Assembly: GCA_018659375.1 (NCBI GenBank)
Contig: JABJMO010000031.1
Span: forward strand, 1-39,232
Direction of reading: 5' to 3'
DNA length: 39,232 bases
Source: Methanobacteriota archaeon
Lineage (GTDB): Archaea > Thermoplasmatota > Poseidoniia > Poseidoniales > Poseidoniaceae
The notes under the pieces are model-generated. The model was not told where the DNA came from. It was given only the letters and a program-made list of their open reading frames with translations, and ran no database searches. Made by a program: the position numbers and the translations under genes. This document shows, piece after piece, positions 1 to 39,232 of the stretch. The stretch's first letter is position 1. Every line of letters starts with the position of its first letter.

Positions 1-1110
1 TGCGGTGAAGTAACTGCCAACAGCAAATATTGGCAACAAGAACATTGCTAATGTTGCCGACAGGGCTCCTGGATTTTTTAGTACGCCACTAGAGTTAGAC
101 GAAGCGGTTGATAGTAGATTGACTGAACCGGCAAATAAGGGCAGTAAGGAGAATGTCAGCAGTAGTGCTCCAACATTTTGTAGTAACTCTCCGGCATTCG
201 CAGCGGTCATGAAAAATGGTGGGACTGTTAAAAACAGAAGAACCATATTTGCTTTTAGTAAAGAACCTGACCAAATAGGAGTTTTTGCCGCATGAGGGAT
301 TACGTGGTACGCTAAGGCAAACATCAAAGCAAGTGGAACCCAACCCTCAAGGACACGCTCTGACATCCAAACCATTTGGGTACTATCTGTTGCCTCTCCT
401 ATTACGTAATACATTGAAGCGATTAATTTGGACACTATCGCCATAATGAGGAACCAAGCAGTTACTGAAGTAGACCCGTCATCTCGTTGTGAATAGGTTG
501 CTAACACATTCATTAGCAGTGCGGTAAACAATAGGCTTGAAACAACATAGTTTACCATTAATGAAATTAAATCTCTGATGGTTTCCGCATCTGCAATGTC
601 GGCAAAATTGAAGATTATTGGGATTAAAATTAGATTAAATGAAAGGGATGCAGTATACAATACAGCAATCATTGAAGCACTTGCTTCACTGGCCAAGCGA
701 TTGTTGCCAGCACGAGCGACTGCAACCAAACATCCACCTATCAGCAGATAGGTGAAAGATATCAACATCACAGCAGATGTGAAGTCTGCTAAGGCTGAAC
801 CGTCATCATATGACCATCCTATACTAGCCAATGAGTCCAAAGCAGTTGGGTCGTAATTATGCCATATTGCGATAAAACTACTAATCACAGTAAGAATAAA
901 CCACCCTGTTCCGAATTTCATCCAAGTCCTACTGCCGCTTCCCGGTTCGTCTTTGAATAAATCAACTAGACCAACTGGTGCCTTATTCATCAAAAATAAG
1001 GCAAATTGCCTCAATGGCACTCCCATTGTTCCAACGCCGTTGGTTACATAATAGGAAACGACCAATAGTGCCGCTAGTAATATTCCTGCTGAAATGAAAA
1101 TTGGTTCCAT
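1..1110 (-). CDS. Heme-copper oxidase subunit I (cbb3/CcoN)-like membrane protein, 3' end beyond window
   Basis: The first 370 codons are visible, from an ATG at 1110; the frame stays open to the left edge, so the C-terminus is missing. The protein is almost entirely membrane: about ten hydrophobic helices can be read. By eye the order of segments follows CcoN, including a W-rich helix near residue 55, a TQ..W helix, then an A-Y-H-V-I-P-H-A-A-K-T-P-I-W stretch like the Y-F-V-P-K-Q-A-E-R-P-V-Y of CcoN. The CcoN motifs that hold the metal ligands (HTNAV, YGHN, GPHH) are replaced by residues without histidine. It may therefore be a structural or degenerate paralogue rather than the catalytic subunit; ligands in the last helices lie outside the window. 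The preceding gene (89 aa) ends 13 bases upstream and probably shares the transcript. An AGGGGT-like ribosome binding site precedes the start. Membrane location is sure; the family call is moderate. Confidence 0.6.
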   Translation of the reverse strand, partial: MEPIFISAGILLAALLVVSYYVTNGVGTMGVPLRQFALFLMNKAPVGLVDLFKDEPGSGSRTWMKFGTGWFILTVISSFIAIWHNYDPTALDSLASIGWSYDDGSALADFTSAVMLISFTYLLIGGCLVAVARAGNNRLASEASASMIAVLYTASLSFNLILIPIIFNFADIADAETIRDLISLMVNYVVSSLLFTALLMNVLATYSQRDDGSTSVTAWFLIMAIVSKLIASMYYVIGEATDSTQMVWMSERVLEGWVPLALMFALAYHVIPHAAKTPIWSGSLLKANMVLLFLTVPPFFMTAANAGELLQNVGALLLTFSLLPLFAGSVNLLSTASSNSSGVLKNPGALSATLAMFLLPIFAVGSYFTA

Positions 1111-1123
1111 ATTCTAAACCCCT

Positions 1124-1393
1124 TTATTCGACGATTACCTCGCCGATTAATGTCGCAACTACGACTCCAATTCCAACAAGAATCCCAACTAAATAGTACC
1201 AAATTCCACTGCCACCAAGATTACCGATAAATGGTACAACATCACCCAGAATAGGCATTGCGTCCCAGCCAAATACGTTGGCAAATAAAGCAAATAATCC
1301 AAACACACCAACAAACATCAGTGTAAGTGCTACTCGTCCCATGGATGGTTGGCCTGTTCCGACTGTTACATCCGGCAATATTGAGTTATTCAT
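1124..1393 (-). CDS. Small two-helix membrane protein beside the oxidase-like gene
   Basis: An 89-residue protein with two clear hydrophobic helices, about residues 20-42 and 64-86, joined by a Gly/Pro-rich loop. The ATG at 1393 has a GGTGAG ribosome binding site 5-10 bases upstream, which fixes the start. It ends 13 bases before the oxidase-subunit-I-like gene on the same strand, so it is probably co-expressed and may be a small accessory subunit of that membrane complex. No family is recognised. The short acidic tail (GEVIVE) has no visible cofactor ligands: there is no His or Cys in the protein. Confidence 0.65.
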   Translation of the reverse strand: MNNSILPDVTVGTGQPSMGRVALTLMFVGVFGLFALFANVFGWDAMPILGDVVPFIGNLGGSGIWYYLVGILVGIGVVVATLIGEVIVE

Positions 1394-1407
1394 TTCATCT
1401 CACCCAT

Positions 1408-1424
1408 TGACCCCGAAGGGGTCA
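1408..1424 (-). promoter_or_regulatory. GC-rich hairpin in the leader of the small membrane protein gene
   Basis: A perfect 7-base inverted repeat, TGACCCC and GGGGTCA, separated by three bases. In the minus-strand transcript it would fold as a stem with a UUC loop, immediately upstream of the GGTGAG site and ATG of the 89-aa gene. It also lies 58 bases after the RaSEA stop codon. It has no following T-run. It could be an mRNA structure controlling translation, a processing site between the two parts of the operon, or a protein operator. Confidence 0.45.
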
Positions 1425-1481
1425 TTCCAACCCACCGGCAGAGTGGTCATAAACATTCACTAGATTAGAAGGTGAAAGTCA

Positions 1482-2648
1482 TCATAGAGAACGAAGGTTC
1501 TCGATACGATTACCCCGGCGCGGTCTTGAGATGCCCAAAGGCAACGGAAGGGCTGATTCTAAGGCTAATTCCTGCTGCCAAATTGTTTCACACTCACATG
1601 ACAAACCATTGAATTCCCTTAGGTCTCCTGATACAGCATACCGTTCAATAGCTGCGACTACGAACTTGTCACAAGTGCCACAATTATGGGCTCCACGGAT
1701 TTTTCCTCCGGCAGTTGGATGGATGATTAAGCGACAAACTTGATCATCTGAGCCGTTGGTTCCGCCCTCAGGGTAAATTATCGGATGAGCCCGTTTTATC
1801 ATTTCAACTAGCGACCACAGCCACGGTGGACGGTACTCATTGTTTCTATGCAGGCGGTCAATAACCGTCCCGCGCTGAATATTCATCGGATTAACTGAAA
1901 TCTCGTCGCTTTTAGCTGCAACATCTTTTATCCATCTAACTCCATGTTCAAGGGCGTCAACTTCATTCATGAACGGCGGTTTGAACATTAGATATGTTTT
2001 GACCCTTAAGTCGTACTTGCGTAAATTTTCTACGGCCTTGTCCCAAGCTTTGGTAGAGAATCCCTTGTTGACATGGAAACGCAGTACTTCGTCATCATAA
2101 GCCTCCAATCCAACCGCCACGGTGAATTTTGGGTTGATTTTTGTAGCCCAAGACAGTTTCTCCTCAGTAAGTTGCTCACATCGACTTTCAACGATTAATT
2201 CTTTATCCATTTCATGGCATTCTCGCAAAACAGTTTCTTGAAACTCAACGGGAATTTCACGGTCTTCTAATAAAGAGCCTGAGGTATATATTTTGACCAT
2301 TTTTTGGTCTTTAAAACCATTATGTTGGGTTTTAGCAGCTTCCCATTGAGCATGTAAATTCTCATTGGTCACATCGTCTCTTGTATCGTTAAAATAACCA
2401 CAGAAAGTACAACCACTAGACCACCACCAATGACAACCTTTGGTTCTAAGAATCACGGTAACAGCACTACAAGGAGTACCATCTGGCAAGGTTTCTGGCG
2501 TCACATAAACTGTTGCTGGGTGATTTGCATCCCACGATTGTTGCTTTGCTAACGCCCAAGGCGTATTTGCTGGGGCTTTGACTAAATGATGTATTTTGGC
2601 AGGTTTTTCATTGCCACCGACTAAAGTTAAAGATATATTATTGACCAT
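1482..2648 (-). CDS. Archaeosine biosynthesis radical SAM protein RaSEA
   Basis: A 388-residue radical SAM protein. The cluster-binding cysteines are C72, C80 and C83 in a C-x7-C-x2-C arrangement followed by G-Y-F-N-D. This is not the usual CxxxCxxC but is typical of the RaSEA family (K/R-G-C...GCTMCGYYND). RaSEA works with ArcS to convert lysine-modified preQ0 at tRNA position 15 into archaeosine. The C-terminus has a further cysteine set (HNCGTCD and SCEC) that may bind metal, as in relatives. The ATG at 2648 follows a GTGATT site and lies 9 bases after the stop of the decarboxylase gene, so it is part of the same transcript. No ArcS or TGT gene is in the window. The main alternative is the related Elp3-like radical SAM group, judged less likely because no acetyltransferase domain follows. 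Confidence 0.8.
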   Translation of the reverse strand: MVNNISLTLVGGNEKPAKIHHLVKAPANTPWALAKQQSWDANHPATVYVTPETLPDGTPCSAVTVILRTKGCHWWWSSGCTFCGYFNDTRDDVTNENLHAQWEAAKTQHNGFKDQKMVKIYTSGSLLEDREIPVEFQETVLRECHEMDKELIVESRCEQLTEEKLSWATKINPKFTVAVGLEAYDDEVLRFHVNKGFSTKAWDKAVENLRKYDLRVKTYLMFKPPFMNEVDALEHGVRWIKDVAAKSDEISVNPMNIQRGTVIDRLHRNNEYRPPWLWSLVEMIKRAHPIIYPEGGTNGSDDQVCRLIIHPTAGGKIRGAHNCGTCDKFVVAAIERYAVSGDLREFNGLSCECETIWQQELALESALPLPLGISRPRRGNRIENLRSL

Positions 2649-2657
2649 CTAATCACA

Positions 2658-3503
2658 TCATTTGGTTTTGAATAGAATACTTGAGCCTGCTTGGACAAAT
2701 TGACCTTTTGGATATTCTGGATTACCTGACTCGGCAGATTCTACGGCTGGAGTGAACAATTTAGCAGGCACTCTAACATCAACTCTAGAGCCTAACCGTA
2801 TCATTCCATAACGTTGGCCTCGTCTTAATTTATCATCTATTCCAGTCCATGGCACAATAGTTCTAGCTAGCGCCCCTGATATTTGGCAAACTTCAATTCG
2901 GTAGTCTCCCTCAGCAAGTATCACTGTTCTAACACGCTCATTATGTTCGCTTTCCTTTTTCATGGCCGGTAGAAATGGGCCTCTGCGACGACCTTGCCCA
3001 GTTCTATGCTCCATTCTTTCAATAACTCCCGCACATGGTGAACGGTTGACATGAACATCGAGTGGCGACATGAAAATGGCCACACGATATACATCACTTT
3101 CTGATTCTTCACCGGTGGGCACAGATTCAAAACGCTGCTCTGTGGCGAATGATAGCGGTTGTTCAATTGCTTCGGGATACCATGGGCCAGTTAATTTGTC
3201 AGATTCTATTCTGTCGCTGCCCATTTCTTCGCTTGAAGGTCTCCTGCCTGTTGCCCTCTCTCTTCTTGCAAACATTACATGACCATCTGCTGGTGAGACA
3301 AGTATGCCATCTTCTTTTGGTATTTTCCGGTCTGGATCTCGCCAAAAGTTAGCAAAAAAGGCTGCCATCATCCAACATAATACGCCAAACAAGTGAATTA
3401 AGCCGTTTAATGAATCAATTAGAATGCCGATAATTATCGCACTTGACCCCATCATGAAGGTAATCAACACTGGGGCATGACCGCCCCTAGCAAGGCCGCT
3501 CAT
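2658..3503 (-). CDS. psd: Archaetidylserine/phosphatidylserine decarboxylase proenzyme
   Basis: A 281-residue pyruvoyl-dependent decarboxylase that makes the ethanolamine polar headgroup from archaetidylserine. Two N-terminal hydrophobic helices (about residues 12-50) precede the conserved SPADGHV motif. MSPLDVHVNRSP then follows, and the self-cleavage site R-L-G-S-R-V-D-V is near the C-terminus, with S239 expected to become the pyruvoyl group. Between SPADGHV and FMSPLDVHVN there is an insertion of roughly 50-60 charged residues compared with short-type enzymes. The ATG at 3503 follows a GGTGAT site that overlaps the stop of the coiled-coil gene, so the two are probably translationally coupled. 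The native substrate is inferred to be archaetidylserine because the window is archaeal. Confidence 0.85.
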   Translation of the reverse strand: MSGLARGGHAPVLITFMMGSSAIIIGILIDSLNGLIHLFGVLCWMMAAFFANFWRDPDRKIPKEDGILVSPADGHVMFARRERATGRRPSSEEMGSDRIESDKLTGPWYPEAIEQPLSFATEQRFESVPTGEESESDVYRVAIFMSPLDVHVNRSPCAGVIERMEHRTGQGRRRGPFLPAMKKESEHNERVRTVILAEGDYRIEVCQISGALARTIVPWTGIDDKLRRGQRYGMIRLGSRVDVRVPAKLFTPAVESAESGNPEYPKGQFVQAGSSILFKTK

Positions 3504-3513
3504 GGTACATCAC

Positions 3514-4305
3514 CTAGTTATCTGCCCAAGGATCTTCATCGTCTGCCCAAGTAGTAGTTGCTGGAGTTGGTTCGGGTTCTTTCGCTGTCTCAGTTGATTC
3601 GGTTGTAGACTCTTCTGGTGCGTCTTCGCTTTCTGTTGCTGGCTCTTCAGTTACTGGCTGATCATCGTTAGATGATTCTGTCTCCTCTGTTTTTGCATCA
3701 CTAGCAGACCCTTCGGCTTCATCTATTGTCATTTCAGCCGCTCTTGCGGTGACCATTTCTTCGACTCTGTCTTCAATTGCTCTTCCCATATGCTGTGATT
3801 TTCTCTCCGACTCAACTGCTCGCTCAATCATCTCGTAACGCTCTTTGATTGCCTTATTTAGGTCTTCGAACAGAGTCATATGTGACACATACCAATCATC
3901 TCTTGCCTTCATTTCAGTAACTGCTAACTTCAAATCGTCATCAAGCTCTGTTGCAATGTTGAATATCTTACCTAGACGGTCTTTTTCTCGAGAGTACTTC
4001 TCTTCCATCTTTTCAAGTTCCGGCTCTAAGTGTTCAACACGCTTGTCAGCCTTAGTAGCCTTCATTTCTAAGTCTCTGATTCTGAAATCTTTTTCGGCGA
4101 TAAGAGATTCTTGGGCCTCTTTCTCGATTTCTCTTTCAATAATCTCTTTTTCCAGAACTTCATTTTCAGCTCTAACATCGAGTAAATCTTTTTCTTGGCC
4201 TTCATATGCTGCGAATAGTTTCTGAAGCCTCTCGGTCTCAGTAGCAAGTGAGTCTTCAAGTTGGCTAATTCGAATCTCTGGGGTTATTGTTCCTTCATCC
4301 GCCAT
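3514..4305 (-). CDS. Coiled-coil protein with acidic Thr/Glu-rich tail, unknown function
   Basis: A 263-residue hydrophilic protein. Residues about 10-180 are rich in Glu, Lys, Arg and Leu with heptad-like spacing and no proline, which indicates a long coiled coil. Residues about 195-255 form a low-complexity acidic tail of Glu, Thr, Ser, Ala and Pro, ending in two short W-A-D-D/W-A-D-N repeats. There is no signal peptide or membrane helix, so it should be cytoplasmic. The ATG at 4305 has an excellent AGGTGATT ribosome binding site. It is first in the transcript with the decarboxylase and RaSEA, and a perfect palindrome sits just before its ribosome binding site. No known family is recognised. 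Confidence 0.8.
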   Translation of the reverse strand: MADEGTITPEIRISQLEDSLATETERLQKLFAAYEGQEKDLLDVRAENEVLEKEIIEREIEKEAQESLIAEKDFRIRDLEMKATKADKRVEHLEPELEKMEEKYSREKDRLGKIFNIATELDDDLKLAVTEMKARDDWYVSHMTLFEDLNKAIKERYEMIERAVESERKSQHMGRAIEDRVEEMVTARAAEMTIDEAEGSASDAKTEETESSNDDQPVTEEPATESEDAPEESTTESTETAKEPEPTPATTTWADDEDPWADN

Positions 4306-4315
4306 GCAATCACCT

Positions 4316-4329
4316 AGAGGATATCCTCT
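4316..4329. promoter_or_regulatory. Perfect 14-base palindrome before the coiled-coil gene
   Basis: AGAGGATATCCTCT is a perfect palindrome ending two bases before the AGGTGATT site of the coiled-coil gene. A TATA-like element (TTTGATATGG on the minus strand, about 4354-4363) lies about 30 bases further upstream. This places the palindrome at or just after the likely transcription start, a usual position for a repressor operator in archaea. The binding protein is unknown. Confidence 0.4.
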
Positions 4330-4364
4330 TCATTAACCCCCACTCATACACACCATATCAAAGG

Positions 4365-4392
4365 AACGCTTCAATAGTTCAAGTTTAGCGTT
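4365..4392 (-). terminator. Inverted repeat after the proline iminopeptidase gene
   Basis: AACGCT at 4365-4370 pairs with AGCGTT at 4387-4392 around a 16-base AT-rich loop, starting 12 bases past the peptidase stop codon. It could mark the 3' end of that transcript, or be part of the control region of the next operon. The stem is short and no long T-run follows, so this is weak. Confidence 0.25.
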
Positions 4393-4403
4393 TTACTAGC
4401 CCG

Positions 4404-5360
4404 CTAAATGTTATCAGTTGCATTGACTAATTCTCGAGCAATGCTGGTTTCCCCCATTGAATGTCCAGCATCCGGGACAATGATTAATCTGCTTTCTGGT
4501 AATGCTTTATGTAATTCCCATGCACTAACAGTTGGGCATACCATATCATACCGACCTTGCACAATGGTAGTTGGAATATGCTTAATTTTCTCGACATTAT
4601 TGAGGATGTGGCCGTCTTCGACAAATATTCCGTTAATGAAATAATGGCATTCAATCCTAGCAAAAGCTACTGCAAAATCTAGATCTTCCGCTTTGTCTAA
4701 ATATTCTGGGTCAGGCAGTAAACGGCTGGTTGCCATTTCCCATCGAGTCCATTCTTTAGCAGCCGCTCTTCTAATCTCAACGTCTTCGTGAGTCAATCTT
4801 TGATAGTAAGCGGTGATTAAATCATTTCTTTCTTCTAGTGGAATGTGTTGTGAATATGGTTCAAAGGCATCGGGAAATACGTGACTTGCACCTTGCTGAT
4901 AGAACCACCGCAACTCACTTTTACGACACATGAATATCCCCCGCAGAATCAGACTTTGAGCGCGCTTCGGATGGTTTTGTGCATATATTAGGGCTAAAGT
5001 TGAGCCCCAAGAGCCGCCAAAAACATGCCATGAATCAAGTCCTAAATGTTCTCTTAATGCCTCGATGTCGGCAACAGAATTGTGTGTATTGTTCTCTTGT
5101 AATTCCGCATATGGTGTGGACTTCCCACAGCCTCTTTGATCAAACTGTATTATGTCGAATTTTTCTGGACTGAAGTATTGACGGTAGGCTGGTTGAGAGC
5201 CACCCCCAGGGCCACCATGGATGACTATTACTGGCTCGCCAACAGGATTGCCGCTACGTTCCCAAAAGATGGTGTGTAGACTTGAAACTTGTAGCATTCC
5301 AGTTGCATGTGGTGGGATTTTTGGATACAGTACCGTGTCTACTGATGGTTTATCGCCCAT
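4404..5360 (-). CDS. pip: Proline iminopeptidase (alpha/beta hydrolase)
   Basis: A 318-residue cytoplasmic alpha/beta-hydrolase that removes N-terminal proline from peptides (family S33). The oxyanion-loop motif HGGPGGG is at 48-54, D-Q-R-G-C-G-K-S at 74-81, and the nucleophile motif G-G-S-W-G-S-T has S117. The remaining triad residues are probably D272 (GRYD) and H300 (AGH). Length and motifs match the bacterial and archaeal proline iminopeptidase family along its whole length. It is transcribed alone, divergently from the methyltransferase gene. There is no signal peptide. The start is the ATG at 5360; no strong ribosome binding site precedes it, so the transcript may be leaderless. Confidence 0.9.
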   Translation of the reverse strand: MGDKPSVDTVLYPKIPPHATGMLQVSSLHTIFWERSGNPVGEPVIVIHGGPGGGSQPAYRQYFSPEKFDIIQFDQRGCGKSTPYAELQENNTHNSVADIEALREHLGLDSWHVFGGSWGSTLALIYAQNHPKRAQSLILRGIFMCRKSELRWFYQQGASHVFPDAFEPYSQHIPLEERNDLITAYYQRLTHEDVEIRRAAAKEWTRWEMATSRLLPDPEYLDKAEDLDFAVAFARIECHYFINGIFVEDGHILNNVEKIKHIPTTIVQGRYDMVCPTVSAWELHKALPESRLIIVPDAGHSMGETSIARELVNATDNI

Positions 5361-5439
5361 GTACAGACTTTAGGCTCTCAGTTGGTAATGTTTTTTGATA
5401 GATGACACGATTTATTGAGTGAGTCTAACAGGAGGAAAT

Positions 5440-6060
5440 ATGGAGAGAAGACCGGCAACTGACGTTTTTCATGATTGGGCTGTGCGAGGAAAAGATGAGG
5501 GGATGGAGCGAGGTCATGCACTGTCTGTTGCTGAAATGGTTGAGTTTATTTCGGTAAAGTCCGAACATCGCGGCACTAATTTCTCTGCAATAGATGTTGG
5601 ATGTGGCAACGGATGGGTTGTTAGGATTTTGGGCGATAATCCATTGTGCCAACAGGCAGTTGGCATCGACGGCGCTAAAGCGATGATTGACAAAGCCAAG
5701 TCAATTGATAGTGAAAATCAATACATTTGTGCTAGATTACCAGAACATTCGCCAAAATCAAAATTTGACTATATCCATTCAATGGAATTCCTATATTACT
5801 TAGACGAGCCAGAGCAGATGCTACAAGTATTCCATGATAATTGGTTGGAAGAAGGCGGCTGGGCGGTAATTGGTATTGACCATTATATGGAAAATGAAGA
5901 TAGTTTATCGTGGCCAGAACATGTTGGAGTGAATATGGCAACAAGGACCATCAGTCAGTGGGAGACCGCCTGGAATAAGGCTGGTTTCAATAATGTCGAG
6001 CATTGGATTGCTGGTGGAGAAGACGGAGTTACTCTAGTCTTTGTTGGACAGAAATCTTAG
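5440..6060 (+). CDS. Class I SAM-dependent methyltransferase, substrate unknown
   Basis: A 206-residue single-domain methyltransferase. Motif I is I-D-V-G-C-G-N-G-W, followed by the acidic motif II position (VGIDGAKAMID) and a motif IV region FDYIHSMEFLYYL. This pattern is like the small UbiE/methyltransf_11 type. An upstream in-frame GTG at 5419 exists, but the ATG at 5440 is preceded by GGAGG at 5431-5435 and is preferred. The last codon lies six bases before the convergent addA stop. It has no operon partner to indicate a substrate, and the C-terminal region adds no recognised binding domain. Confidence 0.8.
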   Translation: MERRPATDVFHDWAVRGKDEGMERGHALSVAEMVEFISVKSEHRGTNFSAIDVGCGNGWVVRILGDNPLCQQAVGIDGAKAMIDKAKSIDSENQYICARLPEHSPKSKFDYIHSMEFLYYLDEPEQMLQVFHDNWLEEGGWAVIGIDHYMENEDSLSWPEHVGVNMATRTISQWETAWNKAGFNNVEHWIAGGEDGVTLVFVGQKS

Positions 6061-6066
6061 CTGCTT

Positions 6067-9000
6067 TCACTGCATTTCGCTATTCCAGCAAGACATTGCA
6101 TGTTGGAAGCTCATTCGCGATGGGTCTGTTGTATCGGATGGTTGGGCAGAGAGTTCAGCGATCCATGACAGTTGTTCTGCCAACTCACTTTTACATCGCT
6201 CATACTCCTTTTGGGTCATTTCAATGGCCCTTCCAGAGGCGGCAATCAATAGTGCTGGGGGTAAAATTATTCTTCGTTCTACGGCCGGCTTTTCCGCCTC
6301 TATTGCTTCTAATGCTGTGGAATATAGCGTTAATTGATACTGGTATTTCTGTAATATTTCTTTCTCTGATTCGGTACTTGGATAAAGCCCATGTAAATCA
6401 CCTGAGAATTGTTGTAATGCCGTCCCTTGACTTGGGTTTTCATGATTAAAACCAAATAAACAACCAGTTGTTTTCATGTCGACAACTTGTAGATATCCGC
6501 GACCCGTCTCGTCAGAATAAGCCATCACTAAATCTGCTCTACCTTCAAACAAAATATTGACGTTCCTAACTATGGTACTATTATGAATTTCACAGTCGCG
6601 AAGTACTTTGCGTGATGAGTCATTCAACTTAGCCTCATGATTGTATAGGAACGGCAATTCAGTCCTTAGCCCCTCTGCTGTACGCATGTGCTTTGAGCCA
6701 CCTGCTGCATAAATCCCAGTCAACCCGCAGTCAATGAGTTGAGCGATTTGATGCATTCTTTTACGAGTGTAATTGAATAACTTAGCTGGCGAACTATCTC
6801 CCTTGTTGATGCCAAATTCACTCATCACCAGTTCTACAGAAGCCAGGTCTGTTAATTTATTATCTGGCTTATTCAACCAACTGCTCGGCAATGGTAAAAC
6901 TGGGGGCGAGTTGTACTTACTTGGATTATCTAGGCTGATTTCAACCAATCTATGCATCATTAAACCAAACTCAACTGGACTTGGGTAGTTACTGGCCTTA
7001 GCTGGTTTAGGTTTAGGCCTCTCTAACAACTGTGATAATCGGTTATTATTCCATTCTGCTAAATTATTTGGCCAGTGATTATGTCGACATTTTACGCTGG
7101 TATCCAAAGTATTAGCACCCAGCCGAAGAATGTGGTTAACTGAATTAACTTTGTATGGCTTTGATAGTGACGTTTTGCCACCGTCGATTATGTTCTCCAT
7201 CATGTTCCATCTGGTTACTGCATCTATTGGTTTATCATCAACGAAACAATTTGGAGAGTCAAAGATAGCAATCGAGCTGATATTATCACTGCCAAGTTGG
7301 GCATTAAAGTATAGGCTAAATGGGTCTATCATCAATTGCTTTTTTCCATAATTAGCAAGCGGCTGACCAATAATATCGCCTTCATTTAACCACGGGGAAT
7401 CGATAATCTCATTTGAATACGCTAAGTATCTAAGACCTTCCATCCACATGTGGCCCATTGTTTTTTCAGATGGTTTGCTGGTTAATTCAAGCATTCCAGT
7501 AGATTCACAAAGGGCTCCTGAATTTGTCGAGTTGCCTACTACGATTAGATGATTTTCAACTCTAGTCAAAGCCACATAGAATTCTCTTCTGCGTTCTGCT
7601 TGGCTTTGAGCGCCGTCAATGCTCTTGGCAAACTGCCATAGCCCATCTTCAGGGCGATCTATGGAAGACCAGGGGTTTATTCGACCTGAAATTATTTCTG
7701 GAGTGACTAGTACGTTATCTTTAGCGGTAATCGATGAATCATATTGCCCAGCTTGAAAAATTCCCGATACCACTATGACCTTTGATTCTAGTCCTTTGGC
7801 TCCATGAACCGTCATTATTTTTACCGCTCCAGATGATGGAATAGTAGTTGCTTGTGGACCTTTTCTGCCCAAACTATCCAGTATATTCATTTGTGCATAA
7901 ATCTCTGCTGGATTATTACCGCATTCTTTACCTATATCATGTACTAAACCGCACCATAATTCCGCATTTTGCCGTGACGAATCATCCGGATAGGCGTATA
8001 ACAAATCTGAGTTGTCAAGAATCTCATTTAATATTTGATGGACATTGGTACCAATTAATTGACCACCGCAGTGCTTTAGTAGATTTGTAGTAGGTTTGTT
8101 ATCAGTCCAATCAGCCATGTCGTACCACCAGTTATTTGATTCAAGTCTAGTGCTAAAGAACCGGTGAATTTCCTTATCAGTAAAGCCCATGATTGGTGTT
8201 TTGGCCAGTGATGCCGCAGCATATTTTGACTGTGGGTGGGCAATGAGGTCTAAGGCAGACATGAGGTTTTTCACTATCGGTTGGCCAAGCAAACGCCCTT
8301 GCCGGTCGGATACAACTGGTATTCCTCGAGATTGCAGACGTTGGATTAAATCAGCGATGTGTTTTCTAGTATGGACCAATATAGTTACATCATTTGGTTC
8401 AACTAAATCTGCCGGCTTTTCCAAAATAGTGTATTCTCGTTTAGCCGAATTCCACAACTTACATGCTTTACCTTGGATGAGATTTTGTAAGCGTAATGCA
8501 ATCATTTCATGTTCCAAATGAATGGCTTTTGGGTTAGGGTCAGAAAACAATTTATTGTTTGGCTGAGATGATGAATTATCTAATTTCATTGGCATTAGCC
8601 ATTCTAATTTTCCGTTTGGAGTATCTTTTTTATTGGCGATTAGGCTTTGCGCTTCGGCGTGCCAATCTCCGGGTAAACTTTGGTGACGTTGGTCAAAGAC
8701 ATCGGTAAACATCTGATTTAAGGTGCGCAACAAGTCATGAGCAGTTCGATGGTTTGAGGTTAAATCAATATGCCCTAATCGACGACTTTCTTTCCTGTCT
8801 TCTGATATAATTTGACCATTATCATCGGCATATATTTCTAGATGTCTCCACTTTCTTGACCCCTTAGGTAAATCTTTCAACCCTAGACCTGACTTAAACG
8901 CGTCTTGGCCTAAAATTGGCCTTGGGTCGCGAGCTTTACTAGTATCTCTAAATTCAAATTTAGTATTAGCAAATTCAATTGCATTCATCTGCTTAATGTA

Positions 9001-10899
9001 CTCAACCGTTCTACGCATTACTGTAACTTCAGCTTGTCGAAAACGATAGATGCTCTGCTTCATATCCCCAACAACACATACAGTTGGGTCCCACGGGCCA
9101 TGGTAATCCGACTTTTTATCAAAGTCTCTAGAGCCCCACAGTCTAGCTAATAGCCTGAAATGTGCCGGATTGGTATCTTGATATTCATCAATAATAAAAG
9201 CCAGATATTGTTGTCTGATTGTTTGTAAAATAGTCACTCTACGTTCAAAATCTTCAGCCCATTTTGGATACTTTGGCAGTATTGCCCGTACTCTTGCAAT
9301 GTGGCCGTCTCTCCAAGGCTCATCACCAAGATCGTCAAGTAAGTCAACCATTTCTATTGGATACTCATAACGGATGATGTCGGGGCAACGGGCCAAGAGT
9401 AAATCGGCAGCAAGCCGCTGAATATCATCAAAATCATGAACTCCTTCTTGCATTTTTCGCAGAGTAAGAATCTCTTGACAGCCGCGGTGAACTTTCAGTA
9501 AATCTTTGAGCACCTGTAATTGTAATTCTTTGGATATTCTCAACCTACCTATTGGTGGCGAAGGAGATAATTCAACTCCTAAGTCTGCATAATTAATGGT
9601 GCTATAATCTGGTAAATACGGCAGATCTATTCTAGGGTCGAAGGTGTAGGAACTGCGGCCAAGTATTTTTGCTAATCTCCCATAATTACTGTTGAGTAGA
9701 ACTTTGATTTGATTTGCTAGTGCGGTTGATTGTGCACTAATTGCACTCTTTTGTTTAGCGGATGGCCCAACAACATTTGCTTTGTTGGTATGAATTCCGG
9801 GGTGCCAATTATCTGCATTGGGCAATTTTCCATGCGGGAAGTGTGATGGTTTGTCAGTGTCTAATGAAGAGTTAGAAGTACAACAAACTACCACTAACCA
9901 ACCCCATTGCAGTTTGCCAATATTATCCTCTGGGAAGGCATTTCTAACTAATTCGACTAATTGGTTAAATCTAGTTTTATTTGTTTCAATTTTAGACTCG
10001 CAGTCTAGAACGTAACTACTGTAATGCTCCATGTAAAGATCGATATATTGGTTCAATAATTCCCTAATTTGGTTATTGAAAGGCTCAATAAACTCAGCTG
10101 CAGGCTCTCCAATCATGTCAAGAATTATGTCTGGCTCTAATAATCTTGAATCATCCCACAAAATCCCTTTGTCCTTAGATTTTTCAATAAGAGAGCGCTT
10201 GGTTTCTTCGACAAATAATGAGGTGTTTAGTAAGCCAGACAAAACCGTTTCCGCGTTACTCTGGCCACCTAGCAATATTGCTAAATTATTCCTTGATTCA
10301 ACAAAACCGTAAGGGTCACCTCGAACTCCCGCTTCTTCTGCATCAATATTTGTTCTGATACGCCAAGCAGAGTTTATGGTTTCCGAAATTAGCATTGGAG
10401 AGCGTACTTCTGAGATTTGCTGACCGGCTGGTTGAGCGGATAGAATATCGAGATATGGAGTAACTAGTTTGGCGAGAAATGCATCAATTGTTGATATTGG
10501 CGCGTCTTCAAGACTGGTAAGTAGCATTTCAACGTCGCCAGAATTAATCGAATGTAGGTTGACATCAGTCTTACTTAGCCTACTTCTAATTCGGCTTCGT
10601 AATTCTGCAGCGGCTTTTCGAGTGAAAGTAATCGCCACAACTTCACTGGGCAAGAGACCTTTCCACTCAACAAGACCGGTTCTTTCTCGTGCCGGTGCTC
10701 TTAGCGAGCCGTGACCTTGTAAAGGCGTTCTTGGCCCGTTTGGCAGTAATTCTTTGGCCCTTTGATACTGGGCGAGTAGATGTTGAACATATCGTTCAGC
10801 CATTACGGTGGTTTTTCCAGTCCCCGCACCAGCATCAATAGCAATATGTTTGTCTAAATCTAAGCCCATCAGTTGACTGTTATTGAAGGGAAAACTCAT
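6067..10899 (-). CDS. addA: AddA-type UvrD-family helicase with C-terminal PD-(D/E)XK nuclease
   Basis: A 1610-residue superfamily 1 helicase-nuclease. Walker A G-A-G-T-G-K-T-T is at 24-31. VAITFTRKAAAEL (motif Ia), IIDEYQDTNP (Walker B/motif II), VVGDMKQSIYRFRQA (motif III), MTVHGAKGLESKVI (motif V) and ALTRVENHLIVVG (motif VI) follow in order. Near the C-terminus R-A-D-L-V and V-V-D-M-K-T (D1474, K1476) form the nuclease site. With AddB it should resect double-strand ends for recombination repair. An ATG at 10929 is in frame, but the ATG at 10899 overlaps the addB stop as ATGA and has GGAGG nine bases upstream, so it is chosen. It is longer than the roughly 1230 residues of Bacillus AddA, with large insertions between helicase motifs. 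RecB is the alternative, but the partner resembles AddB, not RecC. Confidence 0.85.
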   Translation of the reverse strand: MSFPFNNSQLMGLDLDKHIAIDAGAGTGKTTVMAERYVQHLLAQYQRAKELLPNGPRTPLQGHGSLRAPARERTGLVEWKGLLPSEVVAITFTRKAAAELRSRIRSRLSKTDVNLHSINSGDVEMLLTSLEDAPISTIDAFLAKLVTPYLDILSAQPAGQQISEVRSPMLISETINSAWRIRTNIDAEEAGVRGDPYGFVESRNNLAILLGGQSNAETVLSGLLNTSLFVEETKRSLIEKSKDKGILWDDSRLLEPDIILDMIGEPAAEFIEPFNNQIRELLNQYIDLYMEHYSSYVLDCESKIETNKTRFNQLVELVRNAFPEDNIGKLQWGWLVVVCCTSNSSLDTDKPSHFPHGKLPNADNWHPGIHTNKANVVGPSAKQKSAISAQSTALANQIKVLLNSNYGRLAKILGRSSYTFDPRIDLPYLPDYSTINYADLGVELSPSPPIGRLRISKELQLQVLKDLLKVHRGCQEILTLRKMQEGVHDFDDIQRLAADLLLARCPDIIRYEYPIEMVDLLDDLGDEPWRDGHIARVRAILPKYPKWAEDFERRVTILQTIRQQYLAFIIDEYQDTNPAHFRLLARLWGSRDFDKKSDYHGPWDPTVCVVGDMKQSIYRFRQAEVTVMRRTVEYIKQMNAIEFANTKFEFRDTSKARDPRPILGQDAFKSGLGLKDLPKGSRKWRHLEIYADDNGQIISEDRKESRRLGHIDLTSNHRTAHDLLRTLNQMFTDVFDQRHQSLPGDWHAEAQSLIANKKDTPNGKLEWLMPMKLDNSSSQPNNKLFSDPNPKAIHLEHEMIALRLQNLIQGKACKLWNSAKREYTILEKPADLVEPNDVTILVHTRKHIADLIQRLQSRGIPVVSDRQGRLLGQPIVKNLMSALDLIAHPQSKYAAASLAKTPIMGFTDKEIHRFFSTRLESNNWWYDMADWTDNKPTTNLLKHCGGQLIGTNVHQILNEILDNSDLLYAYPDDSSRQNAELWCGLVHDIGKECGNNPAEIYAQMNILDSLGRKGPQATTIPSSGAVKIMTVHGAKGLESKVIVVSGIFQAGQYDSSITAKDNVLVTPEIISGRINPWSSIDRPEDGLWQFAKSIDGAQSQAERRREFYVALTRVENHLIVVGNSTNSGALCESTGMLELTSKPSEKTMGHMWMEGLRYLAYSNEIIDSPWLNEGDIIGQPLANYGKKQLMIDPFSLYFNAQLGSDNISSIAIFDSPNCFVDDKPIDAVTRWNMMENIIDGGKTSLSKPYKVNSVNHILRLGANTLDTSVKCRHNHWPNNLAEWNNNRLSQLLERPKPKPAKASNYPSPVEFGLMMHRLVEISLDNPSKYNSPPVLPLPSSWLNKPDNKLTDLASVELVMSEFGINKGDSSPAKLFNYTRKRMHQIAQLIDCGLTGIYAAGGSKHMRTAEGLRTELPFLYNHEAKLNDSSRKVLRDCEIHNSTIVRNVNILFEGRADLVMAYSDETGRGYLQVVDMKTTGCLFGFNHENPSQGTALQQFSGDLHGLYPSTESEKEILQKYQYQLTLYSTALEAIEAEKPAVERRIILPPALLIAASGRAIEMTQKEYERCKSELAEQLSWIAELSAQPSDTTDPSRMSFQHAMSCWNSEMQ

Positions 10900-13800
10900 G
10901 ACTCCGCCTCCAAAGAAGAAGTTGGGCACATTCTGCGGACTTTACAATAATTGCAATTGTTACTGACCGTTGGATTGGCCTCGCCAGAGTTAGCACTATT
11001 TATTACTCGGATTGCTGTTGTTAATCTTTCATCCAACCAAGCTCTAAAGCCATTGCTTTCACTTGGTGACTGTTCCTGTTTATCGCGATAAGTCTTGGTG
11101 GTGTAAGTTGTGATATTGCCAATGCTTTGTTCATCGACTAAATCAATAAAATCCCGATCTAATTCAACATAATACTGAGTATCTTCGCCAACCTCGGTAA
11201 TACCTACGCCAATAACTTGATCTTTTGGATAGGCAGCCTCCCAAGCCTTAGCGTACAGAGCCAGTTGTAATTCATCAAAGATAGCCCGTCTATGCCTGTC
11301 TCCACGGTCTTTTAATTTCGGACCATTTACTGTTTTCATATCTCTAATTAAGATTAATCGCCCTTCGCCTGGCCTATCTGGGAGATATAACTCATCGACT
11401 CTATCAACTCGCCCAGATAGCGTAAAACTTTGACTTTGCCCAGAATCCGTTTGGCCTTCAACGGTTAATTGGTGGCCTTTATCGGTACCAATTCGCCATT
11501 CACAAACCAACGCAGCCGACTGTTTTAATGCCAGACTGGCTTGAAGATAATTGTGAACTTTACCACCAGGTTCAAGTTCTATTTCGCCGTCAATACACTG
11601 CTGTAGTTGTTCTGGGCCTACCCCGATTAATTCCCTACAACGATGTACTGAAACTGCATTTTTCCTATTAATCCAAGGGCTTTCTGTCTTAAGATATTCA
11701 AGTGCCGTCTTCCAAAGAGACTGTTCATCACCTAAATTTGATAAGTATAATGGCCTGGAATTATCTAGCGGTTGTTCAAGAATAGGCGTCCCGGTTTTAG
11801 ATAATATCTCTGCTTCAATATCATGCATCAACAATCCTCGTGTTCTGTTGTCGATATCCTCGTCTTGAGTCTCGACTGTTGATAATTTCAAGAAATCAAC
11901 CAACCAGGCTTGTCTTGGACACTTCAACCAAGATTGTAATCGGTATGGTGACCAGCGTTTTGGAGCTATTACTTCCCCAGTATGACCCATAACAGATTGT
12001 ATTGTCCCACCTAAATCGTGTTGCATTGGCAAAGGGCGAGGGTCGATGGCTGGGCTAGTGATATTGCCATTGATTCGCACCCCTAAATTTGGCCATGTAG
12101 AAATCCCTCTAGTATCAGATTCTGCAGATTTGTGACCTGGTTGGAGGTTTAATTTACTGTAAGAAATCATTCCATTTCTAGAATTCCAAGGCAGCGCTTC
12201 GCCTTTCTCAACGCTTTTTATTGTCGCTTGATTGTTATGTCTTTCAGTATTGATTGGCAATTCCATGGCCATAGCTACAGAATTTTTGCTATTGGGTAGT
12301 TTTTCGGGGATTATACCGGCTCTAAGTGATAGCCCAGAGCGTTGTCTAATATCCCTTCCCCGGGTACCTGATTTTGTGCCATATTGAACTCCTTCCAATA
12401 TTTCGGTCGAAAATAACCGTAATTTTAATGATTTTTTGCCTTTGATTTCAATCAAATCCCATGTTCGTTGATTGTTATCAGGAGAGTATGACGACTGTTC
12501 AATAAATTTTGGCGGTTGAGCAAATATTTTCTTATCCGTTGAAATATCTCCTAGCCATTCAGCAAGCGGTGGGCTTGGAGTTGCGGCTTCATCTAATGAA
12601 GTATCAATAACAATCATGCTCTCACAGGAATTGAGTAAATGTCGCAATTGATGGCGCGCCTGTCGTATTTTGATGTCTGAATTACTTAGACCAAGTTTGA
12701 CCTTTGTCAATTGATCTAGCCATGGTACGCTATTTGGTTTCATTGACCAAGAATCTGAGTCTAAGCCTGCTAATATCATAATATCTGCAGTTTGACCAAA
12801 CGCATCGCTTGGAGCCATTATCTTGACATTATCACATTCAATTCTCAGTTTTGTATTCTGTTCTTTGCTGATAATCATATCGATTATATCAATAAAATTT
12901 AGCTCTTTACTTGTTCGACTTTGGAGTTCAAAACATGTTGCTGTCAACGTGTTTACTGCAGTTATACATCGGTTGAATTCTTTGTCGTCTAACATTAAGT
13001 TTTCCCAATTAATACATTTGATTAGGGATTCGAGCATTGCTAATCCTGTCTCAGGTTTAGATATCAAAGGTAAATTTTGCCCAGAATGACAACCAATCAA
13101 ATTTTCGGTAAGTATCTCTTTATCAATTAGTGGATTGCACAGTCTAATTACGTTGGCTAGCCACCATTGTGTCTCTTCTTGTTTTACCGACGCTTGGTCA
13201 TCAAAATCACCTAATTGATGCATTTTATTCGCTAATGTTTGTAGCCACCTTTCTCCTGCACCAGGCCCTCCAAGAACGTGAAAACTACGGGAGATTTTCT
13301 CTAGGATGTCTATGTGTGGGCGGGGTTTGATTAGTGGGTTTTCAGGATGGTCAATTTCATCCCCAAACTGAATGGTTAAATTAGCGCTATTTGCCAAGCG
13401 GCGTATTCGCTCAAATGACCACGCTTCTAAACCGGTGCACAGAGACAAATGATAGACTAGTTCTTGAATTAATGGAACCTCTCCAATTACCGATTCTACT
13501 GGATTGCCTAGAATCCCTTTCGCTCTGAGTCGTTCCTCCCAATTATTTCGTCTGGCTTCTATTGCTGCATCAACGATTATTATCTTTTGATCTTGGATAA
13601 GACTAATGTCGTCTAGCAAATTAAATGTGGCATCCACTATATGTTCTGCCCTCTCAACCATAATACGGTGATAATTGGGTAGTCTGGATTTGCCTACTGC
13701 TGAGAGCCAAGAAGCTTCATGAGACTCTTCTGACAATTCGTGTTGGGGAACCCAGTTCGGAATTTCTGATTGCTTGCACCAGGCTATATCTTTCAAATAA

Positions 13801-14531
13801 GCCCCCCCGTAGCCTAATCTGAAGCGGCCTGGATTCGATAATTGGTGAACTGGTATTTTTTCTGCTAAGCAATTGAATATTTCTCGCTCAATGGCGGCAA
13901 ATTCTGGTGGTTGATTCAATAATAAAATCCCGTCTACGCCACTAAGAGTAAACGGTAAAGAATTACTTTCTTGGCTAAGCAGTACTTGATGTAGTCTAAT
14001 ATTCATTAAATCTGGATGAATTCCTGCACATTCATCTTCGATACGGTGAAGCACTTTCCGAAACTCTTCCACACCAGGGTCAGTATCCCAAATAGGAAGT
14101 TTTGGCAAGCAAGTAAGCTCTTTATGCAACATCTGAAGTCTTTGGGTTTTCGTTAAACTCCACCGATTTTCCTGCCTATGAATGAATGGGAATCTGCCTC
14201 TTTTCGCTCGAATTATACATTCATGATGCACGAGGCCTAGCAATATACTATCATCATCCAAAACCTTTGGTTGGCGATAGTCGGTTAGCAAAGCTCTAAC
14301 AAGACGTTTGATGGTTAGGTGCTTAGATGAATCTACTGAGGGTTTCTTTGATGAGATTTGTGAGAGGTAGTCTTGTCGGGCTGATTCACTGGGATAGATG
14401 ATTACGACATTGTTGGCTTTGTCGTCAATTATGGCCTTATCTAACCAATCGGGTATTAATTTGCCACTAGGAGTAGATTCAATAGTGACCCCTTTAGTAA
14501 AATCCACTTCACCACACCCCGTACACTTCAT
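10896..14531 (-). CDS. addB: AddB-type nuclease subunit with iron-sulfur cysteines
   Basis: A 1211-residue protein. The N-terminal two thirds look like a decayed UvrD-like helicase (for example VVIIYPSESARQDYL) without a clear Walker A. The C-terminal nuclease has C871 in K-C-P-R-Q-A-W, GRVDRVDE, I-R-D-M-K-T (D1064, K1066), then DELQLALYAKAW. The end carries C1193-x2-C1196-x5-C1202. One upstream cysteine plus C-x2-C-x5-C is the iron-sulfur cluster pattern of Bacillus AddB. Gene order addB-addA with a 4-base overlap matches bacterial operons. The longest frame begins at a TTG at 14534. The ATG at 14531 is used here, but a GTG at 14507 directly after GGTGTGGTGAA is a serious alternative. Confidence 0.8.
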   Translation of the reverse strand: MKCTGCGEVDFTKGVTIESTPSGKLIPDWLDKAIIDDKANNVVIIYPSESARQDYLSQISSKKPSVDSSKHLTIKRLVRALLTDYRQPKVLDDDSILLGLVHHECIIRAKRGRFPFIHRQENRWSLTKTQRLQMLHKELTCLPKLPIWDTDPGVEEFRKVLHRIEDECAGIHPDLMNIRLHQVLLSQESNSLPFTLSGVDGILLLNQPPEFAAIEREIFNCLAEKIPVHQLSNPGRFRLGYGGAYLKDIAWCKQSEIPNWVPQHELSEESHEASWLSAVGKSRLPNYHRIMVERAEHIVDATFNLLDDISLIQDQKIIIVDAAIEARRNNWEERLRAKGILGNPVESVIGEVPLIQELVYHLSLCTGLEAWSFERIRRLANSANLTIQFGDEIDHPENPLIKPRPHIDILEKISRSFHVLGGPGAGERWLQTLANKMHQLGDFDDQASVKQEETQWWLANVIRLCNPLIDKEILTENLIGCHSGQNLPLISKPETGLAMLESLIKCINWENLMLDDKEFNRCITAVNTLTATCFELQSRTSKELNFIDIIDMIISKEQNTKLRIECDNVKIMAPSDAFGQTADIMILAGLDSDSWSMKPNSVPWLDQLTKVKLGLSNSDIKIRQARHQLRHLLNSCESMIVIDTSLDEAATPSPPLAEWLGDISTDKKIFAQPPKFIEQSSYSPDNNQRTWDLIEIKGKKSLKLRLFSTEILEGVQYGTKSGTRGRDIRQRSGLSLRAGIIPEKLPNSKNSVAMAMELPINTERHNNQATIKSVEKGEALPWNSRNGMISYSKLNLQPGHKSAESDTRGISTWPNLGVRINGNITSPAIDPRPLPMQHDLGGTIQSVMGHTGEVIAPKRWSPYRLQSWLKCPRQAWLVDFLKLSTVETQDEDIDNRTRGLLMHDIEAEILSKTGTPILEQPLDNSRPLYLSNLGDEQSLWKTALEYLKTESPWINRKNAVSVHRCRELIGVGPEQLQQCIDGEIELEPGGKVHNYLQASLALKQSAALVCEWRIGTDKGHQLTVEGQTDSGQSQSFTLSGRVDRVDELYLPDRPGEGRLILIRDMKTVNGPKLKDRGDRHRRAIFDELQLALYAKAWEAAYPKDQVIGVGITEVGEDTQYYVELDRDFIDLVDEQSIGNITTYTTKTYRDKQEQSPSESNGFRAWLDERLTTAIRVINSANSGEANPTVSNNCNYCKVRRMCPTSSLEAES

Positions 14532-14642
14532 CAAACTGGCGGCAGTTATTGAAGACTACCGCCGTTTTACCAAATAAATACCATATTTAGAGCAGAGTCA
14601 AATTACAGATGAGTTCAAGTTCACCCTTGACTTAGGGGTGAC

Positions 14643-15536
14643 ATGCGAAAGGTTCTGGCTTTTTCCTTAGTATTCTTTTTTGTTGTGATGTCCGCGTCAA
14701 CCTCGGTTGCAAAGCCTGCTGTTGAAACCAGTAATGGTCCGGTTTTTGGCGGCCAACATACCGACATCAATAACCAGTCAAATCAGACTGCTGAAATTAG
14801 TGTCTTGCCGGCTGTCGCAGAGGACTTTACCGCTACTTGGTGCACTAATTGTGTCAAAGTTGAGCACGCTCTTGATGAACTTGAAGTTGAAGGGTTATTA
14901 CAGAAATATGAATTTCATGTAAATCCTGATTTAGATGAATCTGGTTTTGGATCTGTAGACGTCACCCAACATCTTGATGCGCGGTATGGTGCTGAAAGCC
15001 CCCCTCTAGTTGCCATTAATGGAACCATCAAGAAACACGGTAGCCTTCCAGAGTCTGATAGTTTGGTAAATGACTACCGAAACATGATGGCAAGCCCGTT
15101 GAATTTAGGCGATGCATACTCATCATTTATGTGGACCCCATCAACAGATAATATGGGGATTATAAATTGGAATCTAGATGCTGATTTATCTGCTTATCCA
15201 AGCGCAACATTGAGTGTCAATGCTTGGATAGTTGAACAATCTGCTGACTTTGATGGCGGGAGTAATGGGCAAGGGACTTATTTTGATTTAGTACGGCAAA
15301 TTACTGACTTGGGAAGCAGTCCTCAAGGAACAGCAAATATTACCATTCCAACTGCTCATGATGGTGATGATTTAGAAGTTCATTTAGTTTACATGCTCAA
15401 CATGCCACTCGCTGAAGATTCTGTACCAGGAGAGGGTATTGAAGACGATACTGAGTCGAAATCTGTACCAGGTTTTGGAGTCATGATTACATTAGTTGCA
15501 GGGTTTTCTGCCGCCTTAGTTGCTAGAAGGACATAA
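14643..15536 (+). CDS. Secreted thioredoxin-fold protein with PGF-CTERM anchor
   Basis: A 297-residue exported protein. It has a signal peptide at residues 1-23 and a thioredoxin-like active site W-C-T-N-C with C67 and C70. A middle beta-rich domain rich in Asp and Asn follows, then a C-terminal tail with P-G-F-G at 276-279, a hydrophobic helix, and terminal A-R-R-T. The tail has the form of a PGF-CTERM signal, which archaeosortase A processes for lipid anchoring. It is probably a cell-surface disulfide or redox protein, although the second half is not a known redox domain. The start has an AGGGGTGAC ribosome binding site. The 111-base upstream gap, shared with addB, contains an AT-rich patch (AAATAAATACCATATTTA, about 14571-14588) that could serve as promoter in either direction. 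Confidence 0.8.
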   Translation: MRKVLAFSLVFFFVVMSASTSVAKPAVETSNGPVFGGQHTDINNQSNQTAEISVLPAVAEDFTATWCTNCVKVEHALDELEVEGLLQKYEFHVNPDLDESGFGSVDVTQHLDARYGAESPPLVAINGTIKKHGSLPESDSLVNDYRNMMASPLNLGDAYSSFMWTPSTDNMGIINWNLDADLSAYPSATLSVNAWIVEQSADFDGGSNGQGTYFDLVRQITDLGSSPQGTANITIPTAHDGDDLEVHLVYMLNMPLAEDSVPGEGIEDDTESKSVPGFGVMITLVAGFSAALVARRT

Positions 15537-15540
15537 GTGT

Positions 15541-16587
15541 TCAAGCACTAATAGTCCTAAACACTTCAATTGCTTGGTCAATATCTTCATCCGTCACGTG
15601 GAGATGCGTCACTGCTCTTACTGCAGTTGGCCCGACATCCAGTACATCTATTGCGTGACTAGATAGTTGCGCCATTAATTCCTTAGCCCCCATTTTACTA
15701 TCGATGTAAACCATATTGGTTTCAACTGAATTTAAATCCACAGAATATTCATCCATCTCATTTAGTGCAGTTGCCAGTCGCTTAGCTCTTGAATGGTCTT
15801 CAGATAGGCGTTGGATATTATTGTCTAGTGCGTACATTCCAGCAGCGGCTAGAATACCAGATTGCCTCATGCCGCCACCAAACATCTTTCTCCATCGACT
15901 CGCTTTAGCGATGAATTCTGCTGAACCGACAAGTAAACTACCTACCGGGGCCCCTAAGCCTTTTGATAAACAAATCGATACCGAATCAAATTCTTTCAGC
16001 ATCCGGCTAACTGGGGTATTGGTCTTAATTGAGGCATTGAAAATTCTCGCCCCATCCATGTGAACTCGGCAACCATGCTCATGTGCGGTCTTGGCTACAG
16101 CATCGAGATTTTCTTGAGCGTAACATGTCCCACCGCCACGATTTGCAGTATTTTCAACGCATACCAAAGTGCCGTCTGGATAGTGCCCTAAACTGCCTTC
16201 AGCCTTTCTAATCGCTTTGCTTAATAATTCAGGAGTTAGTTGCCCTTTATTGCCATCGACAAGCGCGACTGAGACCCCCGACATTACTGCGTAACCACCG
16301 CCTTCATACTGGTAAATATGGCTGGTCCTTTCCATTACTATTTCATCCCCAGGAGAAGTATGTGCCCTAATTGCTACGGCATTGGACATGGTTCCTGAAG
16401 GAACAAATAATGCAGAATCCATTCCACATATTTCGGCAATTCTGGCTTCAAGTGCTTTGACTGTTGGATCGTCTTGCAATACATCATCACCGACTTTGGC
16501 TGCCATCATAGCCTCTAACATCGCCTTTGTTGGCTGTGTCACCGTATCACTTCTCATGTCAATTCGGTTAGAATTGTACTCGCGCAT
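15541..16587 (-). CDS. ltaE: Low-specificity L-threonine aldolase
   Basis: A 348-residue PLP enzyme that splits threonine or allo-threonine into glycine and acetaldehyde. The opening R-S-D-T-V-T-Q-P-T-K and G-D-D-V-L-Q-D-D-P-T are family signatures. H90 is the expected ring-stacking histidine, D178 (HMDGAR) the PLP N1 contact, and K209 in C-L-S-K-G-L-G-A-P-V-G-S the Schiff-base lysine. The ATG at 16587 follows GGTGGG. It is the last gene of the long minus-strand run from mcm and is convergent with the thioredoxin-fold gene, leaving only four bases between the stops. Confidence 0.92.
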   Translation of the reverse strand: MREYNSNRIDMRSDTVTQPTKAMLEAMMAAKVGDDVLQDDPTVKALEARIAEICGMDSALFVPSGTMSNAVAIRAHTSPGDEIVMERTSHIYQYEGGGYAVMSGVSVALVDGNKGQLTPELLSKAIRKAEGSLGHYPDGTLVCVENTANRGGGTCYAQENLDAVAKTAHEHGCRVHMDGARIFNASIKTNTPVSRMLKEFDSVSICLSKGLGAPVGSLLVGSAEFIAKASRWRKMFGGGMRQSGILAAAGMYALDNNIQRLSEDHSRAKRLATALNEMDEYSVDLNSVETNMVYIDSKMGAKELMAQLSSHAIDVLDVGPTAVRAVTHLHVTDEDIDQAIEVFRTISA

Positions 16588-16628
16588 GAGCCCACCAAGT
16601 TGCCATCATTGATGAATTAGGCGGAAAA

Positions 16629-17042
16629 TCATAGTAGTTTTAGATGACCAGTTAATTGTTCGAGTTCTTCATCTTGAGCAGGGCCAAAAGCAATCACTGT
16701 TAATGACCCACTAGGAATCTGTGTCTTCCCCGCATCGTTAACTCTAACTGTTTGAATTCCAAGTGCTATAGCATGTTTTTCTAATTCCAATAATTCATCT
16801 TGGGTAGTTTTTAAGCAGACTTTTTTTTGTCCTGATTTCAACCATGCATCGAGTAAATTGGGCTCATTTGCGCCCATTTTTAGTGTCGCAGACACCGATG
16901 CGTGACCTGATTGGGCGGCAATTTTACCTTTGCCCATCTTGAGGTCATGATTAATCACCAATACCAACTTAAACGATCCATTTGGTACAGAATCTGAACT
17001 TTTTGGTGCTGTTAGTTGATGAATAAATGAACGTAAACCCAT
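16629..17042 (-). CDS. Type 2 peptidyl-tRNA hydrolase paralogue with N-terminal extension
   Basis: A 137-residue Pth2-fold protein. After an extension of about 22 residues come KLVLVINHDLKMGKGKIAAQ and S-G-H-A-S-V. The C-terminal signature D-A-G-K-T-Q-I-P-S-G-S-L-T-V-I-A-F-G-P follows. All usual Pth2 positions (GK-AAQ, SGHA, DAG-T) are present, so it may still recycle peptidyl-tRNA. A GTG at 17051 is in frame, but the ATG at 17042 follows GGTAGGTGA, so the shorter form is preferred. It lies directly after a second pth2 gene. The two copies share the fold but are clearly diverged, which suggests an old duplication and possibly separate substrates. Confidence 0.85.
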   Translation of the reverse strand: MGLRSFIHQLTAPKSSDSVPNGSFKLVLVINHDLKMGKGKIAAQSGHASVSATLKMGANEPNLLDAWLKSGQKKVCLKTTQDELLELEKHAIALGIQTVRVNDAGKTQIPSGSLTVIAFGPAQDEELEQLTGHLKLL

Positions 17043-17055
17043 AATTTTCACCTAC

Positions 17056-17430
17056 CTAATATGGCTTTAATTCGCCAACGAGTAAATCAATGATTCTTCT
17101 GGGCGCAGGGCCAATACCAAGCACTGTAATAGTGCCCGGAGGGATTTCGGTATGCCCAGCATCTTTCACTAAATTAGTGATAATCCCGGCTGATTTTGCC
17201 TGCTCCATCAAAATTCGTAGTGATTCTTCATCTTTTACCGCTAAGCAAATTTTTCTTGCTCCGCCATTGGTCCAACGTTCCAATATTCTTGCCTCACTTT
17301 TCTTGGCTTGTAGTGAGCACGATACTGCAGCATGCGAGCATTGAACTGCGAGCTTCCCCGGCGATAATTTGAGGTCTTTTCTAACAACCAATGCCATGGA
17401 AGGCCCATCATGATCCGATAACATATCCAT
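17056..17430 (-). CDS. pth2: Peptidyl-tRNA hydrolase, type 2 (archaeal)
   Basis: A 124-residue enzyme that releases stalled peptides from tRNA. It has the canonical V-V-R-K-D-L-K-L-S-P-G-K-L-A-V-Q-C-S-H-A-A-V at the start and D-A-G-H-T-E-I-P-P-G-T-I-T-V-L-G-I-G-P near the end, at the usual family length. The gene overlaps the end of the ECF S component gene by 23 bases if the first ATG (17430) is used. In-frame ATGs at 17424 and 17397 are alternatives, and the last would start right before the conserved ALVVRKDL. It is followed by the paralogue seven to fourteen bases later, depending on that gene's start. Confidence 0.9.
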   Translation of the reverse strand: MDMLSDHDGPSMALVVRKDLKLSPGKLAVQCSHAAVSCSLQAKKSEARILERWTNGGARKICLAVKDEESLRILMEQAKSAGIITNLVKDAGHTEIPPGTITVLGIGPAPRRIIDLLVGELKPY

Positions 17431-18064
17431 CGACTACTGTTTGTTCTATCTCTTCCATAGATTGGTATTGATTTATTACATTAGAGAACCAAATTCCAAA
17501 CCATGCTGCCATCGTAACGTTGCCCAGTGCATGAACTACATCATACGGGATACCATTGATCAGATAACCAATAAATTCGCCAGCGTTTACTGTACCAATT
17601 ACGCTCAATGAAGCGATAAGGTCGAATAAAAAGGCTGAGACAATCCCCAAAACGTATAGTCTGCCAAGTTGTAGTTTACTATCGATAATTAGCTTAGATT
17701 GGGCCCCAATAATTGCCACAGTTGACCACCCAATTACTTGGTATACAGTCCAAATACCATCACCAAGAATAAAGTTAGAAATCATGGTGACTAATACAGC
17801 AAATGCGACACCTCGCCTTGCTCCAAGTTGCGCACCAATAATTAGACAGGCAACGGTTACCGGCTGAATATTAGGCAACGGGGACATGAGTATCCTTGCC
17901 AGTGAAATGCCAAATATTAGAGTAACAAAGGTAAGAATGTTAGAGACTTTTTTCATGTCTGGAGAAGCCAGCATCCAAAATGCCAAGCCTAACAAAACAA
18001 TGTCAATGACCAATCCGGCAACGGGGCCAAGAACGGGGCCGTGCACTCCATAGGACTGGAACAT
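17408..18064 (-). CDS. ECF transporter S component (vitamin-binding membrane subunit)
   Basis: A 218-residue membrane protein with about six hydrophobic helices. The stretch N-I-Q-P-V-T-V then IIGAQLGARRGVAFAVLV, and S-N-F-I-L-G-D-G-I-W-T-V-Y-Q-V-I-G-W, is the hallmark of S components of energy-coupling factor importers (compare N-I-K-P-V and N-x-x-L-G-x-G-P-W-T-P-W-Q). The ATPase and T subunits are not in the window and must be supplied in trans. The gene upstream encodes a surface protein ending in a DUF4430 domain, which is related to the C-terminal domain of cobalamin carriers. A cobamide is therefore a reasonable but unproven substrate. Confidence 0.8.
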   Translation of the reverse strand: MFQSYGVHGPVLGPVAGLVIDIVLLGLAFWMLASPDMKKVSNILTFVTLIFGISLARILMSPLPNIQPVTVACLIIGAQLGARRGVAFAVLVTMISNFILGDGIWTVYQVIGWSTVAIIGAQSKLIIDSKLQLGRLYVLGIVSAFLFDLIASLSVIGTVNAGEFIGYLINGIPYDVVHALGNVTMAAWFGIWFSNVINQYQSMEEIEQTVVDGYVIGS

Positions 18065-18104
18065 ATACAGGCCTAGCCCTCGGATGATTTGAGTATTACC
18101 TAAA

Positions 18105-19808
18105 CTAGAGTTGTTTCCATACCACTACTGCATTGGAATCAATTGATTGATAATCCGCAGATATTGTGCCTGCTTGACCGTTGACATAGTACTCCCACCC
18201 ATCGCCTGATTTCCCATCAATACTTACTACATATTTCCCAAAACTGGTATCAGATATCTCAAGGTCGATGCCTTGTTCACTAGTTGCCTGTTTAGTTAAT
18301 TCAAGGACGTCTTCGTGACCAACATAACCGCCAGTCTCGGTGAGCCCGTCGTTAAATTCAAAGATTACAACTTGCGTACCAAGCCACTTGTCAGGCCAAC
18401 TTTCCGACCAAACATCATCTGGGTCACTATTATCCGAGTCCTCAACAATATCAGCCCAAGCACTGATTATATCTCCAAGGCTAAAATAAACTAATATTGT
18501 GATGAACAAAATAAAGAATTTGAATGCAGATTGAAACCTCTCCCTTAGAAGTTGGATACTAGTGGTTGAAATTAAAATTAAAGCAAGTAGCATGGCTATG
18601 ATGGTCGTCCAGTTAGAATCTGCATTGCTTGAATCGAGGGTTAATACATAATCGGTTGATAACAATTTTAGATTCGCATTATCATTGACCACCAGGATTT
18701 GCTTTTGCCCATTTCTTTCAATTCCCGATAGCCCAGCTGTTCCGTACCAATCATCCTCAAAATTTAGTGTGTCAAGTTGATACAATTCTCCTTCATCTGA
18801 AATTGCGAAAACGCCGTATCCGCCCTCTTGTGAATTATGAGGTAAGACAATATACTCATCAAAAATTATTGAAATCTCACCATTAGAGGTGAAGGGGACT
18901 TGGTTAATGGCCTGGCAATTTTCCAAACAGTCAATCAAAGTCACATAACTAGCATCAGCAGTAATTACGTATTGGCCCATTGTTTCAGGCATAGCTGGGG
19001 ACGGGCCCAATTTTGTTACGGTAGTTAACTCACCTGTTGTGGTGTCAAGCAATTTAAGTTCACTTTCAGAAGGCAATTGTAAATGAATTAGTAAATTGTC
19101 ATCATCAATAATCAATGGCTGGTGGCGAATTTTCCCTTCCCCAATAGAGTGTGAATTTACTGATTGATTAGCAGACACATGCCACAACGTTCCCGACTCA
19201 TCTCCAATCCAATACTCGCCATTAAGTGCAGTTGGACTATTTCTCCAGCCTAATCCTAATTTTTGGGAAAATTCTAGCACCCCATCTAAACAGAGTTTAT
19301 CGATTCCGGTTCTTGTTGGGATAATTATTGAGTCCCCGTCTAGTGTTGCTTTACCAGTTATCCCCCAACCTAGAAACTCTGTACTATGTTGCCATATGAC
19401 GTTGCCGTTTGTTGGATTTAAGGCTTGGAAAAGTCCATCAGACCAACCGATTAAAAGCATGTCTGGCCAATTGCCACATTCCCCATTTCCAGCACTAACG
19501 GATAATATTGGTGACATATCTTGTTTGGTTGAATTGGGATTGGTCACCCCCCATTGTTGGTTACCAGAAAAATCTAGAGAATATATTGTTGGTACGCCAT
19601 TATCAATTGTTGAAGATGAGGTTCTAACGTAAATTGACTGATCGACAATAATCGGCTTAGTTGAAACATAAACTGCTTCGAAATCTATATTCCATTGCTG
19701 GGTCAGGTCGCTTGTCCAATTGTTATCATTTGATTCTGCGGCACTAATAGGGGCTAATAAGAATAATAAAACAGCAAAAAATGTGGCAATTATTCGCATT
19801 TTATTCAC
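18105..19808 (-). CDS. Secreted PQQ-like beta-propeller / DUF4430 membrane-anchored protein
   Basis: A 567-residue exported protein. It has a signal peptide at about 1-25 and an outer domain (about 30-390) of repeated W-rich blades resembling PQQ/quinoprotein propellers (GNQQWGV, NGNVIWQHS, GVLEFSQKL). Two membrane helices follow (about 397-419 and 430-451), then an outward-facing C-terminal domain (about 475-567). That last domain ends GWEYYVNGQAG, SADYQSI, AVVVWKQL, the DUF4430 pattern seen in intrinsic factor and transcobalamin. The gene starts with GTG in a GTGA overlap with the gatE stop; an ATG at 19799 is the alternative. It is followed by the ECF S component, so it probably captures or presents a vitamin for it. 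The domain calls are by eye. Confidence 0.75.
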   Translation of the reverse strand: MNKMRIIATFFAVLLFLLAPISAAESNDNNWTSDLTQQWNIDFEAVYVSTKPIIVDQSIYVRTSSSTIDNGVPTIYSLDFSGNQQWGVTNPNSTKQDMSPILSVSAGNGECGNWPDMLLIGWSDGLFQALNPTNGNVIWQHSTEFLGWGITGKATLDGDSIIIPTRTGIDKLCLDGVLEFSQKLGLGWRNSPTALNGEYWIGDESGTLWHVSANQSVNSHSIGEGKIRHQPLIIDDDNLLIHLQLPSESELKLLDTTTGELTTVTKLGPSPAMPETMGQYVITADASYVTLIDCLENCQAINQVPFTSNGEISIIFDEYIVLPHNSQEGGYGVFAISDEGELYQLDTLNFEDDWYGTAGLSGIERNGQKQILVVNDNANLKLLSTDYVLTLDSSNADSNWTTIIAMLLALILISTTSIQLLRERFQSAFKFFILFITILVYFSLGDIISAWADIVEDSDNSDPDDVWSESWPDKWLGTQVVIFEFNDGLTETGGYVGHEDVLELTKQATSEQGIDLEISDTSFGKYVVSIDGKSGDGWEYYVNGQAGTISADYQSIDSNAVVVWKQL

Positions 19809-21835
19809 TTGGTTGCATCCATGATTGCTTGTTTTAGCAGAGCGCTGACTGCTTTACCATCTGCCGCGCCAGCCTTTTGCATAACCACTCCCATAAGAGG
19901 ACCTATAGCACCCATACCCCGCTCTTTTACAAAATCAATTCGCTCGAGAACTACGGCGTCTATTACTGATTGTAAAGAAGATGTATCTGCTGGTTTGAGT
20001 CCATTTTGTTCGGCAAATAATTGAATCTCTTCCATAGTTGCGCCGCTATTAGCAAAATTTGTGACTACGTCATTGATTGCTTCACGGGTAAGTTCTCCCT
20101 GTTCTTTTGCTAGCAATACCAAACTGGAAAGTGCGGGGTCAACTTCATCATTTTCCAACAAGACTGTCGCCCAAGCCTTTGCTGGTAAATCGTTTTGATA
20201 ATCTACAAAACTATCATCTAATTCTCTAGCGAGAAGTTGTTCGCTTTGGTCCCCTGAAATATCATATTGGTTCAACCTGTTTTGCCTCTCTATGTCAGTC
20301 ATAGGCATATTTTCCAGTACACTTTGCCACATAGAACTGCTTACTGAAGTGGTTGGGATATCTGTTTCAGGGTACATTCGCGCACCGCTAGGAAGCGGTC
20401 GCATTGGTGCAGTTGTACCGTCTTCTGGGGAGCCTTTCTTGACCACCACATTGCGAACTTCTTGGGGGATTCTATGCCATGACAATCTAGCCCTTAGTAA
20501 GACGCTTTCCAGCGCTAAGTCTGCTTGCCACCTAGGTGCTAAACACAATACAAATGCGTCATTACTAGACAGTTTTAGTTGGTCGCGTACTCCGCTGACG
20601 TGGCTTGATTCAATGCCGTAAGCCGGTAATTCATCAGAGTGAAACACTCCTTTGACTCCAGCTAATTTTGCCGCTCCGGCTAATTCTCTACCAAGTCTTG
20701 GTAATTGAGCGCCTTCAAAGTCTAATTGTTTTGCACCAATAAGTCCGTCAAGACCGGGCAACGGTAGAGCAATCATTCGGGCGCCACTGCTTAAGCCAGT
20801 TATCACCATCTTTGATTCACAACTGGAGAATAATTCGCTTACGTCGACTAAATTCAATGGTAGTTGTTTAGCAATTTCTTGGCTAACTTCTGCCTCAACT
20901 GCCGCATCATCAAGTCTTCTATTTGGTGGCAAAGCGGGCAATGAAAATTTATTGCGAAGAGTATTTGCCAAGCGATAAAAGTGTAACTGACGAGCCATTT
21001 CTAGCCTGATGATTCTTGGTATCCAATTGAGATCTTGACAGCCTTTGATTTCAATTCTATCGCCACAGGCTAATGAAACATTGAGATCTTGCCTAATACT
21101 ACCAAGGCCTCTGCGCACCCGCCTAGTTTGTCTAAGTGTTCTGCCCAGTGCAATTGAGGTTTCCTTTGCATGGTTAGGAGTCTTGACATCAGGGTCAGTC
21201 GCTATTTCAATTAGCGGAAGACCGAGCCGGTCTAGATTGTAGATTACACATTCTCCAGTATCGGTTTGATAAGTGTCTAATTTCCTAGCACTATCTTCTT
21301 CTAACAATAGGACAGAAATACCAACTGGGCCACTTTCTGTTTGCAGTTCACCACCGGTTGACACAAGTGTTGTTCTTTGAAAACCACTGGTATTTGACCC
21401 ATCTACAACCGTCTTGCGCATTGTCTGCAGCAAAGAGACGGGATTGGCTTCTAGTAAAGCCGCAGTAGTCAAAGCAATATCTAGTGCATCGTTGTCGTGG
21501 GTAAGTGGTGGTTGTTCGTCTAGTTCGATCAGTCCTGAATTAGGTGATTGGACATATTCAAAAGAACGGTTTCTTTTGGTTTCAAACCTCGCTGCGATAT
21601 CAATACGGCCACCTTCTCCACGTGCTGCTCTAAGTTTTCGTGAAAATCTAGGCCAATTTTCAGGTAAAGTATCCATTGTGATATCGTACAAATCGCCCGG
21701 TTGTCTTGAATGTAATTTCCCGGTAGCTAATTGTTGGTGAACTTCTATACCACACATAAACCCTAATTGTTGAGGATTTAGTTTACTAGCATCTGCCACA
21801 TCACCTTCAGGCTCTGTAATATGTGGCTCCGCCAT
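19805..21835 (-). CDS. gatE: Glutamyl-tRNA(Gln) amidotransferase subunit E
   Basis: A 676-residue tRNA-binding kinase subunit of the archaeal GatDE enzyme, which makes Gln-tRNA(Gln) from Glu-tRNA(Gln). The N-terminal C-G-I-E-V-H-Q-Q-L is the GatB/E signature. SPNSGLIELDEQPPL, the IEIATDPD region and GLGSIRQDLNVSL follow. The middle part (about 330-430) is the AspRS-like GAD insertion that separates GatE from GatB, and MYPETDIP with a YqeY-like helical tail closes the protein. Its partner GatD is not in the window. It follows mcm by 45 bases and overlaps the DUF4430 gene by four bases, so it is in the middle of the long operon. Confidence 0.95.
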   Translation of the reverse strand: MAEPHITEPEGDVADASKLNPQQLGFMCGIEVHQQLATGKLHSRQPGDLYDITMDTLPENWPRFSRKLRAARGEGGRIDIAARFETKRNRSFEYVQSPNSGLIELDEQPPLTHDNDALDIALTTAALLEANPVSLLQTMRKTVVDGSNTSGFQRTTLVSTGGELQTESGPVGISVLLLEEDSARKLDTYQTDTGECVIYNLDRLGLPLIEIATDPDVKTPNHAKETSIALGRTLRQTRRVRRGLGSIRQDLNVSLACGDRIEIKGCQDLNWIPRIIRLEMARQLHFYRLANTLRNKFSLPALPPNRRLDDAAVEAEVSQEIAKQLPLNLVDVSELFSSCESKMVITGLSSGARMIALPLPGLDGLIGAKQLDFEGAQLPRLGRELAGAAKLAGVKGVFHSDELPAYGIESSHVSGVRDQLKLSSNDAFVLCLAPRWQADLALESVLLRARLSWHRIPQEVRNVVVKKGSPEDGTTAPMRPLPSGARMYPETDIPTTSVSSSMWQSVLENMPMTDIERQNRLNQYDISGDQSEQLLARELDDSFVDYQNDLPAKAWATVLLENDEVDPALSSLVLLAKEQGELTREAINDVVTNFANSGATMEEIQLFAEQNGLKPADTSSLQSVIDAVVLERIDFVKERGMGAIGPLMGVVMQKAGAADGKAVSALLKQAIMDATK

Positions 21836-21880
21836 ACCAATCCCAGTAGTTCATCATTCAAGATAGCAACGATTGATTAT

Positions 21881-24007
21881 TCACAATTTCTGTATGGTAT
21901 CATAACCGCGAGGCCTCATTAGACGACCCTCTCTAATCATCTTTTCAATCATATCTTCCACCTTGTTGCGATCGATATTATTATTTTGGGCCTCGTTAAA
22001 AATATCAATTAGATTTGCCACCTTGAGATTATCTGTCGAAGCGGCTTGGAGATCGCCGATTATGTCCAATAAGATTCTCTCACTATTCCTTGCTGTTGCC
22101 TTTTTACCAGTATGAAGTGCGGTCTCGTCGAAGTTTTCCCCCATCAACTCATTTCGCCAAGTTCTAGTCAAACGAATTGCTCGTTCAACATCTTCAACTG
22201 TGGCTATATCTGCAAGACGAATTCTAGCGCTGGCTTCCGCCATCCTGGCCACCGCTTCTAGAGACCTTGCGGTAATTGAAACGCTGTCAGATGATTCGCC
22301 ACCCTTCTTTCTAGTTTCAACATAAAATGCAACAATTCTATTCCTCGCTTCCTCTTCCAATTTTGGATGAATCGTTCGCTTTGAATAAGCAATGTATTTT
22401 CGGATTAGTTCCTTGGAAAGAATCTCATCACCTTCTTGAGATTTCTTCATTGCGGCCGAGGATTTTCTTGATGGGTCGGGAGCACTGCCTTGATTTACTA
22501 ATAATTCACTGGTTCCTAGCAACCTATTGTTAATTATGTGACGAGCTATTTTTGCGTCTTTTTCTTGTTCGGCAATATCGGTAAGTAGCCAAATTATATC
22601 AAATCGGGAAACCAGTGGTGGTGCGAGATTTATCTGGGCAGTAAATGGGATATCTGAAACTGGTTCAAATTTACCACTCTTAGGGTTGGCTGCTGCAAGC
22701 ACTGCACACCTAGTGCGCAAACTGGCATTTATTCCGGCCTTAGAAATTGAAATTGTCTGTTGCTCCATTGCTTCGTGCATACTCGACCTGTCAGATTCGT
22801 TCATTTTGTCGAATTCATCAATGGCTGCAAGACCAAGGTCTGCTAGAACAAGTGCACCTGCCTCAAGTGTCCACCTGCCATCGGCGGCAGAATCCTGCAC
22901 TGCAGCAGCAGTCAAACCTGCTGCTGACGCTGATTGTCCAGAAGTGAACTGACCTCTTGGAGAAATTTTGGACATATAGTCGAGAAGTTGTGATTTAGCA
23001 ACCCCGGGGTCTCCCATTAACAAAATATGAATGTCTCCACGGTTTCTAGTACCGTCAGGATTTATTCTAGCAACTCCGCCAAATAGTTGCAGCATTAATG
23101 ATTCTTTGACCCTAGACATCCCGAAAATTGATGGAGCAATACTCTCGCTAAATAGGTCATAAATGTCTGACCGGTTAGCTAATTCCTTAATTTCAAGTTC
23201 CTCGTCCTCGGTTATTGAAATTTCTTCAAGCGGGACATTTTGCCGCTCCAAGGAGTGTATTCGAAGGAATATATCGAATACTGGGGTGTCTTTTCCACCT
23301 TTGCGTTGTGAGCGGATAAATAGTACACCGTTAGCCTTTACACGATCTCCTGGATTCAGTTTTCCAGCAATATCATGCTCACCTATACAAATAATTCTTT
23401 CAGGTTGGATTCCGCCTTTCAATTGTTCTGGTGATTCTTGTAACTCAATAAATTGTGAATTGATAAGTATCGATTCATCTTCCTGTAATATAAACCTGGT
23501 TTGGCGTTTTGGGCGCCCACATCCACCATCGATTTGTGAACATTCAATTGGCTCAACTAATTCTTGTTCATTTGGTTGCTTAATATCGGCAACGTGGCCG
23601 CAAGATGCGCACAGAAAAGAGGCGGAGTAAATTCTTGGCCTGACTCCAGAAATCTTAGTGGCGATCGCGTCAATTGACAGCATCATACTGATGTCATCGG
23701 CTCTAAGTTGTGAAACCGTCCTAACTTGATCGCTTGGTAGGTGAACTATCCTGACAAATGGATACATCGAATTGTGTCCTTCATCTTGCAAAAATTGACG
23801 TAGTGCTTGATTTGCTGCTTGGAAATGTAGATCCGGTCGGGCGATGATGTTTTGTGCAAAATCATCATCAAACCCTTCGATAAGTCGATAAGAAACCTCA
23901 AGAGATTGTTCGTCGGGCCACTTTTGGGCAAGATTGTGTACAGCCTCTGCGTACAGGTCCTGAATCATCGACGTCCATCTCGCCGCCAAATCAAACTCTT
24001 GCAACAT
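21881..24007 (-). CDS. mcm: Replicative DNA helicase MCM
   Basis: A 708-residue MCM, the ring helicase of archaeal replication. The N-terminal domain carries a zinc ribbon C-A-S-C-G-H ... C-S-Q ... C-G-R-P. The AAA+ part has Walker A G-D-P-G-V-A-K-S-Q (K338), Walker B with AAIDEFDKM, ANPKSGKF, and the arginine finger motif PPLVSRFDIIW. A C-terminal winged-helix region follows (about 625-708). The frame can be opened at a GTG at 24016, but that codon is part of the GGTGAT ribosome binding site for the ATG at 24007, so the latter is used. No intein is present. It heads the probable operon through gatE to ltaE. Confidence 0.97.
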   Translation of the reverse strand: MLQEFDLAARWTSMIQDLYAEAVHNLAQKWPDEQSLEVSYRLIEGFDDDFAQNIIARPDLHFQAANQALRQFLQDEGHNSMYPFVRIVHLPSDQVRTVSQLRADDISMMLSIDAIATKISGVRPRIYSASFLCASCGHVADIKQPNEQELVEPIECSQIDGGCGRPKRQTRFILQEDESILINSQFIELQESPEQLKGGIQPERIICIGEHDIAGKLNPGDRVKANGVLFIRSQRKGGKDTPVFDIFLRIHSLERQNVPLEEISITEDEELEIKELANRSDIYDLFSESIAPSIFGMSRVKESLMLQLFGGVARINPDGTRNRGDIHILLMGDPGVAKSQLLDYMSKISPRGQFTSGQSASAAGLTAAAVQDSAADGRWTLEAGALVLADLGLAAIDEFDKMNESDRSSMHEAMEQQTISISKAGINASLRTRCAVLAAANPKSGKFEPVSDIPFTAQINLAPPLVSRFDIIWLLTDIAEQEKDAKIARHIINNRLLGTSELLVNQGSAPDPSRKSSAAMKKSQEGDEILSKELIRKYIAYSKRTIHPKLEEEARNRIVAFYVETRKKGGESSDSVSITARSLEAVARMAEASARIRLADIATVEDVERAIRLTRTWRNELMGENFDETALHTGKKATARNSERILLDIIGDLQAASTDNLKVANLIDIFNEAQNNNIDRNKVEDMIEKMIREGRLMRPRGYDTIQKL

Positions 24008-24055
24008 TGATATCACCTTTTCTTGTCTGGGTAGACTGTTATTCTATTCGTCGAG

Positions 24056-24066
24056 GGTATATGATT
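24056..24066 (-). promoter_or_regulatory. Probable TATA box of mcm
   Basis: AATCATATACC on the minus strand lies about 50 bases upstream of the mcm ATG. It would place the transcription start near 24030 and leave room for the GGTGAT site. The ORB-like element lies just upstream of it. Assigned from position and sequence only. Confidence 0.4.
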
Positions 24067-24086
24067 ACTTCTGTAGAATCTTACTA

Positions 24087-24107
24087 CCCCTCTATTTCCA
24101 CTGGAAG
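24087..24107 (-). promoter_or_regulatory. Origin recognition box (ORB)-like element upstream of mcm
   Basis: Read on the minus strand this is CTTCCAGTGGAAA, then TAGA, then GGGG. The archaeal ORB/mini-ORB, bound by Orc1/Cdc6, has a core close to TTCCAGTGGAAAC followed a few bases later by a G-run. Both parts and their spacing are matched. Only one copy was found in this 190-base intergenic region, whereas origins usually have several with opposite orientation. It may be part of an origin, or a site through which Orc1/Cdc6 controls mcm transcription. The rest of the intergenic region (24017-24206) holds the mcm TATA box and, at about 24173-24180, a TTTAACAA element about 30 bases before the esterase ATG. 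Confidence 0.5.
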
Positions 24108-24206
24108 GTTCGTGAGTTCTATAGCCTCTTTACCGACAAAAAACCCGTGTCCATTGTAATATTGCGGAACCGTTTAACAAATCAGTAATGACCGCTTCGC
24201 CCTATC

Positions 24207-25211
24207 ATGCCCGAACATAATTTCTCACCGACAATGGGTCTACTTGAGCGGTTTTCTTTTAATTCTGAATTACTGACTAATTCTATTGGAGACCCGATTA
24301 CAAGGGAGGTTTTAGTCCATATTCCCCTTCAAGGATTAGCAGCAATTGACCAAGGCGAGTGCTTACCCGTAATGATTTACCTCGCCCCATTTACTTCTTC
24401 TGGACTAGCAAGAGCTGGTTGGAGGGCTTTTTCAGAAACCCTTCCACAAAGACATGAAAGATTGGTCAATGATGGAATAATGAAACCGACAATATTGGTG
24501 ATGCCTGATTGTTTCACTTCTCTTGGAGGTAACCAATTTGTTGACTCCCCTATTCTAGGAAAATGGAGTTCTTGGCTCAATGGACCATTGAAAAATGAAC
24601 TATCGCAAAGATACTCGACCAATGGGAAATTTGCTTTGTTCGGGAAATCTTCTGGCGGATATGGTGCGCTACACAATGCTCTACATCACCCCGGACAATG
24701 GCATGCGATAGCATCACACTCTGGTGATGCTGGATTTGAAAACCTATACCAAGCAGATTTCCATAAAACTGCAACCCGGATTAACCGGGTTGGGAATTTA
24801 GAGAAGTTCTTGAATTACGTAAAGGATAGTGGTAAATTAAGTGGTGATGACTTCCATGCATTGATGATTTGTGCAATGTCTGCTTCATACAGTAATACTT
24901 CTAAATTGACATTGCCGTTTGACCTAAAGACATGTACCGTTGATTTAGAACTCTGGAATAATTGGAAAAAATATGACCCTGTTGAATCAGTAAAAATAAA
25001 TCATAAATCTTTGTCTTCGCTAGAACTGTTGTTTATTGATTGTGGAAATGCTGATCAATATGGCATTCAATATGGCAGTAGGGTATTTGTTGAATTATTG
25101 ACGCAATATGGTATAGACCATCACTGGGAAGAGTTCCAAGGGACTCATTCAGGTATTGATTATCGTTTGGATTGCAGTATGCCTCTTCTTGCTGAAGCAC
25201 TCTACTCTTGA
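24207..25211 (+). CDS. Esterase-family alpha/beta hydrolase
   Basis: A 334-residue protein of the putative-esterase (esterase D/antigen 85-like) group. The nucleophile elbow is G-K-S-S-G-G-Y-G-A with S148. An earlier MIYLAPFTSSG and VMPDCFTSLGGNQFVDS are typical of the family, and LLFIDCGNADQYGIQ and THSGIDYRLD probably supply the acid and histidine. There is no signal peptide, so it acts in the cytoplasm; the substrate is unknown. The ATG at 24207 has no ribosome binding site but a TATA-like TTTAACAA about 30 bases upstream, so the mRNA is probably leaderless. Its stop overlaps the longest possible purM frame, and the two genes probably form an operon. Confidence 0.8.
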   Translation: MPEHNFSPTMGLLERFSFNSELLTNSIGDPITREVLVHIPLQGLAAIDQGECLPVMIYLAPFTSSGLARAGWRAFSETLPQRHERLVNDGIMKPTILVMPDCFTSLGGNQFVDSPILGKWSSWLNGPLKNELSQRYSTNGKFALFGKSSGGYGALHNALHHPGQWHAIASHSGDAGFENLYQADFHKTATRINRVGNLEKFLNYVKDSGKLSGDDFHALMICAMSASYSNTSKLTLPFDLKTCTVDLELWNNWKKYDPVESVKINHKSLSSLELLFIDCGNADQYGIQYGSRVFVELLTQYGIDHHWEEFQGTHSGIDYRLDCSMPLLAEALYS

Positions 25212-25249
25212 GCCGGTTTATTCATTGCCTGCCTGTTGCTGGCAGTGTT

Positions 25250-26368
25250 ATGACAGATAAGATGGATTACGCTAGTGCTGGCGTCGACATTGACTTAGAG
25301 GGTTCAGCAGTAGCATCTCTAATCTCTTCATTAGGAAAATCTGTCAGACCTGCAGGAACTCCTGGCGCACCAGTAGATTTGCCAGGTGGATTTGGTGGAC
25401 TGATTGAATTTGGTGATAATTTACTTGCCTTAGCTACTGATGGGGTTGGCAGTAAATTACAAATTGCGTCGCTACTGAACCAATGGTCTGGTGTGGGAAT
25501 TGATTGTATGGCCATGAATGTTAATGATTTACTATGCGTTGGGGCAGAACCAATTGCCTTTGTTGACTATGTCGCAGTGCCCAAACCAGACCCCGAAGTA
25601 CATGCCGCACTTGGAGCATCTCTTGCTGAGGCTTGTAGGTTAGCTAGAGTTACATTAGCGGGTGGAGAAACTGCATCATTACCAGGAATTGTCACAGAAC
25701 TTGATTTATCTGGTACTGCACTTGGATACCTAAAAAAGAATGAAGCAATCACTGGAGAAAATCTCCAAGCAGGGGATGTGTTGATCGGTCTGCCATCTTC
25801 GGGGATTCACTCAAATGGATATTCATTAGTAAGACGAATTATTGACCGTTCTGGATTTTCATATCACGATTCTGCACCATTTGACACTACCTCTAGTGGT
25901 AGAGATATATTACGATTTGTTGAACAAGAGCAAGTTACTCTAGGTGAAGTGTTTCTTAATCCTACCAAAATATATTGTGACCCTGTTGTTGATTTGATTA
26001 AATTAGCACAGTCGCCTGAATCTAAGTTCTCGGTTCACGATATACACGGAGTATGTCATGTCACTGGAGGAGGTTTATCGAATCTATTAAGATTGCATAA
26101 GTCTCTTGGTTGGGAGATTGATAACCCATTACCTGTACATCCTGAATTCGAATGGCTAGCAAATACTGGTGGCGTTGATACTTGGGAGATGTATCGTACT
26201 TTCAACATGGGTTGTGGTATGATACTAGCGGTAAATGCACAACATGCTGTGGCAATCACGGAATGGTTGACAGAAAAACTGACCGGCGTACAAATAATCG
26301 GTCAAGTAACCAATAATGGCCATAAAGTAGTCCACTTAGGTGCTGAAATTGAATTCACTCATTACTAA
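25250..26368 (+). CDS. purM: Phosphoribosylformylglycinamidine cyclo-ligase (AIR synthetase)
   Basis: A 372-residue enzyme of purine synthesis that closes the imidazole ring, giving AIR. It has the canonical opening Y-A-S-A-G-V-D-I-D, then LATDGVGSKLQIA, DCMAMNVNDLLCVGAEPIAFVDY, LAGGETASLPG and GLPSSGIHSNGYSLVR. The C-terminal half includes ITGGGL-like HVTGGGLSNLLR and FNMGCGM. The frame extends upstream to a TTG at 25208, but the first ATG (25250) or the next (25262, right before the conserved start) is more likely. It is probably co-transcribed with the esterase gene. Confidence 0.95.
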   Translation: MTDKMDYASAGVDIDLEGSAVASLISSLGKSVRPAGTPGAPVDLPGGFGGLIEFGDNLLALATDGVGSKLQIASLLNQWSGVGIDCMAMNVNDLLCVGAEPIAFVDYVAVPKPDPEVHAALGASLAEACRLARVTLAGGETASLPGIVTELDLSGTALGYLKKNEAITGENLQAGDVLIGLPSSGIHSNGYSLVRRIIDRSGFSYHDSAPFDTTSSGRDILRFVEQEQVTLGEVFLNPTKIYCDPVVDLIKLAQSPESKFSVHDIHGVCHVTGGGLSNLLRLHKSLGWEIDNPLPVHPEFEWLANTGGVDTWEMYRTFNMGCGMILAVNAQHAVAITEWLTEKLTGVQIIGQVTNNGHKVVHLGAEIEFTHY

Positions 26369-26389
26369 AGCGAGTTGTTTCACTTTAGT
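26364..26389. terminator. Inverted repeat between convergent purM and rpoD
   Basis: ACTAAAG and CTTTAGT form a 7-base inverted repeat with a 12-base loop, and the repeat contains or adjoins both stop codons. It could end transcription from both sides. The stem is AT-rich and partly coding, so the assignment is weak. Confidence 0.3.
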
Positions 26390-27309
26390 GCCGTCTTGAT
26401 TTCTCCGTTTAGATTGATGAATCTGTCGGAAAGTTCTTCCATTGCAAGATTAAACGCGGTCTCTGGACTCATGCTACCATCAGTATCATAGGATAAAATG
26501 TAACTTCCTTCCATATCTTCCATGGTTATCGCATTGGCGAAATCTGCGTCTCTTCCTGTTCCTGGGCCTACTTGATGTAGAGCTCTTTCAAGATCTAGTA
26601 CAGTATTGATATCATCAATCTTTTTGTCCTTACCAAACAATTTAGCATCGATATCACGGCCGTCACTAGTCTTCAGATTCAGAGCAAATAGCGTATCAGC
26701 CTTCTTAGCATTGTTAAGTTTAGCAACTCGGCGAACTGTAAACCCGATTCCTGCTGCAGGTGACCACTTTTGGTGGGAAGAACCTCTGCCAAGGGTAGCA
26801 AAAGCGTATAGTTCTAGGTATTGTCCTTTTGACAAAATTGTAAGAGGTATTTTTCTATGTTCTTCTCTAACATCGAACATTGGGTCAGAGATAGTTGTTA
26901 AATCTCCGGCGTAAACTGTAATATGTTCTTCTTCAGCATCGGCTGCAGGACCTTGAATGTTAAGCGAATATAGTACCTGACAGGTTGGGCAACCTTTCTC
27001 TGATTCAACTAAGTCTATACAAATGCTACAGGTTTCGAAAAACGCCAACTTTTCCTCGGGGAAAGTTGGAATTGGAATCATTGCAAGTCTGTGAGCAAGT
27101 ACTTCATCGGGAAGTACGTTAACCGATTCTAGAATCTCTCCGTTTGTCTCAACTACTCCTTGACTAAAGTTGACTCTATTAATTGCTAACTTAGGAACAT
27201 CTGAGATTAAGGCTCGACGAATTGCATTTACTTGAGATGCATCGGTCTCGCTAAGGGAGATTCTAATTGAGTTGTTTTTTGGCCATCCTGATACGACTTC
27301 TGCTTTCAC
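26380..27309 (-). CDS. rpoD: DNA-directed RNA polymerase subunit D (Rpo3)
   Basis: A 309-residue subunit that, with RpoL, forms the platform for assembly of archaeal RNA polymerase (equivalent to bacterial alpha and eukaryotic Rpb3). The conserved N-terminus includes NAIRRALISDVPKLAI and LPDEVLAHRLAMIPI. The iron-sulfur insert domain has C94, C97, C107 and C110, enough for a cluster. It starts with GTG after a GAGGTGAT site, 15 bases downstream of rps11. The C-terminal part is somewhat longer than in typical archaea (about 260 residues). Downstream the usual rpl18e-rpl13-rps9 genes are absent and purM converges instead. Confidence 0.95.
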   Translation of the reverse strand: MKAEVVSGWPKNNSIRISLSETDASQVNAIRRALISDVPKLAINRVNFSQGVVETNGEILESVNVLPDEVLAHRLAMIPIPTFPEEKLAFFETCSICIDLVESEKGCPTCQVLYSLNIQGPAADAEEEHITVYAGDLTTISDPMFDVREEHRKIPLTILSKGQYLELYAFATLGRGSSHQKWSPAAGIGFTVRRVAKLNNAKKADTLFALNLKTSDGRDIDAKLFGKDKKIDDINTVLDLERALHQVGPGTGRDADFANAITMEDMEGSYILSYDTDGSMSPETAFNLAMEELSDRFINLNGEIKTALK

Positions 27310-27324
27310 TATATCACCTCTAAA

Positions 27325-27708
27325 TCAAACTCTTCGTCCACGACGGCCGCCTTTCTTCTTGGTTCCGTCATGAGCTATTGGAGTTACATCCTCGATTCTT
27401 GTAATTGTCATTCCAGCACGAGTCAAGGCTCTGATTGCTGCTTGTGCACCAGGGCCGGTATTATTTGACAAATTGCCACCAGGTGCTCGATATTTGACGA
27501 TTAGTTGCGAGAAATCCTTGTCTTTAAGTGCATCTGCTAACTTTTCTGCTGCTCTAGTAGCGGCGAATTGCCCGCCACTATCTTTTGAAGATTTCACCAT
27601 TTGCCCGCCTGAGCAAGTGGTAATTGTTTCGGCACCGGTTAAATCGGTTGCTGTCATTAGAATATTGTTGTAAGAACTGAAAATATTGACGATTGCTTTG
27701 CGGGTCAT
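27325..27708 (-). CDS. rps11: Small-subunit ribosomal protein uS11
   Basis: A 127-residue ribosomal protein with the conserved NIFSSYNNILMTATDLTGAETI, KDSGGQFAATRAAEKLADAL, the GPGAQAAIRAL region and the basic end KKGGRRGRRV. An in-frame GTG at 27711 exists, but the ATG at 27708 overlaps the rps4 stop as ATGA and has GGAGG upstream. The overlap implies translational coupling with rps4. Confidence 0.97.
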   Translation of the reverse strand: MTRKAIVNIFSSYNNILMTATDLTGAETITTCSGGQMVKSSKDSGGQFAATRAAEKLADALKDKDFSQLIVKYRAPGGNLSNNTGPGAQAAIRALTRAGMTITRIEDVTPIAHDGTKKKGGRRGRRV

Positions 27709-28358
27709 CACTCATCGCCTCCTTCTTTTACTGATGGTGCTGCTTCTGCGGCTGCCTTTACTTCAGCAGCAAATTCTGGAGTTGCTTCTGGGTCAACTTC
27801 ATCTACTGCATATTCAGCTTTCTCTCTTCGGCTTTCGATTGTCTTTCTAATTGCGTGTTCTGGATTGTTGAGTTCGCTGCTAGAATGATACTTGATATGT
27901 TCGTCTTCGTCTCTAGAGACTGGATATGAAGGGATGGTAACTTTTTGCTCACCGATACATATTAGTCCATGGATTACTAATTGTCTTGCTTGCTTCATAG
28001 TAGTTGCAAGTCCTTTGTAGTAAACTTGAGCTTGTAGTCTTCGATTTAGAATATCTTCGGTGCCCAATGATAAAACGTCGTCAAGAGAGGCATCTGATTG
28101 AATTAGTCCCTTGTTGTTTAGCGAGCGAAGCATGTCTTCCATCTCTTTCTTGCCGTGTCCTTCACTCGTATCAACCATACCGATCAAGCGCATGGCTTGT
28201 CTTCGATGACGCCTTAGCTGAGATTTAGCCTTCCAGATTTCACGCATATTCTTAAGGCCGTGTTGGGCTTTAATTGCGTGTTCTTCTTCTATTCTTGCAG
28301 CCTTCCATGGATGTGAAGGCGTATCAAACTTTGGTCTCGAAAACTTTGGCTCTCCCAT
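27708..28358 (-). CDS. rps4: Small-subunit ribosomal protein uS4
   Basis: A 216-residue S4 protein. The N-terminus (PKFSRPKFDTPSHPWKAARI, GLKNMREIWKAKSQLRRHRR) is archaeal. The S4 RNA-binding domain includes LQAQVYYKGLATTMKQARQLVIHGLICIGEQKVTIPSYPVSRDE. An acidic Ala/Glu-rich tail of about 40 residues extends beyond the core. It lies between rps13 and rps11, the standard archaeal order, with a GAGGG site before the ATG. Confidence 0.97.
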   Translation of the reverse strand: MGEPKFSRPKFDTPSHPWKAARIEEEHAIKAQHGLKNMREIWKAKSQLRRHRRQAMRLIGMVDTSEGHGKKEMEDMLRSLNNKGLIQSDASLDDVLSLGTEDILNRRLQAQVYYKGLATTMKQARQLVIHGLICIGEQKVTIPSYPVSRDEDEHIKYHSSSELNNPEHAIRKTIESRREKAEYAVDEVDPEATPEFAAEVKAAAEAAPSVKEGGDE

Positions 28359-28368
28359 GATAAATCCC

Positions 28369-28836
28369 TCACTTCTTCTTGCTTACACCAAGTGTTAGGC
28401 CGCCACGGCCGTTTGAACGTCCTCGCTGACCGCGTACTTTGTTACCGTTAGCGTGTCTAACACCGCGATAACATTTGATTGAACGTAGTCTGGTGATGTC
28501 GTCTTTGAGTGTTAACGAAACTTGTTGACCGGTCAAATGAATTTCATCACCTGTTTCTAAGTCTCTTTGGCGGTTGAGCATCCATAGCGGCACCGATTCG
28601 TTGTAACCTTCAATGGCTACTCGGAGTGTTTCTTGGTCTTCAATAGATAGATGTCCAGCAAGAGCGAAGGCGCTAAAGCCGGTGTTTCTACAGATTTGAT
28701 TAGCAGTTCTTGCCCCGACTCCTTTGACGGCTGTTAGCGCTGTAGCCAGTGGTTTTAGACCGTCAATATCAGTATCAGCCATACGAAGTATGTAAGAGAA
28801 ATCTTCACCTAGGTCTTCGGTTTTCGATTGAGCCAT
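28369..28836 (-). CDS. rps13: Small-subunit ribosomal protein uS13
   Basis: A 155-residue S13 protein of the ribosome head, with FSYILRMADTDIDG, the helix-hairpin-helix-like KGVGARTANQICRNTGF, and the basic CYRGVRHANGNKVRGQRGRSNGR tail. It is the first gene of the rps13-rps4-rps11-rpoD operon. The ATG has AAGGTGA eight to fourteen bases upstream, and a TATA element is found 55-64 bases upstream. Confidence 0.97.
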   Translation of the reverse strand: MAQSKTEDLGEDFSYILRMADTDIDGLKPLATALTAVKGVGARTANQICRNTGFSAFALAGHLSIEDQETLRVAIEGYNESVPLWMLNRQRDLETGDEIHLTGQQVSLTLKDDITRLRSIKCYRGVRHANGNKVRGQRGRSNGRGGLTLGVSKKK

Positions 28837-28890
28837 TTTGTTTCACCTTGATGCTTACACACAGTGTCAAGCAAGTTCCCGACCAACCTC

Positions 28891-28900
28891 CCATATATCA
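28891..28900 (-). promoter_or_regulatory. Probable TATA box of the rps13 operon
   Basis: TGATATATGG on the minus strand, about 60 bases before the rps13 ATG, is the best TATA match in the 121-base intergenic region. The implied start near 28868 would give a leader of about 30 bases carrying the GGTGA site. Confidence 0.5.
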
Positions 28901-28957
28901 AGACCGCGATACGGCAGAAGGTTTTGGAAAGTCAAAATTACCACAATTTCAACAAAA

Positions 28958-30244
28958 TTATGAGGTTATGCATAGCAAAAATGTCGCATGATTTGGCCGC
29001 TTGAGTAAAAAAGCATCTCGTGACCCGTGACGCTTGGCTAATTGTCGATCAAAAGAACCTTGGAGTTTTGGATGTAAATCTGGCGCAAGACTTGCTCGAA
29101 TAGTTAATTTCTTAATATCATTAGTCAAACAGATCTCAACAAACGAATCAACCGTTTCCATGGTTAAATCATCGTGAATCAAGTCAACGATTTTACCAGT
29201 ACATTGTACTAGAATTTCACTTCCATGTGGAATGTTATTGAGGCTTTTTGAGTGATATATTGTCGGCCTTCTGCCGGTAGTAGAAGACCACTCATATTCT
29301 TCACCGATGTTTAATGATTCAAGCCAGTCTTCCGCCATACCTGATTCAACTAAAGCCGAGTCAATTACCGAGGCAAAATCCCCCCTTTTTGGAACCTTAT
29401 CATTGACCGTCAATTGTTTTGGTTCGGGTTGTAGTGGTTGGCCACCTAACATCTCAAACGGTGGCTGCTTGGGGTCTGGGGGAATTCTAACAAATCGCCT
29501 ATAAATTCCTGGCTCGGCAATAGGGCCGATCCAAAGAGCAAGACGGTCTACTCTGCCCCGCCCCCTCGAAGTCCAAGTCCATGTTTTGTTAGAATTAGGC
29601 CAGAATTGTTCAACAAGTGCTTCTACCTCAAGCATTTGCTCATTAGAGATTCTCGGGGATAAATCCAGTAAGATTGGCGGGCCGTTTGGAGTTGTCAATA
29701 GATGGTCTTGCCATCCAGCAAAAACTTGGTCCAGTTTAGGGGCCATTTCACTCAACGAATGTTCCCTACTATTACGGGGCCGAGCAGGATCTAAGTGAAG
29801 TAGAGCAATCTTTGAATCTGCATTATTTTCGCTCAAGAGGCTGATTATTTCATCTCCCTTAGTGCCGTCACCAACAATTATTTTGCTATTTTTAAGTCGC
29901 TCGATTGAAGTGGCGCCCCGCTCGGTGAAGATTGTACGGAAATTTACTGCGCTTGCTCTGGCTCGCTCTGGATTTAGTTCAACTCCAACTATTGGCCTTC
30001 CTAATATTTCTGAATAGGCGGCGATTTGAATACCACTGCCGCAAGCAGGATCTAGAATAATACCTTGACTTAATTTATATCGCCGTAGAATCAATGCACG
30101 TGAAAGAGCTACTTGCCAAGGCGTAGCCAAAGGTTTACCTTCATCGGCGTGAAAAAATTTAAACTTCTCTACTGACGTCTTATCTGGGTTATGTTCAAAC
30201 AGGCCGTCGCTGGATGTGGAAAGGGGTTCAAGAATTTGGACCAT
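28958..30244 (-). CDS. Class I SAM methyltransferase, THUMP-like group (probable RNA methyltransferase)
   Basis: A 428-residue protein. Motif I is I-L-D-P-A-C-G-S-G-I-Q, the ribose-binding acid is in VGVELNPERA, and motif IV is L-H-L-D-P-A-R-P instead of the DPPY of base amino-methyltransferases. The DPAR motif, the following LSEMAPKLDQVF and the C-terminal half (LWIGP..., then EYEWSSTTGRR) resemble the bacterial THUMP-like methyltransferase group; RNA is the likely substrate. The start is taken at the ATG 30244, after GTGAGGGA. A GTG at 30256 that overlaps the pyrE stop (GTGA) is the alternative. It is co-transcribed with pyrE, which gives no hint to the target. Confidence 0.7.
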   Translation of the reverse strand: MVQILEPLSTSSDGLFEHNPDKTSVEKFKFFHADEGKPLATPWQVALSRALILRRYKLSQGIILDPACGSGIQIAAYSEILGRPIVGVELNPERARASAVNFRTIFTERGATSIERLKNSKIIVGDGTKGDEIISLLSENNADSKIALLHLDPARPRNSREHSLSEMAPKLDQVFAGWQDHLLTTPNGPPILLDLSPRISNEQMLEVEALVEQFWPNSNKTWTWTSRGRGRVDRLALWIGPIAEPGIYRRFVRIPPDPKQPPFEMLGGQPLQPEPKQLTVNDKVPKRGDFASVIDSALVESGMAEDWLESLNIGEEYEWSSTTGRRPTIYHSKSLNNIPHGSEILVQCTGKIVDLIHDDLTMETVDSFVEICLTNDIKKLTIRASLAPDLHPKLQGSFDRQLAKRHGSRDAFLLKRPNHATFLLCITS

Positions 30245-30252
30245 TAAATCCC

Positions 30253-30924
30253 TCACTGCGCAACATCACTACGGTTCATAAGGCTCTCAAAATGAATTCC
30301 TGCAGCAGCAAAGGCTTGCTCTGCGCCCTCTTCTCTATCTACAATACTGATCACACCGATTACTTTGCAATCTGTATCATTATGTATTCGATCTACAGCT
30401 TTAATTGCAGACCCTCCCGTGGTTGTAACGTCTTCTACTATCACGATATTGCCGCCAGCAGATAGAGATGAACCCTCTATGCCTGGTGGATTATTGGTTT
30501 TTCTACCACCCCGTCCCTTTGGTTCTTTTCTAACCATAAATCCGCGTCTAGGAGACTTTTCATCCGCCATTGCTACTGCAATAGCCGTCAAAGGAACTGC
30601 ACCAAGCTCTAGACCTCCAACAAAATCTGCGCCCATTTCATCCATCCGCAAATTTAGTAATTCACCTAACAGATGACTTGCCTCAGGGTGCATCATGACT
30701 GGTTTTGTATCAAAAAACCACCGAGAGTTTCTCCCGCTTGCTAAGGTAAACGCATTATCATCGCCGCCGTCAATAAAAGCCAAGTCCTTGACCAACTCGA
30801 CTAGTCTAGGCCATTTTGAGTGATTACGGACTGTTTCTGCGACTCCCATTATCTGTTGGTCAACAAAATGGGTCATGAACTTTCTTGACAATTTAACATA
30901 ATGTTCGACAAAAATGTCTTTCAT
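30253..30924 (-). CDS. pyrE: Orotate phosphoribosyltransferase
   Basis: A 223-residue pyrimidine enzyme joining orotate with PRPP to form OMP. The PRPP-binding motif is I-V-I-V-E-D-V-T-T-T-G-G-S-A, and the flexible-loop lysines are in RKEPKGRGGRK. DFVGGLELGAVPLTAIAVA and SGRNSRWFFDTKP are characteristic of the family. The loop has an extra Gly/Arg-rich stretch (GRGGRKTNNPPGIEGSS). The first 15-25 residues are not conserved, and an internal ATG at 30876 (MTHFVD) is possible. It diverges from polC across about 70 bases in which no clear TATA element was found. Confidence 0.93.
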   Translation of the reverse strand: MKDIFVEHYVKLSRKFMTHFVDQQIMGVAETVRNHSKWPRLVELVKDLAFIDGGDDNAFTLASGRNSRWFFDTKPVMMHPEASHLLGELLNLRMDEMGADFVGGLELGAVPLTAIAVAMADEKSPRRGFMVRKEPKGRGGRKTNNPPGIEGSSLSAGGNIVIVEDVTTTGGSAIKAVDRIHNDTDCKVIGVISIVDREEGAEQAFAAAGIHFESLMNRSDVAQ

Positions 30925-30995
30925 GTTGATAGTGAGCGTTACCCCCTAGGCAACTGTTGATAAGCGGTCGTCATTGTTCGTAGGTAGTGGGAAGG

Positions 30996-33900
30996 ATGTC
31001 GGACACTGTAACCACAAAGGCCGACAATAATCCCCTTGAAGGGATTGACCTTGCAAGATTAGAACTTGAAATGGAAAACTATCAACAATGGATGGATGAG
31101 AGGGCTGAAGATGCTTACAGGATTGCTGAAAAAGCGCGCGCTAAAAATCTAGATCACAAGCCATTTGTTGAAATCCCTAGAGCCGCAGACCTAGCGGGCA
31201 GAACTGAAAAGTTGCTTGTTGAATATCTTGGTGAATATGAAGTCGCGCAAGATATTCGCAACATGCTAGAAAAGTACGACAGGGAAACAACGTCAATGCT
31301 AATGGCGCAATCAGTAGCTAGAGGTTTTAGGGATGAGGGGTATGACCTTGTCACTGCTATAGATGTGGGCCTTAGAGTTGGGCTCGCAATTCTAACTGAA
31401 GCGGTTCTTGTAGCACCTCTTGAAGGGATTAGTGAAGTGAGATTACTCAACAACTTGGACGGCTCGCAATTCGTATCTGTTCATTTCGCTGGGCCTATTA
31501 GAGCCGCTGGTGGAACTGCGCAGGCTTTGGCTGTACTAATTGCTGACATGATCAGAATCGAGCTTAATGTTGGCAGATACCAACCGACAGATCCAGAAGT
31601 GGAACGGGTCAAGGAGGAATTCGGACTTTATCGAGGGAATCTGCAATATCGGCCAAGCCCCGAAGAAATTGACGAAATTGTTAGAGCATGTCCTGTCATG
31701 ATAAATGGCGAATCCACGGAAAAAATCCAATGTTCTGGTTACGGTAATGTAAGAAATATTGACGAGGCTAGAATTCGAGGAGGAGTGTTGTTAGTTATTG
31801 GTGAAGGGATGTGCTTGAAAGCTCCAAAAATCCGCAAACATACTGAGCGGATGAAAATTGCCGGTTGGGATTTCATCAGTAAATTTGCTGAGAAAGATAA
31901 GCCCCAAGAAGATGAGGATGAAAATAAATTCAAGTCTAGGCTAACCGAACCTATTACCAAGTTCATGAATGACATTATTGCTGGAAGACCGGTATTTGGC
32001 TCGCCCCAAGAACCTGGCGGATTCAGATTACGATATGGAAGAGCCCGCCCTTCGGGCTTGGCTGCTGCCTCGGTAAACCCTGCGTGTATGTTGGCAATGG
32101 ATGATTTTATCACAATTGGCACTCAAATGAAAATTGAACGCCCCGGTAAAGCATGTGCTATTACTCCATCTGACCACACAGATGGGCCGTGGGTGGTACT
32201 AAACGATGGTCGTTTCACAAGATGTGATGACGTTGCTAGTTTCAAATCATTGGAAAAAGATATTGCTACTATTTGGGATAATGGTGAGATTGTTATTGGC
32301 TATGGGGAATTTATGGAGAATAACAAGAATTTGGTTCCAGCAGGATATTGTTTAGATTGGTGGGCAAGCGACTTGATTGAAGAATTGTCATCAAATGATT
32401 TAGTTGAGGTGTTTTGTGAGATAATGGAGATAACGCGCAAACAATGCCCTAGTGGCGTTCCTGGCATCACAATAGAAGAAATCGGCGATGTAGATTTAAG
32501 GTTCAAAGTAAGATTACTGTGGCACCGATTTTTAGTTACTTTGAGGCCAAACTGGCTCCAGGCTAAATCTATTGCTGAGCGATTTAAGACCTCTCTACCA
32601 CCTCCACACAATCCTTGGTTCCTAGATTTGCCAATCGAATGGATACCTCAGTTATTAAAAATCTTGAATACCGCAGTTGTTGAACAGTTTAGTGGAGATG
32701 AAATTATGTTAAATGATACTCCTAAGCCTGAGGCTAAATCATTGAGAATAAAGGGTGGAGTAGCAAACTGGAATCAAAAAGTAATGTCTGAAATGGCCCA
32801 CCCGGATATATCTCTGGAAATGATAAAAGATATTCCCGGACCCAATTTCATCTCAACAGAGACAATTTTTGACACCGATAAATCAGCTCTTTGGACACTA
32901 ATGCAACATGGAATCGTGAAGGGTTCTGCACTTATTCTTGGTCTAGCACATTACCATGATGGTGAGGACCTAGTCATCACTAGTGGCTGGTCAGCAATGA
33001 TGGAAGCATTCGGGTTTTCCATCGATGGTAATAAAGCGCTAATGACCGCGAATTCTATTGGTGTGTTTGAAGATAAGATAGCCAAGCTAAGGCGGAGTGC
33101 GGAGATCCTTGCGAAAGAAGAACTGCGCCTAGATGAATTAGAAAAAGAACGCTCTATTTACCGTATTTCTGCTGAAACTAATGCTCGACAACAGGGTAAA
33201 GGCATTGCGGAAACCGATGAAGTTGGCCGTATTGCTGCCGCAAACATACCTGATATTGGACCTGATGATGCTGCATTATATTTGTCATCACAAGTTGAAC
33301 GCGATGATTATCGTGTTGACGGGATTTTGCCAATAATTAGAAAACTGTCAAAACTAAGGTGGCATCATTCAGCTCCGGTTAGAATAGGATGCCGAATGGG
33401 CCGTCCAGAAAAATCAGCACCTAGAGTCATGAACCCGATGGCTCATACTTTATTTCCAATCGACCTCAATGGTGGCAATCAAAGATTACTAACCAATGCT
33501 GCAAGGAAAAAGGATATTCGCGTTCAGCTGGGGATTAGAACATGCACTAAATGTAACAAAAAGTCTCCAATGTTATCGTGCCATCATAGAAAATTAAACG
33601 ATTTTGGTGAGCCGATTGTTGGGGAAAAATGTGGAGGAAGAACTGAATTCAAAAGCGAATTAGCAGAAAATCGTCGTCGGAGAGGTGAAATAACCACTGT
33701 TCCTATTTCTTCAATGATTGATGATGCTATGATCACATTAGGTCTTGATAGATTACCTAAGAATGTCAAGTGTATGAAGAAAATTGCCAGTAAAAATCAA
33801 ACTCCGGAGGCTTTGGAAAAGGGTCTTTTACGTGCTAAATATGACTTGCCAGTATTTAGAGATGGCACGGTTAGATTCGATATGAGTGATGTCCCTGTTA

Positions 33901-35087
33901 CCCACTTTAAGCCAAGTGAGGTAGAGGTCTCATGGAAAAGACTGGTCAATTTAGGCTACACCCATGATTACCTAGGTGAGGAATTAATTTCAGACGATCA
34001 AATGCTTGAACTGTATCCACAAGATTTCATAGTGGCTAAAAATGCTGGAGACTATTTTGTGCGAACCACACAATTTATCGATGATTTATTGGTAAGATAT
34101 TATGACATGGAGCCGTATTATAATGTATCATCTCCAGAGGACTTAGTTGGTCATTTGATATGTGCATTAGCACCACACACCTCGGGTGGAGTATTGTCTA
34201 GGATTATTGGCTGGGCCGACTGTTCTGGGGGGTATGCTCATCCACTATTCCATGCTTCAAAAAGAAGAAACTGTGATGGGGATGAAGATGCTATAATGTT
34301 ACTAATGGATGGTTTGTTAAATTTCAGTAGAGACATTTTACCAGCTAACCGGGGCGGTCAAATGGACGCTCCTTTAGTATTGACCACTAGATTAAATCCT
34401 ACTGAAGTGGACAAAGAAGCCCTGAATGTAGATTCCGGATGGTTCTATGAACGTGACTTTTATGAAATAACTCAAGACTGCCCGCATCCGAAATCTCTCT
34501 CAAACCGTGTTGACTTTGTTGAGCGAAGATTGGGTTCAGTTGCAGCTGTCAGGGGTTATGGATACACCCATGATTGCGCATCCATTTCTGCTGGGCCAGC
34601 ATTGTCTGCTTACAAGACCTTAGACACTATGATTGACAAGATGAACGGCCAGTTAGATTTGGGCCATAGACTGCGTGCAGTCGATGTTCGGAGGGTCGCT
34701 TCAAGTGTTATTAGATCGCATTTCCTCCCTGACCTTAGAGGTAATCTCAATGCTTTTGCTAGGCAGAAAGTTCGGTGTTTAAAGTGCGCACACTCTTATC
34801 GAAGAATGCCTATTGCAGGGAAGTGTATTCAGGAAACTAAAGCAAGTAGTGCAGGCTTTGCCTCGATGGGAATAGTAAAATCTGAAGGTGATTTGTGCAA
34901 CGGCAATCTAGCACTTACTGTTTCTGAAGGGGCAGTAAGGAAATACATCAAAGTCACACTTCACGTTATGGAAAAATACGGTGTTGACACCTATACCAAA
35001 CAAAATGTTCAGTGGTTGGCCAATAGTACCGATTCATTATTCCAAAATGACCGTGCAAGGCAAATGTCGTTATCCGATTTCTTGTAA
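30996..35087 (+). CDS. polC: DNA polymerase D large (catalytic) subunit DP2
   Basis: A 1363-residue catalytic subunit of the euryarchaeal replicative polymerase PolD. Conserved blocks include GPIRAAGGTAQAL, RYGRARPSGLAAASVNPA, the active-site N-C-D-G-D-E-D-A-I with acidic metal ligands, and ILPANRGGQMDAPLVLT. Zinc-binding Cys/His sets occur at CTKCNKK...CHHR...C and CLKCAHSYRR...C...C. The very end, Q-M-S-L-S-D-F-L, fits the PCNA-interacting motif Qxx(L/I)xxF(F/L). No intein interrupts it, although this gene often carries one. A GTG at 30987 is in frame, but the ATG at 30996 directly follows GTGGGAAGG. The small subunit DP1 is not in the window. Confidence 0.97.
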   Translation: MSDTVTTKADNNPLEGIDLARLELEMENYQQWMDERAEDAYRIAEKARAKNLDHKPFVEIPRAADLAGRTEKLLVEYLGEYEVAQDIRNMLEKYDRETTSMLMAQSVARGFRDEGYDLVTAIDVGLRVGLAILTEAVLVAPLEGISEVRLLNNLDGSQFVSVHFAGPIRAAGGTAQALAVLIADMIRIELNVGRYQPTDPEVERVKEEFGLYRGNLQYRPSPEEIDEIVRACPVMINGESTEKIQCSGYGNVRNIDEARIRGGVLLVIGEGMCLKAPKIRKHTERMKIAGWDFISKFAEKDKPQEDEDENKFKSRLTEPITKFMNDIIAGRPVFGSPQEPGGFRLRYGRARPSGLAAASVNPACMLAMDDFITIGTQMKIERPGKACAITPSDHTDGPWVVLNDGRFTRCDDVASFKSLEKDIATIWDNGEIVIGYGEFMENNKNLVPAGYCLDWWASDLIEELSSNDLVEVFCEIMEITRKQCPSGVPGITIEEIGDVDLRFKVRLLWHRFLVTLRPNWLQAKSIAERFKTSLPPPHNPWFLDLPIEWIPQLLKILNTAVVEQFSGDEIMLNDTPKPEAKSLRIKGGVANWNQKVMSEMAHPDISLEMIKDIPGPNFISTETIFDTDKSALWTLMQHGIVKGSALILGLAHYHDGEDLVITSGWSAMMEAFGFSIDGNKALMTANSIGVFEDKIAKLRRSAEILAKEELRLDELEKERSIYRISAETNARQQGKGIAETDEVGRIAAANIPDIGPDDAALYLSSQVERDDYRVDGILPIIRKLSKLRWHHSAPVRIGCRMGRPEKSAPRVMNPMAHTLFPIDLNGGNQRLLTNAARKKDIRVQLGIRTCTKCNKKSPMLSCHHRKLNDFGEPIVGEKCGGRTEFKSELAENRRRRGEITTVPISSMIDDAMITLGLDRLPKNVKCMKKIASKNQTPEALEKGLLRAKYDLPVFRDGTVRFDMSDVPVTHFKPSEVEVSWKRLVNLGYTHDYLGEELISDDQMLELYPQDFIVAKNAGDYFVRTTQFIDDLLVRYYDMEPYYNVSSPEDLVGHLICALAPHTSGGVLSRIIGWADCSGGYAHPLFHASKRRNCDGDEDAIMLLMDGLLNFSRDILPANRGGQMDAPLVLTTRLNPTEVDKEALNVDSGWFYERDFYEITQDCPHPKSLSNRVDFVERRLGSVAAVRGYGYTHDCASISAGPALSAYKTLDTMIDKMNGQLDLGHRLRAVDVRRVASSVIRSHFLPDLRGNLNAFARQKVRCLKCAHSYRRMPIAGKCIQETKASSAGFASMGIVKSEGDLCNGNLALTVSEGAVRKYIKVTLHVMEKYGVDTYTKQNVQWLANSTDSLFQNDRARQMSLSDFL

Positions 35088-36680
35088 TCACTTGACTGAG
35101 GGTCCAATCATTTGCTCTGGGCGGACCCACAAATCAAATTCTTCGTTAGTCAAATATTTCAATTCTAATGCAGATTCTCTCAAAGTGAGACCTTTTTCAT
35201 GAGCGTTCTTAGCAATCTTAGCCGCTTTATCATAACCAATATGATTGTTTAAAGCGGTAACTAGCATTAGAGAATTTTCCAAATGATTAGTGATATTCTC
35301 TCTAACCGGCTCTAATCCCTCAACACAATTTTCTCGCAAGGAGCGGCAAGCGTCGGTTAGTAATTTTGTTGAATGGAGTAAATTGTGAATCATCATTGGT
35401 TTGTATACATTTAATTCAAAATTACCTTGTGAGCCTCCTACTGTTATGGCAGTATGGTTACCCATCACTTGGCAACATACCATTGTCATCGCTTCTACTT
35501 GAGTTGGATTTACTTTACCTGGCATTATTGACGAGCCCGGTTCGTTTGCTGGCAATGCTAGTTCCCCAAATCCACACCTTGGTCCCGAGCCGAGCCATCT
35601 AATGTCATTGGCTATTTTCATCAAACTTACAGCCAAGGTGTTTAGTGCACCACTAGCCGCAACTATCGCATCATGAGCGGCTAGTTGAGCAAACTTGTTT
35701 TCGGCACTGACAAACATTAATCCGGTGATGTTAGAAATCTCATCAGATACCATTTGGGCAAATAGTGGATGCGTATTCAGACCAGTTCCAACAGCAGTGC
35801 CCCCTAATGCTAATTCAAATAAATCATCTAAGGCAAAATCTAGACGGCGAAGGTCTGCATCAAGTTGTGCTACCCAGCCAGAAGCTTCCTGTCCAAGGGT
35901 CAGGGGAACTGCATCCATCAAGTGAGTGCGGCCTATTTTGACAATGCTTTCCCATTGTTTTGCCTTGTCATTTAAAGCATTTCTCAAAGCCCTAACACTA
36001 GGTAGTAGGTCGTGAACAAAAGCTTCTGCAGAAGCTATGTGCATAGCAGTTGGAAAGGTATCATTGGAAGACTGGGCTCGGTTAACGTGGTCATTGGGGT
36101 GGACTGGGTGTTTAGAGCCCAATTCACCGCCAGCAATTTCAATGGCTCTATTGGCAATTACTTCGTTGGAATTCATATTACTTTGAGTACCACTACCTGT
36201 TTGCCAAATTCGCAGTGGGAAATGATCATCTAATTCTCCATCAATAACCTCTTGACAGGCTTGAATTATTAATTCACCAACTTTGGCGTCTATTTGCTGC
36301 AATGAAACGTTAGTCTTAGCCGCTGCTTGCTTTAGAATGCCAAAGGACCGTATTACGCCTCTAGGCATTTTATCATCTCCGATGTCGAAATTTATCAATG
36401 ATCGAGCAGTTTGACAGCCATAATATCGGTCTGATGGAACTTCTAGGTCCCCCATCGTATCACTTTCAACTCTAACTCCCCCAATTGGTTTTGCTTTGGG
36501 TCTTGAGGCTCGCTCGATCTTCCCTAACTGTTGGGGCGAAAGTGCGGCCTCAATCATCTTTGTAATGGTGGCACTACGCCCTGATTTTCCCTTGCCGACA
36601 CTTCGGTCTAATCTTGAGGCTAAGTCTTCAGGTAAGCTAATGCTAATTATTCTACGGTCTCCGACGCGATGTTTAGACAT
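35088..36680 (-). CDS. fumC: Class II fumarate hydratase with N-terminal ribbon-helix-helix domain
   Basis: A 530-residue fusion. Residues 9-48 ([17 protein letters not shown], then [13 protein letters not shown]) have the beta strand-helix-helix pattern of CopG/NikR DNA-binding domains. After a basic linker (about 49-70) comes a full class II fumarase: [45 protein letters not shown], and the signature [11 protein letters not shown] with S383. The fumarase part is complete (about 460 residues), so the N-terminal part is extra. No start codon with a ribosome binding site was seen at the domain border. It hydrates fumarate to malate in the TCA cycle, and the extra domain may bind DNA. A perfect palindrome lies 10 bases upstream of the ATG. 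It is convergent with polC, with stops adjacent. Confidence 0.93.
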
Positions 36681-36689
36681 AGTCTAGCC

Positions 36690-36707
36690 TTAATAATTAA
36701 TTATTAA
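36690..36707. promoter_or_regulatory. Perfect 18-base palindrome before the fumarase gene (candidate operator)
   Basis: TTAATAATTAATTATTAA is a perfect palindrome that ends 10 bases before the fumarase ATG. It lies at or near the expected transcription start given the TATA-like element at 36721-36730. Ribbon-helix-helix dimers bind short inverted repeats, so the protein it precedes is the obvious candidate ligand. AT-only palindromes also arise by chance in AT-rich promoters, hence the moderate score. Confidence 0.45.
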
Positions 36708-36720
36708 ATAATATCTATTG

Positions 36721-36730
36721 TTGATATAGC
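36721..36730 (-). promoter_or_regulatory. Probable TATA box of the fumarase gene
   Basis: GCTATATCAA on the minus strand lies 41-50 bases before the fumarase ATG and just upstream of the palindrome. It suggests the fumarase gene has its own promoter, separate from the cyclophilin gene 76 bases upstream. Confidence 0.35.
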
Positions 36731-36756
36731 AACAAAACAGAATTTAATCCTAGTGC

Positions 36757-37239
36757 TTAAGCAACCACTTCGCAACTGATGATTTGTTGTGGCTCAGCTG
36801 GTTTGTCGCCAGGCAACTTACGGCAATTCTCAATATTTTTTACGACATCCATTCCGCCGACTACCTCACCAAAAACCGCGTGATTACCATTAAGCCACGG
36901 TGTTGCAACCGTGGTAAGGAAAAATTGAGATCCGCCAGTATTCCTACCTGCATTAGCCATTGAAAGTATCCCCGGTCTGTCATGCTTTAGCGCAAGAGCG
37001 GAAGCCTCACAAGGGATTTGCCAGCCCGGCCCGCCAGTTCCTGCTCTACGAGAAGATGGATCTTTGGAATGTGGGCATCCGCCTTGTATCATGAAATCCT
37101 GAATTACTCGATGGAAATGAAGTCCATCATAATGTCCCATTTCAACTAGTTTGAGAAAATTCTCAACGGTTTTAGGCGCCTCTTCATTGTATAGTTTAAT
37201 CAGTATGTCTCCAGCACTGGTCTTCATCATTACCTGCAT
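36757..37239 (-). CDS. Cyclophilin-type peptidyl-prolyl cis-trans isomerase
   Basis: A 160-residue cytoplasmic foldase. Cyclophilin signatures are present in order: APKTVENFLKL, YDGLHFHRVIQDFMIQGGCP (with the catalytic-type F-H-R), ILSMANAGRNTGGSQFFLTT, and W-L-N-G-N-H-A-V-F-G-E-V. The insert KDPSSRRAGTGGPGWQIPCEA is typical of the archaeal/bacterial single-domain form. There is no signal peptide. ATG codons at 37239, 37230 and 37227 could all start translation; the first is used. It follows the surface-protein gene by 42 bases. Confidence 0.95.
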   Translation of the reverse strand: MQVMMKTSAGDILIKLYNEEAPKTVENFLKLVEMGHYDGLHFHRVIQDFMIQGGCPHSKDPSSRRAGTGGPGWQIPCEASALALKHDRPGILSMANAGRNTGGSQFFLTTVATPWLNGNHAVFGEVVGGMDVVKNIENCRKLPGDKPAEPQQIISCEVVA

Positions 37240-37281
37240 GGGTGTGCCAATAATCGGCAGGTCATGAGTATTGCCTTTACT

Positions 37282-39232
37282 TCACTGCTTTAGCCAAGGT
37301 CGGAAATGTTGGTCTGCATATGCTCTTGCATAGTCTGCAGGATAACCTGCTGCGATTAATTGTTGCTCGTATGCTAGTTGCTCTGGCGTAATTGACGTGT
37401 CAGGTGCCGGCATACCCGCTACTGCAGCGAATCCAGCATCGGAATATGCCTTCTCCTGTACCGACCAAGCATCATTCTTAGCGCCTCTTCCCCTAACAAA
37501 GAATGCCGTAACTAGGAGTAATACTATCACTGCACCAATTATTCCAACGAGTGAATAAGACATGCCAAATATACCTGATTCGGATTCGGCCTCATCTGTC
37601 GAATCTGTAGTATCATCGCCTAAGTCCGTATCGTCCCCAGGTTCAGTTGGGTCAACTGGGTCAACTGGGTCAACTGGGTCAGTTGGGTCTGTTGTGTTGT
37701 CGTCCGGTTCATTTGGCTCATCAGGCAATTCACAACCATCGGAGCCGACGATTGTCCCCAGTGGAGTTTCAGGGCAGATATCGTTCTCGTTAAGAACACC
37801 GTCTGAATCTAAATCTAGAATTGGACAACCAACTCCATCATCTCCCGAGAAGACTCCGGCTACATCTGGACATTGGTCTCCATTGGTACCATCTGGGTTA
37901 TCACCAAATCCATCGCCATCGGTATCGTACCACTGGGACATATCATTTGGCAGGATATCGTTATCATTGGAAACTCCATCACTATCAAGATCTGGACAGC
38001 CAAATCTGTCGACCGTTGAGGTACCAGGATTATTAGGACAATCGTCGATTATTCCGTCTCCAGCATCGGTTGAATTGAAACCATCTTTGTCTACATCATT
38101 GGCCCATAATTCATCTTCATTTTGAACATAAAATGGTTCAGAAAAGTGAACGTTGTTGGATTCATTGGCTTCAGTGACATCATTATTACTGTCAATAATT
38201 AGTTTACAGCGGTAATCCCCTGATGGCGTATCTGTTGGAATAGTAAAGAATGCATAACTATCTTGTACACTAGATTGCTCATATGACATTGCGTTAGTTG
38301 TACTTGGGTTTTCAGATTCGACTTCAGAAGAATACATTGTGTTGAGTGTTACGTTATCTGAATCAACCAGCTCAATTAGAACAACCATGCTTTGCCCAAA
38401 TGCTGGACCTCTAGCATTGTGAATTATCCATTGAGTAGTTACCTCTTCATCGGTAAATACTTCAGTAATTGGGCAAGATAGTGATTCTGGAATCAGGTCT
38501 GGCAATGCCGGGTTAACGACTATCAGCTCAACATCATAATCGCCTTGGCCACCGTTAGAGTCGACCGTCAGCGTGTAAGTTGTTGTTTGACCTTCATAGG
38601 TTTCATTATCCATCGACTCAAAGACCAATCCATAACTCATGTTGTCTACTGATGCCACTAAATCGCCAGCACTGTTGGTTAGCGTAGCAGTAAATGGTGC
38701 AGACGTGGAAGCATTGAATCTAACTTCTGTGTTGTAGTAATCGTCAATTGTGAAACTGTATACATCTTCAGTATCTGAATTACTCAAGCAACCTGTACCA
38801 CTAATTGGGTTATTTGTCCCAAGTGGAATCCCCGATGAGCTTGCATCTTGGCCTAAGCCAAGGTCGTTTTGATTACCACAGGTAAACGGCGGGACATATG
38901 TTGATTGGTCTGGCTCACCGATGAGTAATCGATAGGTTCCACCAGGATTGCTGGAGCCAAAGCCGCCCCAATAAGTGACATTGATGTAATAGTCTCCTGC
39001 GGTATTTTCGTAATCAGTGCCTTCTAGAGTGACGAAATCGTCATTTATCGAAAGGCTTGTGTCAATTGATGTGCCATTAGGTAAGTCGAGGCTAAGGTCG
39101 AAGTCTGCACCGTCAATTGGCGCAGTAACTAAAGTGACTTCAAGAGGTTGGTTAGGAGTAATTGTCACTTTGTAAAGATCGGCTTCATCCGTTGAATCAA
39201 CACAACCTCTTACTTCTAATTCCGGGTCCGCC
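37282..39232 (-). CDS. Large cell-surface protein with CARDB and thrombospondin-type-3 repeats, N-terminus beyond window
   Basis: The frame is open to the right edge, so the N-terminus and any signal peptide are missing; about 650 residues are visible. Starting at the edge there are two beta-rich segments of the pre-peptidase C-terminal (PPC) type. A CARDB-like domain follows (LPDLIPESLSCP ... GDYRCKLIIDSNNDVTEANESNN). Next come at least three calcium-binding thrombospondin-3-like repeats (DKDGFNSTDAGDG, DLDSDGVSNDND, DTDGDGFGD, DLDSDGVLNEND) and an Asp/Pro/Thr/Glu-rich spacer. One membrane helix (GMSYSLVGIIGAVIVLLLVTAFFV) and a cytoplasmic tail of about 75 residues close the protein. The tail ends YEQQLIAAGYPADYARAYADQHF, a helical UBA-like look. 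It is probably an adhesive or substrate-binding surface protein. Confidence 0.85.
   Translation of the reverse strand, partial: ADPELEVRGCVDSTDEADLYKVTITPNQPLEVTLVTAPIDGADFDLSLDLPNGTSIDTSLSINDDFVTLEGTDYENTAGDYYINVTYWGGFGSSNPGGTYRLLIGEPDQSTYVPPFTCGNQNDLGLGQDASSSGIPLGTNNPISGTGCLSNSDTEDVYSFTIDDYYNTEVRFNASTSAPFTATLTNSAGDLVASVDNMSYGLVFESMDNETYEGQTTTYTLTVDSNGGQGDYDVELIVVNPALPDLIPESLSCPITEVFTDEEVTTQWIIHNARGPAFGQSMVVLIELVDSDNVTLNTMYSSEVESENPSTTNAMSYEQSSVQDSYAFFTIPTDTPSGDYRCKLIIDSNNDVTEANESNNVHFSEPFYVQNEDELWANDVDKDGFNSTDAGDGIIDDCPNNPGTSTVDRFGCPDLDSDGVSNDNDILPNDMSQWYDTDGDGFGDNPDGTNGDQCPDVAGVFSGDDGVGCPILDLDSDGVLNENDICPETPLGTIVGSDGCELPDEPNEPDDNTTDPTDPVDPVDPVDPTEPGDDTDLGDDTTDSTDEAESESGIFGMSYSLVGIIGAVIVLLLVTAFFVRGRGAKNDAWSVQEKAYSDAGFAAVAGMPAPDTSITPEQLAYEQQLIAAGYPADYARAYADQHFRPWLKQ
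37647..37691 (-). repeat. 9-base tandem repeat coding for Asp-Pro-Val/Thr
   Basis: Five units of (C/T)TGGGTCA(A/G), nearly identical in the middle, code on the minus strand for a D-P-V/D-P-T spacer of the surface protein just outside the membrane. Such a repeat may change length by slippage between strains. Confidence 0.85.

Follow-up and report, generated by a model that had tools for sequence, protein, structure and literature searches.

A ribbon-helix-helix domain joined to class II fumarase in Poseidoniales archaea, with a conserved operator-like site in its promoter: a candidate autogenous repressor

Background

Fusions between a metabolic enzyme and a repressor are few, and PutA is the textbook case in which the DNA-binding part is a ribbon-helix-helix (RHH) domain. 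In the excerpts of PMC5293562 available to us, trifunctional PutA carries an N-terminal RHH domain and acts as an autogenous repressor. BzdR-type regulators represent a second arrangement, in which, according to the available part of PMC3602430, an enzyme-like domain is joined to a DNA-binding domain. As regards fumarase, no description of an RHH fusion was found in the accessible portions of open-licence PMC papers, and in those of PMC3002918, on the marine FumF, the word stem "euryarchae" is absent.

Here we analyze a gene from a Poseidoniaceae archaeon, located in a stretch of 39,232 nucleotides (the window). An earlier note on this DNA had read the gene as one uninterrupted frame encoding an RHH domain followed by a complete class II fumarase, and had suggested that the product could be a metabolite-sensing repressor. 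The protein and its promoter were compared with those of relatives in the same family (f1), in the sister family (f2) and in a sister order of the same class (f3), which is presumably Marine Group III.

Results

The fusion gene and its neighbors

The frame is indeed uninterrupted; it lies on the minus strand, which had been left unstated, and is open throughout from the ATG at 36680 to the stop codon at 35088-35090 (Table 1). The plus strand across 35088-36680 contains many stops.

Table 1. Features of the fusion gene and of its promoter (positions in the window; pN/pS from 12 same-genus genes)
Feature	Positions	Strand	pN/pS	Remarks
Candidate operator-like element GATATTATTTAATAATTAATTATTAA	36690..36715	minus		26 bases, 9 bases before the ATG; presumed overlap with a TATA-like box
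Perfect 18-bp palindrome TTAATAATTAATTATTAA	36690..36707	.		inside the 26-base element
RHH-fumarase fusion gene	35088..36680	minus		530 aa, stop codon included
Conserved basic arm, residues 1-8	36657..36680	minus	0.115 (residues 2-8)	M-A/S-K-H-R-A/V-G-D; precedes the strand; conservation over 86 fused proteins
RHH domain, residues 9-47	36540..36656	minus	0.178	RHH_1 match; helices in a low-confidence model
Variable unconserved linker, residues 48-69	36474..36539	minus	0.685 (residues 47-69)
Class II fumarase with its signature, residues 70-528	35097..36473	minus	0.083	TIGR00979, PF00206, PF10415, PDB fumarases

A long convergent gene on the plus strand (30987-35087, 1366 aa) ends at 35087, abutting the fumarase stop at 35088; judged by eye, its product looks like the large subunit of the archaeal DNA polymerase D. 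On the minus strand, 37282-39231 encodes a long predicted protein that has acidic repeats of the DxDxDG type and, close to its C-terminus, a hydrophobic segment; no Pfam match for it was found at 1e-5.

A complete class II fumarase

Residues 69-526 match the TIGR00979 (fumC_II) model over its whole length (1-458 of 458) with 760.9 bits, and since the cut-off of this equivalog family is 664.75 the protein is predicted to be a class II fumarase. The same part is also matched by the Pfam families Lyase_1 and FumaraseC_C. At E<=1e-150 it has 27 matches among PDB sequences, every one of them named fumarase or fumarate hydratase. PRK12273, for the aspartate ammonia-lyase subfamily, passes its cut-off too (532.3 vs 510), at a value far under the fumarase score. 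The protein contains GSSIMPGK, which we take to be the signature of class II fumarase. For a second enzyme of class I, searches with PF05681 and PF05683 found no fumarase in the organism's own genome (~91% complete), so the fusion appears to be its only fumarase.

An N-terminal RHH domain under purifying selection

The N-terminal domain named in the earlier note is recognized by profile, although weakly. As an isolated N-terminus, residues 12-44 match Pfam RHH_1 with E 9.3e-4 and 19.5-19.7 bits, just below the gathering score of 20.5, which is exceeded by 3 of 10 relatives tested; in the whole protein the match falls to 15.3 bits (E 0.019). RHH_1 is the sole family listed, at E<=0.01, for 50 of 56 N-termini (the window protein plus 55 relatives). 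In NCBIfam the fusion protein gives TraY and NikR matches only, all weak (E 0.01-0.24), and an RHH_1 scan of the own genome at E<=0.001 found another locus and missed the fusion.

Structure prediction gave models of low confidence. The full-protein model has a mean pLDDT of 65, with most of the N-terminus below 50; the N-terminus modeled alone as a monomer (mean pLDDT 69, pTM 0.29) shows an extended stretch and then helices at residues 18-28 and 35-47, which is the arrangement that an RHH needs. Foldseek searches with these weak models returned no RHH match.

The RHH domain is under purifying selection and the linker, whose length in relatives is roughly 17-30 residues, is not (Table 1); a chance origin of the RHH part is therefore unlikely. 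In 86 fused proteins R10, I11, S15, P17, G34 and S36 reach 100% conservation (rounded values, gaps not counted), and position 13 holds either S or T. NikR aligns in register with the N-terminus, at a weak E of 0.87. In the geometry of RHH repressors the positions of I11, S13 and S15 presumably correspond to the DNA-facing residues, and in the fusion these three would face DNA.

The fusion is real: an assembly error is unlikely because the same fusion recurs on many independent contigs. Some of these bear AG- or AH- isolate names and look like single-cell genomes. Selection also supports translation from the start before the RHH domain rather than at the fumarase domain, as does the spacing between the 26-base element of Table 1 and the start codon, which is exactly 9 bases in 12/12 same-genus genes.

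Distribution of the fusion and its losses

The N-terminus was confirmed in 233 places in genome contigs. The best 80 of these 233 matches are labeled as Poseidoniales, Poseidoniaceae, Thalassarchaeaceae, Marine Group II, Euryarchaeota or Thermoplasmata, the closest being 96% identical and labeled Candidatus Poseidoniaceae. The survey of related fumarases that the earlier note had called for shows that the fusion is not confined to the window's genome: among 113 classed loci of Ca. Poseidoniales, 86 are fused, 25 are unfused and 2 have a partly masked N-terminus, in a sample that is biased, being composed of top matches and a hand-picked spread (120 picked minus 7 duplicates). All 49 classed loci of f2 are fused; f1, the window's family, has 37 fused and 25 unfused loci.

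On a tree of 109 fumarase domains the RHH label needs 4 changes, and for the unfused group starred branches impose 3 of them. Because all classed f2 loci and the early f1 branches are fused, we read these changes, on an unrooted tree, as losses. Of 30 loci that have 1.5-kb flanks, 29 show a cyclophilin motif upstream, whether they are fused or not, and fused and unfused genes thus occupy the same place in the genome.

In the fumarase tree the f1 fumarases are nested in f2, beside genus g5 (SH-aLRT 98), which may reflect transfer from one family to the other or a midpoint root in the wrong place. Two genome bins hold two fumarase copies each, G113 (L051, L119) and G125 (L120, L121). One G113 copy may be a binning error, because the distance between L119 and L016, which comes from another genome, is close to zero; mixed bins may account for a few of the unfused copies in these two genomes. 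One locus, L111 (G097), has a strongly diverged RHH-like N-terminus (MSSKGRPKTHDARIVSVSFP...) and keeps TTTATTAATAATGAATAAT in its promoter; it adjoins RHH-less relatives in the tree, and those are without TTTATTAATAATGAATAAT.

Outside the class, inspection by eye of the N-terminal stretch in 12 genomes, out of 30 with a listed fumarase match, revealed no RHH. Genome G230, which the alignment range alone would have classed as fused, was rejected, as the alignment crosses an in-frame stop and shows no RHH. The plasmid matches listed (5 of 76 records) begin at residue 21 or 45, and four of them are annotated as aspartate ammonia-lyase.

An operator-like site before the fused gene

The 45 bases before the fumarase start of the window are 82% AT, against 48-66% at 19 other starts. 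When up to 2 mismatches are allowed, 100 shuffled versions of the window contain no match to the palindrome TTAATAATTAATTATTAA. The 22-base core of the element has a single occurrence in the own genome of 1.9 Mb, at up to 3 mismatches. In 9 same-genus genomes the fumarase promoter contains 22 consecutive invariant bases, compared with at most 6 in the control, which is the region that separates a phosphoribosyltransferase gene from a divergent neighbor in the same 9 genomes.

Within the genus the site follows the domain. Across 35 same-genus genomes the 26-mer, with up to 3 mismatches, gave 14 matches. They fall in all 13 genomes that have a fused fumarase start, always directly in front of that gene (two in the single promoter of G020); the 26-mer is found in 0/16 genomes with an unfused fumarase start, and the remaining 6 have no fumarase start in the data. 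The reversed 26-mer, used as a control, has no match in the 35 genomes. Five fused loci (L010, L011, L039, L104, L108) carry extra upstream copies of the palindrome, which is what an operator would lead one to expect. The excess of palindromes over shuffled sequence (0-0.045 for the 12 same-genus loci) falls short of significance in many other loci, many of those in f2 among them, and is thus not usable as a general claim. By architecture and co-occurrence, GATATTATTTAATAATTAATTATTAA can be considered a candidate operator, that is, a dedicated promoter site of a gene whose enzyme carries a DNA-binding-type domain.

The location of the site also bears on the idea that fumarase is tethered to DNA for a role in repair. 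The part of PMC5711358 available reports that in bacteria fumarase and malate are components of the DNA damage response, but in the genomes searched with the pattern the conserved site is present at the enzyme's own promoter only, and we consider a repair role very improbable.

The site across the two families

In f2 the corresponding motif is TTTATTAATAASTAATTAA: with up to 2 mismatches it gave 17 matches in 16/24 genomes, all just before the fusion, G037 having two that overlap, one on each strand; with the motif reversed as a control, 3/24 genomes match. Five of the 8 f2 genomes without the motif have a fused gene with its start present (G035, G042, G043, G054, G057). A matrix built from f2 alone scores all 25 of the 25 unfused f1 promoters at or below -8.8 and 36 fused f1 promoters between -6.3 and 28.8 (L050, at a contig end, was left out). 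At a matrix threshold of 12, picked after the scores were seen, the element is present in 60/81 fused and 0/25 unfused promoters; the 81 are those that could be counted among 86, five being set aside for a short gene, a short upstream region or Ns. A paired phylogenetic test, too small with its 3 starred pairs (p 0.25), never found the site in the opposite direction.

The 21 fused promoters without a recognizable element belong mostly to genera g5, g7, g12 and g18 and to part of g11, and the RHH domain of these loci keeps the same presumed contact residues. Either their operator has drifted or the element is not what the RHH domain reads.

These promoters must be weighed together with the TATA-like strings found, within 60 bases, in 76/81 fused promoters and in 0/25 unfused ones. 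Both results, and the fact that the DNA role of the RHH domain is putative, agree with an alternative in which the element serves another regulator or is no more than a strong core promoter (TATA/BRE, start region), and the RHH domain is an assembly module or has some other role. Nevertheless, 22-26 conserved bases with a dyad exceed both a core promoter and the control region, and the element is unique in the genome searched and absent together with the RHH domain, so that we judge this alternative improbable. The change at the unfused promoters may still concern the whole promoter, because their general make-up differs and the TATA-like string is missing.

Unfused fumarases of the window's genus have a conserved leader element of their own, CGAACKGTGAAGAAGTWC, ~15-40 bases before the presumed start (L013-L023, L025, L027, L117, L119, L120). 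With up to 2 mismatches, all 12 of the genomes searched have it at the fumarase; elsewhere it occurs 6 times, with 2 mismatches. Regulation at these genes seems to have been replaced, not just lost. A second RHH-less group (L112-L116) shares a similar leader of its own (CCTTTGACG ... AGGGAAAGGGACATGGAC or similar), which differs from the leader in the window's genus. When 60 bases of the unfused leaders were folded as single sequences, no common RNA structure was apparent by eye.

A different domain and a different dyad in the sister order

In 18 of the 21 f3 genomes the fumarase match takes in another kind of N-terminal extension, ~95 residues long and containing YTSIRVTKEV or a similar string (17/18 by script motif, L265 being missed). 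A conserved EGHVRFPKYG stretch is also present in the extension (L252-L269). Pfam, NCBIfam, PHROGs, PADLOC and PDB sequences gave no convincing family match and no RHH for it; by eye only, it displays a strand-helix-helix pattern. Homology to the RHH domain was considered and rejected, since hhalign finds nothing, and the extension is not counted as RHH.

The f3 promoters contain a 34-bp double-dyad composed of GTATGCAnnnTGCATA and then its mirror image, adjoining a TATA-like TTTTTAATA or similar. A dyad site is present at 18/18 loci, and in 17/17 the site starts at -65 or -64. The pattern GTATGCAnnnTGyATA occurs in 21 of 269 loci, all of them f3 fumarases (18 places, three counted twice), and in 0 of the 248 others; 34 of the 35 half-sites GTATGCA/TGCATAC in the 55,248 bases of 17 f3 loci lie at -90 to -20.

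Two fumarase lineages with different N-terminal domains thus have each its own conserved dyad at the same promoter. This pairing is our best argument that the upstream DNA is read by the N-terminal domain. It also counts against the core-promoter alternative. The f3 site, which contains G and C, may match the Arg of the presumed strand residues S8, R10 and T12, and Ile-Ser-Ser may match the all-A/T core.

Discussion

A model of autogenous repression

From these comparisons we infer a model that includes DNA binding, repression, the assignment of the TATA-like box and the arrangement of dimers: the fusion is probably a bifunctional class II fumarase that represses its own gene, working like PutA. 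The RHH domains of two subunits would pair into an RHH dimer, and class II fumarase, being a tetramer, could hold the palindromic or double-dyad site with as many as two of these dimers. This site overlaps or abuts the presumed TATA-like box ~30 bases before the start codon, and for this reason fumarase bound there would keep the transcription machinery from assembling; the resulting negative feedback would hold the fumarase level. The earlier proposal of a repressor is in this way supported indirectly, by a conserved palindromic site that is absent where the RHH domain is absent and different where the domain is different.

Its metabolite-sensing part fares less well. In such a mechanism fumarate, malate or occupancy of the active site would alter the RHH geometry or the oligomeric state and release the operator. 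The evidence from the site is the same as for autogenous repression, but an unconserved linker of variable length argues against tight coupling, and in the available excerpts of PMC5293562 reduction of PutA by proline shifts DNA affinity only about 2-fold. We regard metabolite gating as rather unlikely. Since the linker is long and unconserved, plain feedback by the amount of enzyme is favored; it is at least as likely as gating and is our first choice, gating being the second.

Whether autogenous repression by fumarase extends to the whole class, as a modular evolving circuit in which domain and operator vanish together and domain-operator pairs differ between orders, is in our opinion evenly balanced.

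If the model of autogenous repression is true, central carbon flux in uncultured ocean archaea would be set by an enzyme that feeds back directly on its own transcription, through a fusion that is kept, on an enzyme of the TCA cycle, in much of an abundant surface-ocean archaeal group. The protein and its candidate site are a concrete protein-DNA pair, testable in vitro without culture, for which natural losses and a natural difference in the domain provide built-in controls.

Comparison with known systems

Like ordinary FumC proteins, the fusion has a complete enzyme domain that exceeds the TIGR00979 cut-off; ordinary members start near E-x-D-x-M-G, whereas here ~69 residues with the RHH domain come first. 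With CopG/NikR-type repressors it shares a predicted strand-helix-helix pattern, in register with NikR at a weak score. In those repressors the effector part is a nickel-binding domain or is missing, and here it is a predicted fumarase tetramer; the presumed DNA-facing residues, assigned by alignment, are Ile-Ser-Ser.

A further likeness is to PutA, where an N-terminal RHH domain is likewise carried by a metabolic enzyme and where the role of autogenous repressor is proven; in the fusion the same role is proposed by analogy. The protein is not itself a PutA: its enzyme is a fumarase, unrelated to the proline/P5C dehydrogenase of PutA, which senses proline and binds membranes. Finally, BzdR-type regulators also join an enzyme-like domain to a DNA-binding domain, but there an enzyme has turned into a regulator, whereas in the fusion described here the complete enzyme appears to have been kept.
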